Positions 1-56,887 of a stretch of DNA of 56,887 nt are shown here, in pieces. Source of the stretch: Campylobacterales bacterium (GTDB lineage Bacteria > Campylobacterota > Campylobacteria > Campylobacterales > QNZT01); the NCBI GenBank assembly GCA_027066435.1, contig JAMONX010000009.1, positions 1 to 56,887 of the forward strand, given 5' to 3'. Both the position numbers and the translations under genes were made by a program. The notes under the pieces are model-generated. The model was not told the DNA's origin. It saw nothing but the letters and a program-made list of their open reading frames with translations, and made no database searches. Numbering within the stretch: the stretch's first letter is position 1; every line of letters starts with the position of its first letter.

Positions 1-71
1 ACATTGAATTTTAATTGTTTACATTTCCGATAATCTGGTAATCCTCTGAACTCTTCTAGTAACTGTGCCAT
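1..71 (-). CDS. Transposase, N-terminal fragment (runs off the window)
   Basis: An ATG on the minus strand opens a frame of 23 codons that leaves the left edge. The peptide starts MAQLLEEFRGLPDYRKCKQ. The pattern of a hydrophobic/acidic lead followed by LPD-x-RK resembles the N-terminal associated domain of ISAs1/H-repeat DDE transposases (LPDPR-K). A purine-rich AAGG stretch lies a few bases upstream of the ATG on the minus strand. It is divergent from the gene starting at 185, with about 110 bases between. Only the extreme N-terminus is visible, so whether the element is whole or broken cannot be told, and I did not find a convincing terminal inverted repeat. The family call is inference from a short motif. 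Confidence 0.45.
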   Translation of the reverse strand, partial: MAQLLEEFRGLPDYRKCKQLKFN

Positions 72-155
72 TTTTGACCTTTTTTGTTAAAGATACTTCC
101 TTTTGGCTTAGTTTTGCATTACCGTGTTTTTTATAAAGGACATTATTAAATTTGA

Positions 156-179
156 TATAATACCTTTAAGTTTAAGGAG
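156..179 (+). promoter_or_regulatory. -10 box and ribosome binding site of the TolQ/OmpA pair
   Basis: TATAAT at 156-161 is followed by AAGGAG at 174-179, five bases before the ATG at 185. The predicted leader is only about 15 bases. No clear -35 is seen, which is usual for sigma-70 promoters in this phylum. Confidence 0.5.
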
Positions 180-184
180 TTGGC

Positions 185-1285
185 ATGATAGAAAATAGAG
201 ACGGTTTAGTAGATTTTCATATCAGTAGAGAGAAGCAGGGAACTTGCTTTTTTAAGTTGGTCTCTCTTTTGTGGTTTCCTTTTTTAATTTTTTTAGGGGT
301 TATTGCTGGATATTTTGAGAAGATTTCTTTGAAAGTAGAGCTTCATAGTGTTATTATGATTGGTACTATTTTTATCATATATCTCTTTTTTATGAAACAC
401 AATGCTTACTATGCAACTTGCAAGTTTAAAAGACGAGATGAAGAGATGCAAAATGTTTTGTCGTGGTATGTTAAAAATAATCAACTTACTATCGGTGATG
501 TTACAAAAGCAAATGCTCCGATAGAGACATTTCTCAAAGATTTCTCTGCAACTTTAAGAAATAGTAATTTTTCCTCTGTGGCAGCTAGTGTCTTTCCTAC
601 ACTTGGTATTTTGGGGACATTTATCTCTATTGCTTTGTCGATGCCTGATTTTTCATCTCAAGATTCAGCACTTTTGGAAAAGGAGATTTCACTTTTACTT
701 GGTGGAGTAGGGACTGCATTTTATGTCTCTATTTATGGTATTTTTCTTTCGCTTTGGTGGATATATTTTGAAAAAAGTGGTATGAGTGATTTTGAGAGAA
801 ATATAGATACTATCAAAGAAAATATTAAACATCATTTTTGGTCAAAAGAGGAGATAGAGCAGATTCATTTTCAAGAGAGTATGAAAAACTTTGAAAAATT
901 AAACTCTGTTTTTTCAAAAATAACATCAAATGAATTTATCAATGAGATGCACGATTCTATCGGTAAAAGAGTTGACCTCTTTGATAATATCATAAACCAT
1001 GAACAAAATGTTTTGCAAAAAGCATCTGCACATTTTAATGACCTTTTAAAAGTAAGCCAAAAGGGTATAAAAGAGAGTGATAAGTTTATCAAATCATATG
1101 AAGATATCTCCTCGCATCTTCAAAAAAGTAGTGAGATTTTAAGTATTGTGCATAAAGAGCTTTTGCAAAAAGATGATAAACTTCAAGATGTCACCCGTAA
1201 TTTAAATCAAAACATAGCACAGCTAAATCTCACACTTTTAAGCTTAAGCGAAGAGTTAAAAGAGATAAATAGTAAAAAATCATGA
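185..1285 (+). CDS. MotA/TolQ/ExbB-family proton channel protein with coiled-coil tail
   Basis: 366 residues. Four membrane segments are visible: about 22-45, 53-72, 130-155 (containing the family motif PTLGILGTF) and 175-200 (GGVGTAFYVSIYG). The last two match the TolQ/MotA/ExbB pore helices that form a proton path with a partner protein. The C-terminal 150 residues are polar and heptad-like, probably a cytoplasmic coiled-coil tail. The start has a strong AAGGAG. The stop overlaps the next gene (ATGA), which encodes a MotB/OmpA-type partner, so the two should form one inner-membrane complex that uses the proton gradient. It is not flagellar MotA, because it lacks MotA's usual gene context and size. 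Related pairs include AglRS-type gliding stators and ZorAB defence stators. The actual function is unknown. Confidence 0.75.
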   Translation: MIENRDGLVDFHISREKQGTCFFKLVSLLWFPFLIFLGVIAGYFEKISLKVELHSVIMIGTIFIIYLFFMKHNAYYATCKFKRRDEEMQNVLSWYVKNNQLTIGDVTKANAPIETFLKDFSATLRNSNFSSVAASVFPTLGILGTFISIALSMPDFSSQDSALLEKEISLLLGGVGTAFYVSIYGIFLSLWWIYFEKSGMSDFERNIDTIKENIKHHFWSKEEIEQIHFQESMKNFEKLNSVFSKITSNEFINEMHDSIGKRVDLFDNIINHEQNVLQKASAHFNDLLKVSQKGIKESDKFIKSYEDISSHLQKSSEILSIVHKELLQKDDKLQDVTRNLNQNIAQLNLTLLSLSEELKEINSKKS

Positions 1286-2295
1286 TGTATAGAGATGATA
1301 AAAATAACCAAGAACAAAACTTTTGGATTTCTTATGCTGATTTGATGGCGGGGTTATTGTTTGTTTTTATTTTGTTGGTTGGGGCTATTGTGGTTCGTTA
1401 TATCTATGTTCAGCAAGATTTGGCACAAAAGAGAGAGGCACTTGGGCTTAGTGAAGATGCTCTTAGTGATAAAAATGAAAAGTTAAAAGTTTTAAAGAGA
1501 AGACTTCAAGATAGTGCCAACAGACTTAGTCAGAATAAATACGAGAAAGAGAATTTAGCTAAAGTATTGCATCTTAAAGATAATGATATTAGTAAGTTAA
1601 AAGATTTGATTTTGGATTATGAACGAGGTGTAGATAAGATGCAAGAAGATTTAGTTAAAAATCAAAATATTTTAATCTTAAAAGATGAAGAGATAGTAGT
1701 TTTACAGGACCTATTGCTTCAACAAAGTAAGGCACATCAACAACTTGTAGATGAGTTAAATATAACAAAAGTTAAAATTAAAAACTTAACAGGAATCCGA
1801 ATCAAAGTAGTCAAAAAACTAAAAGAGAGACTTGGAGACTCTATCACGATAGATTCAAAAAGTGGAGCGATTCGCTTTTCTTCAAATATCCTTTTTAACC
1901 AAGGTGCATTTACACTAAAACCAGAAGCAAAAAAAGAGTTAAGTGTGATTTTGAAAAAATATATCCATACACTTTTGTTTGATGAAAATATACGAAAATA
2001 TATCGATAACATCACGATAGAAGGTCATACAAACACAGATGGAACTTATCTCTATAACTTAAAACTTTCTCAAAAAAGAGCATTAGAAGTGATGAAGTTT
2101 TTGTATGAAAGTGATAGTAAAAACAGAGAACTCTATAGCAAATATCTAAGTGCCAGTGGTCGTTCATATGCTGATTTGATACTTGATAAAAGTGGCGAAG
2201 AGGATAAAGATGCATCTAGAAGAATTGAGATAAAGTTTAGGATAAAAAATGAGAAATCTATCAAAGAGTTAGAGAAGTTCCTAAATATTCGTTAA
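1282..2295 (+). CDS. MotB/OmpA-family peptidoglycan-binding partner of the proton channel
   Basis: 337 residues. A short cytoplasmic head ends in WISYADLMAGLLFVF, where Asp20 sits at the start of the single membrane helix as in MotB, ZorB and TolR-like partners. This Asp is the expected proton-binding residue. Residues about 45-180 are strongly charged and predicted coiled coil. The C-terminal third is an OmpA-like domain with IEGHTNTDGTYLYN, LSQKRA and SRRIEI, expected to bind peptidoglycan. The ATG overlaps the stop of the channel gene and a second ATG follows directly. The long coiled coil between helix and OmpA domain makes it larger than TolR or ExbD. The 3' end overlaps the oppositely oriented cytochrome gene by 15 bases. 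The partner assignment is firm by context; the cellular job is not known. Confidence 0.75.
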   Translation: MMYRDDKNNQEQNFWISYADLMAGLLFVFILLVGAIVVRYIYVQQDLAQKREALGLSEDALSDKNEKLKVLKRRLQDSANRLSQNKYEKENLAKVLHLKDNDISKLKDLILDYERGVDKMQEDLVKNQNILILKDEEIVVLQDLLLQQSKAHQQLVDELNITKVKIKNLTGIRIKVVKKLKERLGDSITIDSKSGAIRFSSNILFNQGAFTLKPEAKKELSVILKKYIHTLLFDENIRKYIDNITIEGHTNTDGTYLYNLKLSQKRALEVMKFLYESDSKNRELYSKYLSASGRSYADLILDKSGEEDKDASRRIEIKFRIKNEKSIKELEKFLNIR

Positions 2296-3384
2296 ATTAT
2301 AATCAACTATCTCGCCCTCTAGTGTCTTTAAAAACTCTACAATTTCATCGATTTGCGTTTTAGTAAAATTTATACCAATTTGATGTCTACCCATAATTTT
2401 TACAGCCTCTTCAATCTCTTTTACTGCACCATTATGAAAGTAAGGTGATGTTTTGGTGATATTTCTAAGGGTTGGGACTTTAAAAATTTGGTTATTATCT
2501 TTGCCTAAAAAACCACCTTTGTTTTCAAAAGGAAACCTTTTATCAACTATCTTTAGCTCAGGGTTTAACTCTATATTTGGACGCATATCGTAGATTGATG
2601 CGTCTTTTCTAAGTGGAAATCTCTGTAAACTTTGTCCTCCAACGCCCATGCCAGTGTGGCATCCTTTGCAGCCTTTTTCTATAAATATAGTCATTCCTCT
2701 TTTTGCTTTTTCACTTATGGCACTGTTGTCACCCTCTAAAAATCTATCATATGCTCCATAGGTAAGTAGTGTTCTCTCATAAGCACCTATCGCTTTTTTT
2801 ACATTTTCAAAGCTTATATTACCAAATACATTTTTAAATTTTTCAACATAATCGGGACTATTTTTTAATCTTTGTTCTATCTCAATAGGTGTCATATTCA
2901 TCTCAAAATGAGCTTGAATTGGACCTCCTGCTTGCTCTTCAACATCTTTTGCACTTCCATCCCAAAACTGCCTAAAGGCTAAAGCTGCATTTAAAACTGT
3001 TGGTGAATTTAAGTGAGATGGATTTTTTTTGTTATCATCTCCAATTGCAGTTGGCATGTTATCATCTCCTCCATCTTTAAGTTTGTGGCAGGTTGCACAG
3101 CTTATATCTTGGTTTCTTGATAAAAGTGGATCAAAGAAGAGCTTTTTTCCAAGAGCAATTTTTTCAGGAGTCATTGGATTTTTAGGATTATCTACAACTT
3201 TTAAAAGTTCTTCATAAGTTTTTGGAATAGGTAGCATGTTAGTTGAAAGAGCTACTTCTCTTAACTCTTCATCACTGTATTTTATAATTGGTTTTTGAGG
3301 CAATATAAATGTAAGTGATAACAAGAAAGATATGACAACTATGGCGATTAAAATCGGATAAATAAATTTTCTCATAATGTTCAT
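2281..3384 (-). CDS. Di-heme cytochrome c peroxidase (CcpA/MauG family)
   Basis: A periplasmic enzyme that reduces hydrogen peroxide to water with electrons from c-type cytochromes. With the start chosen here (MNIMRKF) it has 367 residues. An N-terminal hydrophobic segment (about 6-27) is a signal or anchor. Two heme sites follow: CATCH at about 96-100 and CKGCH at about 239-243. Between them are HLNSPTVLNA and RQFWDG, typical of bacterial CcP, and VPTLRNI and YFHNG appear near the C-terminus. The start is uncertain: no good ribosome binding site is seen, an in-frame Met lies 7 codons upstream, and MRKF is 3 codons downstream. It is tail-to-tail with the OmpA-type gene. It lies downstream of the AraC gene on the same strand but across a gap, so it may be transcribed separately. 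Confidence 0.85.
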   Translation of the reverse strand: MNIMRKFIYPILIAIVVISFLLSLTFILPQKPIIKYSDEELREVALSTNMLPIPKTYEELLKVVDNPKNPMTPEKIALGKKLFFDPLLSRNQDISCATCHKLKDGGDDNMPTAIGDDNKKNPSHLNSPTVLNAALAFRQFWDGSAKDVEEQAGGPIQAHFEMNMTPIEIEQRLKNSPDYVEKFKNVFGNISFENVKKAIGAYERTLLTYGAYDRFLEGDNSAISEKAKRGMTIFIEKGCKGCHTGMGVGGQSLQRFPLRKDASIYDMRPNIELNPELKIVDKRFPFENKGGFLGKDNNQIFKVPTLRNITKTSPYFHNGAVKEIEEAVKIMGRHQIGINFTKTQIDEIVEFLKTLEGEIVDYNLTNI

Positions 3385-3448
3385 ATTGTAACAAATATAA
3401 TACAATATGAGAAGATATTTTTATCACAAAAGGAATTTTGTTTTAGCA

Positions 3449-4327
3449 CTAGAGGGTTTTTAGTAAATCTTTTGGGTAAATTCCATAGCTTTTAAAGAAA
3501 AGTTTAGAGAAATGTCCTTGATGTTTATATCCCACCTCTTTTGCAATTTGACCAATAGTTAAAACTTGTTCTTTTAAAAGTAGGTTAGCTTCTTCTAATC
3601 GAAGTTTTTGGGTATAGCTATATATTGTTGTTTTATAGACTTTTTTAAAAACTTTTTTTAGCTTTGATTCATTTGTAGCACAAAGATGCGATAGGGTTGA
3701 TATAGTTGGTGGATTTGTAAAACTTTTTAATAAATAACCTTTTGCTTTTTTAGCTATTTCTAACTCTTCTTGGCAGATTGTGGGGTCTATAATATCAAGT
3801 AGTGACAATCTATGTATCATAAATTCAATTACATTGTGTTCGCATCTGATACTATTCATATTGTTGTTAAGTTTTGTAATTTTGTTGATGATATATAAAC
3901 TTAGTGCATCTATAGGTTGGGCATCAACAGACTCTAAAGATAGTTCGTCTTGGGTTTTTTGATATAGAAAATTAATAGGTTCATTTGGATTTATACACAG
4001 ATATCTTTTTAGAAAAAAATCAGCGATAAATAAGATAAAGATGTCTCCTTTTGCATCTATGCTAAAATCCTGCCTTGATGAACAGTAGATTTTCATATTA
4101 CTATTTTTAGAAATGAACTCTTTTTTAGAGATATGTTCATTTATAATAAGTTCACCTTTTTTTGTTACAGTTATCATAATCATTCTATCAAGATTTTTTA
4201 TATGAAGTTTAGCTTTTTGTTTTATATCTAAAAAGACGATGCCATTTGATATATCGACTCTATTGTAACCTTGGTATGGGGTTATTTTGTAACTTCTATC
4301 AGTTATATTAAAGAAAAAACTTTCCAT
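3449..4327 (-). CDS. AraC-family transcriptional regulator
   Basis: 292 residues. The last 100 residues hold a double helix-turn-helix of the AraC/XylS type: IGQIAKEVGYKHQGHFSKLF and the closing YGIYPKDLL are typical, and an earlier helix lies around ISTLSHLCATNESKLKKVFK. The N-terminal 190 residues show no recognisable sensor domain, and the overall layout resembles PchR-like regulators. The ATG shares one base with the stop of the SDR gene (TAATG), so the two are translationally coupled. It is the last gene of the minus-strand series that begins with the nitric oxide reductase genes. Whether it regulates that operon or only the SDR is not shown by the sequence. Confidence 0.8.
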   Translation of the reverse strand: MESFFFNITDRSYKITPYQGYNRVDISNGIVFLDIKQKAKLHIKNLDRMIMITVTKKGELIINEHISKKEFISKNSNMKIYCSSRQDFSIDAKGDIFILFIADFFLKRYLCINPNEPINFLYQKTQDELSLESVDAQPIDALSLYIINKITKLNNNMNSIRCEHNVIEFMIHRLSLLDIIDPTICQEELEIAKKAKGYLLKSFTNPPTISTLSHLCATNESKLKKVFKKVYKTTIYSYTQKLRLEEANLLLKEQVLTIGQIAKEVGYKHQGHFSKLFFKSYGIYPKDLLKTL

Positions 4328-5133
4328 TATAAATTGTAGTATTCCCTGACTCGTCTCTCAAAATCTTCATCACTAAGCTCTTTTTTCATAGGAATAAATT
4401 TACGAGCCTTATCTCCGATAGTAGCGTGTGAAGGGAAATTTTGATTTTCTATGATTTGCTCTATTATTTTAGCAACTTCAATCGCATCGTTTCCGTGGTT
4501 TATCTGTTTGATGATTGTGGGAGCTAGGTTTGATACAATACTGGAGTAGGGTGAGTTCTTGTCAAAAGTTTTAGGGTTTGTTACTAAATTATCCCTAGCA
4601 AAGTTTGTATCAAAAAATCCAGGTAAGATAGAGTGAACTCTGATATTAAAATCTCTCAATTCATATCTTAAAGAGTCTGTAATCCCTTCAACTGCATATT
4701 TACTAGAGTTATAAAAAGTGAGAAGAGGTAGTCCAATCTTGCCTAAAAAAGAGCTTATATTTATGATGATACCGCTTTGTTGTTTTCGCATCATAGGAAT
4801 AACTGCTTTGCAAACTCGAAGCACTCCAAAAACATTAATGTTAAATTGGTCATACATCTGTTTTTCATCCATATTCTCAACGGTTGAAACTAAGCCATAA
4901 CCAGCATTGTTTATAAGGATATCTATTTTTTTTATTGAATTTGTTACTTGTTTAATATTTTCAGAGTTAGTGATATCAAGTTTTATTGGTTTTATATTTG
5001 GATGTTTGATATCTGAGAGTTTATGGGGTGTTCTAGTTCCAGCATAGACAAGAAAATTATTTTTTGCTAAATACAGAGCGGTTGCTCTACCCATTCCTTG
5101 ACTAGCACCAGTGATTAAAACTACTCGTTGCAT
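4327..5133 (-). CDS. SDR-family NAD(P)-dependent oxidoreductase
   Basis: 268 residues with the classical short-chain dehydrogenase features: the nucleotide-binding TGASQGMG near the N-terminus, NNAG at about residue 83, the catalytic Ser in ISSFLGK and the YNSSK active-site pair about 14 residues later. After YxxxK comes LPGFFDTNF. A basic residue after the first strand (GTRTPHK) hints at NADPH use. The substrate cannot be read from sequence. It sits 4 bases after the 62-residue membrane protein and overlaps the AraC gene by one base, at the distal end of a denitrification gene series. The role there is unknown. Confidence 0.8.
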   Translation of the reverse strand: MQRVVLITGASQGMGRATALYLAKNNFLVYAGTRTPHKLSDIKHPNIKPIKLDITNSENIKQVTNSIKKIDILINNAGYGLVSTVENMDEKQMYDQFNINVFGVLRVCKAVIPMMRKQQSGIIINISSFLGKIGLPLLTFYNSSKYAVEGITDSLRYELRDFNIRVHSILPGFFDTNFARDNLVTNPKTFDKNSPYSSIVSNLAPTIIKQINHGNDAIEVAKIIEQIIENQNFPSHATIGDKARKFIPMKKELSDEDFERRVREYYNL

Positions 5134-5137
5134 CTCA

Positions 5138-5326
5138 TTAAGTCATTTTCATAAATAGTGCTAATGATAGAGCAATTAGAATTGTAAATATAAGCATAAG
5201 AAGATTTTTCATTTTTTCTGAGAGTTTTGTCTTTTTCTCTATAAAATTTACAATTTTGATTGCAGGAAATATAGAAAAAGTTAAAAATGCCATCATAAAG
5301 ACAAGTGTTATAACTGTATCTATCAT
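5138..5326 (-). CDS. Small membrane protein of unknown function (62 aa)
   Basis: 62 residues with two hydrophobic segments (about 3-27 and 41-60) separated by a lysine-rich loop (EKKTKLSEKMKN). The start overlaps the stop of the cytochrome c/d1 gene by four bases (ATGA), and the SDR gene follows after 4 bases, so it is embedded in an operon rather than a chance frame. I do not recognise a family. A role in membrane anchoring or electron transfer next to the d1 protein is only a guess. Confidence 0.6.
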   Translation of the reverse strand: MIDTVITLVFMMAFLTFSIFPAIKIVNFIEKKTKLSEKMKNLLMLIFTILIALSLALFMKMT

Positions 5327-6912
5327 TTTTTAATCTTTAAAAAATCTTCTACACTTGTTTTTTCATAAAAGTTCAAATTTTTCAAACTTTGCATGCAGTT
5401 TTTAGGTTCATTACTATTTTTGCATTTTTGATTAAATATATCAAGCCCAAAAAGACGAGGATAAAATTGTCTGTTTTTATTTATGTAGTTATATTTACCA
5501 ACAGGTATGTTACAAGGATAAGAGGAGAGTTTTTTGAAGCTTTTTGTATCCCAAACTTCGATAGAACCATCTTTCTCATAGATGCTAAGATAAGTATATT
5601 TGCCATCGCCTGTAAACTCTGCATGAATATATTGTTTGCCTTTAACTGGGGTCATTTTTTTCATTGAAAAATTATTTTTATCAATAAGTACTAATTCATC
5701 ACTGCCATTGTCAATCCAGAGATAAGGAGTATTTGGATGTGTTTTTACAAAAAAACCATCTCCTCCTATCTCAATTTGTTTTTCAAATGCCCAGTCATAC
5801 ATTTTCCATATAGTGATATAAGGTTTTCTTAAATGAGGAGTGGCAAAATAAAAATTTCCATCTTTATACCAATATGTTGCAGAAAAGAGATGTGGCATGC
5901 CCTCCATCTTATGTTCAAATACAGGTTTTAAGTTTTTAATATCATAGACTCGAAGTACTTTACCACCTCTTGCAGTTGCTATAAGAAACTTATCAAATGG
6001 ATCAATAAAAAAATCTTCAATAGGCTCTTTGATTTTAGTATATTTAACTTCAAATGTTTTGCTATCTACAATGCCAACCAAAGGTTTATCTCTGTAGGTA
6101 AATATCATCTCATCTTTGGAGTAAAATTCATATAAGGCACTCACTTTTCCATCAAGCTTTATAACCTTTTTTGGTGAGAGTGTAGTGCTATTTATAACTA
6201 CCATCTGTTCTGGGAGTAGGCAAGTAGCTAGAACATTTTTTCCATCACGACTTAAGGATAGATTACGAAGGTTGATACAAGGTCTTATTTTCGCGACTCT
6301 TCTTCCCTCTTTTAGCGAGTATCTCATTATCCATCCATCTCTTGTTGGTATAAAGATATTTTCAGCTTCTGGAAATTGATACTTTATGCCTCCGTGAACA
6401 TTTTTTAATGGAAATTTATCAAGGATTTTATCATTTTCCATAATCCAAACATATCCACCATCTCTTTCAACGACCGGTAAGAGTTGTTCAATATTTTTTA
6501 TTCCAATATCCTTTGGTTTATCATTAAATTTGATCAATGATTTCTCTATCTCTTTTTTGTTCCAACTATAATCTTTTACAGGTCTTTTTATATATCTTGC
6601 AACTTCTAATAACTCCCAAGTTGTTAAAAATTCATAAGAGGGCATAAGAGTCTGTGGAAAACCATTTCTGATTTTAGGTACTAACTCTTTTAATTGATAC
6701 TTTCTTAGAAATGCAGGGATGAGTGGAGGCCCAACAATTCCGATACGATCTTTATGATGACAATCCATACAATATTCTTCATAGACCTCTTTTCCAATAT
6801 CTTTTTTAGGTTGTGCTTCTACCATGTGACCTGCTGCACTGTCTAAGGCATTTGCAGGTTGTGAAAAAAAAAGTGTGAAAAAAAGTGTAGATAGTAGTAA
6901 ATGGACTCTCAT
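5323..6912 (-). CDS. Cytochrome c / heme d1-domain protein, NirN-like (not a nitrite reductase)
   Basis: 529 residues: a signal peptide (about 1-22), a c-type heme site CMDCH (48-52), then an eight-bladed d1-type domain. It has the same architecture as NirS and aligns to it by eye at many points (GGIKYQF, RDGWIMRY, KIRPCINLR, FFVKTHPN). His173 aligns with the axial d1-heme ligand of NirS. The two distal catalytic histidines of NirS are missing: the segments matching ASHIKPEW and FLHDGGWD read EFYSKDEM and DFFIDPFD. It therefore probably binds d1 heme without reducing nitrite, as proposed for NirN/NirF proteins that act in the last steps of d1 synthesis or delivery. It lies 85 bases after nirS, with its own AGGAG. 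NirF is the alternative, but the attached cytochrome c favours NirN. Confidence 0.7.
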   Translation of the reverse strand: MRVHLLLSTLFFTLFFSQPANALDSAAGHMVEAQPKKDIGKEVYEEYCMDCHHKDRIGIVGPPLIPAFLRKYQLKELVPKIRNGFPQTLMPSYEFLTTWELLEVARYIKRPVKDYSWNKKEIEKSLIKFNDKPKDIGIKNIEQLLPVVERDGGYVWIMENDKILDKFPLKNVHGGIKYQFPEAENIFIPTRDGWIMRYSLKEGRRVAKIRPCINLRNLSLSRDGKNVLATCLLPEQMVVINSTTLSPKKVIKLDGKVSALYEFYSKDEMIFTYRDKPLVGIVDSKTFEVKYTKIKEPIEDFFIDPFDKFLIATARGGKVLRVYDIKNLKPVFEHKMEGMPHLFSATYWYKDGNFYFATPHLRKPYITIWKMYDWAFEKQIEIGGDGFFVKTHPNTPYLWIDNGSDELVLIDKNNFSMKKMTPVKGKQYIHAEFTGDGKYTYLSIYEKDGSIEVWDTKSFKKLSSYPCNIPVGKYNYINKNRQFYPRLFGLDIFNQKCKNSNEPKNCMQSLKNLNFYEKTSVEDFLKIKK

Positions 6913-6956
6913 TATAAATCTCCTAGTTGATAGCTATGGTTAGCAAGAAAATGATA

Positions 6957-6978
6957 ATACCAAGCCAAAGCTTGATAT
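6957..6978 (-). other. Hairpin between nirS and the NirN-like gene
   Basis: On the minus strand the two arms pair over 9 positions (one G-T) around a TTTG loop; the core is CAAGC/GCTTG. No run of T follows, so it is more likely a processing or mRNA-stabilising hairpin, or a leaky terminator, than a full stop. Confidence 0.4.
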
Positions 6979-6997
6979 TATCTAAGAGTAACAAATA

Positions 6998-8638
6998 CTA
7001 GTAAGTATCATTCATCGTATTTGTAACATTAAACTTACCAGTTGGAGTGATAAGTCTTTTATCATCAATTACACTTTTAAGTTCAAGTGTATTTGAATCA
7101 TAAACCAAAATTACAGATGGCGTAAGCTTGTTACCCCAAATACTTGTCCATACTTCTGAACCATCAGCATTGAACTCAAAGTGTACAGGTCCTCTCATAG
7201 CGACTTTAGGATCAGCAGACTTAAGATATTTAGGATCAATTGGAAGAGTTTTAACAACTTCTAATTTATCTTTATCTATTACATAAATCTGAGTCTGTAG
7301 TTTTCTATCTGGATTTACAGGACGATCTGCAAAGATATATTTGCTATTTGGATGAGTTTTAACAAATAAATTACCTCCACCTTCACCAGGAAGTGCAAAT
7401 TTCTTAACAACTTTCCAAGCATTTTTAGGATGACTTACTGGATCTGTACCAATTGCAACTATATCATTAGAACCGATATGACCTGTAATCCAAACTGGAC
7501 CATATTTTTTAGAGTTAACATTTGCTCCACGACCTGGATGTGGTTTAGTACCTTGTGAAGGGATATTTTTAACTAATTTACCCTCTTTTGTATCAATAAC
7601 TGATATTATATCTCTAGCATTTGCAGCGGACATAAAATATCTTTTTGATGAATCCCAGCCACCATCATGTAAGAATCTTTCAGCATCAATCATTTTGATT
7701 GTTGGATTTTTTACATCAGAATAGTCATATAACCATACTTGACCAGTCTCTTTGATATTGATAATCCACTCAGGTTTTATATGAGAAGCAATAATCGCTG
7801 CAACTCTAGCCTCTCTTGTAAATACATTTTTATCATAAGTATAACTTGCAGTAGAGACAATTTTTAGAGGTTCTAGTGTCTCTGCATCTACAGTTACGAT
7901 AGATGGTGGCCAATAACAACCAACAACAGCATATTTATCTTTCCATTTACCAAATTTTGATGTATCAATACTTCTTGCATCATTACATGGTCTAAACTCT
8001 GCAACATTTTTAGGCTCACTCATCCAAAGATCTATTACAGATGCTTTTCCATCTCTACCAATTACATACATATATCTACCACTTGCACTAGTTCTTGTTA
8101 TATGTGTTGCATATCCCGAATCAACAACAGAGATAACTTTCTTAGTTTTACCATCTATAATTGCAATCTTTCCAACATCTCTTAAAATTACTGCAAAGTA
8201 ATCTTTCCAATTTTTAGCCCCAGCTTCTGGTGCTGTTGGTCTATCTTTGACTGGAATTAGCACTTTATGACTTGCTTTCATATCTGCCATTGATTTTTCT
8301 GGTGGCATTGGTGCTTCTATTTGAATATACTTAGCCATCAAGTCAGTTTGAGCAGGTGTTAACTCTCCTGATTTACCCCAACCTGGCATACCGCCTGGTG
8401 TTCCATCGTTGATAATCATCTTAAGTGCTTCAGTTCCCATACCCTGTGATTTTTTAGGCTCAAGAGATGGTCCTAAGGCACCTTTTCTAAGCATTCCATG
8501 ACAACCTGCACATCTATCAAAATAGACCTGAGTTGCTTCCTTCATCTGTGCATCTGATAATTTTATATCACTTGCCTGCAGTCCTATAGTTGCAAGAGTT
8601 GCAACAGAAACTAAACTTAAAATCTTACTTAACTTCAT
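6998..8638 (-). CDS. nirS: Cytochrome cd1 nitrite reductase (NO-forming)
   Basis: Periplasmic enzyme reducing nitrite to nitric oxide, the defining step of denitrification. 546 residues: signal peptide 1-22 cut near LQA-SD, c-heme site CAGCH at 43-47, and probable heme Met in GGMPGWG. The d1 propeller follows, with the axial ligand His179 (ATHITR) and the two distal catalytic histidines His286 (ASHIKPEW) and His324 (FLHDGGWD). The end, ITPTGKFNV, is also typical. AAGGAG precedes the ATG. It lies in one minus-strand series with norC and norB, so the NO it makes can be removed at once. A 50-residue membrane protein gene sits just upstream, and a NirN-like paralogue follows. The d1-synthesis genes nirE, nirJ and the nirDLGH type are not in this window. 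Confidence 0.96.
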   Translation of the reverse strand: MKLSKILSLVSVATLATIGLQASDIKLSDAQMKEATQVYFDRCAGCHGMLRKGALGPSLEPKKSQGMGTEALKMIINDGTPGGMPGWGKSGELTPAQTDLMAKYIQIEAPMPPEKSMADMKASHKVLIPVKDRPTAPEAGAKNWKDYFAVILRDVGKIAIIDGKTKKVISVVDSGYATHITRTSASGRYMYVIGRDGKASVIDLWMSEPKNVAEFRPCNDARSIDTSKFGKWKDKYAVVGCYWPPSIVTVDAETLEPLKIVSTASYTYDKNVFTREARVAAIIASHIKPEWIINIKETGQVWLYDYSDVKNPTIKMIDAERFLHDGGWDSSKRYFMSAANARDIISVIDTKEGKLVKNIPSQGTKPHPGRGANVNSKKYGPVWITGHIGSNDIVAIGTDPVSHPKNAWKVVKKFALPGEGGGNLFVKTHPNSKYIFADRPVNPDRKLQTQIYVIDKDKLEVVKTLPIDPKYLKSADPKVAMRGPVHFEFNADGSEVWTSIWGNKLTPSVILVYDSNTLELKSVIDDKRLITPTGKFNVTNTMNDTY

Positions 8639-8706
8639 GAATTCTCCTTTGTAAAGTTAATTGTTATAAATAGTATTATTTTCACTCATCACAGTCTTAA
8701 ATAATT

Positions 8707-8859
8707 CTATTTTCCCTCTTCCAGTTTTTTCTTTTCATCCCTATACAACCAAATCATTGGAAGTATAATAATGACATGAAGAAAAATTGTTAATAACATT
8801 GGAAATTGATTTAGTGTTCCAAAAAAACTAGGAACTATATCCGAAAATGGTTCAAACAT
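8707..8859 (-). CDS. 50-residue single-helix membrane protein between norB and nirS
   Basis: A short gene with AAGGAG six bases before its ATG (rc of CTCCTT just above 8859). The product begins MFEPFSDIVPSFFGTL, has one hydrophobic helix at about residues 20-39 (containing FLHVIIILPMIW) and ends in a charged tail YRDEKKKLEEGK. It lies 48 bases after norB and 68 before nirS, all on one strand. Size and layout recall small accessory subunits of respiratory oxidases, such as CcoQ-type proteins, but no family is recognised. Real coding status rests on the strong ribosome binding site, the membrane-protein composition and the tight position. Confidence 0.65.
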   Translation of the reverse strand: MFEPFSDIVPSFFGTLNQFPMLLTIFLHVIIILPMIWLYRDEKKKLEEGK

Positions 8860-8907
8860 TGTATCTCCTTAGATAAATATTTGTCGGGAAAAAAATTCCC
8901 AACATAA

Positions 8908-10347
8908 TTAAGCTTTCGCCACCGTTTCACTGAGTTTCGCATTCTTACCGATTGTAAGTAAATCAATGATAAGAAAAATAAAACCAACTAGCATTACTGC
9001 ACCCATTGCAAGTCTCCATCCCATGCCTTGGACAAACCAAATTGCATTTTGTGAGATAAAGAAACCTTCCCAAGTTGCACCAAATTGTGCTCTTTCAACA
9101 AGTACTTGTCCATATCCAGAGATAAGAAGTGCAACAGTCATCCCCAGCATACCTCCATTTAGAAGCCAAACTGCCATTTTAAAATTAAATGTTGCCTTCA
9201 TAGTTTTTACACCATAAGCTCGTTGAAGTCCCATATAAAACATACCAATTAGTATTGTTGCATATGCTCCCCAAAATGCCAAGTGTCCGTGTGAAGAAGT
9301 AAACTGTGTACCGTGGGTATAAATATTTACCTGAGGAAGTGTATGAAAAAATCCCCAAACACCAGCACCTAAAAAGTTACCAAATGCATTAGCCACAATC
9401 CAAACAAAAGCAGGTGTATTTGTCATATGTGCTTTTCCACCTTGTCTTCCAGCTTCTTTACCCCAATCATAAATAACATGAACTAACATTGCTACAAGTG
9501 GTACAGGTTCAAGTGCTGAAAATAGTGCACCAATTTCCCACCAGTATTCAGGAGTTCCTATCCAAAAGTAGTGATGTCCCATACCTAGTATTCCTGAACC
9601 AAAGAGCATAGCAACTTCAATCCATAACCACATTTCAACTATTTGTCTCTTAGCTCCTAATATTTGTATAAGTGACCAAGCGGCAACTGTTGCGACATAA
9701 ACTTCCCAAGTTGCTTCAACCCAAAGGTGTATTACCCACCACCACCAAAACTGATCAACTGTGATGTTTGTTGTGAAAAACATACCCGCTAAATATAGAC
9801 CTGCAAGGGCTAAAAGGTTTGCCATCATAACAGTTATAATACCTGTTCTTCTACCTTTAATAGCAGTTGCATAGACATTATAGATAAATCCTAAAACTAC
9901 AACAACTATACCGATATCAGCCCATCTAGGTGCTTCGATATACTCTCTTCCTTCATGAATCAACCAAATACTAGCTTCAGTCCCTGCACCTACTTGTACA
10001 AAAATATAGACTAACACTACTACTGTTATAGCCGCTGTAAAAACCCAAAATAGAAGTTTACCAACACCTACTGCCACAGTCTCTATACCTGTTTCAGAAG
10101 GAAGCAATAGATAAACTGAGCCTATCATCGCAAATAGCATCCATACTACAAGTGCGTTTATATGCACCATTCTTGCTACTGAGAAATCAAAGATTTCAAA
10201 CAAAAAAGCTGGATATAAAAATTGAATAGCTATTATCATACCCATCAAAAGTTGAGCACCAAGTAAAATAATGGCAACTCTATAGTACATCATTGCCAAT
10301 TTTTCTGATTCATACTTAAATTCATTTTTTTTGATACTACCGACCAT
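8908..10347 (-). CDS. norB: Nitric oxide reductase, cytochrome c-dependent, large subunit
   Basis: Catalyses 2 NO + 2 electrons + 2 protons to N2O + H2O at a heme b3/non-heme iron centre in the inner membrane. 479 residues, about 12 membrane helices. The key residues fall at the same numbers as in known NorB proteins: low-spin heme His62 with His353/His355 (SSHGHLAFWG), and the iron-B ligands His207, Glu211, His258 and His259 (VIHLWVEATWE and GMGHHYFW), with Glu215 and Glu280 nearby. There is no N-terminal quinol-oxidase extension, so it is the cNor type, consistent with norC directly upstream. The start overlaps the norC stop by 11 bases. Confidence 0.96.
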   Translation of the reverse strand: MVGSIKKNEFKYESEKLAMMYYRVAIILLGAQLLMGMIIAIQFLYPAFLFEIFDFSVARMVHINALVVWMLFAMIGSVYLLLPSETGIETVAVGVGKLLFWVFTAAITVVVLVYIFVQVGAGTEASIWLIHEGREYIEAPRWADIGIVVVVLGFIYNVYATAIKGRRTGIITVMMANLLALAGLYLAGMFFTTNITVDQFWWWWVIHLWVEATWEVYVATVAAWSLIQILGAKRQIVEMWLWIEVAMLFGSGILGMGHHYFWIGTPEYWWEIGALFSALEPVPLVAMLVHVIYDWGKEAGRQGGKAHMTNTPAFVWIVANAFGNFLGAGVWGFFHTLPQVNIYTHGTQFTSSHGHLAFWGAYATILIGMFYMGLQRAYGVKTMKATFNFKMAVWLLNGGMLGMTVALLISGYGQVLVERAQFGATWEGFFISQNAIWFVQGMGWRLAMGAVMLVGFIFLIIDLLTIGKNAKLSETVAKA

Positions 10348-10984
10348 GAATTGCTCCTTCTATTTTGCCAAAGTTTCTTGGGAAACCGTTGGTGTCAATC
10401 GAACTCATGTGTTTTAAAAATGCTACAAGCCCAATTGCTTCATCTGCCGTGATACCCAGATTTGGCATCATTCTCTCATGTGTAGGATATTTTGAAGGAA
10501 ATTGTAAGAATTCAGCTATTGCTTCTTCCCTAGTACTTTTCCCTGTCATTCCAAGATAATTTTCCCAAGCAGGATCAAGCCAAGCTTTTGTAAGATCTGG
10601 AGCATAATATGCACCATTTCCTAAAAGTGTATGACAGTTCATACAGTTTTTTGCTTGAGAAGTAAGTTTGCCAAGACGAAGCAAACCAGCAGCTTCTTCT
10701 TCACTCCACTCTTTTCCAAAAAACGGCTCTTTTTCTCCGATAACTGGAACTTCATGACCCCTTTTTTCACTCATCTCATATTTGATATTATAGTTAATTA
10801 CTGTAGGAGCTGGAACTCTCTTAGTAATACCATTTTTTAGATCTTCATCACTTCCCATTGAAATTTGTGCTCCCGTGTCAAAGGTGAGCCAAATAAGTAA
10901 TATTGCCGCAAAACCTGTAACCCAGCCCGCTGAACGCTGCCAGAAACGACCACTAGCCCATACTGAAGTTGGTCTCTCTTCCAT
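10337..10984 (-). CDS. norC: Nitric oxide reductase, cytochrome c subunit
   Basis: Electron-entry subunit of cNor. 215 residues: one membrane anchor at about 19-36 (GWVTGFAAILLIWLTF), a periplasmic stretch, then a single c-heme site CMNCH (114-118) followed by TLLGNGAYYAPDLTKAW. This motif and the end SSIDTNGFPRNF are NorC hallmarks. It is longer than the roughly 150 residues of many NorC proteins. The extra length lies mostly between the anchor and the heme (about 40-110), a segment of unknown role. It is read together with norB (11-base overlap) and follows the 108-residue membrane protein by 21 bases. Confidence 0.93.
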   Translation of the reverse strand: MEERPTSVWASGRFWQRSAGWVTGFAAILLIWLTFDTGAQISMGSDEDLKNGITKRVPAPTVINYNIKYEMSEKRGHEVPVIGEKEPFFGKEWSEEEAAGLLRLGKLTSQAKNCMNCHTLLGNGAYYAPDLTKAWLDPAWENYLGMTGKSTREEAIAEFLQFPSKYPTHERMMPNLGITADEAIGLVAFLKHMSSIDTNGFPRNFGKIEGAIHGR

Positions 10985-11005
10985 ATCTACCTCCTTAAAT
11001 TTTTT

Positions 11006-11332
11006 TTAGTGTTCATATGCTTCGTGAGTCTTAGTCATTAAAAAGTAGATGAAATGTGGAAACACAAGATATGCAACCAAAGCCATCATTAATACTTTTT
11101 GAGTGAATGGATCACTCCCAATAAGACTGCTTAGAAGATAAAAACAGTAAGCAAGTACAACCCAAATAACATATGCAATTGGCATATAGTAACCTTTGAG
11201 TTTTTTAATCTTTACAAATGTAAAGACACCAACATAAGCAGCAGCAAGTAAAACTACTAAACCGCCTAATATAAAGACAAGCAAAAAATCATCAAGTGGA
11301 ATTTCTGGTCTTAATCTTATGATCTCTCCCAT
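11006..11332 (-). CDS. Three-helix membrane protein, first gene of the nor-nir operon
   Basis: 108 residues with three membrane helices (about 15-40, 48-71, 78-100). The short N-terminal head starts MGEIIRLRPEIPLDD and the tail ends KTHEAYEH. It begins the operon directly under the FNR-type promoter and lies 21 bases before norC. I do not recognise a named family. It is smaller than NorE, which is related to cytochrome oxidase subunit III, and shows no clear NorE motif. A role in nitric oxide reductase assembly or electron supply is inferred from position only. Confidence 0.65.
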   Translation of the reverse strand: MGEIIRLRPEIPLDDFLLVFILGGLVVLLAAAYVGVFTFVKIKKLKGYYMPIAYVIWVVLAYCFYLLSSLIGSDPFTQKVLMMALVAYLVFPHFIYFLMTKTHEAYEH

Positions 11333-11376
11333 AAAAATACTCCTTTCCTCATTTGTGAATAGTATTCATACCAAGT

Positions 11377-11418
11377 ATTATAAAATTATTTTAGGTTTAA
11401 TTCTTTGACATAAGTCAA
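11377..11418 (-). promoter_or_regulatory. FNR/DNR-type promoter of the nor-nir operon
   Basis: A perfect inverted repeat TTGACATAAGTCAA lies at 11405-11418, and on the minus strand TATAAT occupies 11382-11377. A start point 7 bases after the -10, near 11370, puts the centre of the repeat (11411.5) at about -41.5, the classic class II activator position. TTGAC-N4-GTCAA fits FNR-superfamily sites, including those of DNR/NNR-type NO-responsive regulators. The likely regulator is encoded just upstream (11447-12091). Confidence 0.75.
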
Positions 11419-11446
11419 TTTATTCTTAAAGTTATATTAAAGATTG

Positions 11447-12091
11447 CTATTTAAAAAGTGAAATAAGTGTTTGAGAGTCAATTATATTAATACAGTGACT
11501 CTTATCTATGGAGATAATATCGCATTTTTTAAAACGGGTAAGTACTCTTGAAAGTGTTTCTGGTGTAATATTTAAAATTGAAGCAATTTGAGTATTCTTA
11601 AGGCTTTCAAATAATTCACTATTTTCAATGATGAATTTTGCTACTTTTGCTTCTGAAGTGAGTATCACTTCTGCATGAATTACATTTGAGAGAATTTTGA
11701 TTTTTTTAGTAAGGGATTTGATAATAGCCATAGAGACCTCAGGATTATGAAAGAAATCCTTTTCTAGTTTTTTGAAGTCAATTTTAAAAATTTGTCCTTT
11801 TGTGACAAAGCGAGCAGTTGCTGGATACCGCATGTTTTCAAAACAGGCAAGTTCTCCAACTAATCCAATAGGGGTAAATTGGTGAATATAAATTTCATTT
11901 CCCTTCGTATCAGTTTTATAAAGCCTTAAAACTCCCTCAGTAAGTACATAGAGAGTACCAGGAGAATCTCCTTCATAAAAGACTATTTCATTACTGCCGT
12001 ATGATTTAAAAGATGAAATTTTTGCCAAATTTTCTAAACTTTTTTCACTTAATTTTGAAAAAAGTGGTATATTTCTTATTTTATCCATCAT
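11447..12091 (-). CDS. CRP/FNR-family regulator, probable NO/nitrogen-oxide-responsive (DNR/NNR-like)
   Basis: 214 residues: an N-terminal cyclic-nucleotide-binding-type beta-roll (about 8-120), a dimerisation helix (about 120-145) and a C-terminal winged helix-turn-helix. The recognition helix reads TPETLSRVLTRF; E178-T-L-S-R182 is the FNR signature for TTGA half-sites, matching the TTGAC-N4-GTCAA box 29 bases after its stop. It lacks the N-terminal cysteine cluster of oxygen-sensing FNR, and the few cysteines (83, 190 and one near 200) are scattered. This favours a heme/NO sensor of the DNR or NssR kind, though the signal is inference. Its start overlaps the radical SAM gene by 11 bases. 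There are two adjacent Met codons, and either could be the start. Confidence 0.85.
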   Translation of the reverse strand: MMDKIRNIPLFSKLSEKSLENLAKISSFKSYGSNEIVFYEGDSPGTLYVLTEGVLRLYKTDTKGNEIYIHQFTPIGLVGELACFENMRYPATARFVTKGQIFKIDFKKLEKDFFHNPEVSMAIIKSLTKKIKILSNVIHAEVILTSEAKVAKFIIENSELFESLKNTQIASILNITPETLSRVLTRFKKCDIISIDKSHCINIIDSQTLISLFK

Positions 12092-13601
12092 TATTTCTTA
12101 ATACCTGCCTTTTATTATGTTTTGTTAACTCTTTTCTCTCTCTTAAATCGGGAATGACTGATAGATGAGTTCTTAAAAATCCTGGAATTTTTCGCCCATC
12201 AACTTTTATAATATCGTCCAAAATTGTTTTTGCAATCATCTCTTTATCAAAACTCTTTTTATCTGTTAAATAATCAAATACAAACTCACTTAAACGATTT
12301 AACGATATTTGCCAGGTTGATTCACTCTGTTTATAAATCCACTGGCTAAATTCATAAAAGCCTTTAAAGACATCATCTTCAAATATATAATCCATTGTCT
12401 TTTGAAAATTACCACTGTTATATGTCAAATCCCAAAATCTAGCAAATCTCTTCATCTTTTGAATTGTTTCAAAACTTAAATTATCACTCTTTAGTATATC
12501 ATAAGGAGGCTTATCACAATAGATTATACCAAACTTTTTATCATGGCGGTGAAGTGTTGTTCCTGAAAGTTTTTTCAAAATACCGATTTGTATCTCTGAA
12601 TTTGTCATTGTTTTTAGGCGGTTTAGGTTTTTGGCAAAGCTCTCTAGTGATTCACCAGGAAGTCCAACTATGAGATCAACATGCAGGTGTGCTTTTGACT
12701 CTTGTTCTAAAAATAGTAGGTTTCTTTTTACTTTGTTTAAGTTCATTCTTCGATTTATGTTTTCCAATACCTCATTATTTAGTGTTTGGATGCCAATTTC
12801 TAGTTGCAAGTGATAGGGAGGAAACTGTAAAATTCTCTCTTTAAGGGCTTGTGGGAAATGGTCAGGTATAACTTCAAAGTGTAAAGAATAAGGCTCTTTT
12901 TTGGCTAGAAAAAAGTCCATAAGCATATTTGCATACTTGATATTTAGATTAAAAGTTCTATCGATAAATTTAAAGTTCCTTGCCCCTTTTTGCCAAAGAA
13001 GTTCAAATTCATTCAAAAGTATATCCATATCAAAATATCGCACCTTGTCATCAATCGCAGAGAGACAAAATTCACACTCAAATGGACAACCTCTACTTGC
13101 CTCAACATAAGTATAACGATGTTTTATATCATGTTCATTGTAGTGTTTGTAGGGGAGAGTTAATTCATCTAAGTTAGGCATAATTGCTGGGATGATTTTT
13201 GGGTTTTTATCTTCATTTTTTAGTAAGTCTACACACAATTTATAAAAACTAATCTCTCCCTCTCCTTGGATTATAAAATCAGCTTCATCAAACTTTACTC
13301 TAAAAGGTTTATGACTAACTTCAGGACCTCCTAGCACAATTTTTGTTTTTGGAGAGACTTTTTTTAGGATTTCTATAAGGTTTGATACCTCTTGTGCATT
13401 CCAAATATATACGCCAATGCCTACTATCTTTGGTTTGAATCGTAGAATCTTTTCGGCTAATGTTTGAGGTTGTTCATTTATCACAAATTCTAAGATTTGA
13501 GTTTTGTTTTGTAACTCTTTTAGATTTGCATAAAGATATCGAAGAGCTAAAGAACTATGTGTGTATCTTGAGTTTATTGCCACTAAAAGTATATCTGTCA
13601 T
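12081..13601 (-). CDS. B12-binding-domain radical SAM protein (DUF4080 type)
   Basis: 506 residues. Residues about 1-130 form a cobalamin-binding-type Rossmann domain (VGIGVYIWNAQEV, LGGPEVSH). A radical SAM core follows with the cluster motif CPFECEFC in EASRGCPFECEFCL. The later part has GLPGESLESF and a C-terminal region as in proteins with DUF4080. Members of this family act as methylthiotransferase- or methyltransferase-like enzymes of unsettled substrate. It is the first gene of a two-gene unit with the CRP/FNR regulator (11-base overlap), a pairing with no obvious functional reason. No Shine-Dalgarno is clear at the start. Confidence 0.8.
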   Translation of the reverse strand: MTDILLVAINSRYTHSSLALRYLYANLKELQNKTQILEFVINEQPQTLAEKILRFKPKIVGIGVYIWNAQEVSNLIEILKKVSPKTKIVLGGPEVSHKPFRVKFDEADFIIQGEGEISFYKLCVDLLKNEDKNPKIIPAIMPNLDELTLPYKHYNEHDIKHRYTYVEASRGCPFECEFCLSAIDDKVRYFDMDILLNEFELLWQKGARNFKFIDRTFNLNIKYANMLMDFFLAKKEPYSLHFEVIPDHFPQALKERILQFPPYHLQLEIGIQTLNNEVLENINRRMNLNKVKRNLLFLEQESKAHLHVDLIVGLPGESLESFAKNLNRLKTMTNSEIQIGILKKLSGTTLHRHDKKFGIIYCDKPPYDILKSDNLSFETIQKMKRFARFWDLTYNSGNFQKTMDYIFEDDVFKGFYEFSQWIYKQSESTWQISLNRLSEFVFDYLTDKKSFDKEMIAKTILDDIIKVDGRKIPGFLRTHLSVIPDLRERKELTKHNKRQVLRNNDG

Positions 13602-13624
13602 AAGGTGAAGGATAACATGATTTT

Positions 13625-13631
13625 GATAATA
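13625..13631. promoter_or_regulatory. Overlapping divergent -10 boxes
   Basis: GATAATATTA reads as a -10 on both strands: GATAAT toward the lipoprotein at 13661 and TATTAT toward the radical SAM gene starting at 13601. The gap between the genes is only 59 bases, so the two promoters must share this space. Confidence 0.35.
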
Positions 13632-13660
13632 TTAGGGCAAACAAATCTAAAGGATGAATT

Positions 13661-14005
13661 ATGAAAAAGTTTTATGCTATGGTTTCTATTTTTGCACTTC
13701 TTTTAATGATGGGATGCACACAAGAGACACAAAATAAATTAGGTAGAGCCATTCAAAACTGGACTGGAACAGATGGTATCTTGGAAGTGTATGCAGGGGA
13801 TAAATTGGTAAAAAGATTTATGAAGATAGATAAACTTTCAACTGCTGTAAGTACACAAGGAGATTCTAATCGTCCTTATCGTTTTGGTTATGGAATACTA
13901 GATGCAAATCTTGATGGTATTGCTAACAAGGATGAAAAGAGAGTCTATTTTGAGTTTAGTGACTACTCCACATCTTATATCTTTTATGAAAATCCTTCTA
14001 AGTAG
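13661..14005 (+). CDS. Small lipoprotein of unknown function
   Basis: 114 residues. A basic start and hydrophobic core end in the lipobox LMMGC, so Cys19 should be lipidated after signal peptidase II cleavage. The mature part is soluble, contains DANLDGIANKDEKR (an EF-hand-like acidic loop) and ends YIFYENPSK. AAAGG lies upstream of the ATG. dapE follows after 5 bases, so it may head the plus-strand series up to galU. No named family recognised. Confidence 0.75.
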   Translation: MKKFYAMVSIFALLLMMGCTQETQNKLGRAIQNWTGTDGILEVYAGDKLVKRFMKIDKLSTAVSTQGDSNRPYRFGYGILDANLDGIANKDEKRVYFEFSDYSTSYIFYENPSK

Positions 14006-14010
14006 TTTTT

Positions 14011-15105
14011 GTGGATATCATAACACTATTTGATAAGTTGCTAACTTTTAAGTCAATAACTCCTCTTGATGATGGTGCATTTGATTTTATTGAGAGTTAT
14101 ATGAATGGTTTTGAGGTTAAAAGGCTTGATTTTGGAGATGTGAAAAACCTCTTTTTAGTTAAAAAGTTTGGAGATGGTGAGCATCTCTGCTTTGCAGGAC
14201 ATATTGATGTAGTCCCAGCGGGGGATGGCTGGGATAGTGATCCATTTTGTCCTACAAGGGTAGGGGATAAAATAGTAGCTCGTGGTACTCAAGATATGAA
14301 AAGCGGAGTTGCTGCTTTTTTAAATGCTTGTAAAAATGCTAAAGATTTCAGTGGCACACTTTCGATTCTTTTAACCAGTGATGAAGAGGGAGATGCGATA
14401 TATGGAACAGTAAAAGTTTTAGAGTATCTTAAAAATGAAAATCTTTTACCAGATTTTGTTGTAGTAGCAGAGCCAACTTGTGAGAAAATATTTGGAGATG
14501 CGATAAAAATTGGAAGACGAGGCTCTATCAATGGAGTCATTGAAAAGATGGGTATTCAAGGGCATGCAGCTTATCCTGAAAAGGCTAAAAACCCTATCCA
14601 TAAAGTAGCAGCTGTACTTCCATATATGGCTGGTGTAAATTTAGATAAAGGAGATGCAAATTTTGCTCCAAGTCAATTTGTTATAACAGATATTAGAGCT
14701 GGGATGGAAGTTACAAATGTAACACCAGGTAAGCTAAAAATGATGTTTAATGTTAGAAACTCAACAAAAACTGATAAGAAAGATGTCGAAAACTTTGTTT
14801 ATAGATATTTTAAAGATATGGATTATATATTGACTCTAAATCAATCAGCAAAACCTTTTGTAACAAATCGAAACTCTAAAGTAGTTTCACTTTTAGCCGA
14901 TGTTATTAAAGATGTTACATCTGTTGAGACAAAACTTTCAACTGCTGGTGGTACTAGTGATGCAAGATTTTTTGGAGAGTATGGTATCGATACAGTAGAA
15001 TTTGGTGTGATAAATGACACAATTCATGCACCAAATGAGAGTACAACAGTAAAAGAAGTCAAAGATTTAGAAAAAATTTTTGAAAAGTTGATAGAAAAAT
15101 TTTAA
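14011..15105 (+). CDS. dapE: Succinyl-diaminopimelate desuccinylase
   Basis: Removes succinate from N-succinyl-LL-diaminopimelate in lysine and peptidoglycan synthesis. 364 residues, close to the usual 375. M20 metallopeptidase fold with the zinc-binding motifs GHIDVVPAGDGWD, TSDEEGDA and VVAEPT, the dimer-domain GHAAYPEKAKNPIH, and the C-terminal GGTSDARFF and DTIHAPNE. The start is GTG, five bases after the lipoprotein stop; no ATG fits. It is followed by pgi at 15122. Confidence 0.93.
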   Translation: MDIITLFDKLLTFKSITPLDDGAFDFIESYMNGFEVKRLDFGDVKNLFLVKKFGDGEHLCFAGHIDVVPAGDGWDSDPFCPTRVGDKIVARGTQDMKSGVAAFLNACKNAKDFSGTLSILLTSDEEGDAIYGTVKVLEYLKNENLLPDFVVVAEPTCEKIFGDAIKIGRRGSINGVIEKMGIQGHAAYPEKAKNPIHKVAAVLPYMAGVNLDKGDANFAPSQFVITDIRAGMEVTNVTPGKLKMMFNVRNSTKTDKKDVENFVYRYFKDMDYILTLNQSAKPFVTNRNSKVVSLLADVIKDVTSVETKLSTAGGTSDARFFGEYGIDTVEFGVINDTIHAPNESTTVKEVKDLEKIFEKLIEKF

Positions 15106-15121
15106 AATTGGAGTTATAATA

Positions 15122-16375
15122 ATGATACAAAGTGAGCTTTTTTTTAAAGATGATGATTTGCATGTAGATGATATAAATGAGCTTTATGATGCAATTGTCC
15201 AAGAGTATGAGAGAGGGGATGTAGGATATTATCTTTTACCTGAGTCAAAAGAGTTTGAAAAAATCAGAGCTTTTTGTGATGGTTATAATTTTGAAAAAAA
15301 AGGGATAAGAAATGTTGCAATTCTTGGAATTGGTGGCTCCTCTCTAGGTACAAAGGCGATTGAAAAGCTTCTATCTCACATAGAAAATAGAAACGATAAA
15401 AAACTACTTTTCTTTGAAAATGTAGATCCTGTTGAGATAGCACAAAATCTTGAAGGTTTAAAGTTAGAAGAGACATTTTTTATAATGATTTCAAAATCGG
15501 GTTCAACAATTGAGACATCATCGCATCTGAAGTATCTTTTAGAACATTTTAAATTAACTCTTCAAAGTGAACAATTTAGAGAACACTTTTGTCTCATTAC
15601 AGATGAAGGTTCGCCATTAGATAAATTTGGAGAAGAGTTTGGACTTTATAGATTTTATCTGCCACAAAATGTTGGAGGGCGTTTTTCAGTTTTAAGTGCT
15701 GTTGGGCTTTTACCGCTTCATATTTTAGGAGTTGATATAGAAAAATTGCTTCTTGGTGCAAAAATGTTAAAAGATTCATTTTTTGAAAAAAAAGAGGATA
15801 ACCTTTGTAAAAAAGCACTCTATTATGCAAAAAATCAGCAAAATATGCCTATAAATGTACTCTTCTCTTATACTTCACAGTTTAAATATTTTAATGATTG
15901 GTATGTTCAGCTTTGGGCTGAATCACTTGGCAAAATTAACAGAGATGGAATAAGAGTAGGGCTTACTCCCGTTGGATTGATAGGTTCTGTTGATCAGCAC
16001 TCATTTTTACAACTTATAATTGAAGGAGCAAATGATAAGAGTGTGACTATGATTAAGGTTAAAGATATGGGAATAGATTTGATAATTCCTGATATAAAAC
16101 TTCCACATCTTGAAAAAACAAATTTTATAAACACTCACTCTTTTACCGCACTTATAAATGCTCAGTGTGATGCAACGATGCAAAGTGTGCAAGAACAAGG
16201 TGTTGCTGTTGATTTGATAGAGTTAGATTCTCTTGATGAGGTAAGTGTTGGTTATATGATTTTTTATTATGAATTGTTAACTTCTTTGACTGGGCATCTT
16301 TTAAATGTAAACACTTATGATCAACCTGGAGTTGAGCTTGGAAAAGTGATACTTAAAAAGAAATTTGAAAATTGA
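15122..16375 (+). CDS. pgi: Glucose-6-phosphate isomerase
   Basis: Interconverts fructose-6-phosphate and glucose-6-phosphate. 417 residues, one of the short bacterial forms (E. coli Pgi has 549). Motifs seen: ILGIGGSSLGTKA, MISKSGSTIET, GGRFSVLSAVGLLPL, the conserved SVDQHSFLQ and the C-terminal QPGVELGK. In an organism fixing carbon and lacking an evident sugar diet, it likely runs toward glucose-6-phosphate, feeding glucose-1-phosphate and so the glucosylglycerate genes downstream. The stop overlaps the TTG start of the next gene. Confidence 0.95.
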   Translation: MIQSELFFKDDDLHVDDINELYDAIVQEYERGDVGYYLLPESKEFEKIRAFCDGYNFEKKGIRNVAILGIGGSSLGTKAIEKLLSHIENRNDKKLLFFENVDPVEIAQNLEGLKLEETFFIMISKSGSTIETSSHLKYLLEHFKLTLQSEQFREHFCLITDEGSPLDKFGEEFGLYRFYLPQNVGGRFSVLSAVGLLPLHILGVDIEKLLLGAKMLKDSFFEKKEDNLCKKALYYAKNQQNMPINVLFSYTSQFKYFNDWYVQLWAESLGKINRDGIRVGLTPVGLIGSVDQHSFLQLIIEGANDKSVTMIKVKDMGIDLIIPDIKLPHLEKTNFINTHSFTALINAQCDATMQSVQEQGVAVDLIELDSLDEVSVGYMIFYYELLTSLTGHLLNVNTYDQPGVELGKVILKKKFEN

Positions 16376-17115
16376 GTAGAGAGTATCTGATTTTTTCAGA
16401 TCTTGATGGCTCTTTGTTAAATCATGAAGATTATAGCTTCAAAGAGGCAAAGCCAATGCTTGATTTTATAAAGCAAAATGGTATTGAGCTTATTTTTACT
16501 ACTAGCAAAACTAAAAAAGAGTGTGAAACTCTTCAAAAAAAGATGGGAGTTTTTGCTCCTTTTATAGTTGAAAATGGTGCTTGTGTCTATTACCCTGATG
16601 GAGAGATAGATCTTTTAGGAATAGCGCATAAAGAGATAAAGACTTTTATAGATAGTGTTAGAGTTGAATTTAATATTTTATCATTTTCTAATATGAAAAT
16701 TGAAGAGATAATGGAGTATACACTTTTTGATTATGAACAATCAAAGTGTGCCAAAAATAGAGATTTTTCAGAGCCATTTTTGATTTATGATGAGAGAAGA
16801 TTAACGGAACTTGAAGTATTAGCAGAAGCAAATGGGATGAAAATTTTAAAAGGTGGACGCTTTTATCATTGTGTTGGTATAAATCAAGGCAAAGGTGAGG
16901 CAGTTAAAAAAACACTTATTAATTATCCAAATAAAATGACAATTGGTTTGGGAGACAACTATAATGATGTTTCAATGTTAGAAGTTGTAGATATCCCTGT
17001 GCTTATACCCCACCATGAGGGAAGATATATCGATATAGAGATAAGAAATCTTATAAAAGCACCACATAAAGGAAGTCTTGGCTGGAATGAAGCTCTAAAA
17101 AAGATACTTTTATGA
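16372..17115 (+). CDS. HAD-IIB phosphatase, glucosyl/mannosyl-3-phosphoglycerate phosphatase type
   Basis: 247 residues. HAD-superfamily motif I is FSDLDGSLL with the nucleophile and acid Asp residues, motif II TTSKTKKECE, motif IV GLGDNYNDVSML. The cap and overall pattern match mannosyl-3-phosphoglycerate phosphatases (MpgP). Next to a GT81 synthase the expected substrate is glucosyl-3-phosphoglycerate (GpgP role). MpgP-type enzymes often accept both sugars. The only usable start is TTG at 16372, overlapping the pgi stop as TTGA, so translation is probably coupled to pgi. It overlaps the glycerate kinase gene by four bases (ATGA). The substrate is inferred from context. Confidence 0.8.
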   Translation: MSREYLIFSDLDGSLLNHEDYSFKEAKPMLDFIKQNGIELIFTTSKTKKECETLQKKMGVFAPFIVENGACVYYPDGEIDLLGIAHKEIKTFIDSVRVEFNILSFSNMKIEEIMEYTLFDYEQSKCAKNRDFSEPFLIYDERRLTELEVLAEANGMKILKGGRFYHCVGINQGKGEAVKKTLINYPNKMTIGLGDNYNDVSMLEVVDIPVLIPHHEGRYIDIEIRNLIKAPHKGSLGWNEALKKILL

Positions 17116-18320
17116 TAGATGATATAAAAGAGATTTATAGTTACGCAGTTAATGGAGTTAAGCCTGAAAATTTAATAGGAAATAATAGATATTTAAAATC
17201 ACTAACAGATAAAAATATCTATCTTTTTGGTTCTGGAAAAGCTTCCGTTTCAATGGCTTTTGAGATGGAAAAACTTTTTGGAGATAAAATTATTGATGGA
17301 GTTGTTATCTCTCCTTATGATGATGAGAGTTTAAAGAGGGTAAAAGTTGTAAAAAGTTCGCATCCATTGCCCTCATATAAGAGTTTAGAAGCTGGTAAAA
17401 TTCTTTATGATAAATTAAGCTCTTTGGAAAAAGATGATTTTTTTATCTATCTACTTTCTGGCGGAAGTTCATCACTCATAGAGTTATTGCATCCTTTAAT
17501 TTCTCTAAAAGATTTGGAAGTTACAACAAATATTTTACTTCAAAATGGTGTACCAATAAAGGAGATAAATATCGTTCGTAAACATCTCTCTCTTATCAAA
17601 GGTGGACAATTAGGAGCTTGTACAAAAGCTAGCGGAGTTGTTTTAGTTATAAGTGATGTTATTGGGGATGATTTAGAAGCTATTGGTTCGGCCCCACTTT
17701 TTTTTGACAGCTCTACCATTTTAGATGCAAAAGAGGTGTTGCTTAAATATAAGTTATTTAAAAGGATTCCAAAAAGTGTAAAGGAGTTGTTTGAATACTC
17801 TTTGAACGAAACTCCAAAAGAGCCAAATAAAAATATTGAGCATATCATAATAGGAAGTAATAAAATTGCATTAAAAGAAGCTAGATGCAAAGCTTTGAGT
17901 TTAGGATACAGTTGTGATATTGTAACCGATTCGTTACAAGAAGATGTTAATATAGTAGCGAAGAAAATAGTAGAAACAATTTTACAAAGTGAAAAAGAGG
18001 TTCTTATATTTGGTGGAGAGTGTACAGTAAAAGTAACGGGAGATGGAAAAGGTGGAAGAAATCAGGAGTTAGTACTTAGAGTGTTAGAGCTTATAAAAGA
18101 GTATGAAAATATTACATTTTTAAGTGCTGGAAGCGATGGTATAGATGGAAATTCTAAAGCAGCTGGTGGTATAGTAGATAATAAATCATATAGAGGGGAT
18201 TTACCTGTTTTTTTAGAAAACAGTGATTCATACCACTATTTAAAACGAGAAAATAACCTTTTAGTAACAGGTGAAAGTGGAACTAATGTTATGGATATAA
18301 TGATTGCGATGAAAGGATAA
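17112..18320 (+). CDS. Glycerate 2-kinase (MOFRL/GckA family)
   Basis: 402 residues. The DUF4147-type N-terminal domain has LFGSGKAS, VVKSSHPLPS and LLSGGSSSL. The C-terminal MOFRL domain has GGECTVKVTGDGKGGRNQE and SAGSDGIDGNSKAAGG. This family phosphorylates D-glycerate to 2-phosphoglycerate with ATP. Here it can recover the glycerate released when the GH13_18 phosphorylase splits glucosylglycerate. It is unrelated in sequence to GlxK/GarK kinases. It sits in a coupled run: ATGA overlap with the phosphatase before it and 4 bases before the synthase. Confidence 0.88.
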   Translation: MIDDIKEIYSYAVNGVKPENLIGNNRYLKSLTDKNIYLFGSGKASVSMAFEMEKLFGDKIIDGVVISPYDDESLKRVKVVKSSHPLPSYKSLEAGKILYDKLSSLEKDDFFIYLLSGGSSSLIELLHPLISLKDLEVTTNILLQNGVPIKEINIVRKHLSLIKGGQLGACTKASGVVLVISDVIGDDLEAIGSAPLFFDSSTILDAKEVLLKYKLFKRIPKSVKELFEYSLNETPKEPNKNIEHIIIGSNKIALKEARCKALSLGYSCDIVTDSLQEDVNIVAKKIVETILQSEKEVLIFGGECTVKVTGDGKGGRNQELVLRVLELIKEYENITFLSAGSDGIDGNSKAAGGIVDNKSYRGDLPVFLENSDSYHYLKRENNLLVTGESGTNVMDIMIAMKG

Positions 18321-18324
18321 ATAG

Positions 18325-19542
18325 ATGTCTGATTTTTTTCAAAATGGTGTTATAACAACGATACCTCGTTTAGGAAATAGGACTATTGAAGAGTTAGAAT
18401 ATGAACTTTTAAAACTCTCAGAACGAAGAAACATGGTACTTATATTACCCGCACTTTATAGTGAATTTGAGACTACTTCTATGCAAGGTATTGTTTCTGA
18501 ACTTAAAAAAGTTAATTATTTGTATAGAATTGTTTTAGGATTAGATGGAGCTAATGAAGAACAGTTTGAAGAGGTAAAAAAGATTATGTCAGTCTTGCCA
18601 ACTCAAGTTGATGTTATATGGAATGATGGACCTAGAGTAATGGCTTTGAAAGAAGAGTTAAAAGAAGCTGGATTTCAAAGTACTGATATAAGAGGTAAGG
18701 GGTTAAATGTTTGGATGATGTTAGGTTTTGTACTTTCAGATCAAGATGCATATGCTTTTGCTTTGCATGATTGTGATATTGTTAATTATACCAGAGAGAT
18801 TCCTGCTCGTCTTTTTTATCCTATTGTGCATCCTGCTTTTGATTATGAGTTTAATAAGGGGTACTATTCTCGTGTGACAGATGAACTCCATGGACGAGCT
18901 ACAAGATTGTTTTATACTCCGCTTATAAAGTCTCTTGAAAAAGTTTTTGGTAAAAGTCGCTATCTTGATTATATGAGTAGTTTTAGGTATGCACTCTCTG
19001 GCGAATTTGCTTTTGTTAGAAGTTTGGCTCGTAGTGTGCGTATCTCTCCCACTTGGGGATTAGAAGTCTCAACTCTTAGTGAAGTTTATCATAACACTTC
19101 AAAAAAACGTATATGTCAATCAGAAATTATGCAAACTTATGAACATAAACATCAAGATCTAAGCTCTGAGGCTGGGGGAGGAGTCTCTAAAATGACTAAG
19201 GAGATTGCTGAAACTATTTTTCGTATTATGTCTCAAAATGGAGTTATATTTTCAAATTCAAAGTTTAAATCACTTTTGGCAACCTATTTTGAAGAGTCAA
19301 GACACGCTATAACTCAATACAGTTCTGTTTCATTAGTGAATGGTTTAAAGTATGATAGACAAAAAGAGATAGCTGCAATTGTAAAGTTTACTGACTCTTT
19401 GAGTATTGCAAACGAAGACTTTAACAAAAACCCGATGGGAGTTCCTGCACTCTCTGGTTGGACGGCTGTTAGATCTGTTTTGCCAAGCTTTACTTATCAG
19501 TTTCAAGAAGCAGTCATGCTTGATAAGAAGCAGAAGTTATGA
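18325..19542 (+). CDS. gpgS: Glucosyl-3-phosphoglycerate synthase (GT81 family)
   Basis: Transfers glucose from a nucleotide sugar to D-3-phosphoglycerate, giving glucosyl-3-phosphoglycerate. 405 residues. GT-A fold features: LPALYSEF (about 41-48), GLDGAN, the donor loop RGKGLNVW (about 123-130) and the metal-binding ALHDCDI (Asp149 and Asp151). The C-terminal half has WGLEVSTLSEVYHN, as in GT81 proteins. Mannosyl-3-phosphoglycerate synthases of GT55 differ in motifs. The neighbouring genes for the phosphatase, a glycerate kinase, a GH13_18 phosphorylase and GalU strengthen the assignment. Start with an ATG 4 bases after the kinase stop; the end overlaps the phosphorylase gene by four bases. 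Confidence 0.82.
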   Translation: MSDFFQNGVITTIPRLGNRTIEELEYELLKLSERRNMVLILPALYSEFETTSMQGIVSELKKVNYLYRIVLGLDGANEEQFEEVKKIMSVLPTQVDVIWNDGPRVMALKEELKEAGFQSTDIRGKGLNVWMMLGFVLSDQDAYAFALHDCDIVNYTREIPARLFYPIVHPAFDYEFNKGYYSRVTDELHGRATRLFYTPLIKSLEKVFGKSRYLDYMSSFRYALSGEFAFVRSLARSVRISPTWGLEVSTLSEVYHNTSKKRICQSEIMQTYEHKHQDLSSEAGGGVSKMTKEIAETIFRIMSQNGVIFSNSKFKSLLATYFEESRHAITQYSSVSLVNGLKYDRQKEIAAIVKFTDSLSIANEDFNKNPMGVPALSGWTAVRSVLPSFTYQFQEAVMLDKKQKL

Positions 19543-21224
19543 TAGAAAGATTAGTGACTCTTTATGGTAAGAGAGATGGAAAAAAAGCAGTAGATGAGAT
19601 TGAAAAACTTATCTCAAGGTATCAAAAACTTATAAAACCAGAGTATTATGAGATGAGTGAAAAAGATGTAATTTTGATAACCTATGGGGATCAAGTGATA
19701 AGACCTGGAGTTGAACCACTTTTGACACTTAAACATTTTTTGGATGATTATGTCAAAGATATTATATCTACTGTTCATATTTTGCCTTTTTACCCATACT
19801 CATCTGATGATGGATTTTCGGTGATTGATTATAAAGATGTATCTCCTAGAATGGGTTCTTGGAAAGATATAGAGAGTTTAAGAGAAAATTATAGACTTAT
19901 GTTTGACGGGGTTATTAATCATATATCTCAATACTCATTTTGGTTTAAAAGTTTTTTAGCAAATGATAAAAAATATAATAGCTTTTTTACAGAGGTAGAA
20001 TCTGGTATTGATTTATCAATGGTAGTTCGCCCAAGAACTCTTCCTTTAATTCATCAGTTTGAAGACCAAAACCATAGGCTTCGTTATATTTGGACAACAT
20101 TTTCTAAAGATCAAGTTGATTTAAATTATGCAAATTATAAAGTATTGATAGCGGTTTTAGATGCACTTTTATTTTATGTTCAAAAAGGTGCTTCGCTTCT
20201 TAGGTTAGATGCGATTGCATTTATTTGGAAAGAGATAGGAACCTCTTGCATCCATCTACCTAAAGCTCATATTTTGATACAGCTTATGAGAGAAGTCATT
20301 CACAAAGCTGCGAGTGAAGTAATCCTTATCACTGAAACAAATGTTCCACATAATGAGAATGTATCATATTTTGGAAATGGAGAAGATGAAGCTCAAATGG
20401 TATACAACTTTGCTCTTCCTCCCCTTATCGCTCACTCTATGTTAAAAGGAGATTGTAAAGCGATTACAAAATGGGCTAAAACCCTTTCTCTTCCAAGTGA
20501 TAAAGTTTGTTTTTTTAACTTTACAGCAAGCCATGATGGGTGTGGAGTTAGACCTGTAAACACTCTTATCAGTGATGAAGAGTTAAATGATTTGGTAAAG
20601 AGTGTAGAAAAAAGAGGTGGATTTGTCTCATATCGTGCAACAAGTGATGGAGGTAAAAGCCCATATGAGCTTAATGCTAGTTATATTGATATTATTTCAG
20701 ATCCAAAAGAGGAGTTAACTATTCGAGTCAAAAAGATGGTACTTTCTCAAGCGGTAGCTCTTGCAATGCCTGGAGTTCCTGGAATCTATTTTCACTCTTT
20801 GGTTGGTTCGACTAGTGATGTAGATGGAGTGAAAAGAACGGGAGTTTTAAGATCTATAAACAGAGAGAAATTGAACTATGATAATTTAAAAGAGGAGATG
20901 ACCCATATTGGAAGTTTGCGGAATATGGTTTATGAGAGTATAAGACATCTTCTTTTTATCCGAAAAAATGAGAAGGCATTTAATCCTTATACAAAGTTTA
21001 GTTTTATAGATATTGATGATGGTGTTTTTGCAATTTGTAGAAAATCGTTGGATGAAAAAGAGCAAATTTTTGCGATTCACAATTTTTCTGATAAAATGGT
21101 GGAGTTTACAATTCCAGATTTTGCTAAAAATAGTCTATATGAGCTTGTGAAAAATGAAAAATTAGATGATGAAATTATAAAAATAGAACCATATCAAGTT
21201 ATGTGGATAAAGGATAAAAAATGA
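19539..21224 (+). CDS. GH13_18 phosphorylase, probable glucosylglycerate phosphorylase
   Basis: 561 residues, an alpha-amylase-fold enzyme of the sucrose-phosphorylase subfamily. Seen: VHILPFYPYSSDDGFSV and MFDGVINH (conserved region I), nucleophile Asp224 in LLRLDAIAF with Arg222, acid/base Glu266 in LITETN, and the transition-state Asp333 in TASHDGCGV. The length and SDDGF motif fit GH13_18. Databases often call such proteins sucrose phosphorylase. The neighbouring GT81 synthase, phosphatase and glycerate kinase instead point to glucosylglycerate + phosphate to glucose-1-phosphate + D-glycerate, the reaction known for the E. coli YcjM-type glucosylglycerate phosphorylase. The stop overlaps galU (ATGA). 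Substrate specificity is inference. Confidence 0.78.
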   Translation: MIERLVTLYGKRDGKKAVDEIEKLISRYQKLIKPEYYEMSEKDVILITYGDQVIRPGVEPLLTLKHFLDDYVKDIISTVHILPFYPYSSDDGFSVIDYKDVSPRMGSWKDIESLRENYRLMFDGVINHISQYSFWFKSFLANDKKYNSFFTEVESGIDLSMVVRPRTLPLIHQFEDQNHRLRYIWTTFSKDQVDLNYANYKVLIAVLDALLFYVQKGASLLRLDAIAFIWKEIGTSCIHLPKAHILIQLMREVIHKAASEVILITETNVPHNENVSYFGNGEDEAQMVYNFALPPLIAHSMLKGDCKAITKWAKTLSLPSDKVCFFNFTASHDGCGVRPVNTLISDEELNDLVKSVEKRGGFVSYRATSDGGKSPYELNASYIDIISDPKEELTIRVKKMVLSQAVALAMPGVPGIYFHSLVGSTSDVDGVKRTGVLRSINREKLNYDNLKEEMTHIGSLRNMVYESIRHLLFIRKNEKAFNPYTKFSFIDIDDGVFAICRKSLDEKEQIFAIHNFSDKMVEFTIPDFAKNSLYELVKNEKLDDEIIKIEPYQVMWIKDKK

Positions 21225-22045
21225 TTAAAAAATGTCTGTTTCCAGCGGCAGGGTATGGCACAAGATTTTTACCAGTTACTAAAGCTATGCCAAAAGAGAT
21301 GCTTCCAATCTTGACAAAGCCACTTATCCAGTATGGTGTTGAAGAGGCGGTAGAGGCGGGGATGCATACGATGGCAATTATTACGGGTCGTGGTAAACGA
21401 GCGATTGAAGATCATTTTGATATATCTTACGAGTTAGAACATCAAATCAAAGGAAGTTCTAAAGAGCATTTATTAACAGAAATTCGAGACTTGATTGGAC
21501 AGTGTACTTTTACCTATACAAGACAAGTTGAGATGAAAGGTTTGGGAGATGCAATACTCAAAGGAAATGCACTTATTGGTGATGTACCCTTTGCAGTTGT
21601 TTTGGCTGATGATTTGTGTATCAACCAAAATGGAGCAGGGGTTCTTCAACAGATGGTAAAATTATATGAAAAGTATAAATGCTCAATTGTAGCTATTATG
21701 GAAGTGCCACAGGAGGAGATTTACAAATATGGTGTAATTGAAGGAAAAGAGATTGAAAATGGTGTTTATATGGTTTCAAATATGGTAGAAAAACCCGAAC
21801 CAAAAGAGGCTCCATCAAATTTAGCAATTATAGGTAGATACATCTTGACACCAGATATTTTTGAAGTGATTAAAAATACAAAACCAGGAATTAATGGAGA
21901 ACTTCAAATAACAGATGCTTTGATGAGTCTAGCAAAAGATGGAATGGTATTAGCTTATAAGTTTGAAGGTCAAAGATTTGATTGTGGAAGTGTGGATGGT
22001 TATGTTGAAGCTACAAACTATCTTTATGATTTAGAGAAGGAGTAG
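21221..22045 (+). CDS. galU: UTP-glucose-1-phosphate uridylyltransferase
   Basis: Makes UDP-glucose from glucose-1-phosphate and UTP. 274 residues. N-terminal nucleotide-binding signature FPAAGYGTRFLPVTKAMPKEM with the catalytic Lys, then KPLIQYGVEEA, VLADDL and the C-terminal GINGELQITDAL and FDCGSVDGY. The ATGA overlap with the phosphorylase gene makes it the last gene of the run. It can use glucose-1-phosphate freed by the phosphorylase and supply the GT81 synthase, closing a loop. A terminator hairpin covers its stop codon. Confidence 0.95.
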   Translation: MIKKCLFPAAGYGTRFLPVTKAMPKEMLPILTKPLIQYGVEEAVEAGMHTMAIITGRGKRAIEDHFDISYELEHQIKGSSKEHLLTEIRDLIGQCTFTYTRQVEMKGLGDAILKGNALIGDVPFAVVLADDLCINQNGAGVLQQMVKLYEKYKCSIVAIMEVPQEEIYKYGVIEGKEIENGVYMVSNMVEKPEPKEAPSNLAIIGRYILTPDIFEVIKNTKPGINGELQITDALMSLAKDGMVLAYKFEGQRFDCGSVDGYVEATNYLYDLEKE

Positions 22046-22056
22046 AGATACTCCTT
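22037..22056. terminator. Bidirectional terminator hairpin between galU and the barrel gene
   Basis: A perfect 8-bp inverted repeat AAGGAGTA / TACTCCTT with a GAGA loop, spanning both stop codons of the convergent genes. TTAAAATTT follows on the plus strand; the T-tract is weak. Confidence 0.55.
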
Positions 22057-22594
22057 AAAATTTGTACTCTGCTCCGAATGTAAGGTGATTCATATCATCT
22101 TCAAATTTCGTAAAATTTGAGTAAATTGCATAATTCTCATTGAAGTTATAAGTCATACCAACTCCTCCACTTAAGCTTATATCTGACTTGTCATTTATAT
22201 CAATGGTTCTAATAGTAGATTTTATATTTTCAAAGACGACACCAATACGAGGCTTTATACTTAGGTTGTTAATTCTCCAAATATATGCACCATATAGACC
22301 TAAAGTCCAAAAATCAACATCTCCCGCATTTTCGCCTAATTTCCACTGTGCTTTTGAAATACTTGCACTTCCTTCAAGTTCAAGTGCTATATCACTATAA
22401 AGCATTTTACCAGCATTTAAAACAACAGCCAAACCTTTTTCATCGTCAAGTGCTGAGCTAAGAATTTCTGGATTACCAGGGCTTTGTAAAGTTTGCATAG
22501 CAACACCTACGCTTACATAATCAATATAATTTTCCGCCAAAACATGTGTAGATATTGATACACTTGCTAATAACGCTATAACCATTTTTTTCAT
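22055..22594 (-). CDS. Outer-membrane beta-barrel protein
   Basis: 179 residues. The signal peptide reads KKMVIALLASVSISTHVLA with a likely cut before ENYIDY. The mature part alternates polar and hydrophobic residues as in a small porin-like barrel, with glycine-rich turns (GGVGMTYNF) and a terminal aromatic residue (FGAEYKF), the usual signal for barrel insertion. Size and layout recall the OmpW/OprF-N or opacity-type 8-stranded barrels. No specific function can be read. It is convergent with galU and divergent from ridA. Confidence 0.75.
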   Translation of the reverse strand: MKKMVIALLASVSISTHVLAENYIDYVSVGVAMQTLQSPGNPEILSSALDDEKGLAVVLNAGKMLYSDIALELEGSASISKAQWKLGENAGDVDFWTLGLYGAYIWRINNLSIKPRIGVVFENIKSTIRTIDINDKSDISLSGGVGMTYNFNENYAIYSNFTKFEDDMNHLTFGAEYKF

Positions 22595-22660
22595 AAATTC
22601 ACCCTCACTCTGTATTGGTACAATTATATAATAATAACTTTAAAATAATATTTAATTGGT

Positions 22661-22689
22661 TATAATTTTGCATATCTAAAGAATAAAGG
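22661..22689 (+). promoter_or_regulatory. -10 box and ribosome binding site of ridA
   Basis: TATAAT at 22661-22666, then AAAGG at 22685-22689 before the ATG at 22694. Confidence 0.5.
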
Positions 22690-22693
22690 TTAA

Positions 22694-23092
22694 ATGAAAA
22701 TGAAAATAGTTACAACAAATAAAGCACCTTCTGCTATTGGTCCATATTCACAAGCTGTTAAAGTCGGAAATATGGTTTACACTTCTGGACAAATATCTTT
22801 AACTCCAAATGGGGAGTTGATAGATGGAGATATACATGACCAAACAAGACAAGTTTTAACAAACCTTCAAAATGTACTAGAAGCTGCTGGTAGTTCACTA
22901 GGGCAGGTTGTAAAAACTACAATTTATCTTACTGATATGGATGATTTTATCCCTGTAAATACAGTTTATGCAGAGTTTTTTATAGAAAATTTACCTGCAA
23001 GAAGTACAGTTGCTGTAAAGACTCTTCCAAAAAATGTAAAGGTAGAAATAGAAGCGATAGCTGTAGCAGCTGAGCAAGGCTACAGCTTTTAA
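22694..23092 (+). CDS. ridA: RidA-family enamine/imine deaminase
   Basis: 132 residues, cytoplasmic trimeric enzyme hydrolysing reactive 2-aminoacrylate-type enamines. Family motifs: APSAIGPYSQAV, VYTSGQI, VVKTTIYLTDM and the catalytic Arg in LPARSTVAV, with EIEAIAV at the end. It has its own promoter and stands alone between the barrel gene and rplU. A second Met two codons in is an alternative start. Confidence 0.92.
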   Translation: MKMKIVTTNKAPSAIGPYSQAVKVGNMVYTSGQISLTPNGELIDGDIHDQTRQVLTNLQNVLEAAGSSLGQVVKTTIYLTDMDDFIPVNTVYAEFFIENLPARSTVAVKTLPKNVKVEIEAIAVAAEQGYSF

Positions 23093-23115
23093 TTAAATAT
23101 TAAATATAAATTGGA

Positions 23116-23158
23116 TATAATCGCGACTTGATATAAAATCAAATTAAAATTTAAGGAA
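23116..23158 (+). promoter_or_regulatory. -10 box and ribosome binding site of rplU
   Basis: TATAAT at 23116-23121 and AAGGAA at 23153-23158, eight bases before the ATG at 23167. An out-of-frame ATG at 23160 is not used. Confidence 0.55.
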
Positions 23159-23166
23159 CATGCAAC

Positions 23167-23472
23167 ATGTATGCAATCATCAAAAACGGTGGAAAGCAGT
23201 ATAAAGTTCAAGAGGGAGATTATTTAAATCTAGACCTAATTGACGCTTCCCCGAAAGACAAAATAGTTGTCGAAGAAGTTTTAGCAGTAAATGCTGGAGA
23301 ACTTATAATTGGTACGCCTTTTGTAGAAGGTGCAAAAGTTGAGCTTGAAGTGATAGCTCATGGTAAAGATAAAAAGATAATTATCTTTAAAAAGAGAAGA
23401 AGAAAAGATTCTAAACTGAAAAAAGGTTTTAGAAGACAATTTACAAGAGTTAAGGTTACAAAAGTATCTTAA
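23167..23472 (+). CDS. rplU: 50S ribosomal protein L21
   Basis: 101 residues, full length. Begins [14 protein letters not shown] and carries the basic [20 protein letters not shown]-binding stretch with RVTKVS-like end. It binds 23S rRNA domain I. In most bacteria rpmA (L27) and obg follow at once. Here the gene ends in a hairpin and a convergent peroxiredoxin gene, so the usual block is split. Confidence 0.97.
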
Positions 23473-23479
23473 AAGTTTT

Positions 23480-23497
23480 GGGAGGTCTTCTCCTCCC
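23480..23497. terminator. GC-rich terminator hairpin after rplU
   Basis: GGGAGG / CCTCCC with a six-base loop, between the convergent rplU and peroxiredoxin genes; a CTTTTT run lies 8 bases further on the plus strand. Confidence 0.55.
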
Positions 23498-23508
23498 GTT
23501 AAACCTTT

Positions 23509-24105
23509 TTATAAATCTTTTTCGTGTTTTGCTAAATACTCAGCAACACCTTCAGTACTAGCTTTCATACCTTCATCGCCTTTACTCCAGCCAGCTGGAC
23601 AAACTTCTCCATGTTCATTTGTAAATAACATTGTATCTACCATTCTTATCATCTCATCGATATTTCTACCAAGCGGAAGATCATTAATCACAGCATGTCT
23701 TACAGTGCCATCAGCATCTATTAGAAATGATCCACGAAGAGCTACCGACTCACCAAAAAGAACATCATAATCTTTTGATATCTGTTTTGTAAGATCTGCA
23801 ACAAGTGGATATTTGACTCTTCCAATTCCACCTTGATCAACTGGTGTCTCTCTCCACGCAAAGTGTGAAAATTGACTATCAACTGAAACACCGATTACAT
23901 TTATGCCTCTAGAAGTAAAATCTTCAATTCTGTGTGAAAAAGCAATAATTTCTGATGGGCATACAAATGTAAAATCAAGTGGATAGAAAAAAAGTACTGC
24001 ACCCTTTTCACCTAAATTATCCATAAGGTTAAAATCCTCAACTATTGATCCATCTGCTAAAACAGCAGTTGCTGTAAAATCTGGAGCTTTATTCGTAACT
24101 AACAT
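23509..24105 (-). CDS. 2-Cys peroxiredoxin (AhpC/TSA family)
   Basis: 198 residues. Reduces peroxides with a peroxidatic cysteine in FTFVCPSEI (about residue 50) and a resolving cysteine in GEVCPAGW (about 171), the typical Prx1/AhpC pattern. Conserved LRGSFLID and the C-terminal YLAKHEKDL are present. It is the main cytosolic peroxidase type of this phylum. It is convergent with rplU and divergent from metK, with a palindrome in the shared upstream gap that may be an operator. Confidence 0.93.
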   Translation of the reverse strand: MLVTNKAPDFTATAVLADGSIVEDFNLMDNLGEKGAVLFFYPLDFTFVCPSEIIAFSHRIEDFTSRGINVIGVSVDSQFSHFAWRETPVDQGGIGRVKYPLVADLTKQISKDYDVLFGESVALRGSFLIDADGTVRHAVINDLPLGRNIDEMIRMVDTMLFTNEHGEVCPAGWSKGDEGMKASTEGVAEYLAKHEKDL

Positions 24106-24135
24106 ATATTTCCCTTTATTATAAAATTTATTTGA

Positions 24136-24150
24136 GGATAAAGTTTATCC
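24136..24150. promoter_or_regulatory. Perfect palindrome upstream of the peroxiredoxin gene
   Basis: GGATAAA-G-TTTATCC, 15 bases, 31 bases before the peroxiredoxin ATG. A TATTAT -10-like element on the minus strand lies just upstream of it, so the palindrome would overlap the transcription start. It could be an operator for a peroxide- or metal-responsive repressor (PerR/Fur type), but it does not match their consensus closely. Confidence 0.3.
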
Positions 24151-24244
24151 AACTCTAGCTTAAGAACATATAATAGCATTATCTGTTTGAAAAAAAGTTT
24201 ATTTTTGATAAGATGATTACTATTATTTTTTAGGAAACAAATTA

Positions 24245-25396
24245 ATGAAAAAAGATTATTTATTTACAAGTGAAAGTGTTACAGAGGGACATCCCGATAA
24301 GATGGCAGATCAGATAAGTGATGCTATACTAGATTATATTATAAAAAGAGATCCAAATGCAAGAGTGGCTTGTGAGACACTTCTTTCAAATGGTTTTTGT
24401 GTGATAGCTGGAGAGTTAAAAACTACAGCTTATGCTCCGATGCAAGATATTGCTAGAGAGGTTATTCGTGAGATTGGGTATACAGATGCACAGTTTGGGT
24501 TTGATTATAGAAGTGCAGGGGTTTTAAATGGTATTGGAGAGCAGAGTCCTGATATAAATCAAGGTGTAGATCAAAAAGATGGTGAGATAGGGGCTGGTGA
24601 TCAAGGGCTTATGTTTGGATATGCTTGTAAAGAAACTGATGTTTTGATGCCTTTACCTATTCATTATGCTCATAAATTAACATTAACTTTATCGGAGGTT
24701 AGAAAAAAAGGTATTTTACCATATCTACGACCTGATGGAAAAGCTCAGATAAGTGTTCGTTATGTTGATGGAAAACCAACTTTGATTGATACTATAGTAG
24801 TTTCAACTCAACACGCACCAGAGATTGAGCAATCTATGCTAAAAGATGCAGTTATTGAAGAGGTTATCAAAAAGAGTATTCCTTCTCACCTTATGGCAGA
24901 TGATATAAAATATCATATAAATCCAACAGGAAGATTTGTAATAGGTGGTCCTCAAGGAGATGCTGGATTGACTGGTAGAAAGATTATAGTTGATACTTAT
25001 GGTGGTAGTTGTCCTCACGGTGGTGGGGCATTTTCTGGTAAAGATCCTTCAAAAGTAGATAGAAGTGCAGCTTATATGGCTCGATATATTGCAAAGAACT
25101 TAGTGGCAGCTGATGTGTGTGAGAAAGTAACAATTCAATTGGCATATGCTATTGGAGTTGTTGAACCTGTTTCAGTTTTTATTGATCCTCATAATACTTC
25201 AAGTGTGGATGATGAAAAGTTAGAAAGTTGTGTACGAGAGGTGTTTAAATTGACACCTAAGGGTATAATTGAGAGTTTAGATTTGCTAAAACCAATCTAT
25301 AAAAAGACAGCATCTTATGGTCATTTTGGTAGAGAAGATTTTAGTTGGGAAAAAACTGATAAAGTTGAAAATATTAGGGATTATTTTAGTCTATAA
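24245..25396 (+). CDS. metK: S-adenosylmethionine synthetase
   Basis: Joins ATP and methionine to make S-adenosylmethionine. 383 residues, standard length. Signatures: [16 protein letters not shown] with the catalytic His, [25 protein letters not shown] and [23 protein letters not shown] precedes the ATG at a short distance. It is a single gene with divergent and downstream neighbours of unrelated function. Confidence 0.97.
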
Positions 25397-25428
25397 TAAA
25401 AAAAGTAGATTATTTATAAAATTTTTGG

Positions 25429-25434
25429 TATAAT
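25429..25434 (+). promoter_or_regulatory. -10 box of the ferredoxin gene
   Basis: TATAAT in TTTGGTATAATTTT, about 33 bases before the ATG at 25468; AATAAGGA is the ribosome binding site. Confidence 0.5.
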
Positions 25435-25467
25435 TTTAACCGTGAAAATTAGAAATAAGGAATTAAA

Positions 25468-25743
25468 ATGGCAGTAGTTATAAATGATACATGTATTAAT
25501 TGTGGAGCTTGTATAGATGAGTGTCCAGTAGAGGCAATAGTTGATGAAGATGATAACCCAACAGGAGAAGAGATTTATTTCGTATATGAAGATAAGTGTG
25601 TTGAGTGTGTAGATCACTTTGATACTCCTGCATGTGCTGAGTCTTGTCCTACTGAAGGGTGTATAGTTTGGGGCGAAGTAAAAGATGGAATGACTCTTCA
25701 AGCTGATAGAGCTGCTGCGGGTACTCCTTGTATCGACGAATAA
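25468..25743 (+). CDS. fdxA: 2[4Fe-4S] ferredoxin
   Basis: 91 residues. Cluster I motif CINCGACIDECPVEA. The second set is C-x2-C-x8-C-x3-C (CVECVDHFDTPACAESCP), with the widened spacing and C-terminal extension of the Allochromatium/Campylobacter-type ferredoxins of low potential. It probably serves 2-oxoacid:ferredoxin oxidoreductases of the reductive TCA cycle; partners are not in the window. Single gene with own promoter and terminator. Confidence 0.92.
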   Translation: MAVVINDTCINCGACIDECPVEAIVDEDDNPTGEEIYFVYEDKCVECVDHFDTPACAESCPTEGCIVWGEVKDGMTLQADRAAAGTPCIDE

Positions 25744-25755
25744 TTATATATATTT

Positions 25756-25788
25756 GGGTAGGGATGTAAATCTCTACTCGATTTTTTT
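25756..25788 (+). terminator. Rho-independent terminator after the ferredoxin gene
   Basis: GTAGGGAT / ATCTCTAC stem (8 pairs, one G-T) with a GTAA loop, extended by weaker pairs outside, then a run of seven T at 25782-25788. Confidence 0.75.
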
Positions 25789-25831
25789 AGAATACTTTCA
25801 ACATTTAAACTCAATTAAAACTACATTTCGG

Positions 25832-25837
25832 TATACT
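25832..25837 (+). promoter_or_regulatory. -10-like box upstream of ndk
   Basis: TATACT in CGGTATACTCC, about 68 bases before the ndk start; the leader between holds no clear structure. Confidence 0.35.
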
Positions 25838-25904
25838 CCTTAGCTTTTATGTTAATGAATGTGAATATTAATAAAAATAGATAAAACTTATGGAGAATAT
25901 AGTA

Positions 25905-26318
25905 ATGGAACAAACTTTATCAATCATCAAACCAGATGCAGTTAAAAAAGGTGTAATAGGGAAAATCGTAGATAGATTTGAGTCAAATGGATTAAGAATT
26001 GCAGCAATGAAAAAGGTTCAATTAGACGCAAGTAAAGCTGGAGATTTTTATGCAGTACATAAAGATAGGCCTTTTTATGGAGAGTTAGTTGAGTTTATGA
26101 CTAGTGGTCCTGTTGTTATTTTAGTATTAGAAGGCGAGGATGCAATGGCAAAAAATAGAGATCTTATGGGGGCAACAAATCCTAAAGAAGCAGCAAAAGG
26201 TACAATAAGAGCAGATTTTGCAGATAGTATAGATGCAAATGCAGTTCACGGAAGTGATTCTTTAGAAAATGCAGCAAATGAGATAAAGTTCTTCTTTAGT
26301 AAAGAAGAGGTAATATAA
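25905..26318 (+). CDS. ndk: Nucleoside diphosphate kinase
   Basis: Transfers phosphate among nucleoside tri- and diphosphates. 137 residues from the chosen start [15 protein letters not shown]. Conserved KPDAVKKG, the phosphate-binding [14 protein letters not shown] and the catalytic His in NAVHGSDS. An in-frame ATG lies 5 codons upstream at 25890, but its GGAG is the ideal ribosome binding site for the ATG at 25905, which also gives the normal family N-terminus. It heads the series ndk-YceD-rpmF-plsX-fabH. Confidence 0.96.
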
Positions 26319-26333
26319 GCTTTTTAAATAGAT

Positions 26334-26690
26334 ATGAAAATAGTATTTAGAAAGATTCCATATACAAAGTCAAGTTTTTCTATCGAGGTAGAGGGGCTTT
26401 TATGTGATGGAGTTTTTTATAAAGAGTCAAATAAAATATCATTGTTAGATTTTCAAGTAGCTGGTAAAACACCTACTGAGTGTGACAGATGTGGAGTTTT
26501 GTTTGATTTATGTGTAAATGAAAATTTATCTATTAAGATTTGTGACGGTGTATCTGATAGTGAAGATTTAGATATTATAGAGTGTCTCGATCAAATAGTT
26601 GATTTTGATGAGATAGTTTATAGTGAGATTGCTTCTATAAAGAGTGATTATCACTATTGTGAAGAATGTAAAAATGAAGAAGGAAAATAG
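26334..26690 (+). CDS. YceD/DUF177-family protein
   Basis: 118 residues. Contains the pair of cysteine motifs of the family: TECDRCGV in the middle and [13 protein letters not shown] at the end, a possible metal-binding site. YceD proteins are widely encoded directly before rpmF and are linked to 23S rRNA processing or ribosome assembly in some bacteria. Here rpmF starts 2 bases after its stop. The start ATG has no strong Shine-Dalgarno, consistent with coupling to ndk upstream. Confidence 0.8.
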
Positions 26691-26692
26691 TT

Positions 26693-26851
26693 ATGGCAGT
26701 ACCAAAGAGACGAGTCAGTAAGACTCGTGCAGCAAAGAGAAGAACGCATTATAAGTTATCACTTCCAAGACCTGTGAAAGATAGTGATGGAACTTGGAGA
26801 ATGCCTCACCATATTAACAAGACTACAGGCGAATATAAAGCAAGCAACTAG
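26693..26851 (+). CDS. rpmF: 50S ribosomal protein L32
   Basis: 52 residues: begins [20 protein letters not shown] and ends [10 protein letters not shown]. This is a zinc-free L32 with no cysteines. It lies 2 bases after the YceD gene, and its TAG is followed at once by the ATG of plsX: the widely conserved rpmF-plsX-fabH order. Confidence 0.96.
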
Positions 26852-27844
26852 ATGCATACGATAGCAGTTGATGTGATGGGTGGAGATTTTGGTCCCATAC
26901 CCATCATAGAGGGTGTAATTCTTGCACTTAAAAAATCAAAAGAGAAGTTTAATGTAATTTTAGTTGGAAAATCTATCGATTTTTCACACAAAATTCCAAA
27001 AAAATTCCAAAAATATATTGAAATTGTTGAATGTAATGATGTTTTTTCTATGAGTGAAAGTGCGACAAATGTACTAAAGAGAAAAGAGTCAACGATATAC
27101 AAAACTGTAGAACTTGTACGAGACAAAAAAGCTCAAGCTTTAGTATCGGCTGGACATAGTGGAGCTACTATGAGTTTATCAACTTTAAGACTTGGTAGGT
27201 TAGATGGAGTTACAAGACCAGCAATTGCAACACTTATGCCAACTGCGACAGGCGGAAGAAGCCTTGTTTTAGATGTTGGTGCTAATGTTGATTGTAAGAG
27301 TGAACATCTGTTTGAATTTGGGATTATGGGTTATGCTTATGTAAAAGATGTTTTAGGGGTAGAAAGCCCTAGAATTGGCTTGTTATCAAATGGTGAAGAG
27401 AAATCTAAAGGGACTGAAATCACAAAAGAAGCACATGAGTTATTAACCGTTCATCCATCTTTTATTGGTAATGTAGAAGGTGGAGATATTTTTAATGATA
27501 GTGTAGATGTAGTTGTTTGTGATGGCTTTGTAGGAAATATACTCTTAAAAACGAGTGAAGGAGTTGCAAGTTCCATTTCTAAGCTTATAAAATTAAATAT
27601 AAAAAGATCTCCAACAGCACTTACTGGTGCACTTTTGATGAGAAGAGTATTTAAGCTTTTGAAAAAACAGATTGATTATGCTGAATATGGCGGAGCTCCA
27701 CTCTTAGGTGTTAACAATTGTACTATAATTTGCCATGGGAAGAGTAATAAAATAGCAATTAAAAATGCAATGTACCAAGCAATATCATTTTTAGAATCAG
27801 ATATTAGCGAAGATATAGAAAAATCATTAGCAAAATATCGCTAA
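26852..27844 (+). CDS. plsX: Phosphate acyltransferase
   Basis: Converts acyl-ACP to acyl-phosphate, the first step of phosphatidate synthesis with PlsY. 330 residues. Begins with [10 protein letters not shown] and has [42 protein letters not shown] and YGGAPLLGV. No gap from rpmF. Confidence 0.96.
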
Positions 27845-27857
27845 AATAAGGAAGTTA

Positions 27858-28850
27858 ATGTATTCATCGTTTAAATCAATTGGAGCTTATATCCCTTCAA
27901 AAAAATTGACCAATAAAGATTTAGAGAAGATGGTAGATACTACAGATGAGTGGATTAAGCAGCGAACTGGAATAGACGAGCGACCAATAGCTGAGGATAA
28001 CCAATCTACAAGTGATTTAGCATATGAAGCTGCCAAAATTGCTATTAGTCGATCTGGTCTTGAAAAAGAGGATATAGATGCAGTTATTTGTGCCACAATA
28101 ACTCCTGATTTTTTATGTATGCCTTCAACTGCTTGTGTTGTTGCTGATAAATTAGGAATTTCACATATAACTGCATTTGATATTAGTGCAGCTTGTAGTG
28201 GTTTTGTTTATGCTTTGAATATTGCAAAAGCTTTTATCGAATCTGGAATGAAAAAAAATGTATTAATCATAGGTGCTGAGAAAATGAGTTCTATCGTTGA
28301 TTACAGAGATAGAACGACTTGTATCCTTTTTGGTGATGGAGCAGGAGCTGCCGTGATTGGTGTAAGTGATAAAAAAGAGGAGTCTATACTTGATATTCAT
28401 ACCTCTTCAGATGGTTCTTATAGAGATTTTCTAATCACTCCTGGGGGTGGTTCAAAAAATCCTTGCACACAAGAGACGATAGATAATGGACTTCAATATC
28501 TGAAAATGAAAGGCAATGAGACTTTTAAAATCGCTGTAAATACTCTCACAAAAGATGTAAAAAATATCTTAGAAAAAAATTCTCTAAGTAGTGAAGATAT
28601 AGACTTTTTTATACCACATCAAGCAAATCTTCGTATCATTGATTCAGTCGCTAAAAAATTGGATTTTCCGATGGAAAAAGTTGTACTAACAGTAGAAAAG
28701 TATGGTAATACATCAGCCGCATCGATTCCAATGGCTATAAACAATTGGTATGAGAGTGGTAAATTAAAATCAGGTAATCTTATGCTTCTTGATACTTTTG
28801 GCGGTGGTTTAACCTGGGGAAGTGCATTGGTATATTTTTCTCAAAAATAG
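27858..28850 (+). CDS. fabH: 3-oxoacyl-ACP synthase III
   Basis: Condenses acetyl-CoA with malonyl-ACP to start fatty acid synthesis. 330 residues. Active-site Cys in [13 protein letters not shown], His in [12 protein letters not shown] and Asn in [11 protein letters not shown]. Other signatures: [11 protein letters not shown] and [16 protein letters not shown] precedes the ATG. The next gene's ATG follows its stop directly. Confidence 0.96.
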
Positions 28851-29204
28851 ATGAAAATTTACGAAAATTCTTTAGTTTTTATAGAGATTGAAAAATCTGA
28901 AATCCCTTGGCTTAAAATTTTCACGACAAAACCTTATAAAGAGTTCTCAGATTGCCCACAAGATGTAAAAATAGAAATTTGGCGACTTTTGGACTTAATA
29001 GAAAAAGAGATGATACTTTTTTATAATCCAACAAAAATAAATATCGCATCTTTTGGCAACTATCTTCCACATGTTCATTTTCATATAATGGCAAGATTTG
29101 AAAATGACTCTTTTTTCCCAGAACCTATGTGGGGTGTGAGGCAGAGAGAGTCTACATTTGAATTAGGAAATTTTGATGAGTTTATAGATAGATTAATATT
29201 ATGA
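28851..29204 (+). CDS. HIT-family hydrolase
   Basis: 117 residues. The histidine triad reads HVHFHIMAR near residue 75, the nucleotide-binding and catalytic motif of HIT hydrolases/transferases. LGNFDEFIDRL near the end is typical of a short bacterial subgroup. No gap from fabH. Substrate (a dinucleotide or nucleoside phosphoramidate) is not known. Confidence 0.83.
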   Translation: MKIYENSLVFIEIEKSEIPWLKIFTTKPYKEFSDCPQDVKIEIWRLLDLIEKEMILFYNPTKINIASFGNYLPHVHFHIMARFENDSFFPEPMWGVRQRESTFELGNFDEFIDRLIL

Positions 29205-29247
29205 GTGTTTTTTCAGCACTATGTTATAAACCAATATTAATTCCATT

Positions 29248-29865
29248 TCAAAACCCCTCTTGCAAAATCTTCCATAACCACCCAACCTCTTCATCATCTA
29301 GATGCAATGTTGAGGATGATAAAAAAAGATTTACCATTTTTTTCTTATCTACTATTGTTCCAAATAAGCATCTTTGGTGTGCTGGTAAAAAACTTCTTGT
29401 AATTGTAAGGTCATTTTCTATCTCACCCTCACATACAAAACATAAAAAATCATCATGTAATCTTCCCTCATGTGAGAGTAATTTTATATAAGATTCAACA
29501 GCAACTCTTATGGGGTTTTGTTTTGAAAACTTTTGGTTCATATCATCTAAAAGTTCTGTATAAAAACTATCTAACTCTTCTATATCTTTTAAGTGTTTAA
29601 ATAGAAGCTTTATGAAATGTTGCCAGATAAAAAATCGTTTAGATTCACTCATCCATTTGTTACCAAGATGGAGGACATTTCTTAGCATAGAAATTGTACT
29701 TTTTGATGAGCTTATTGCTTCAAAGTCAATTTTGTATCCTATGTTTATATTGCCATGTCTTGCTCCATAAAATCTATATAGAGTTTTTAGTCTATTTTTG
29801 GTTAATATGGTAACAATGATGTCTTCATCTCTAACTTTGTTGATGTTTAATATGTAACCTTGCAT
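29248..29865 (-). CDS. recO: DNA repair protein RecO, epsilon type
   Basis: 205 residues, shorter than E. coli RecO (242). The N-terminal OB-type domain begins MQGYILNINKVRDEDIIVTILT, followed by LYRFYGARHGNIN, a helical part and a CFVCEGEIEN segment near the C-terminus. RecO loads RecA on SSB-coated DNA with RecR. Identity is by resemblance of the N-terminal pattern and length to Campylobacterota RecO; similarity in this group is low. It is convergent with the HIT gene and divergent from gltB. Confidence 0.75.
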   Translation of the reverse strand: MQGYILNINKVRDEDIIVTILTKNRLKTLYRFYGARHGNINIGYKIDFEAISSSKSTISMLRNVLHLGNKWMSESKRFFIWQHFIKLLFKHLKDIEELDSFYTELLDDMNQKFSKQNPIRVAVESYIKLLSHEGRLHDDFLCFVCEGEIENDLTITRSFLPAHQRCLFGTIVDKKKMVNLFLSSSTLHLDDEEVGWLWKILQEGF

Positions 29866-29942
29866 AGGTTGTATTGTACCTAAATCAACGAATTTTTACT
29901 AATTTTTAGCTAATATAGATGACTTTTTAGAAAAGGTTCTTA

Positions 29943-32900
29943 ATGGATTTACTCACTAGTTTTAAAGATAATTGTGGTTTTGGACTACTTGCTAGTACTA
30001 ACAATGTTCCAACTCATCAAAATGTTGAAGATGCGATTATTTCGCTTGAACGAATGATGCATAGAGGTGCTATTGCAGCTGATGGCAAGAGTGGAGATGG
30101 TTCTGGTCTTTTGTTTGGGATGCCAGAAGAGTTTATGAAAAAAGAAGCACTAAAACTTGGTGTTTCTCTTCCTAAACAGTTTGCAGTAGGTATGATATTT
30201 ATGCAAAACAAAAATCAAAAGATAAAGATAGATGAACTTTGTATTAAAAATGATTTAAAAGTTTTGCTATATCGTGATGTTCCTGTTGATACAAATGCAC
30301 TCGGAGAGAGTGCTTTAGCAGCTCTTCCACAAATTGTTCAAGTATTTGTAGCTCCCAACTCTATCATTGCATCTAAAAGGTTTAATGCTCTTTTATATTT
30401 GACTAGGCGTGAAATTGAAGCTTGTTTTAAAGATGAAAAAGATTTTTATATTCCATCATTTTCAAGCTCTGTTATATCTTATAAAGGGTTGGTTATGCCA
30501 ACTCATATCAAAGAGTTTTATAAAGATCTAAGCTCTAAAGATTTCAAAGTAGTTTTTGCACTTTTTCATCAGAGATTTTCGACAAACACACTTCCAGAGT
30601 GGCGATTAGCACAGCCTTTTAGAGCCATCGCTCACAATGGAGAGATAAACTCCGTCGAAGCAAATCGTTTTAATGTACAGGTCAAAAGTGAATGGGTAGA
30701 GAGTAAAGTATTTTCAAAAAATGAACTAAATCGTCTCTTTCCTATCACAAAAAGTGCACAAAGTGATAGTTCAAGTTTAGATAATATGTTTGAGTTTTTG
30801 ATAGTAAATGGTATGGATTTTTTTAAAGCTACAAGAGCTCTTATCCCTGCACCATGGCAAAATGCCCCACATATGGATTCTCACTTGAGAGCTTTTTATG
30901 AGTATTTAAGTACCTGTTTTGAAGCTTGGGATGGTCCTGCTGCTGTTAGTTTGACTGATGGAAGATATATAGGATGTGTGCTTGATAGAAATGGTTTGAG
31001 ACCTGCAAAGTATATTATCACAAATGATGACCGTATCATTATTTCTAGTGAATATGGAGTTTTGGATATTGATGAAGAGATTATAATTGAACGAGGTAAA
31101 CTTCAAAGTGGTGAGATGATTGGTGTAGATTTGAAGTTTGGGAAAGTTCTTAAAAATGATGAAATTAATAACTATCTAAAATCCACAAATACTTATGCAG
31201 AATGGCTAAATAAAAATATGATTTATCTACAAGAGTATATTGAGTTACCATTTTCAAATACAAAAGAGTATGAATTAGAAAATTTAACTCTCAAGCAGAG
31301 AGTAAATAATGTTACAGCTGAAATTATCGAGATGGTGATTGAGCCGATGATGAAAGATGGCAAAGAGAGTACAGGCTCTATGGGTGATGATACACCTTTG
31401 GCTGCTTTTAGTCAAAAACAGAGATCTTTTAGTGACTATTTTAAACAAAAGTTTGCTCAAGTTACAAACCCTCCGATTGATCCTCTAAGAGAGAGGGTTG
31501 TTATGAGTTTAAACACAGGTTTTGGAGAGATTAGAAACATATTAGAAGATGATGCAGACCATGCGATAAGGTTAAAAGCAGTATCTCCAATTTTGATGCA
31601 AGAGAAACTAGATGTTCTATTATCCTTTGGAGATGAGTCAAGTCCTCGTTTTAAAGATTATTATAAAAACAGAGTTTATTCAACTCTATTTGACAAAGAT
31701 TTAGAAACTTCTCTCTCTTCTTTGGTGAATGATATTGTTGATAGTGTCAAAAATGAAGGTATTCGTATAATAGTTCTTGATGATAGATGCATTGATAAAA
31801 ATTTAAAACATATACCTATTCTTTTAGTTTCTGGAAGATTAAATCACGCACTTTTAGATGCAGGTTTAAGACACTTGACTTCGGTTATTGCAATTAGTGG
31901 AGAAGTTATAGATTCTCACTCTTGTGCATCTTTGATAGCTTATGGTGTAAATGCTATTTATCCATATCTTTTATATGCAACTATTTTAGATATTGCTAAA
32001 AAGAGAAACTTAACAGCAGTTGAACTTAAAAATAGTTTTAAAAATGGACATCAAGCTTTAGGTCTTGGTATTCTTAAAATTATGTCAAAGATGGGTATAT
32101 CAACAATTGCATCTTATAGAAATTCATCTCTTTTTGATGTTATAGGACTCTCTTTAAAAGTTTCAAAAGATTGTTTTAGAGATTCTCATCTTCTTTTGCC
32201 AGGGCTTTGTTATAAAGATATAGAGAAGAGGCTAGATAGAGATTATGAAGAAGCATTAGAAATTTTGAGAATCAAAAAAATCATGCCATTAGAGATTGGT
32301 AGTTTTTATAAATATATTCACAATGGTGAGCATCACGACTATTCACCTGCAATGGTACAAGCAATTCATAGTGTTTCTATATACAATAACAAAGATAGTT
32401 TTGATACTTTAAAAGAGTTAACTGAAAAACGAGGCTTAAAAATGGTTCGTGATTTTTTTGAGTTAAAATCAGACAAAAAATCTTTTTCAATTGATAATGT
32501 TGAGTCAAAAGAGGAGATATTTAAAAGATTTGCAAGTGCTGCAATGAGTTTAGGTTCAGTCTCTCCAGAAGCCCACGAAGCATTGGGTGAAGCTATGAAT
32601 AAAATAGGAGCTCAATCAAATTGTGGAGAAGGTGGTGAAGCTACTGAGAGATTAAAAAGTTCTAGAAGATCTAAAATCAAGCAGATTGCATCTGGTAGAT
32701 TTGGTGTGACCCCAGAGTATCTAAGAAGTGCCGAAGAGATACAGATAAAAGTTGCTCAAGGTGCAAAACCAGGTGAGGGCGGGCAACTCCCTGGTCACAA
32801 AGTAACACCCCTTATTGCATCTCTTAGATTTACAACTCCTGGAGTTACTCTTATCTCTCCACCTCCTCATCACGATATCTACTCTATTGAGGATTTGGCT

Positions 32901-34367
32901 CAACTGATTTTTGATATGAAGCAGATTAATCCAGATGCAACCATAACTGTAAAATTGGTTTCAACAGCAGGAGTAGGAACAATCGCAGCTGGTGTTGCAA
33001 AAGCGTATGCAGATAAGATTATCATATCAGGAGGAGATGGCGGTACGGGAGCTGCTCCACTTACCTCTATAAAATATGCTGGAAATCCATGGGAGTTAGG
33101 ACTAAGTGAAGCACACAATGCTCTTAAAGTAAATGGGCTTAGAGAGTTTGTGCATCTTCAAACTGATGGAGGACTTAAAAGCGGTATGGATGTAGTAAAA
33201 GCTGCGATGTTAGGAGCTGAGAGTTATGCTTTTGGGACAGCGGCTTTAACTGTGATAGGATGCAGGATTTTAAGAAGTTGCCATACAAACAAATGTACAG
33301 TGGGAGTAGCAACACAAGATCCAAACTTAAGAGAACATTTTGTTGGTACGGTTGATAGAGTTATAAACTATTTTACACTTTTAGCTGAAGATGTTAGAGA
33401 GATTTTAGCAACACTTGGATACGAGAGGCTTGAGGATATCATTGGCAGAAGTGACCTTTTGAAAGTTATTGATGATCCATTTGCAAAAAAGTTTGATTTC
33501 TCTTGTGTACTAAGAAGACTTGATGGAATTGATACTTGCCAAAAAGAGTCAAATGAGCCATTTGACAAAAATGAGTTTGAAAAAGATATCTTGAAAAAAG
33601 TATATAAAGTGATTGAAAATCCAAAAGAAAACATAGTAGTAAAAAGAGAAATTTGCAATTTAAATAGAAGTTTTGGAACTTTGATAAGTGGTGAAATTGC
33701 TAAGTATTATGGAAATGAAGGGTTAAAAGAAGAGAGCATAAAGTTTAAGCTTAAAGGAGTAGCTGGTCAATCTCTGGGTGCATTTTTGATAAAAGGAATA
33801 TCTATCTATCTTCAAGGTTGTGGAAATGATTATGTAGGTAAAGGGATGAATGGTGGGAAAATTGTTATAGTTCCAAAAAAACAAGGAGATATGTTTTCAG
33901 GAGCTGGAAATACCTGTCTTTATGGAGCAACAGGAGGAACACTTTATGTATGTGGAAGTGTAGGAGAGAGATTTTGTGTTAGAAACTCAGGAGCTGTATC
34001 AGTTGTAGAGGGTACAGGAGATCATGCTTGTGAATATATGACAGGTGGAGTTGTTGCGATACTTGGAACCACAGGTATAAATTTTGGTGCAGGTATGACA
34101 GGAGGAATAGCTTTTATTTATGATAAAGAGCATGACTTTATCGACAATCTTAATCAAGAACTAGTAGCAGCTACTAGAATAGATACCGATGAATCTGATG
34201 AAGAAAGACACTTTATAAAAAAACTGCTCACAAGATATGTTGATGAGACTTCAAGTGAAAAAGCAAAATATATCTTAGACAATTTTAGGCATACTTTGCG
34301 AGATTTTTGGATGGTTAGACCAAAAAATATGACTAAAATGCCACTAAATCCAGATGAGGGGGATTAA
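29943..34367 (+). CDS. gltB: Glutamate synthase, large subunit
   Basis: Makes two glutamates from glutamine and 2-oxoglutarate. 1474 residues. Cys11 (DNCGFGLLA) is the class II amidotransferase nucleophile, exposed after removal of a 10-residue propeptide. Conserved HNGEINS follows in the same domain. The FMN/synthase domain has GEGGEATERL, AQGAKPGEGGQLPG and SGGDGGTGAAP. A 3Fe-4S site is C1107, C1113, C1118 (CRILRSCHTNKC). The C-terminal GXGXG-repeat region (GNDYVGKGMNGG onward) is complete. The stop overlaps gltD by one base (TAATG). Confidence 0.97.
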   Translation: MDLLTSFKDNCGFGLLASTNNVPTHQNVEDAIISLERMMHRGAIAADGKSGDGSGLLFGMPEEFMKKEALKLGVSLPKQFAVGMIFMQNKNQKIKIDELCIKNDLKVLLYRDVPVDTNALGESALAALPQIVQVFVAPNSIIASKRFNALLYLTRREIEACFKDEKDFYIPSFSSSVISYKGLVMPTHIKEFYKDLSSKDFKVVFALFHQRFSTNTLPEWRLAQPFRAIAHNGEINSVEANRFNVQVKSEWVESKVFSKNELNRLFPITKSAQSDSSSLDNMFEFLIVNGMDFFKATRALIPAPWQNAPHMDSHLRAFYEYLSTCFEAWDGPAAVSLTDGRYIGCVLDRNGLRPAKYIITNDDRIIISSEYGVLDIDEEIIIERGKLQSGEMIGVDLKFGKVLKNDEINNYLKSTNTYAEWLNKNMIYLQEYIELPFSNTKEYELENLTLKQRVNNVTAEIIEMVIEPMMKDGKESTGSMGDDTPLAAFSQKQRSFSDYFKQKFAQVTNPPIDPLRERVVMSLNTGFGEIRNILEDDADHAIRLKAVSPILMQEKLDVLLSFGDESSPRFKDYYKNRVYSTLFDKDLETSLSSLVNDIVDSVKNEGIRIIVLDDRCIDKNLKHIPILLVSGRLNHALLDAGLRHLTSVIAISGEVIDSHSCASLIAYGVNAIYPYLLYATILDIAKKRNLTAVELKNSFKNGHQALGLGILKIMSKMGISTIASYRNSSLFDVIGLSLKVSKDCFRDSHLLLPGLCYKDIEKRLDRDYEEALEILRIKKIMPLEIGSFYKYIHNGEHHDYSPAMVQAIHSVSIYNNKDSFDTLKELTEKRGLKMVRDFFELKSDKKSFSIDNVESKEEIFKRFASAAMSLGSVSPEAHEALGEAMNKIGAQSNCGEGGEATERLKSSRRSKIKQIASGRFGVTPEYLRSAEEIQIKVAQGAKPGEGGQLPGHKVTPLIASLRFTTPGVTLISPPPHHDIYSIEDLAQLIFDMKQINPDATITVKLVSTAGVGTIAAGVAKAYADKIIISGGDGGTGAAPLTSIKYAGNPWELGLSEAHNALKVNGLREFVHLQTDGGLKSGMDVVKAAMLGAESYAFGTAALTVIGCRILRSCHTNKCTVGVATQDPNLREHFVGTVDRVINYFTLLAEDVREILATLGYERLEDIIGRSDLLKVIDDPFAKKFDFSCVLRRLDGIDTCQKESNEPFDKNEFEKDILKKVYKVIENPKENIVVKREICNLNRSFGTLISGEIAKYYGNEGLKEESIKFKLKGVAGQSLGAFLIKGISIYLQGCGNDYVGKGMNGGKIVIVPKKQGDMFSGAGNTCLYGATGGTLYVCGSVGERFCVRNSGAVSVVEGTGDHACEYMTGGVVAILGTTGINFGAGMTGGIAFIYDKEHDFIDNLNQELVAATRIDTDESDEERHFIKKLLTRYVDETSSEKAKYILDNFRHTLRDFWMVRPKNMTKMPLNPDEGD

Positions 34368-35749
34368 TGCAAAATTTTACAAATTTAGAGAGAATTGAGG
34401 CTTTCAAGCGAGGGTCAAATGAGAGGAAAAAAGATTATAAAGAGATTTACAATATTTTTAGAAATTCCGAAGCCATATCTCAATCAGATCGTTGCGTTCA
34501 GTGTGGAGATCCCTATTGTCACAATAAATGCCCGTTACACAACTATATACCTCAGTGGTTAAGAAGTGTTGCTAAAAAAGATTTAGAGTTTTCATTTAAA
34601 CTTTCAAATGATACAAATCCTTTTCCTGAAATTACAGGTAGGATTTGTCCACAAGATAGGCTTTGTGAAGGTGATTGTACGCTAGAACAGGATGGATATG
34701 GAGCTATAACCATAGGCTCTATTGAAACTTACATAAGTGAGAATGGATTTAAAAAGGGTTTTAAGCCAGAGTTTGCAGATAAGATGAGCGATAAAAAAGT
34801 TGCTATTGTGGGTTCTGGTCCTGCTGGATTTTCTTGTGCTACTTATCTTATGAGAGCTGGTATAAATGTGGAAATGTTTGAAAAAGCAAACAGACCTGGT
34901 GGGCTTTTGACTTATGGAATTCCTAGTTTTAAATTAGAAAAAGAGGTTGTTTTTAGAAGATTTGATTGGTTGGTTGAAGCTGGTATGAAGTTGCATCTTA
35001 ATATGGAAGTTGGAAAAGATATCTTTTTAAAAGATTTGATTGAGAACTTTGATGCAGTATTTATAGGAATTGGTGCCGAAAAGTCTAAAAAAGCAAATAT
35101 CTCTGGAGAGAGTGGTAAGAATGTTTTCTTAGCGATAGAGTTTTTAAAAAATATTCAGCAAAAGAATTTTCAAGAGAGTTACGATAAAAACTATGAAGTG
35201 GCAGGTAAAAATGTAGTGGTCGTAGGTGGTGGAGATACGGCGATGGATTGCATAAGAGTTAGTCTAAGAGAGGGTGCAAAAAGTGTTAAATGTCTTTATA
35301 GAAGAGATATGGTTAATATGCCAGGGAGCAAAAAAGAGTTTAAAAATGCTAAAGAAGAGGGATGTGAATTTGTATATAATGTATCTCCCAAAGAGGTTCT
35401 TTTAAACTCAAATGATGAAGTTATAGGGATTCAGATGCATAAAACTTCTCTTTCAAAAAAAGATGGCTCAAGACGGCAAAGAGTTGAGATAATTGCAAAC
35501 AGTGAGTATCGTGAAGTTGCAGATGTAGTTATATTTGCTTTAGGTTTTGACCAAGTAAATCCAAACTTTTTAAGTGAAAATGGTATAGAGACAAATAAAT
35601 GGGGTGAAATTTCAGCAAATGAAAATCGAGAGTGTTCAAAACAGTTTGTTTTTACAGGAGGGGATTGTTTTAGAGGAAGTGACCTTGTTGTAACAGCTGC
35701 TGAAGATGGAAAAATTGCAGCAAGAGAGATAAGTAGAAAATTATTATAG
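34367..35749 (+). CDS. gltD: Glutamate synthase, small subunit
   Basis: Feeds electrons from NADPH to GltB. 460 residues. N-terminal 4Fe-4S cysteines: CVQCGDPYCHNKCPLHN and ICPQDRLCEGDC. FAD site VAIVGSGPAGFSC, FAD/NADPH motif VVVVGGGDTAMDC, closing FTGGDCFRGSDLVVTAA. It shares one base with the gltB stop. Its stop overlaps the probable ATA start of the next gene. Confidence 0.97.
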   Translation: MQNFTNLERIEAFKRGSNERKKDYKEIYNIFRNSEAISQSDRCVQCGDPYCHNKCPLHNYIPQWLRSVAKKDLEFSFKLSNDTNPFPEITGRICPQDRLCEGDCTLEQDGYGAITIGSIETYISENGFKKGFKPEFADKMSDKKVAIVGSGPAGFSCATYLMRAGINVEMFEKANRPGGLLTYGIPSFKLEKEVVFRRFDWLVEAGMKLHLNMEVGKDIFLKDLIENFDAVFIGIGAEKSKKANISGESGKNVFLAIEFLKNIQQKNFQESYDKNYEVAGKNVVVVGGGDTAMDCIRVSLREGAKSVKCLYRRDMVNMPGSKKEFKNAKEEGCEFVYNVSPKEVLLNSNDEVIGIQMHKTSLSKKDGSRRQRVEIIANSEYREVADVVIFALGFDQVNPNFLSENGIETNKWGEISANENRECSKQFVFTGGDCFRGSDLVVTAAEDGKIAAREISRKLL

Positions 35750-36468
35750 AAAATTTTGAATCATTTATAAACTCTGCAATTGTTGCAAATGTTGAAATTT
35801 ATAAAAACATATTAACAAATAAAACTCCTAAGTTTTATGCTTCTTCCACCATTGGTGCTGGTGGTGATGTAAGCATCGGCTTAGATATCATAGCTGAGAA
35901 TATTTTCCTAAAACATCTCTCAAATTATGGTAAGATTGATTCTGAAGAGTGTGGAATTGTGGGAGAAGGGGATTATACAATTACTTTAGATCCCCTTGAT
36001 GGGAGCGGTAATTTTAAATCTAATTTTCCATATTTTGGTTCATCTGTTGCTCTTGAATTGGATAATGATGTAAAAGTTGGAATTGTTACAAATTTTGCTA
36101 CCGGAACACTCTATTTAAAGACAAAAACACTTTTTCAATATACAAAATTAGAATCTATTGAATTTTTTGATGTTGTTTCAAATCCATATGCAAGTATTGG
36201 CATTTTTGAAAGAGCTTACAATTCAAAAATATATGCAAAGAAACTTAAAAATAGTAATTATAAGTATAGAATACCAGGAGCTACTGCTCTCTCCTTGGCT
36301 TTGACAAATCAAGTGCAGTTTTTTGTATATGAAGGTGTGATGCGTTCATATGATATTAGAGCTGGACTCTTTATGTGTGATGGGCTTTATCAGCATAAAG
36401 AAAAGGATTTAACGATAATATGCTCTAAATTAAATCATTTTGAAAATTTAAAAAAAATACTTTTATAG
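35746..36468 (+). CDS. IMPase/FBPase-superfamily phosphatase with a non-standard start codon
   Basis: 240 residues if read from the ATA at 35746, which overlaps the gltD stop. The metal-binding acidic pair SEECG and the motif [10 protein letters not shown] place it in the lithium-sensitive phosphatase superfamily (inositol monophosphatase, FBPase, 3'(2'),5'-bisphosphate nucleotidase). Near the C-terminus [12 protein letters not shown] corresponds to the second metal motif. The conserved N-terminal part ([16 protein letters not shown]) is in frame and uninterrupted back to a TAG at 35734, but that stretch holds only ATT and ATA as possible starts. The first standard start, GTG at 35959, would delete the EE motif. 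Translation is probably coupled to gltD. Fructose-1,6-bisphosphatase activity in gluconeogenesis is plausible but not shown. Confidence 0.7.
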
Positions 36469-36478
36469 AGGAGTTTTC

Positions 36479-37390
36479 TTGAACTTTGGTGATATGTTTA
36501 AAAACTTTAGAAAAACGCAACCTACAATAGATGATGCACCAAGTCATTGGATTAAGTGTCCTAAATGTAATTCATTGATGTATTACAAAGAGGTGGAAAA
36601 TCTTTTTCATGTCTGCCCTAAATGTAAACATCATATGAGAATAGGTCGAGAGGTTCGTATTGATTTATTAACAGATAAGGAGAGTTTTGTTGAGTTTGAC
36701 AAAGATTTAGCTCCTATTGATCCTTTGAAATTTGTTGATAAAAAATCGTACAAAAAAAGGGTGATTGAGGGTGAGAAAAAAACTGGTAAAAAATCTTCAG
36801 TTGTTTCAGGAGAATGTACGATAAATGGTATTCCTGTTCAATTAGTTGTTTTTGATTTTTCATTTATGGGGGGAAGTTTAGGTTCAGTTGAGGGAGAGAA
36901 AATTGTCCGAGCAGCTCATAGAGCAATTGAAAAAAAACATGCACTTATAATTGTTAGTGCTAGTGGTGGAGCTAGGATGCAAGAGAGTACTTTTTCACTT
37001 TTGCAGATGTCTAAAACTTCAGCAGCCCTAAAGAGAGTTTCTCAAAATGGATTGCCTTATATATCGATATTGACAGATCCAACAATGGGTGGAGTTTCTG
37101 CTTCATTTGCAATGCTTGGGGATATGATCATCGCAGAACCAGGAGCTTTGATAGGCTTTGCAGGTCAGAGAGTAATAGAGCAGACAATTGGTACTAAACT
37201 TCCAGAAGGATTCCAAAGAGCTGAGTTTTTACTTGAACACGGTTTTTTAGATATGATAGTAAAACGAGAAAATATGAAAAAAACACTTTCTGATTTATTA
37301 AGTTTTTTTGATACAAATATTAGTACATCTGAGAAAAATATATCGTATGAAATGAAGCGAAAAGATGATACTGATGCAATAGATGCATAA
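36479..37390 (+). CDS. accD: Acetyl-CoA carboxylase, carboxyltransferase beta subunit
   Basis: Part of the enzyme making malonyl-CoA. 303 residues. A four-cysteine zinc ribbon (CPKC at about 28-31 and CPKC at about 47-50), then the crotonase-like core with [25 protein letters not shown] and [11 protein letters not shown]. The start is TTG, preceded by GAGGAG at the right distance. Its end overlaps the ThiE-like gene by 8 bases. Confidence 0.96.
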
Positions 37391-37946
37391 GATTTATGCT
37401 CTTTTTGATTTTGAACTTAATCTAAAAAAAGGGAAAACTCTTCAAGAGTTTGTCTCTTTATCTCTTAAAAAAAATGCTTCTTGTTTGCAATATCGAGACA
37501 AGGTTAATTCAAAAGATAAAAAGATAGAAAATATTAAAAAACTTCGAGAGTTATACTCAGGACTTTTAATAGTAAATGATGATATATCTTTAGTCCCATT
37601 TTGTGACGGTTTGCATCTTGGGCAAGAAGATTTGTTAAAGTTTGGTTCAGATGCAAGTGAATCAGTAAAAATAGTAAGAGAACAAATAGGTGATAAAATT
37701 CTTGGACTCTCAACTCATAATCTTAAAGAGATTAAAATAGCAAATAGATTAAATTTAGACTATATTGGCTTGGGTGCTTATAGAGATACAACTACAAAAG
37801 ATATTTCAAATATATTAGGAGAGAAGTTAGCAGATTTGGCAAAAAACTCTAAACATAAAGTTGCAGCAATTGGTGGGGTAAAATATAGTGATAAAATTTC
37901 ACATGTTGAATTTTTAGTTTTAGGAACAGATATATATGAAAATTAA
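37383..37946 (+). CDS. ThiE/TenI-like protein (thiamine phosphate synthase family)
   Basis: 187 residues, slightly short for ThiE (about 210). TIM-barrel family motifs: [39 protein letters not shown] and AIGGV. In ThiE these bind HMP-PP and thiazole phosphate. GLSTHN and the shortened segment before it resemble the ThiE-like paralogues seen in Campylobacterota, so real ThiE activity is not certain; TenI-like regulatory or aromatase roles are alternatives. It overlaps accD (8 bases) and rlmH (11 bases). Confidence 0.72.
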
Positions 37947-38391
37947 TATTTATATAATTGAAAAGAAAACTAAAGATGATTTTTCAAGATTAGTAGAAAA
38001 TTATAAGAAAATGATACGAAAGTATGCACTAATTGAAGAAATATCACTTTTTAATAAAAAAATTACAGCAGCACAAAATAGAGATGCTATAATTGCTAAG
38101 AAGTCCTATAGTGAGGTATTTAAACCATATATGTGTGGATACAATATAGCATTAGATCCAAGTGCAAAAGAGATAGATAGCTTTGAATTTAGTGAAAATT
38201 TTGCTAACATTCATATTTTAAATTTCTTTATTGCTGGAGCTTATGGATTTGAGGATGGATTTTTAAAAAAATGTGACAAAGTTGTAAGCTTAAGTCAATT
38301 GACTTTTAGTCATAAGATTGCGAAAGTTGTTCTATATGAACAAATTTTTAGGGCTTTAAGTATTCAAAACAATCACCCCTATCATAAATAG
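37936..38391 (+). CDS. rlmH: 23S rRNA pseudouridine-1915 N3-methyltransferase
   Basis: 151 residues, SPOUT-class methyltransferase working on 70S ribosomes. The C-terminal SAM-binding trefoil knot is marked by FFIAGAYGFEDGF, VVSLSQLTFSHKIAKVVLYEQIFRA and the closing NNHPYHK, which together are diagnostic of RlmH. The normal GLNLDPGG-like segment is replaced by NIALDPSAKEID. Overlaps the ThiE-like gene by 11 bases. Confidence 0.92.
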   Translation: MKINIYIIEKKTKDDFSRLVENYKKMIRKYALIEEISLFNKKITAAQNRDAIIAKKSYSEVFKPYMCGYNIALDPSAKEIDSFEFSENFANIHILNFFIAGAYGFEDGFLKKCDKVVSLSQLTFSHKIAKVVLYEQIFRALSIQNNHPYHK

Positions 38392-38406
38392 GAAAAAGGA
38401 GAAATA

Positions 38407-38757
38407 GTGGAAGAAAAAGATTATGAGTTTTTTAAAAATGAATTATTAAATAGAAAAGCTAAGATATTAAAAATAGTGAGTGATAATGAAAAAGAGATGA
38501 AGTCACTAAGTAGAACTCAGGCAAGTGATGAAGTTGACCACGCTACTATTAGTGCAGATAGTGCGATAGAACAAGCTATTAGTAACAAGCAACTTATTGA
38601 ACTCAAAGATGTAGAATATGCACTATTTAAAATAGAAAATAAAACTTATGGTATTTGTGAAATGTGTGAAGACAACATTGGTGTACAGAGGCTAAAAGTG
38701 AAACCACAGGCAAAATATTGTATTCTTTGCAGAGAGATTGTTGAAAAAACCTCTTAA
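38407..38757 (+). CDS. DksA/TraR-family C4 zinc-finger protein
   Basis: 116 residues. N-terminal helical coiled coil, with DEVDHATISADSA near residue 45 matching the acidic tip used by DksA to reach the RNA polymerase secondary channel. The zinc finger is CEMC-(17)-CILC (CEMCEDNIGVQRLKVKPQAK then YCILC). Shorter than E. coli DksA (151). Start is GTG, with AAGGAG 6 bases before. Probably mediates ppGpp-dependent or nutrient-stress control of transcription. Confidence 0.85.
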   Translation: MEEKDYEFFKNELLNRKAKILKIVSDNEKEMKSLSRTQASDEVDHATISADSAIEQAISNKQLIELKDVEYALFKIENKTYGICEMCEDNIGVQRLKVKPQAKYCILCREIVEKTS

Positions 38758-38770
38758 AAAGGATTGTTAA

Positions 38771-39775
38771 ATGGGTTTAAAAAAGTATATTTCTTTTGGT
38801 CTTATACTGATAGTTGCAATGGGTATTTTTGTTTATAGTCTTGAGGGGAGTTATTACTCTTTATCACTTGCTGGAATTACGGTAAATTTACCAATTGCAG
38901 TGTGGGTAATTTTACCCGCAGTGCTTCTTTTTCTTGTCACTATTTTTCATCTTATCTTTTATGGTACACTTGGATTTGCACGGATGAGAAGGATAAAAAA
39001 AGATTCTGAACGATTTTTACAAAATTCTAAAAATGCACTTTTAGGTAGAGTAGTTGAAAATGAGTATAAAACTGATATTTTCAAACTTCCAGGTGCTATA
39101 CTTCCACTCTTAAATATTGATCCAAAAAGATATGCCGATCATAGAGTTTATGATGATGGAATTCAAGATATTCTTGATGTAAAGAGAAAAATAGGAGAGG
39201 GAGAAGTTGTTGACTTGAGCTCTTTTATGTTAAAAGATGATAATGCGTTAGTTCTTAAAAATCATGAAAATAGATTAAAAAATGATAAACAGTATGCGAT
39301 AACAATTTTAAATAGATGCGATGATAAGTTGTTATGTGAAAAAGCTTATTTATCTTTAGCTTCATATTCAACTATGAATGATTTATCCAAATATGATGTA
39401 GCTCCAACTAAAACATTTTTTGATATTTTGATAGAAAGAATAAATGCAAAAGAGAATCCATTAGAACTTAGTGATGATGATATAGTTTCTAACATCAAGA
39501 AGTTGGACTTTGATACAAAAGATTTTATAAAGTTAGCAAAAAAATTAAAAACAAAATTAGATCCAGATAGATTACTCCGACTTTTTGAGAGGCTCTCACA
39601 TGATTTTCCTCATGAAGCAGGAGAAAGTTATCTTTATGTTATGTTTGAACTCCAAATGATGGATAATGCAAGAGAGTTTTTGGCAAATTCTTCTGAAGAT
39701 GAATATACAAAATTTAAATATATGTTGTTTTTAAAAGATAGTGGTAAAAATTTCGATACAGAACTTTTTGTGTAA
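38771..39775 (+). CDS. Two-helix membrane protein with a large soluble domain, unknown function
   Basis: 334 residues. Two N-terminal membrane helices (about 7-24 and 41-66) are followed by a roughly 260-residue helical, charged domain, presumably cytoplasmic. No catalytic motif is seen. The domain has a TPR-like helical feel near the end (HEAGESYLYVMFELQMMDNA). It lies 13 bases after the DksA-type gene and 3 before dus, so it is co-transcribed with translation-related genes. Likely a conserved hypothetical of the phylum. Confidence 0.7.
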   Translation: MGLKKYISFGLILIVAMGIFVYSLEGSYYSLSLAGITVNLPIAVWVILPAVLLFLVTIFHLIFYGTLGFARMRRIKKDSERFLQNSKNALLGRVVENEYKTDIFKLPGAILPLLNIDPKRYADHRVYDDGIQDILDVKRKIGEGEVVDLSSFMLKDDNALVLKNHENRLKNDKQYAITILNRCDDKLLCEKAYLSLASYSTMNDLSKYDVAPTKTFFDILIERINAKENPLELSDDDIVSNIKKLDFDTKDFIKLAKKLKTKLDPDRLLRLFERLSHDFPHEAGESYLYVMFELQMMDNAREFLANSSEDEYTKFKYMLFLKDSGKNFDTELFV

Positions 39776-39778
39776 GTT

Positions 39779-40723
39779 GTGGCTAAAGCTCTGATAGATT
39801 TTACAAAAAAAGATATCATTGCTTTAGCTCCACTTGCAGGATATACAGACCTTCCTTTTAGAAGAGTTGCTAAGAAATTTGGTGTTGATATCACATTTTC
39901 AGAGATGATTAGTGCTAATGCTCTTATTTATAACTCCAAACGAACTTTTAAAATGCTGGAAAAATCCCCAATTGAAATACCTTATATTGTCCAAATTGCA
40001 GCAAGTGACAAAGAGATAGCAAAAAAAGCAGTTCTAATACTTAACGAAATAGAGGGAATTGACGGAATAGATTTAAACTGTGGCTGTCCAGCTCCTAAAG
40101 TTGTTGGTCAAAAGTGTGGATCTTCACTACTTGAAGATTTGCCTAAGATGGCAGAAATTATAGAGAGTATAAAAACTCATTCAAATAAAAAGTACACAAG
40201 TGTTAAATCAAGAATTGGTTTTAATGAAAAATATCCAGAGCTTATCGCAAAAGTATGTGAAGATAACGGAGCAGACTTTATAACTTTTCACGGAAGAACT
40301 CGTGCTGGAAAATATAAGGCAAAAATTGATTATGATTCTATAAGAGTTGCAAAAGAGGCTGTTAATATTCCTGTGATTGCTAATGGTGATATAACTTCGC
40401 TAAAAATTGCTGATGAAGTAAGAAGTTATACAGGCTGTGATGGCATTATGATAGGAAGAGGAGCTATTGGTAATCCTTGGATTTTTTATCAAATCAAAAA
40501 CTCTCTTGAAAGTGTTGACAAAGATAAAATAAAAGAGATAGTTTTAGAACATTATGATGCGATGATAGATTTTTATGGACAAAAGGGAGTTGGGATTTTT
40601 AGAAAACATTTACATACTTATTCCAAATCTTTTCCTCAGTCTTCAATATTTAGAGATAAAATCAATCGTATAGATGATAAGTTGCAGCTTAGAGTGGAAA
40701 TTGAAACATTCTTTAGCGAATAA
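39779..40723 (+). CDS. dus: tRNA-dihydrouridine synthase
   Basis: Reduces uridine in tRNA D-loops with FMN and NADPH. 314 residues. APLAGYTDLPFR at the N-terminus, catalytic Cys in GIDLNCGCPAPKVVGQKCGSS, FMN-binding SVKSRIGF, TFHGRTRAGKY, IPVIANGDI and DGIMIGRGAIGNPW. The pattern is closest to DusB. The start is GTG, 3 bases after the membrane protein stop. Confidence 0.93.
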   Translation: MAKALIDFTKKDIIALAPLAGYTDLPFRRVAKKFGVDITFSEMISANALIYNSKRTFKMLEKSPIEIPYIVQIAASDKEIAKKAVLILNEIEGIDGIDLNCGCPAPKVVGQKCGSSLLEDLPKMAEIIESIKTHSNKKYTSVKSRIGFNEKYPELIAKVCEDNGADFITFHGRTRAGKYKAKIDYDSIRVAKEAVNIPVIANGDITSLKIADEVRSYTGCDGIMIGRGAIGNPWIFYQIKNSLESVDKDKIKEIVLEHYDAMIDFYGQKGVGIFRKHLHTYSKSFPQSSIFRDKINRIDDKLQLRVEIETFFSE

Positions 40724-40726
40724 TGG

Positions 40727-40760
40727 TATAATATTTGCTTAAAAATATATTATAGGGGAA
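40727..40760 (+). promoter_or_regulatory. -10 box and ribosome binding site before the DUF2018 gene
   Basis: TATAAT at 40727-40732 starts 4 bases after the dus stop; AGGGGAA at 40754-40760 is the ribosome binding site for the ATG at 40766. Confidence 0.55.
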
Positions 40761-40765
40761 GAAAA

Positions 40766-41041
40766 ATGTTTAATGAAGATGATCAGTTGTTCGGGGGATC
40801 ACCTGAGAAAAAGTATTTTGATATCATATTTAATGCTAGTAAGGGTTTAGTTGAAAATCAACTTATAACAAATTTAGAAAAGATAGTTGTGATGGAGAAG
40901 ATGCTAGAAGATATTTTTCCAGATGAAAATATAGATGCAAAAATAAAAAGCTATATAGTAGAAAATCAAGATGAAGTTTCTGCTATGCTTACAAATCAAT
41001 ATATAGTTGATGTAGGGAATATTTTAACTCAAAATGAGTAA
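40766..41041 (+). CDS. DUF2018 protein, HP0242-like
   Basis: 91 residues. The N-terminal pattern LFGGSPEKKYFDIIFNASK and the C-terminal IVDVGNILTQNE match what I recall of Helicobacter pylori HP0242 (a similar FEGNP-x-DKW-DIIFHASK start and an ANILSGNE end). That family is confined to Campylobacterota and is notable for an intertwined, knotted all-helical dimer. Its role in the cell is unknown. Four bases from its end lie inside the next gene (8-base overlap). It has its own promoter and probably heads the operon through hemA and beyond. Confidence 0.78.
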   Translation: MFNEDDQLFGGSPEKKYFDIIFNASKGLVENQLITNLEKIVVMEKMLEDIFPDENIDAKIKSYIVENQDEVSAMLTNQYIVDVGNILTQNE

Positions 41042-41477
41042 AATTTGGATAATTTTACTTATCTGTTCATCTTTGTTTGGTAAAAATGTCTCAATTTTTC
41101 AATATGAGAAGGTTTTTAAGTTAAACAAAGATGATATTGCTACAATATCAGTTATAAAAAAAGATTATAAAACACAGTCAGAGTTAGATGGAAAATTAAA
41201 ATTTAGATGGACACTGTTTAAAAATGATATTTTAGTCTTATTAGTAAATTATGAAGGGTTCGCAACTCAACATGTCCTTCAAAAGATTTATAAGAGAGAT
41301 ACTATAAGTGTTTCTCTTATGGGTGATTATGAAAGAGTTCAGGCTAGAGTTTTTTTAGTTTTAAAATTTAGTGGCTTTGATGAGAAAAAAAAGATAGCAA
41401 CTATAGAAGCAAAGATAAGAGATCCAAAAAATAGAGTTGAAATAACTTTTATTGATCCAAAAAGAGAAAAAAGGTAG
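41034..41477 (+). CDS. Exported protein of unknown function
   Basis: 147 residues. A short signal peptide (KIWIILLICSSLFG) is followed by a beta-rich soluble domain with FRWTLFKNDILVLLVNYEGF and ending in basic residues. No cysteine lipobox in the right place. It overlaps the DUF2018 gene by 8 bases and ends 2 bases before the prenyltransferase gene. Family not recognised; likely periplasmic. Confidence 0.65.
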   Translation: MSKIWIILLICSSLFGKNVSIFQYEKVFKLNKDDIATISVIKKDYKTQSELDGKLKFRWTLFKNDILVLLVNYEGFATQHVLQKIYKRDTISVSLMGDYERVQARVFLVLKFSGFDEKKKIATIEAKIRDPKNRVEITFIDPKREKR

Positions 41478-41479
41478 GC

Positions 41480-42373
41480 ATGTTAGAAGAAGTAGAAGCA
41501 CTTATTGAAGATTTTGTGCAAGAAGTTGATGCTGAAGCAGCAAAACTGTATCAATCTTTTGCAAAAGGTAAAATGCTTAGGGCAAAACTTGTTTTAAAGA
41601 TTGCAGGTAAGAGTAAAGAGTCTATAAAATTAGCTGCTGTTATAGAGATGATTCATGCCGCTAGTTTGCTTCACGATGATGTTATAGATGAGTCTGATAC
41701 AAGAAGAGGGGTTGACTCTATCAATGCACTTTATGGTGACAAAACTGCAATTATGCTCGGTGATATACTATATTCAAAAGGTTTTTTAGAACTAGTCTCA
41801 TATGAAAAAGAGATAGCAGAGGCAATTTCAGATGCGGTTGTCCAACTCTCTGTTGGTGAGATGATGGATGTGACACTTTCTGATTCTATTAACTATAATG
41901 CTGATAAATATTTTGAGATGATTTATAAAAAGACTGCCGTTTTAATCGAGGCAACTTCTAAATGTTCCGCGATTTTGAGTCAAAAAGAGAGTGTTGCATT
42001 TGCCCTTTATGGTAAAAATCTAGGTTTAGCTTTTCAAATTATTGATGATGTATTGGATATTACCTCAAGTGATGAAGAGTTAGGAAAGCCTGCATTGGCT
42101 GATTTTAAAGAGGGAAAAACTACCCTCCCCTTTATCTACCTTTTTGAATCACTGCAAAATGATGATAGAAAAAAACTTATATCGCTTTATAAAAAAGAGC
42201 TAAATGTCGATAATAAACTTTGGATAAAAACAAAAATGAGAGAGAGTGGGGCGGTTTTCCGCTGTATTGAGTTGGCTAAAGAGTTAGGAGAAGAGGCACT
42301 AGAAGCTATTAAAAATTATAAAAATAGCGATTTAGAGCGTATAATTACACAGATGATAGAGAGAGATTATTAA
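41480..42373 (+). CDS. Polyprenyl diphosphate synthase
   Basis: 297 residues, trans-isoprenyl diphosphate synthase. First aspartate-rich motif LLHDDVIDESDTRRG (DDxxD), second GLAFQIIDDVLDIT (DDxxD). The residues before the first motif are small (AASLLH), which in this family allows long chains, so an octaprenyl/solanesyl-type product for the menaquinone tail is likelier than farnesyl diphosphate. One-base overlap with hemA. Confidence 0.87.
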   Translation: MLEEVEALIEDFVQEVDAEAAKLYQSFAKGKMLRAKLVLKIAGKSKESIKLAAVIEMIHAASLLHDDVIDESDTRRGVDSINALYGDKTAIMLGDILYSKGFLELVSYEKEIAEAISDAVVQLSVGEMMDVTLSDSINYNADKYFEMIYKKTAVLIEATSKCSAILSQKESVAFALYGKNLGLAFQIIDDVLDITSSDEELGKPALADFKEGKTTLPFIYLFESLQNDDRKKLISLYKKELNVDNKLWIKTKMRESGAVFRCIELAKELGEEALEAIKNYKNSDLERIITQMIERDY

Positions 42374-43701
42374 TGCACTATTTAACACTAAGTTACACAC
42401 ATAAAAACACCTGTATTGGTACTAGAGAAAAGTTGGCTTTTGAAAATGATGAAAGTTTAAAAATATTTTATGAAAAAATACTTGCACTAAAGCAGGTAAA
42501 TGAAGTTTTAATTGTTTCTACTTGTAACCGTGTTGAAATTTTTGCAAGTGTTAGTGAAGTTGATGAGATTTATGAAGTTGTTTTGGCAGAGCTTACGCAG
42601 CATAATGGTTTAAATGCAACAGAACTTATAGATAAAGGAGAAGTTCATAGAGATATGGATGCGGTTCATCATCTTTTTTCTGTAATTTCATCACTTGATA
42701 GTGTAGTGGTTGGTGAAACACAAATAGTATCTCAGATAAAAAATGCATTTGCATTTGCTTATGAAAATGGATATTGTGGACAAAAGATTGCAAGAGTTAT
42801 GCATAATGCTTTTAGATGCTCAGCAAGTGTTAGAAGTGCTACTGGAATTTCAAAAAATCCTATATCAGTTGCAAGTGTTGCAGTTGCAAAAGCAAAAGAG
42901 ATATTTGATGGCAATCTTGGTGGGTATACTGCTATTGTTGTCGGTGCTGGCGAGATGGGAGAGCTTACAGTAAAGCATCTTGCAAAAGCTGGTGCAAATA
43001 TTATAATTGTAAATAGAGATACAGAAAAAGCTCATAAAATTGCTCACGATATAGATGAAGTTACGGTTACAGTTGAGCCATTTTCTGAACTCAAAAGTCT
43101 TGTAAATCATTATAGGTTACTTTTTAGTGCGACTGGTGCTTCATCTCCTATAATTAATGAACATATTGTTGAAGAGACTACTTTTAAAAGATATTGGTTT
43201 GATATTGCAGTACCTAGAGATATCCAAGAGAGCGGTTTTAATAATGTTGATATCTATTCGGTAGATGATTTAAAAGGTATCATGGATAAAAATATCAAAG
43301 AGAGAGAAAAAAGTGCTAAAATTGCTTATGGAATTGTTGATGAGTTTACGCAAGATTTTTTTAAATGGTTACAGACACTCTCAGTTGATCCGCTTATTAA
43401 AGAGATTAGGGGGATGGCAAAAACTTGCAGTAAAAATGAGATAGAAAAAGCTATAAAAAAGGGTTATATTGATAAAAAACAACAAAAGCAAGTTGAAAAA
43501 ATCTTACATCAAGCTTTTAACTCATTTTTACACTCCCCTACAATAAATCTGAAAAAAATAGCAGAACAGCCTAGAGCTGATACTATAGTTCAATCAATTC
43601 AAGTATTTTTTGGATTAAATGCAAAGCAGAGAAAAGCACTTGATACTTATAAATGTGATTATCAAATTGAGAAAGATTTACAAAAAAAGGATGAAAATTG
43701 A
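42373..43701 (+). CDS. hemA: Glutamyl-tRNA reductase
   Basis: First step of the C5 heme pathway: glutamyl-tRNA to glutamate-1-semialdehyde. 442 residues. Catalytic Cys51 in [22 protein letters not shown], the NADPH domain [20 protein letters not shown] and the dimerisation tail [10 protein letters not shown]. Coupled to the genes on each side (one-base overlap before; TTGA overlap with proS after). Confidence 0.96.
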
Positions 43702-45389
43702 GATTTTCAAAACTCTTTGCTCCAACTACAAAGGATGCACCAAAAGATGCACTTTTACCTAGTCATATCTTCCTTATTCGTGGTGGTTTTATCTCACAAG
43801 TTGGTAGTGGAATTTATAACTTCTTACCTCTTGGAAAAATAGTCCTTGATAAAATTAAAAATGTTGTTAAGCAAGAGCTTGATTGCATAGATGCACAAGA
43901 GACACAACTTGGTTTTATAACTCCCTCAGAGCTTTGGAAAGAGAGTGGACGATATGATAAGTTTGGAAAAGAGCTTTTAAGATTTAAAGATAGAAAGAGC
44001 AATGAATTTGTTTTAGGTCCCACTCACGAAGAAGCCATGGTTGATTTAGTGCGAAGCCGTGTTAAAAGCTATAAGCAACTCCCTTTGAATCTATATCAAA
44101 TAAATATAAAATTTAGAGATGAAGCAAGACCTAGATATGGACTTTTAAGAGGTCGTGAATTTCTTATGAAAGATGGATATAGTTTTCATGAAGATGAGGA
44201 AGATTTAAAAAGAGAATTTTCTAAGATGCAACTTTGTTATGAGAATATACTCAAAAGATTAGGTTTAGAGTATAGGGTTGTAGATGCTGATAGTGGAGCG
44301 ATTGGTGGAAGTGGTTCAAAAGAGATAATGGTTCTTGCTGATAATGGTGAAGATGATATTGTTGTGTGTGAAGGTTGTGATTATGCCGCAAATATTGAAG
44401 CTGCAAAAAGAAAAAAACCAGATTTTGAAAAAAGCCAACCAAAGCAAGGCAGTGGTAAAATTCACACTCCAGATCTTAAAACTATTGAAGAGATAAGTTC
44501 ATTTTTAGAGATAAAACCAAGCTCGATGGTAAAAGCGGTAGTAAAAAAAGCAATCTATTCAGATAACGAAGAGATAGTCTTGTTTTTTATAAGAGGTTGT
44601 GATGTACTTCAAGAGACTAAAGCCCTAAGTGCTTGTGGTGCTATAGAGTTTGCTGATATTAGTGAAAATGAACTAGATAATCTTGGAATTGATGCAGGGT
44701 TTATAGGTCCAAATTCACAGAAGTTAAAAATGTTTGTAGATTTAGAACTCTCGAATGAGAAAGATTTTGTTTGTGGGGCAAATGAGAAAGATTACCATAT
44801 AAGTGGATTTAGTTTTGTAGATAAAAATTTTGAATATGTTGATTTGATTATGGTGCAAGAGGGTGATTTGTGTAGCTGTTGTGGTAGAGAGCTAAAGATA
44901 ACAAAAGGTATTGAAGTTGGACATATATTTATGCTAGGTGATACCTATTCAAAAGCATTAAATGCAACCTTTTTAGATAGAAATGGAAAAGCAAAACCAT
45001 ATATCATGGGAACTTATGGGATGGGAATTAGCAGACTTGTCGCAGTTATGATAGAGCAACATCATGATGAAAAAGGGTGTTTGTGGAGCAAGGAAAGTAC
45101 CCCCTTTGCACTATCTATCATAGTTTCAAATGTAAAAGATAAAGAGCAGTTATCATTTGCCCAAACTTTGTATGAGAAGCTTCAAAATGCAGGGGTTGAA
45201 GTATTGTTAGATGATAGGGCAGAGAGATTTGGATTTAAGATGAGTGATTTTGAACTTTTAGGCTTCCCAAAAGCTGTTATCGTTGGTAAAGGCTTAGCAA
45301 CTGGTGAAGTACAAATAGTTGATAGAAAAACACTTGAAAAAACAAGTATAGAAAAAGATAAAATTTTTGATAAGTTGATGGAGATATAA
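43698..45389 (+). CDS. proS: Prolyl-tRNA synthetase (bacterial type)
   Basis: 563 residues, class II synthetase. Motif 2 region [20 protein letters not shown], with [14 protein letters not shown], and motif 3 [17 protein letters not shown]. Between about 225 and 385 is the YbaK-like editing insertion ([21 protein letters not shown]) that clears Ala-tRNA-Pro. The C-terminal anticodon domain ends [15 protein letters not shown]. The start is TTG overlapping the hemA stop; no ATG is suitable. Confidence 0.97.
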
Positions 45390-45802
45390 TGCCGTATTTG
45401 ATAGTTTATCTGTTTATCGAAGTATTAGTCAGTGTTGAAATAGCTGGTAGGCTTGGTGGTCTTTTAACTTTTGTTGAGATTGTTATATCTGCATTAATTG
45501 GCTTTTTTCTGTTAGCAAATTTTAGATATACTATCTCTAAGAGTGCCTCTTCATTAATGAGTGGAGAGATTAGCATTCAAGATTTCCAAAAAATGAGCCT
45601 TTTCACACTCATAGGAGCGGTACTTTTAATAATACCGGGGTTTTTTAGTGATATGATAGGTGTCTTGTTACAGTTTAGCTTTTTTGGTTCACTGTTTGCA
45701 GGTAAAGTTTTAAATTTAAAAAATAATAAAAATATAAAAAAAGAAGGAAGAGATGATGCGATTGATGTCGAAGTTATTGATATTGACAATACTAAGCAGT
45801 AG
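45389..45802 (+). CDS. fxsA: FxsA-family membrane protein
   Basis: 137 residues with hydrophobic segments at about 2-18, 24-46 and 71-100. VEIAGRLGGLLTFVEIV and LLIIPGFFSDMIGVLL are the FxsA signatures. FxsA in E. coli affects phage T7 exclusion by F plasmid; the normal role is unknown. One-base overlap with proS; its last 50 bases are shared with the next gene in another frame. Confidence 0.85.
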   Translation: MPYLIVYLFIEVLVSVEIAGRLGGLLTFVEIVISALIGFFLLANFRYTISKSASSLMSGEISIQDFQKMSLFTLIGAVLLIIPGFFSDMIGVLLQFSFFGSLFAGKVLNLKNNKNIKKEGRDDAIDVEVIDIDNTKQ

Positions 45803-46634
45803 TTTAATTTTTGCAAAAACAGAGTTAAAAAATGAGAAAGTAGAAGAAGTTGGAAAGATTGAGAAGAGTCTTACTGATTATGTTAAAAAAGCAATTAGTG
45901 TAAACAAAGATTTTACCCTTAAAGATATTCGTGTTCGTCAAAGTAAAGATATTGAAAAACTTTCAGGTTGGAAAATTTACTTTTTAGATATCGATTTAGA
46001 AATTAAATCTCAAGATAATAAACTTTTAACAGTTCATGACAAGATATTTACAAATGGTGTGTTTATCTCAAGAGATTTTATAGATATTGCTACAAAGAAA
46101 TCTTTAAAAGATAGAATTGTACCAGATATGGATGATTCATTTTATAGAAAAGATCGTTTGATATATGGAAATGAAAATGCAAAAGATAAGATTGTTATTT
46201 TTAGTGATCCTATCTGTCCATTTTGCCAAAATTATATGCCAGAAATTTTAAAAGCAGTTAAAGCAAATCCTAAAAAAATTGCGCTTTATTATTATCATTT
46301 CCCTTTAACAATGATGCATCCAGAAGCTCCAACTGTTATAAAAGCCGCTATGGCACTTGAAAAAAAAGGTGTAAAAGATGCTATTTTAAAACTATATGAG
46401 CAAAAATTTAAAATTGAATCAAAAGATGAAAAGGTAATTCTTGATGAATTTAATAAAAAAATGGGTTCAAAGCTAACGCTTGAAGAGATTAATACTCAAG
46501 AGATACTCAAACATTATAGTCAAGATTTAGAGCTTGCAGGTAAGATGATGATAGGTGGTACACCAACTGTTTACCTTAATGGAAAAAAAGATTTTAGTAG
46601 AACTAAATACAAAGAGATATTAGGAATAAAATGA
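45753..46634 (+). CDS. Periplasmic thiol-disulfide protein (DsbA/DsbC type)
   Basis: 293 residues from the first ATG; the second ATG (45756) is better placed behind GGAAG. The signal peptide runs through LILTILSSSLIFA. An N-terminal domain of about 130 residues precedes a thioredoxin fold with active site CPFC (SDPICPFCQNYM) and the cis-Pro loop GGTPTVYLNG. The two-part layout resembles DsbC/DsbG, with DsbA-like thioredoxin domain. Probably oxidises or isomerises disulfides in exported proteins, possibly helping c-cytochrome maturation. It overlaps fxsA by 50 bases and hemC by four. Confidence 0.82.
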   Translation: MMRLMSKLLILTILSSSLIFAKTELKNEKVEEVGKIEKSLTDYVKKAISVNKDFTLKDIRVRQSKDIEKLSGWKIYFLDIDLEIKSQDNKLLTVHDKIFTNGVFISRDFIDIATKKSLKDRIVPDMDDSFYRKDRLIYGNENAKDKIVIFSDPICPFCQNYMPEILKAVKANPKKIALYYYHFPLTMMHPEAPTVIKAAMALEKKGVKDAILKLYEQKFKIESKDEKVILDEFNKKMGSKLTLEEINTQEILKHYSQDLELAGKMMIGGTPTVYLNGKKDFSRTKYKEILGIK

Positions 46635-47575
46635 AAAAATTAGTCATTGCTACAAGAGGAAGTAAATTAGCACTTTGGCAATCTGAACATATTAAAAAAG
46701 TTTTAGAAGATGCACATCAAGGTTTAGAGGTTGAGTTAAAGGTTATGAAAACTAAAGGGGATATCATCTTAGATACCTCTTTAGCAAAAATTGGAGGAAA
46801 AGGGCTTTTTACTAAAGAGTTAGAAGAAGCGATGCTAAGAGGTGAAGCACATATCGCCGTTCATAGTTTAAAAGATATGCCTATAGAGTTTCCAGATGGT
46901 CTTAAACTTGCTATCATAACTAAAAGAGAAGATGTAAGAGATGCACTTTTGAGTCAAAAATATAAAAGTATTGATGAACTTCCCCAAAATGCAGTCGTAG
47001 GCACAACAAGTCTAAGAAGAAGAATGCAGATATTAGCATTAAGACCAGACTTAGTTATCAAAAACTTAAGAGGTAATATAAATACTAGAATTAGAAAACT
47101 AAAAGAGGGTGAGTATGATGCTATTATTTTAGCAGCTGCTGGGATTAATAGACTTGGACTCTCAGGTGAAGTAAATTTTGTAACTCCAATTTCTACAACA
47201 GAGATGATACCTGCTATGGGGCAAGCTGCTTTGGGTATAGAATCAATCGATGACCCTAAAGTGCTTGAACTTATCTCAATACTTGGTGATGAAGAGGCGA
47301 CGATTGAAACTACAATTGAGAGAGATTTTGTTGGTCTACTTGAGGGTGGATGTCAAGTTCCAATCGGAGTAAATGCTAAGATAAAAGGCAATGAAATTAT
47401 AGTTCGATCAATTGTTGGTATGCCAGATGGAACGGAACTTTTAAAAGAGAAGAGTTTAGGTAAAAAGAGTGATTATCGTTTGATTGGTAAAGAGCTTGCA
47501 GATACAATGATTGAAAATGGAGCTATAAAGCTACTCAAAAGAGCAGAGGAACTTGCACTTAAAGAGATATTATAA
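46631..47575 (+). CDS. hemC: Porphobilinogen deaminase (hydroxymethylbilane synthase)
   Basis: Joins four porphobilinogens in heme synthesis. 314 residues. IATRGSKLALWQSE, HSLKDMP, GTTSLRRRMQ, NLRGNINTR and the cofactor-binding Cys in LEGGCQVPIG. Second heme gene of the same operon as hemA; the supply matters for the many cytochromes encoded here. ATGA overlap with the Dsb-type gene. Confidence 0.96.
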   Translation: MKKLVIATRGSKLALWQSEHIKKVLEDAHQGLEVELKVMKTKGDIILDTSLAKIGGKGLFTKELEEAMLRGEAHIAVHSLKDMPIEFPDGLKLAIITKREDVRDALLSQKYKSIDELPQNAVVGTTSLRRRMQILALRPDLVIKNLRGNINTRIRKLKEGEYDAIILAAAGINRLGLSGEVNFVTPISTTEMIPAMGQAALGIESIDDPKVLELISILGDEEATIETTIERDFVGLLEGGCQVPIGVNAKIKGNEIIVRSIVGMPDGTELLKEKSLGKKSDYRLIGKELADTMIENGAIKLLKRAEELALKEIL

Positions 47576-47594
47576 AAAAGGAATTATTTAGGTT

Positions 47595-49409
47595 ATGAAT
47601 GAAGCTATAGAGTTATTAAAAGAACATAACCTGCTAAGAGTTATTAGTGAGGAAGTTGATATTGATTTGGAGATTCCTCATATTGCTTATATTGAAGTGA
47701 AAAGTAGTGACTCAAAAGCTCTGCTTTTTACAAATCCAGTTAGTAAAAGATTGGGTAAAAAATTTACAACACCGGTTCTTATGAATATTTTTGGTTCTAA
47801 GAAAGCTACAAATCTTTTTCTCGGTAAAGATGCAAATGATATTGCAAATGAGATAGAGTCTTTGCTTCATTTAAAACCTCCAGTTTCGTTAACTCAGAAA
47901 TTTGGCTTACTTTCACAACTTTTTAGTCTCAAAAATGTTTTTCCAAAGAGAATTAAAAAAAGAGGTGCATCTCAAGAGTTTGTTAGTAAAGGTGAAAATG
48001 TAAATCTATACGATATACCAGTTTTAAAAACCTGGAGTGAAGATGGTGGACCTTTTATAACGATGGGACAGGTTTATACACACTCTTTAAATGGTGAAAT
48101 TAAAAATCTTGGAATGTATCGCTTGCAAGTTTATGATAAAAATAGACTTGGTATGCATTGGCAAATACATAAAGATAGTGCAAATTTTTTCCAAGAGTAT
48201 AAAAAAGCGGGTAAACTTATGCCTGTTTCAATAGCAGTAGGTGGAGATCCACTTTATACTTGGGCAGCAACTGCACCACTCCCTCATGGAATATTTGAAC
48301 TTTTGATGTATGGTTTTATTAAGGGTGAAAGTGCAAGAATTGTTAAATCTTTGACAAATGATATCTGGGTTCCTGAAGATGCAGATTTTGTGATTGAGGG
48401 GTTTGTAGATCCTACTAAAATAGAGATAGAGGGACCTTTTGGAGATCATACTGGTTATTATACTTTAGAGGATGAGTATCCTGTGATGGATGTAAGTTGT
48501 ATAACTCATAAAAAAGATCCAGTATATCTAGCAACAGTTGTTGGAAAACCACCATTAGAAGATAAGTATATGGGCTGGGCAACTGGAAGAATTTTTTTAC
48601 CACTTCTTAAAACTACAGCTCCAGATTTGATTGATTATGTAATGCCTGAAAATGGTGCATTTCACAATCTTATCATTGCAAAAATGAAGACTTCATATCC
48701 AGGACATGCAAAGCAATTTATGCATGCATTTTGGGGTGTGGGGCAGATGAGTTTTGTAAAACATGCAATCTTTGTAAATGAAGATGCACCGGATTTAGAT
48801 GATTATGAAGCTTTGAGTGATTATATTTGTGATCGTTTGATGGTTGAAAATACTCTTATTAGTGAAGGTGTGTGTGATGCACTCGATCACTCATCAGATA
48901 GTTTTGCATATGGTGGAAAGCTTGGCATTGATTGTACGGCTGATAATGTCAATTTTCCTAAAAAAACTACGATAAAAGATAATGAGCTTTTAAAAAAGAT
49001 AGTTGAAATTGTCCCTGAAGTTTCAGAAATAAAACAGTACAAAACATATACAAAAACTCCAATTTGTGTTATAGCAATTGATAAAAAAGAGAAAATTTCA
49101 AAGATTTATAAAAAGTTAAAGCCTATAAAAGAGTATGTAAAGTTACTTATTTTTGTAGATAAAAAAAATAATGATGTAAATAATCCATATATGCTGATTT
49201 GGCGTGTAGCAAATAATATAGATGCATCTCGTGATATTTACTTAGAGAGAGAGTTTATAGGGATTGATGGTACAAATAAAGGCGAAATTGAGAATTTTCC
49301 AAGAGAGTGGCCCGGTGATACAAATTGTGATAAAAAAGTTATTAAATCATTAATAAATAGAGGTTTGATAACAGCTGACGAGAAGTTCTTAAAGAGGTTT
49401 TATATATAA
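47595..49409 (+). CDS. ubiD: UbiD-family decarboxylase
   Basis: 604 residues, prenylated-FMN-dependent decarboxylase. Typical stretches: KTWSEDGGPFITMGQVYT, GMYRLQVYD, GMHWQIHKDSA, the catalytic-site EIEGPFGDHTGYY and PVYLATVVGKPP. Campylobacterota make menaquinone by the futalosine route, where a UbiD-like protein with UbiX is a candidate for the late decarboxylation. The ubiX 3' end lies at the right edge of this window. It is longer than E. coli UbiD (497), mostly at the C-terminus. AAGG lies 12 bases before the ATG. Confidence 0.9.
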   Translation: MNEAIELLKEHNLLRVISEEVDIDLEIPHIAYIEVKSSDSKALLFTNPVSKRLGKKFTTPVLMNIFGSKKATNLFLGKDANDIANEIESLLHLKPPVSLTQKFGLLSQLFSLKNVFPKRIKKRGASQEFVSKGENVNLYDIPVLKTWSEDGGPFITMGQVYTHSLNGEIKNLGMYRLQVYDKNRLGMHWQIHKDSANFFQEYKKAGKLMPVSIAVGGDPLYTWAATAPLPHGIFELLMYGFIKGESARIVKSLTNDIWVPEDADFVIEGFVDPTKIEIEGPFGDHTGYYTLEDEYPVMDVSCITHKKDPVYLATVVGKPPLEDKYMGWATGRIFLPLLKTTAPDLIDYVMPENGAFHNLIIAKMKTSYPGHAKQFMHAFWGVGQMSFVKHAIFVNEDAPDLDDYEALSDYICDRLMVENTLISEGVCDALDHSSDSFAYGGKLGIDCTADNVNFPKKTTIKDNELLKKIVEIVPEVSEIKQYKTYTKTPICVIAIDKKEKISKIYKKLKPIKEYVKLLIFVDKKNNDVNNPYMLIWRVANNIDASRDIYLEREFIGIDGTNKGEIENFPREWPGDTNCDKKVIKSLINRGLITADEKFLKRFYI

Positions 49410-49434
49410 TACCTGCGATATCTAGTGATTTTTG

Positions 49435-49440
49435 TATAAT
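49435..49440 (+). promoter_or_regulatory. Extended -10 box upstream of the proline-rich outer-membrane protein
   Basis: TGTATAAT, 110 bases before the ATG at 49551. The leader between is AT-rich with no strong hairpin; TTAGGAG near 49540 is the ribosome binding site. Confidence 0.4.
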
Positions 49441-49550
49441 ATATTGTATAAGTATATGCAAAAATCAAATATAGTAGACAAAATTAAATTTAGTTTAATA
49501 ATAAATTGTGTACTATGAATGATAAAATTTTTTTAAATTAGGAGTTTAGA

Positions 49551-50261
49551 ATGAGAAAAGTTATATTGATGGCTGCGACTGCCTCAGTTTTATTTGCAGG
49601 TGCAGATATTGAACCGTTGGTTGATTATGAAGTTAAAGATGTTCAAGAAGCTAAAATTGAAGAGGTAAAGCAAGTTATCCCAGCACCTGTTCCTGCTCCT
49701 GTAGTAGAACCTACACCTGCTCCCGTTGTAGCACCTGTAGTAGTTGCTAAGAAGAATTGGTATGTTGGTTTAGACGCACTATGTGGAAGATTTGAAACAA
49801 ACTCAGGAGCTTGTTCGTGTCTAGGTAATGTTGTCGCAAAGCTTGGTTATGATTTTAATAAATATATTGGAATTGAGGGTCGTGTAGGATATGGGATTAC
49901 AGAAGCTGACCATGATGGTGGCGGAACATCAAAAATTAAAGAAAATTATGGAATTTATTTAAAACCTCAATTGCCTCTTGGTGATACTGTATCTCTTTTT
50001 GGACTTGCAGGTTATGCAAAAGCAAAAGTAGAAAGCAATGGTGTCTCTCCTGGATTTACAGGAACTCTTAATGAGGCGAGTCCTTCTTTTGGTTTGGGAT
50101 TAGAGTATAAAATCAATGATAGTTGGAGTATCCTTGCTGAAGGTGTTAGACTTTTACACAGTGTAGAAGCATCAACTGGTACATATACACCAACTCCATC
50201 ACCAGCTGAAGATGATATCAACCTTGATACCTACGGTTTTGGTGTTAATTATAGATTCTAA
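49551..50261 (+). CDS. Outer-membrane beta-barrel protein with proline-rich N-terminal linker
   Basis: 236 residues. Signal peptide ending near VLFAGA. Residues about 42-66 are a Pro/Ala/Val-rich linker (PAPVPAPVVEPTPAPVVAP) with PAPV-type repeats. From KKNWYVGLDA on comes an 8-stranded-type barrel of OmpA-N/opacity style, ending GFGVNYRF with terminal Phe. Unusually for such a barrel it holds two close cysteines (CSC in SGACSCLG) plus one in DALCG. Proline-rich linkers next to barrels are often used to span to peptidoglycan, but here the linker is N-terminal. Function unknown. Confidence 0.75.
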   Translation: MRKVILMAATASVLFAGADIEPLVDYEVKDVQEAKIEEVKQVIPAPVPAPVVEPTPAPVVAPVVVAKKNWYVGLDALCGRFETNSGACSCLGNVVAKLGYDFNKYIGIEGRVGYGITEADHDGGGTSKIKENYGIYLKPQLPLGDTVSLFGLAGYAKAKVESNGVSPGFTGTLNEASPSFGLGLEYKINDSWSILAEGVRLLHSVEASTGTYTPTPSPAEDDINLDTYGFGVNYRF

Positions 50262-50267
50262 TTATAT

Positions 50268-50291
50268 CAAGGAGAGATTTTTCTCTTCTTG
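50268..50291 (+). terminator. Hairpin after the barrel gene
   Basis: CAAGGAGAG / CTCTTCTTG pair over 9 positions (one G-T) around ATTTTT, 7 bases after the stop. GCCCTTATCTT follows, so the T-tract is poor; it may terminate partly before the L,D-transpeptidase gene. Confidence 0.45.
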
Positions 50292-50310
50292 CCCTTATCT
50301 TACTTAAATT

Positions 50311-51918
50311 ATGAAAATTTTTCTTTTTTTCTTTTTTTTCCTCTCAAATATTTATGCATTTATAGATATAAATACAACTTGTTGTAAGAGTGAAATTACA
50401 CAGCAGTCGGTAGAGATAATATTAAATAATCCCAAATTAGTTAATAAGTTTTATCAAAACAATCAGTATAAACTTCATTGGGATGAGCGAGATTTAAAAG
50501 ATTTCATAAGAGCGAGTGAAGATACAATAATGAACTATTTGGGAGTTGATTATCATCAGGATGAGATAAATCACTTGATGAGTTCGATTAATAATTATGA
50601 TAAAGATATTCAAAAAAGTGTTTTAGCAAGAATTGAATTATTAGCTACGGATGGTTTCTTTTCATTTGCAAAAGATTTGAGTGTTGGTTTTATAGATTTT
50701 AAATATTTTCAAGAACTTTTAAAGTCTCAAGAATATGATCTTGTTTGGGAGAGAGACAAAAAAATATATAATTACCAAGAAGATTTAGTACTTGCTTTAA
50801 AAACAAACATGATTGAAGTTTTATTTCAACGATATTTGCCAATTTCAAAGGATTATAGAAAATTGGTAGAGGCTTATCATAGATATACTACTATAGAATT
50901 TCCAAAAGTTGATTATGGTAAATTGATGAAAGAGGGAGACTATGGATATCGTGCAACACAACTTAAAGCGTATCTTGTGCAAACTGGCGATTTAAGAGAT
51001 GTTGATGAGAGTTATTTGGAGTTTCCGACATTTGATAGTAAATTAAAACAAGCCCTTAAGAGATTTCAAAAGAGACACTACCTAAAAGAGACAGGAGAAC
51101 TTGATAGAGTCTCTGTACTCTATACTAGAAAGAGTCTTGAAAAAAAAATAGAACTTATAAAGCTTAATATTGAAAGGTATAAACTTTTCCCTCATATATA
51201 TGATAAAGATTATATTATTATAAATATACCAGAGTTTTCGTTGAAGTTTTTTAAAAATCATGTTTTAATAGATGATATTTTTGTTGTTATAGGGCGAGAA
51301 GATCGTCCAACGCCTATATTTAGCGATATTTTGGAGTATATAGTATTAAATCCTTCATGGAATATCCCTAAATCTCTAGTTAGAAGAGATTACCTTCCAA
51401 TGCTAATATCAAATCCTAGCTCATTAGAAGAAGAGGGGATATTTATACACACTTCTGCTTCAAGATATTCTACTAAGATAGATCCTGCAAAAATGAGCTG
51501 GGAAAAGTATCTTGATGAAGATATTAATATTCCATACTATTTTATGCAGTATCCTGGCGAGCAAAATGTTTTAGGCAAAATGAAATTTATCTTTCCTAAC
51601 AAATATTCAGTTTATCTACACGATACAAATGCAAAGTCATTGACAGATAAAAAGTATAGACTCTATAGTTCTGGATGCATTAGGTTATCTAAGCCTTATG
51701 AATTGCTTAGTATCCTCTCTCATTATACGGCATACTCTTATGAGCAACTTCTTAATTTAATTGAAGGCGGAAAAACTAGAAAAATTCCTCTCAAAACTAG
51801 AATCCCTATTCATATTAGATATTTTACTGTATTTACAGATGAATATGGTGATGTATCCTTTAGAAAAGATTTTTATGGCTTAGATGCATTGCAACTAAAA
51901 GCAATGGCTACTCCTTAA
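50311..51918 (+). CDS. L,D-transpeptidase (YcbB-like)
   Basis: 535 residues. Signal peptide (KIFLFFFFFLSNIYA). An N-terminal domain is followed by a peptidoglycan-binding helical domain (about 200-270: LKQALKRFQKRHYLKETGELD), then a YkuD catalytic domain with VYLHDT, and SSGCIRLSKPYELL, where Cys456 is the nucleophile. The order matches YcbB/LdtD-type enzymes that make 3-3 cross-links in peptidoglycan, or fix proteins to it. In curved or helical Campylobacterota such enzymes may shape the cell. Its 3' end overlaps cysE tail-to-tail by 11 bases. Confidence 0.88.
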   Translation: MKIFLFFFFFLSNIYAFIDINTTCCKSEITQQSVEIILNNPKLVNKFYQNNQYKLHWDERDLKDFIRASEDTIMNYLGVDYHQDEINHLMSSINNYDKDIQKSVLARIELLATDGFFSFAKDLSVGFIDFKYFQELLKSQEYDLVWERDKKIYNYQEDLVLALKTNMIEVLFQRYLPISKDYRKLVEAYHRYTTIEFPKVDYGKLMKEGDYGYRATQLKAYLVQTGDLRDVDESYLEFPTFDSKLKQALKRFQKRHYLKETGELDRVSVLYTRKSLEKKIELIKLNIERYKLFPHIYDKDYIIINIPEFSLKFFKNHVLIDDIFVVIGREDRPTPIFSDILEYIVLNPSWNIPKSLVRRDYLPMLISNPSSLEEEGIFIHTSASRYSTKIDPAKMSWEKYLDEDINIPYYFMQYPGEQNVLGKMKFIFPNKYSVYLHDTNAKSLTDKKYRLYSSGCIRLSKPYELLSILSHYTAYSYEQLLNLIEGGKTRKIPLKTRIPIHIRYFTVFTDEYGDVSFRKDFYGLDALQLKAMATP

Positions 51919-52624
51919 TAGTAGATATAAAATCCTTATAAATTTTTTCTAACTCTGCATCTCGTTTTTCGATATTTTTTTCTGTATGATTTTGAACTGA
52001 CTCTTCCAAAACTTCAATCCGTTTTGATAAGTACAAGAAGAGTTGCTTATTGATGTCTGGTAGTTTATTGTGGCTTAGTTGACTTTTATCTTTTCCTCTT
52101 GCTATGACCCTTGCAGGTATGCCTATGGCTGTAGAATTTGGAGGTACTGATTTTACTACAACAGAGTTTGCTCCAACTCTTGCATTTTCACCTATGGTGA
52201 TATCGCCTAATACTTTTGCACCTCCACCTATTACCACACCTCTTTTTATAGTAGGGTGTCTTTTTATATCTCTTTCAAGGGATACTCCACCAAGAGTAAC
52301 TCCTTGATATATTAGTACATCATCTTCTATGATGGCAGTCTCACCTATAACTACACCAAAACCATGATCTATAAAAACACCTTTTCCTATCGTGCATCTT
52401 GGATGTATATCAACATTTGTAATTGTTTGAGCAATTCCCATAATTATTCTAGCAGATAGTTTAAAATTTTTTTTGTAGATGATGTTGGCAATTCTATAGG
52501 AAACTAATGCCCAGACACCTGGATAGTTAAATAGAAGTTCAAATTTTGAGTTAATAGCAGGATCACTTTTCCACGCAGTTTCAAAATCTTTTTTTATAGT
52601 TTTAAAAAGCCCACTTTTGCCCAT
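51908..52624 (-). CDS. cysE: Serine O-acetyltransferase
   Basis: First step of cysteine synthesis: acetyl-CoA + serine to O-acetylserine. 238 residues. A helical N-terminus is followed by a left-handed beta-helix of hexapeptide repeats: GVFIDHGFGVVIGETAII with the catalytic His, QGVTLGGVSLERDIKRHP, and VGANSVVVKSVPPNSTAIG. A C-terminal extension of about 50 residues is rich in charged residues. It is 9 bases after speA. Confidence 0.93.
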   Translation of the reverse strand: MGKSGLFKTIKKDFETAWKSDPAINSKFELLFNYPGVWALVSYRIANIIYKKNFKLSARIIMGIAQTITNVDIHPRCTIGKGVFIDHGFGVVIGETAIIEDDVLIYQGVTLGGVSLERDIKRHPTIKRGVVIGGGAKVLGDITIGENARVGANSVVVKSVPPNSTAIGIPARVIARGKDKSQLSHNKLPDINKQLFLYLSKRIEVLEESVQNHTEKNIEKRDAELEKIYKDFISTIKE

Positions 52625-52633
52625 ATATATTAC

Positions 52634-54478
52634 CTACTTTATTGTCTTTAGATAGCCATTTTCATCTAAAAATATATTTAGTTTATCTTCTATCTTCTCT
52701 TTTAAACCGTTTTCAATTTTTGATAAATTGATTTTTTCATAAAGAGCTTTTTTAATTTTGTCTGTATCATAATTTAAATCATCTAAGATATTAATTATAG
52801 AGGGTGATTGTATAACTTTTTCTATTGTATATCCCTTTTTATCTATTAAAATTGTAGCTTCTGTGGGATGAGAGAAGAGATTATGGTTCATTCCTAATAC
52901 TTCTTGATATGCACCAAGGAGAAAAAATCCTAAAAAATACTCCTCTTTCTTTAAATCAATACTATGTAGATATAGATGGTTATCTCTCTCAAATTTTATC
53001 TCCCCATCACTATCACAAGTTATATCCCAAAGTGTTGCAGACCTTGTTGGTTTGATATCTAGTTTTGCCAAAGGCATAACAGGGAAATGTTGTTTTAACC
53101 CCCAAAAATCTGGCATGCTTTGAAACATAGAAAAGTTTATAAGATATTTTTCTTGGATTAAATCTTGAATATGCAAAAGTTCACTCAAGTGGTAATCTTG
53201 AAGTAGATATATAGCTTTTTTGATAATCAGATGCGTTAAAACTTCGCTATTTGATCTATCAATCAAATCAATATACCCTAAATCAAAAAGTGTCAAAAGA
53301 GAGTTCAAATGATCTAGCCCGTCATGTAGATACTCTAATGCATTCTTTTTTTCGATAGATTTATATAGTTCGTTTAACTCCTCTATAAGTGGAGGATTTT
53401 TCTCTTTTAGCCTTAAGTCGTACTCTATATAACCTTCACTTACAAGTTCAAAAACAGGAGCAATAAGTACAGCATGGGAACTTGCTATATATCTTCCTGA
53501 TTCTATCATTATATTTGGTTCAGTTACATTTTTGGATTTTGCTATGGTTCCTAGCATAAAGATGATATCGTTTGCATACTCTTTTAATGAGTATCTAACT
53601 TCACAATTGGCTTTTTTTTGTGCATACTCTACTGCTAATCCACCACCGATATTGATAGTTGAGAGATTTAATGCACCTAGCTTTACTAAATCTGCATAGA
53701 TATTTCCAGCTTCTCTAATAGCTTTTTTTAGATAATTGATATCTGTTATTTGTGAACCAATATGAAAATGTATCATTGTAAAATTTTTAAGAAGTCTTGA
53801 TTTTTTTAAAAGATCGATTGATTTTATAAGTTCTGTAGCTGTTAGTCCAAATTTTGAGTTTATACCACCACTTTTTGCCCAAGCCCCAACTCCTAAACTA
53901 TGAAGTTTTATACGAAGCCCAATGTCAGGAGTTTTGCTTTTTTGCTCACCTGCTACCTCTATAATCGTTTCAAGTTCGTTAATTCCTTCAATAGTAAGAG
54001 TAATATTTTGACCCATAAGAGCTGATATAAAACCTAGCTCTATCATCTCTTTATCTTTAAAACCATTTACAGTGATTGGGGCTTGATTTTTTGTATGAGA
54101 CATTGCTATTAGAAGTTCTGCTTTGCTTCCAGCTTCCAAACCGTAGTTATATTTGTGTCCAGCCTCTACAAGAGCAGTTATAAAATTTGGAAATTGATTA
54201 ACTTTTAGAGGAAAAACTGCTTGAAAATCTCCTCCATAATTTAACTCTCTTTTTGCTCGGTCAAAATTTTGATATATATTGTCAATCTGTTTTTCTATGA
54301 GATGTGGAAATCTAAGAAGTACCGGACCTCTAGTTCCTTCATCTCTTATCTCTTTTATGATGTTTAAAAGTGAAGGTTTAGAATCTTTATTTACTACAAC
54401 TAAAGAGCCGTCAATGATAAAATTGTCATCTCCCCAAATCTCTATACCGTAGTTATTCAATCTCTCTTGTCTCTTCAT
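52634..54478 (-). CDS. speA: Biosynthetic arginine decarboxylase
   Basis: PLP enzyme converting arginine to agmatine for polyamines and, in this phylum, a route to spermidine via carboxyspermidine. 614 residues, near the usual 630. FPLKVNQF carries the PLP lysine; further motifs are GLEAGSKAEL, HFHIGSQI, NIGGGLAVEY and ESGRYIAS, with WDITCDSDGEI near the C-terminus. The start overlaps hisS by 26 bases. Confidence 0.95.
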   Translation of the reverse strand: MKRQERLNNYGIEIWGDDNFIIDGSLVVVNKDSKPSLLNIIKEIRDEGTRGPVLLRFPHLIEKQIDNIYQNFDRAKRELNYGGDFQAVFPLKVNQFPNFITALVEAGHKYNYGLEAGSKAELLIAMSHTKNQAPITVNGFKDKEMIELGFISALMGQNITLTIEGINELETIIEVAGEQKSKTPDIGLRIKLHSLGVGAWAKSGGINSKFGLTATELIKSIDLLKKSRLLKNFTMIHFHIGSQITDINYLKKAIREAGNIYADLVKLGALNLSTINIGGGLAVEYAQKKANCEVRYSLKEYANDIIFMLGTIAKSKNVTEPNIMIESGRYIASSHAVLIAPVFELVSEGYIEYDLRLKEKNPPLIEELNELYKSIEKKNALEYLHDGLDHLNSLLTLFDLGYIDLIDRSNSEVLTHLIIKKAIYLLQDYHLSELLHIQDLIQEKYLINFSMFQSMPDFWGLKQHFPVMPLAKLDIKPTRSATLWDITCDSDGEIKFERDNHLYLHSIDLKKEEYFLGFFLLGAYQEVLGMNHNLFSHPTEATILIDKKGYTIEKVIQSPSIINILDDLNYDTDKIKKALYEKINLSKIENGLKEKIEDKLNIFLDENGYLKTIK

Positions 54479-55655
54479 TTTTATTGATCAAATCTTTTAT
54501 CCAAAGAACACTATTTTTTAGTTCATCTTCTCCTATAATGGCACAATAGCTAGCTCCCATTTTATCAGCAGCTTTTAGATGATTTTTAAGACTTTTTACA
54601 CTATATGCCATTATAACTCTATCTTTTTCTCTCTGCTTTTGAGCCTCTTTAAAAACACTTCCAATTGCTTCATCACATAATGCCCCAAAATAGTATCCAT
54701 TTCGCTCTCTTTTTGGGACTTCAATCATCTCTAAAACTCTCTCAACTCCTATAGCAAAGCCAATAGCAGGAGTCTCTCTACCATCTAGTAGCTCAACTAA
54801 TCTATCATATCTGCCACCTCCAGCAACTGCATTTTGAGCACCTAAATCAGAGCTTACAAACTCAAAAGCAGTTTTTGAGTAGTAGTCCAATCCTCTTACT
54901 AAATTTGGATCAACTTCATAATCTATATCCATTGTCTTTAAGAGTTTTAAAATTTGTTCAAAATCATCTTCACAAACTTTACAAAAATTATCATTTAGTC
55001 TAGGGGCAGGTTTTAAAAGTTCTTGACAATTGCTATTTTTACAATCAAATACTCTTATTGGGTTTTTATCTTTTCGCCTTAAGCAATCTTCACAAAGCCC
55101 GTCAACCCCATTTAAATATGAAGTTAATTTTTTGCGAAATGGTGGCATACATGTTGTGCATCCAAGAGAGTTAAGATGCAAGGTGTAGTTTATCTTAAAT
55201 ATGTCAAGAATTGTCTTAGCCATTAAGATAATATTTACATCTTCAAGATAGTTACTAACCCCAAAACTTTCTACTCCAAATTGGTGAAATTGTCTAAATC
55301 TACCCTTTTGTGGTCTCTCATATCTAAACATAGGCCCGTGATAATAAAATCTATTTATTCCACCAATGCGATCGAATTTATTTTCTACAAAACTTCTAAC
55401 AACCCCAGCTGTTCCCTCAGGTCTTAAACAGACATCATTTTCACCTTTGTCTATAAATTGGTACATCTCTTTACCAACTATATCGCTACTCTCACCAACA
55501 CTTCTTTTAAAAAGCTTAGTATCTTCAAGTATAGGAGTCTCTATAAATTCAAATCCATATCTCTCTACTATTTCAGTACATTTTTCTAAAAAATATAGAT
55601 ACTTTTCATTTTGTGGAGGTAGTGTATCTTTCATGCCTCTTAATGCTTTTAACAT
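54453..55655 (-). CDS. hisS: Histidyl-tRNA synthetase
   Basis: 400 residues. Begins LRGMKDTLPPQNEKY. Class II motif 2 FRYERPQKGRFRQFHQFG, RPEGTAGVVR, histidine-binding LVRGLDYYSKTAFEF and motif 3 GFAIGVERVL. The C-terminal anticodon domain is slightly short compared with E. coli (424). Overlaps tmk by 7 bases. Confidence 0.96.
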   Translation of the reverse strand: MLKALRGMKDTLPPQNEKYLYFLEKCTEIVERYGFEFIETPILEDTKLFKRSVGESSDIVGKEMYQFIDKGENDVCLRPEGTAGVVRSFVENKFDRIGGINRFYYHGPMFRYERPQKGRFRQFHQFGVESFGVSNYLEDVNIILMAKTILDIFKINYTLHLNSLGCTTCMPPFRKKLTSYLNGVDGLCEDCLRRKDKNPIRVFDCKNSNCQELLKPAPRLNDNFCKVCEDDFEQILKLLKTMDIDYEVDPNLVRGLDYYSKTAFEFVSSDLGAQNAVAGGGRYDRLVELLDGRETPAIGFAIGVERVLEMIEVPKRERNGYYFGALCDEAIGSVFKEAQKQREKDRVIMAYSVKSLKNHLKAADKMGASYCAIIGEDELKNSVLWIKDLINKNEETREIE

Positions 55656-56221
55656 TTTATAAACCTTTTTATCTCTTTGTGAATTTCATCAATTTCTTTA
55701 GATGCATCTATAATGATATGATTGATTTGGAGTTTTATTAACACCTCTTTCATAAGAGTTTGAACTTTTAACAAATAGCTAATTCCTCTTTGTTCTATCA
55801 TATCGCTATTTTTTGTTTGAAGCCTACTTTTTATAAGCTCCTCATCTGTTTGGAGTAAAACTACAAAGTCTGGCAAAGTCTCATCAAGTGCAAATCTATT
55901 AAGCTTTGTCAAAAATTCTAAATCATAATCCACATGATTTGCCAAAGCATAAGCTATACCTGAGATAAAACCTCTATCACTAATGACATTGTCATGTTTT
56001 TTAATGATATCTTGATAGTGTTCAGCTCTATCAGCTAAAAATAGAAAGAGTTCTGTTTTATGATTTTTTACACCTTGGTGTAAAATTATCTCTCTTATTT
56101 TAACTCCGAGTTCTGTACCACCTGGCTCTTTTGTAAAATAGGCATCTTTGTTTGTAGTTTTTAAGAGTTCTAGTTGAGTGCTTTTACCAGCTGTATCAAC
56201 TCCTTCAAGTATTAGATACAT
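55649..56221 (-). CDS. tmk: Thymidylate kinase
   Basis: Phosphorylates dTMP to dTDP. 190 residues. P-loop LEGVDTAGKSTQ, FTKEPGGTELG, and DRGFISGIAYA. The usual LID arginine region is short. Its stop lies within the hisS start region (7-base overlap) and its ATG follows coaD's stop directly. Confidence 0.94.
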   Translation of the reverse strand: MYLILEGVDTAGKSTQLELLKTTNKDAYFTKEPGGTELGVKIREIILHQGVKNHKTELFLFLADRAEHYQDIIKKHDNVISDRGFISGIAYALANHVDYDLEFLTKLNRFALDETLPDFVVLLQTDEELIKSRLQTKNSDMIEQRGISYLLKVQTLMKEVLIKLQINHIIIDASKEIDEIHKEIKRFIKC

Positions 56222-56701
56222 TTAGTCTAAATCCTTACTGAAAAATGGAAGAATCTCTTTTGAGACTAGATGCGAAGCATCTCCATTGTGTTTTAATATT
56301 GCTCTTACTACTGAAGAGCTGATAAATGCATTTTGTAAACTTGGCATCAAAAACACAGTCTCAATCTCAGGGGAGAGAGAGGAGTTTGCATAGCTCATCT
56401 GTAACTCATACTCAAAATCACTAACAGCTCTTAAGCCTCTTATGATTATGCTTGATTTATGTTTTTTTGCAAGATCTACCAAAAGTGTATCAAATGTTAC
56501 AACTTCTATATCTTTAAATCCTCTAGTTGTCTTTTTTACCATCTTGGCTCTTGTCTCTAAATCAAACATTGGTCTTTTTTCACTTGATTTTGCAATAGCG
56601 ATGATTACACCATCAAAAATAGCATTTGCTCTATTTATAATATCAAGATGACCATTTGTAATAGGGTCAAAAGTACCAGGGTATAATACGATTCTTTTCA
56701 T
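56222..56701 (-). CDS. coaD: Phosphopantetheine adenylyltransferase
   Basis: Fourth step of coenzyme A synthesis. 159 residues from MKRIVLYPGTFDPITNGHL. T/HxGH nucleotidyltransferase motif TNGHLDI; IIRGLRAVSDFEYE and ISSSVVRAI are diagnostic. An in-frame ATG 21 codons upstream exists, but that stretch is inside the end of ubiX and foreign to the family, so the start at 56701 is correct. Confidence 0.96.
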   Translation of the reverse strand: MKRIVLYPGTFDPITNGHLDIINRANAIFDGVIIAIAKSSEKRPMFDLETRAKMVKKTTRGFKDIEVVTFDTLLVDLAKKHKSSIIIRGLRAVSDFEYELQMSYANSSLSPEIETVFLMPSLQNAFISSSVVRAILKHNGDASHLVSKEILPFFSKDLD

Positions 56702-56705
56702 AAGA

Positions 56706-56887
56706 TTAATTCCATCTTTTAAATAAATTGTGTTCAATTTTGAGTAAATCAAACCATTTCCCAATCAAAAAATCCTCCATCTCTTCTAAGTTTTTTGGAT
56801 TAGAATAGTATCCAATAACAGGAGGAGCGATGATAACTTGAAGTTGTGATAATTTTAGCATATTTTCCAAAGCAATAGATGAAAATG
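56706..56887 (-). CDS. ubiX: Flavin prenyltransferase UbiX, C-terminal part (runs off the window)
   Basis: The last 59 codons plus a partial one of a gene entering from the right. The peptide has LKLSQLQVIIAPPVIGYYS, then a segment LEEMEDFLIGKWFD and the closing IEHNLFKRW, a close fit to the UbiX/Pad1 C-terminus. UbiX makes the prenylated FMN used by UbiD enzymes; a ubiD gene lies at 47595-49409. The stop is 4 bases before the coaD start, so the two are in one operon. Confidence 0.9.
   Translation of the reverse strand, partial: FSSIALENMLKLSQLQVIIAPPVIGYYSNPKNLEEMEDFLIGKWFDLLKIEHNLFKRWN

Follow-up and report, generated by a model that had tools for sequence, protein, structure and literature searches.

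The reading frame between norB and nirS

The DNA considered in this study, referred to below as the window, is a stretch of 56,887 nt from a Campylobacterales bacterium. Its minus strand carries, in order, an ORF of 108 codons, norC, norB, a short reading frame that I will call ORF50, nirS, a second gene of the cytochrome-cd1 type, and an ORF of 62 codons. The first product (11006..11332) is a membrane protein, and norC (10337..10984) and norB (8908..10347) encode the cytochrome c subunit and the catalytic subunit of a cytochrome-c-dependent NO reductase (cNor). ORF50 (8707..8859, minus strand) encodes a predicted single-pass membrane protein of 50 residues, MFEPFSDIVPSFFGTLNQFPMLLTIFLHVIIILPMIWLYRDEKKKLEEGK, and is preceded by a Shine-Dalgarno sequence, AAGGAG (8865..8870, minus strand), 5 nt 5' of the ATG. 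The first-pass annotation had pointed to an unlisted ORF between norB and nirS with this AAGGAG, an ATG, one membrane helix and a charged tail; the gene order bears out the position, and sequence and hydropathy bear out the rest.

Hydropathy gives a single hydrophobic segment, with its peak at about residues 19–39, and a transmembrane helix is predicted at about residues 19–40 (8740..8805, minus strand) from hydropathy, an AlphaFold2 (AF2) helix and conservation; H28, P34, M35 and Y39 are invariant within it. Since the N-terminus is acidic, with a net negative charge, and the C-terminal tail is net positive, the predicted topology is N-out/C-in.

The gap between norB and ORF50 contains a hairpin (8882..8904, minus strand). 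Hairpins of unrelated sequence, mostly with no run of T, recur in the same gap of many relatives where it is at least 40 nt long, and no such hairpin is found where the gap is 9–23 nt (it is often 9–12 nt in Sulfurimonas and Arcobacter types, in contrast to window-like lineages, where hairpins occur). As an element of mRNA stability or stoichiometry, the hairpin may cause norCB and ORF50-nirS to differ in mRNA level. The cluster contains another unlisted small protein, a two-helix membrane protein of 62 aa (5138–5326, minus strand), homologs of which turn up close to the nor/nir genes in many relatives, in no fixed place and on one strand or the other.

A scan of GTDB genomes with NorB yielded 80 loci, and TBLASTN placed an ORF50 homolog immediately 3' of norB in virtually all of them, the named exception being a zetaproteobacterium (L107), whose norB is followed by none. 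The orthologs span Arcobacter-, Sulfurimonas-, Sulfurovum-, Sulfuricurvum- and Nitratiruptor-type genomes. The extracted set comprises 97 loci and the window itself, and the orthologs, all beginning with ATG, are 48–55 aa in length. A motif resembling a Shine-Dalgarno sequence stands at the expected place in 91 of the 97; in the remaining six, translation probably starts at another in-frame ATG, three codons further 5'. Substitutions are predominantly synonymous (mean pS 0.73, mean pN 0.18, pN/pS about 0.25), and a comparison of 40 diverse members shows no change at 12 residues: D7, P20, L23, T24, L27, H28, I31, P34, M35, Y39, E42 and K43. Measured against the window, ORF50 has kept its sequence about as well as NorB has, and better than the 108-aa protein. 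By the marks of a conserved frame, purifying selection and a ribosome-binding site, ORF50 is a genuine protein-coding gene. The doubts that accompanied the first-pass annotation, that relatives might have no conserved frame here or that substitutions might reveal no protein-level selection, are answered by a frame open in all 98 rows and a median dN/dS of 0.18 (from the less saturated pairs).

Linkage of ORF50 to one type of NorB

The association with norB was assessed in 298 evenly sampled Campylobacterota genomes, with ORF50-type NorB defined by a score above 660 bits. Such a NorB is present in 44 genomes, and ORF50 adjoins norB in 43 of them; in the last (G238) the contig stops no more than a base from where the norB match ends. 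A profile search of the 298 genomes found no strong match to ORF50 away from norB, the four extra matches being weak and partial (E from 0.005 to 0.01). Five genomes (G149, G304, G271, G196 and G311) encode a second type of cNorB, with 38–42% identity, and ORF50 was found neither at these five loci (norCB-norD-norQ) nor at the qNor loci of the sample. G149 has both types of cNor and a single ORF50, which adjoins norB of the first type. Within Campylobacterota, then, ORF50 is strictly linked, one to one, with one NorB subfamily, and the earlier proposal of an unrecognised accessory subunit of cNor is thereby well supported.

Two observations made along the way concern the loci themselves. The classical second cNor of a few Campylobacterota (L140–L144) has the order norC-norB-norD-norQ and a GVDRE motif. 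A contig titled as a Desulfosporosinus MAG (L033) bears an Arcobacter-like nor-nir locus, and the record is probably mislabelled or misbinned.

A NorH-type cNor without NorQD

The ORF upstream of norC recurs in almost every Campylobacterota nor locus whose sequence extends to that point, and its product matches no Pfam model and no specific NCBIfam model. The closest plasmid-borne relative of the window's NorB, at 51% identity, is that of Thermus, where the operon order is norC-norB-norH-nirS and NorH has 98 aa. In a three-sequence BLASTP comparison, Thermus NorH matched its zetaproteobacterial homolog with E=1e-10 and the 108-aa protein of the window with E=2e-4. Two papers treat NorH as the third subunit of Thermus NorCBH (PMC5748679, PMC5015936). 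By this homology of the 108-aa protein, the enzyme of the window is NorCBH plus ORF50, a NorH-type cNor. The first-pass annotation had overlooked both the homology to NorH and the absence of NorQD from this type of cNor.

The cNor of Paracoccus cannot receive FeB without NorQ and NorD; D220 and E222 of its NorB are required too, and NorD presumably docks there (PMC9976466). Among Campylobacterota, NorD, NorQ and CbbQ_C are confined to the five genomes that have the second type of cNor; none of the 42 others, the window's own genome included, has them. At the position equivalent to 220, all ORF50-type NorBs that were read have K, R, H, N or S, while all five of the NorQD type have D, the zetaproteobacterial NorB has R and that of Thermus has P. 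The window's NorB has K233 and Q235 at the positions of D233 and E235 in P. aeruginosa, which correspond to D220 and E222 of P. denitrificans by alignment and by the equivalence of Paracoccus E198 with P. aeruginosa E211. Long NorD-like matches at 31–33% in the zetaproteobacterium and in one SUP05 genome were taken as putative CbbO-like paralogs. By genome content and sequence, the ORF50-type cNor looks independent of NorQD.

No ORF50 was detected on two Thermus nor plasmids or in one zetaproteobacterium with a NorH-type cNor, and it follows that enzymes of this class can work without it. Since NorB shows the same change in both of these lineages, ORF50 is an addition within Campylobacterota and not the general replacement for NorQD.

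The proposed role of ORF50 and its relation to known proteins

ORF50, a real membrane protein of small size, is in my view probably the dedicated fourth component (NorH-NorC-NorB-ORF50) of a cNor that does without NorQD. I infer that it binds NorB, most likely as a structural or assembly subunit. It would span the inner membrane once, with the N-terminus in the periplasm and the EKK(R/K)LE tail in the cytoplasm, and would pack on NorB (or on the anchor helix of NorC) through the invariant face P20/T24/L27/H28/I31/P34/M35/Y39. There it may stabilise the complex or help to assemble it, as CcoQ does on cbb3 oxidases, in a class of cNor that the NorQD ATPase does not mature. A pair of cysteines near the N-terminus (EPCxDxxC) occurs in 7 of the 97 orthologs, those of Nitratiruptor-type genomes (L101–L104, L106 and L108) and of L035, and in every case both cysteines are present or neither. 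The second lies at a different column in L035, which suggests an independent gain, and the pair fits a periplasmic N-terminus in an oxidising compartment. An AF2 model of a read-through fusion of NorB and ORF50 recovered the cNOR fold (3o0r, 4xyd) and placed the ORF50 helix at fusion residues 518–543, with only moderate confidence (pLDDT of the block about 53–76), a result compatible with docking on NorB but no proof of it.

It is also conceivable, if rather unlikely, that ORF50 is a transient maturation factor instead of a stoichiometric subunit, replacing NorQD together with NorH in the insertion of FeB (or of heme b3), the invariant intramembrane His28 and the periplasmic Asp7 handling the metal. 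The complete anti-association of ORF50-type cNor and NorQD in Campylobacterota speaks for such a factor, as do the loss of the acid on which NorD docks in NorB and the invariance of D7 and H28. The NorH-type NorBs of the zetaproteobacterium and of Thermus, however, also lack the acid at D220 and have no ORF50, so independence of NorQD needs no ORF50; furthermore, qNor inserts FeB with no helpers (PMC9976466), and ORF50 has no metal-binding signature beyond single residues. A broader proposal, to which I give about as little weight, is that this lineage of cNor dispenses with the NorQD AAA+ machine and matures FeB by a route intrinsic to the membrane. NorH would act there as a helper or permanent subunit, as would ORF50 in Campylobacterota, with His28 of ORF50 aiding the handling of metal or heme or a path for protons.

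To return to ORF50 as a subunit, the small proteins it resembles in anatomy are those of the CcoQ/FixQ family (PF05545, TIGR02736), which have about 50–80 aa, one helix and a basic cytoplasmic tail that starts with EKK, and whose gene lies within the operon of an enzyme of the heme-copper superfamily. ORF50 differs in its N-terminal block and in accompanying NorB, not CcoN: it is always found with norB and not with the ccoNO/P of a cbb3 oxidase, and the window's genome encodes a CcoQ of its own elsewhere. True homology, by which a CcoQ/FixQ protein was recruited to cNor, strikes me as quite improbable. The two are of equal length, each has one helix, both contain a similar stretch that closes with [IL]Y-x-[SQ]-EKK, hhalign aligns ORF50 with Campylobacterota CcoQ over 29 columns, and FixQ appears at E=0.14 in Pfam. 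Yet the hhalign probability is just 33%, which is not significant, the FixQ match (12.6 bits) falls far under its cut-off of 29, and TIGR02736 gives no match to ORF50. Moreover, the N-terminal D-V-V-P-S-F-F ... N-Q-G-P block has no counterpart in CcoQ, and a pattern of EKK after one helix arises easily by convergence. The comparison with CcoQ and CydX made at first is reasonable by way of analogy, but the similarity to CcoQ is below significance.

That ORF50 serves NirS and not cNor, either as an anchor for the cd1 nitrite reductase or by coupling NirS to cNor for the channelling of NO, is very improbable. ORF50 does sit between norB and a cd1 gene at most loci, and contacts between NirS and cNor have been studied in other bacteria (PMC6872814, PMC5658584). 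The downstream cd1-like gene nonetheless varies, from 65–90% to 28–30% identity to the window's NirS, while ORF50 is conserved throughout, and its distance from norB is often 9–12 nt. In a SUP05-like gammaproteobacterium (L039), the 108-aa ORF (norH), norC, norB and ORF50 are followed by host genes, for an SMR transporter and succinyl-CoA ligase, then efp and epmA, and nirS is absent downstream; a second SUP05 genome (L031) has the same norH-norC-norB-ORF50 cassette. ORF50 has therefore moved as a unit with norHCB, and without nirS, into a gammaproteobacterium. The two genomes are the only ones among 83 of their family to carry it, and 398 sampled Pseudomonadota gave no further match, so that a rare horizontal transfer from Campylobacterota is likely. 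Because the SUP05 cassette lacks nirS, ORF50 belongs to nor and not to nir; the suggestion of a NirS accessory subunit is not supported, as ORF50 stays behind norB whatever comes next. As for the ORF being no gene at all, one arising by chance or a leader whose translation rather than product matters, its shortness and the terminator-like hairpin 5' of it might suggest as much, but this is refuted by strong conservation of amino acids, purifying selection (dN/dS about 0.18) and presence across genomes, and a leader peptide would not be expected to conserve residues over nine tenths of its length.

NO reductases produce N2O. In vents, sulfidic waters and wastewater, Campylobacterota rank as major denitrifiers, and four genes seem to encode their cNor, which lacks the chaperones held essential for the cNor of Paracoccus and has one component, ORF50, outside all Pfam and NCBIfam models. 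This would explain why norCB alone, or with the norQDEF helpers of Paracoccus, might fail to give an active Campylobacterota cNor in heterologous hosts, and it makes a directly testable question of how cNor acquires FeB without NorQD.

Scans of 40 aligned ORF50 members against Pfam and NCBIfam returned chance matches only (ASFV_J13L, Stevor, FixQ), all under their cut-offs; the ORF50 profile matched no PDB sequence, and the consensus protein had no plasmid match. No description of ORF50 was found in the open-access literature on NorH, on the cNor of Sulfurimonas and Arcobacter, or on small cNor subunits, and the paper on Nitrosophilus labii draws hypothetical genes in denitrification clusters without describing them. 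Among the accessory proteins of cNor, the FeB-insertion chaperones NorQ and NorD (PMC9976466, PMC13036017) may share a purpose with ORF50, namely maturation of cNor, but they are cytosolic AAA+ and VWA proteins, absent from genomes that have only the ORF50-type cNor. NorE and NorF, from the norCBQDEF of Paracoccus, are likewise accessory genes of a cNor operon, but of a NorQD-dependent one, a type that has no ORF50 beside it, and heterologous cNor was unaffected by them (PMC9976466). A close parallel in setting is Thermus NorH: both are small membrane proteins encoded in a nor operon without norQD, that of a cNor seemingly independent of them. NorH differs, however, in being a homolog of the 108-aa ORF and not of ORF50 (E=5 against the latter). 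With no Pfam or NCBIfam model and no PDB chain covering it, ORF50 is provisionally filed as a new family of small subunits on a known class of enzyme.
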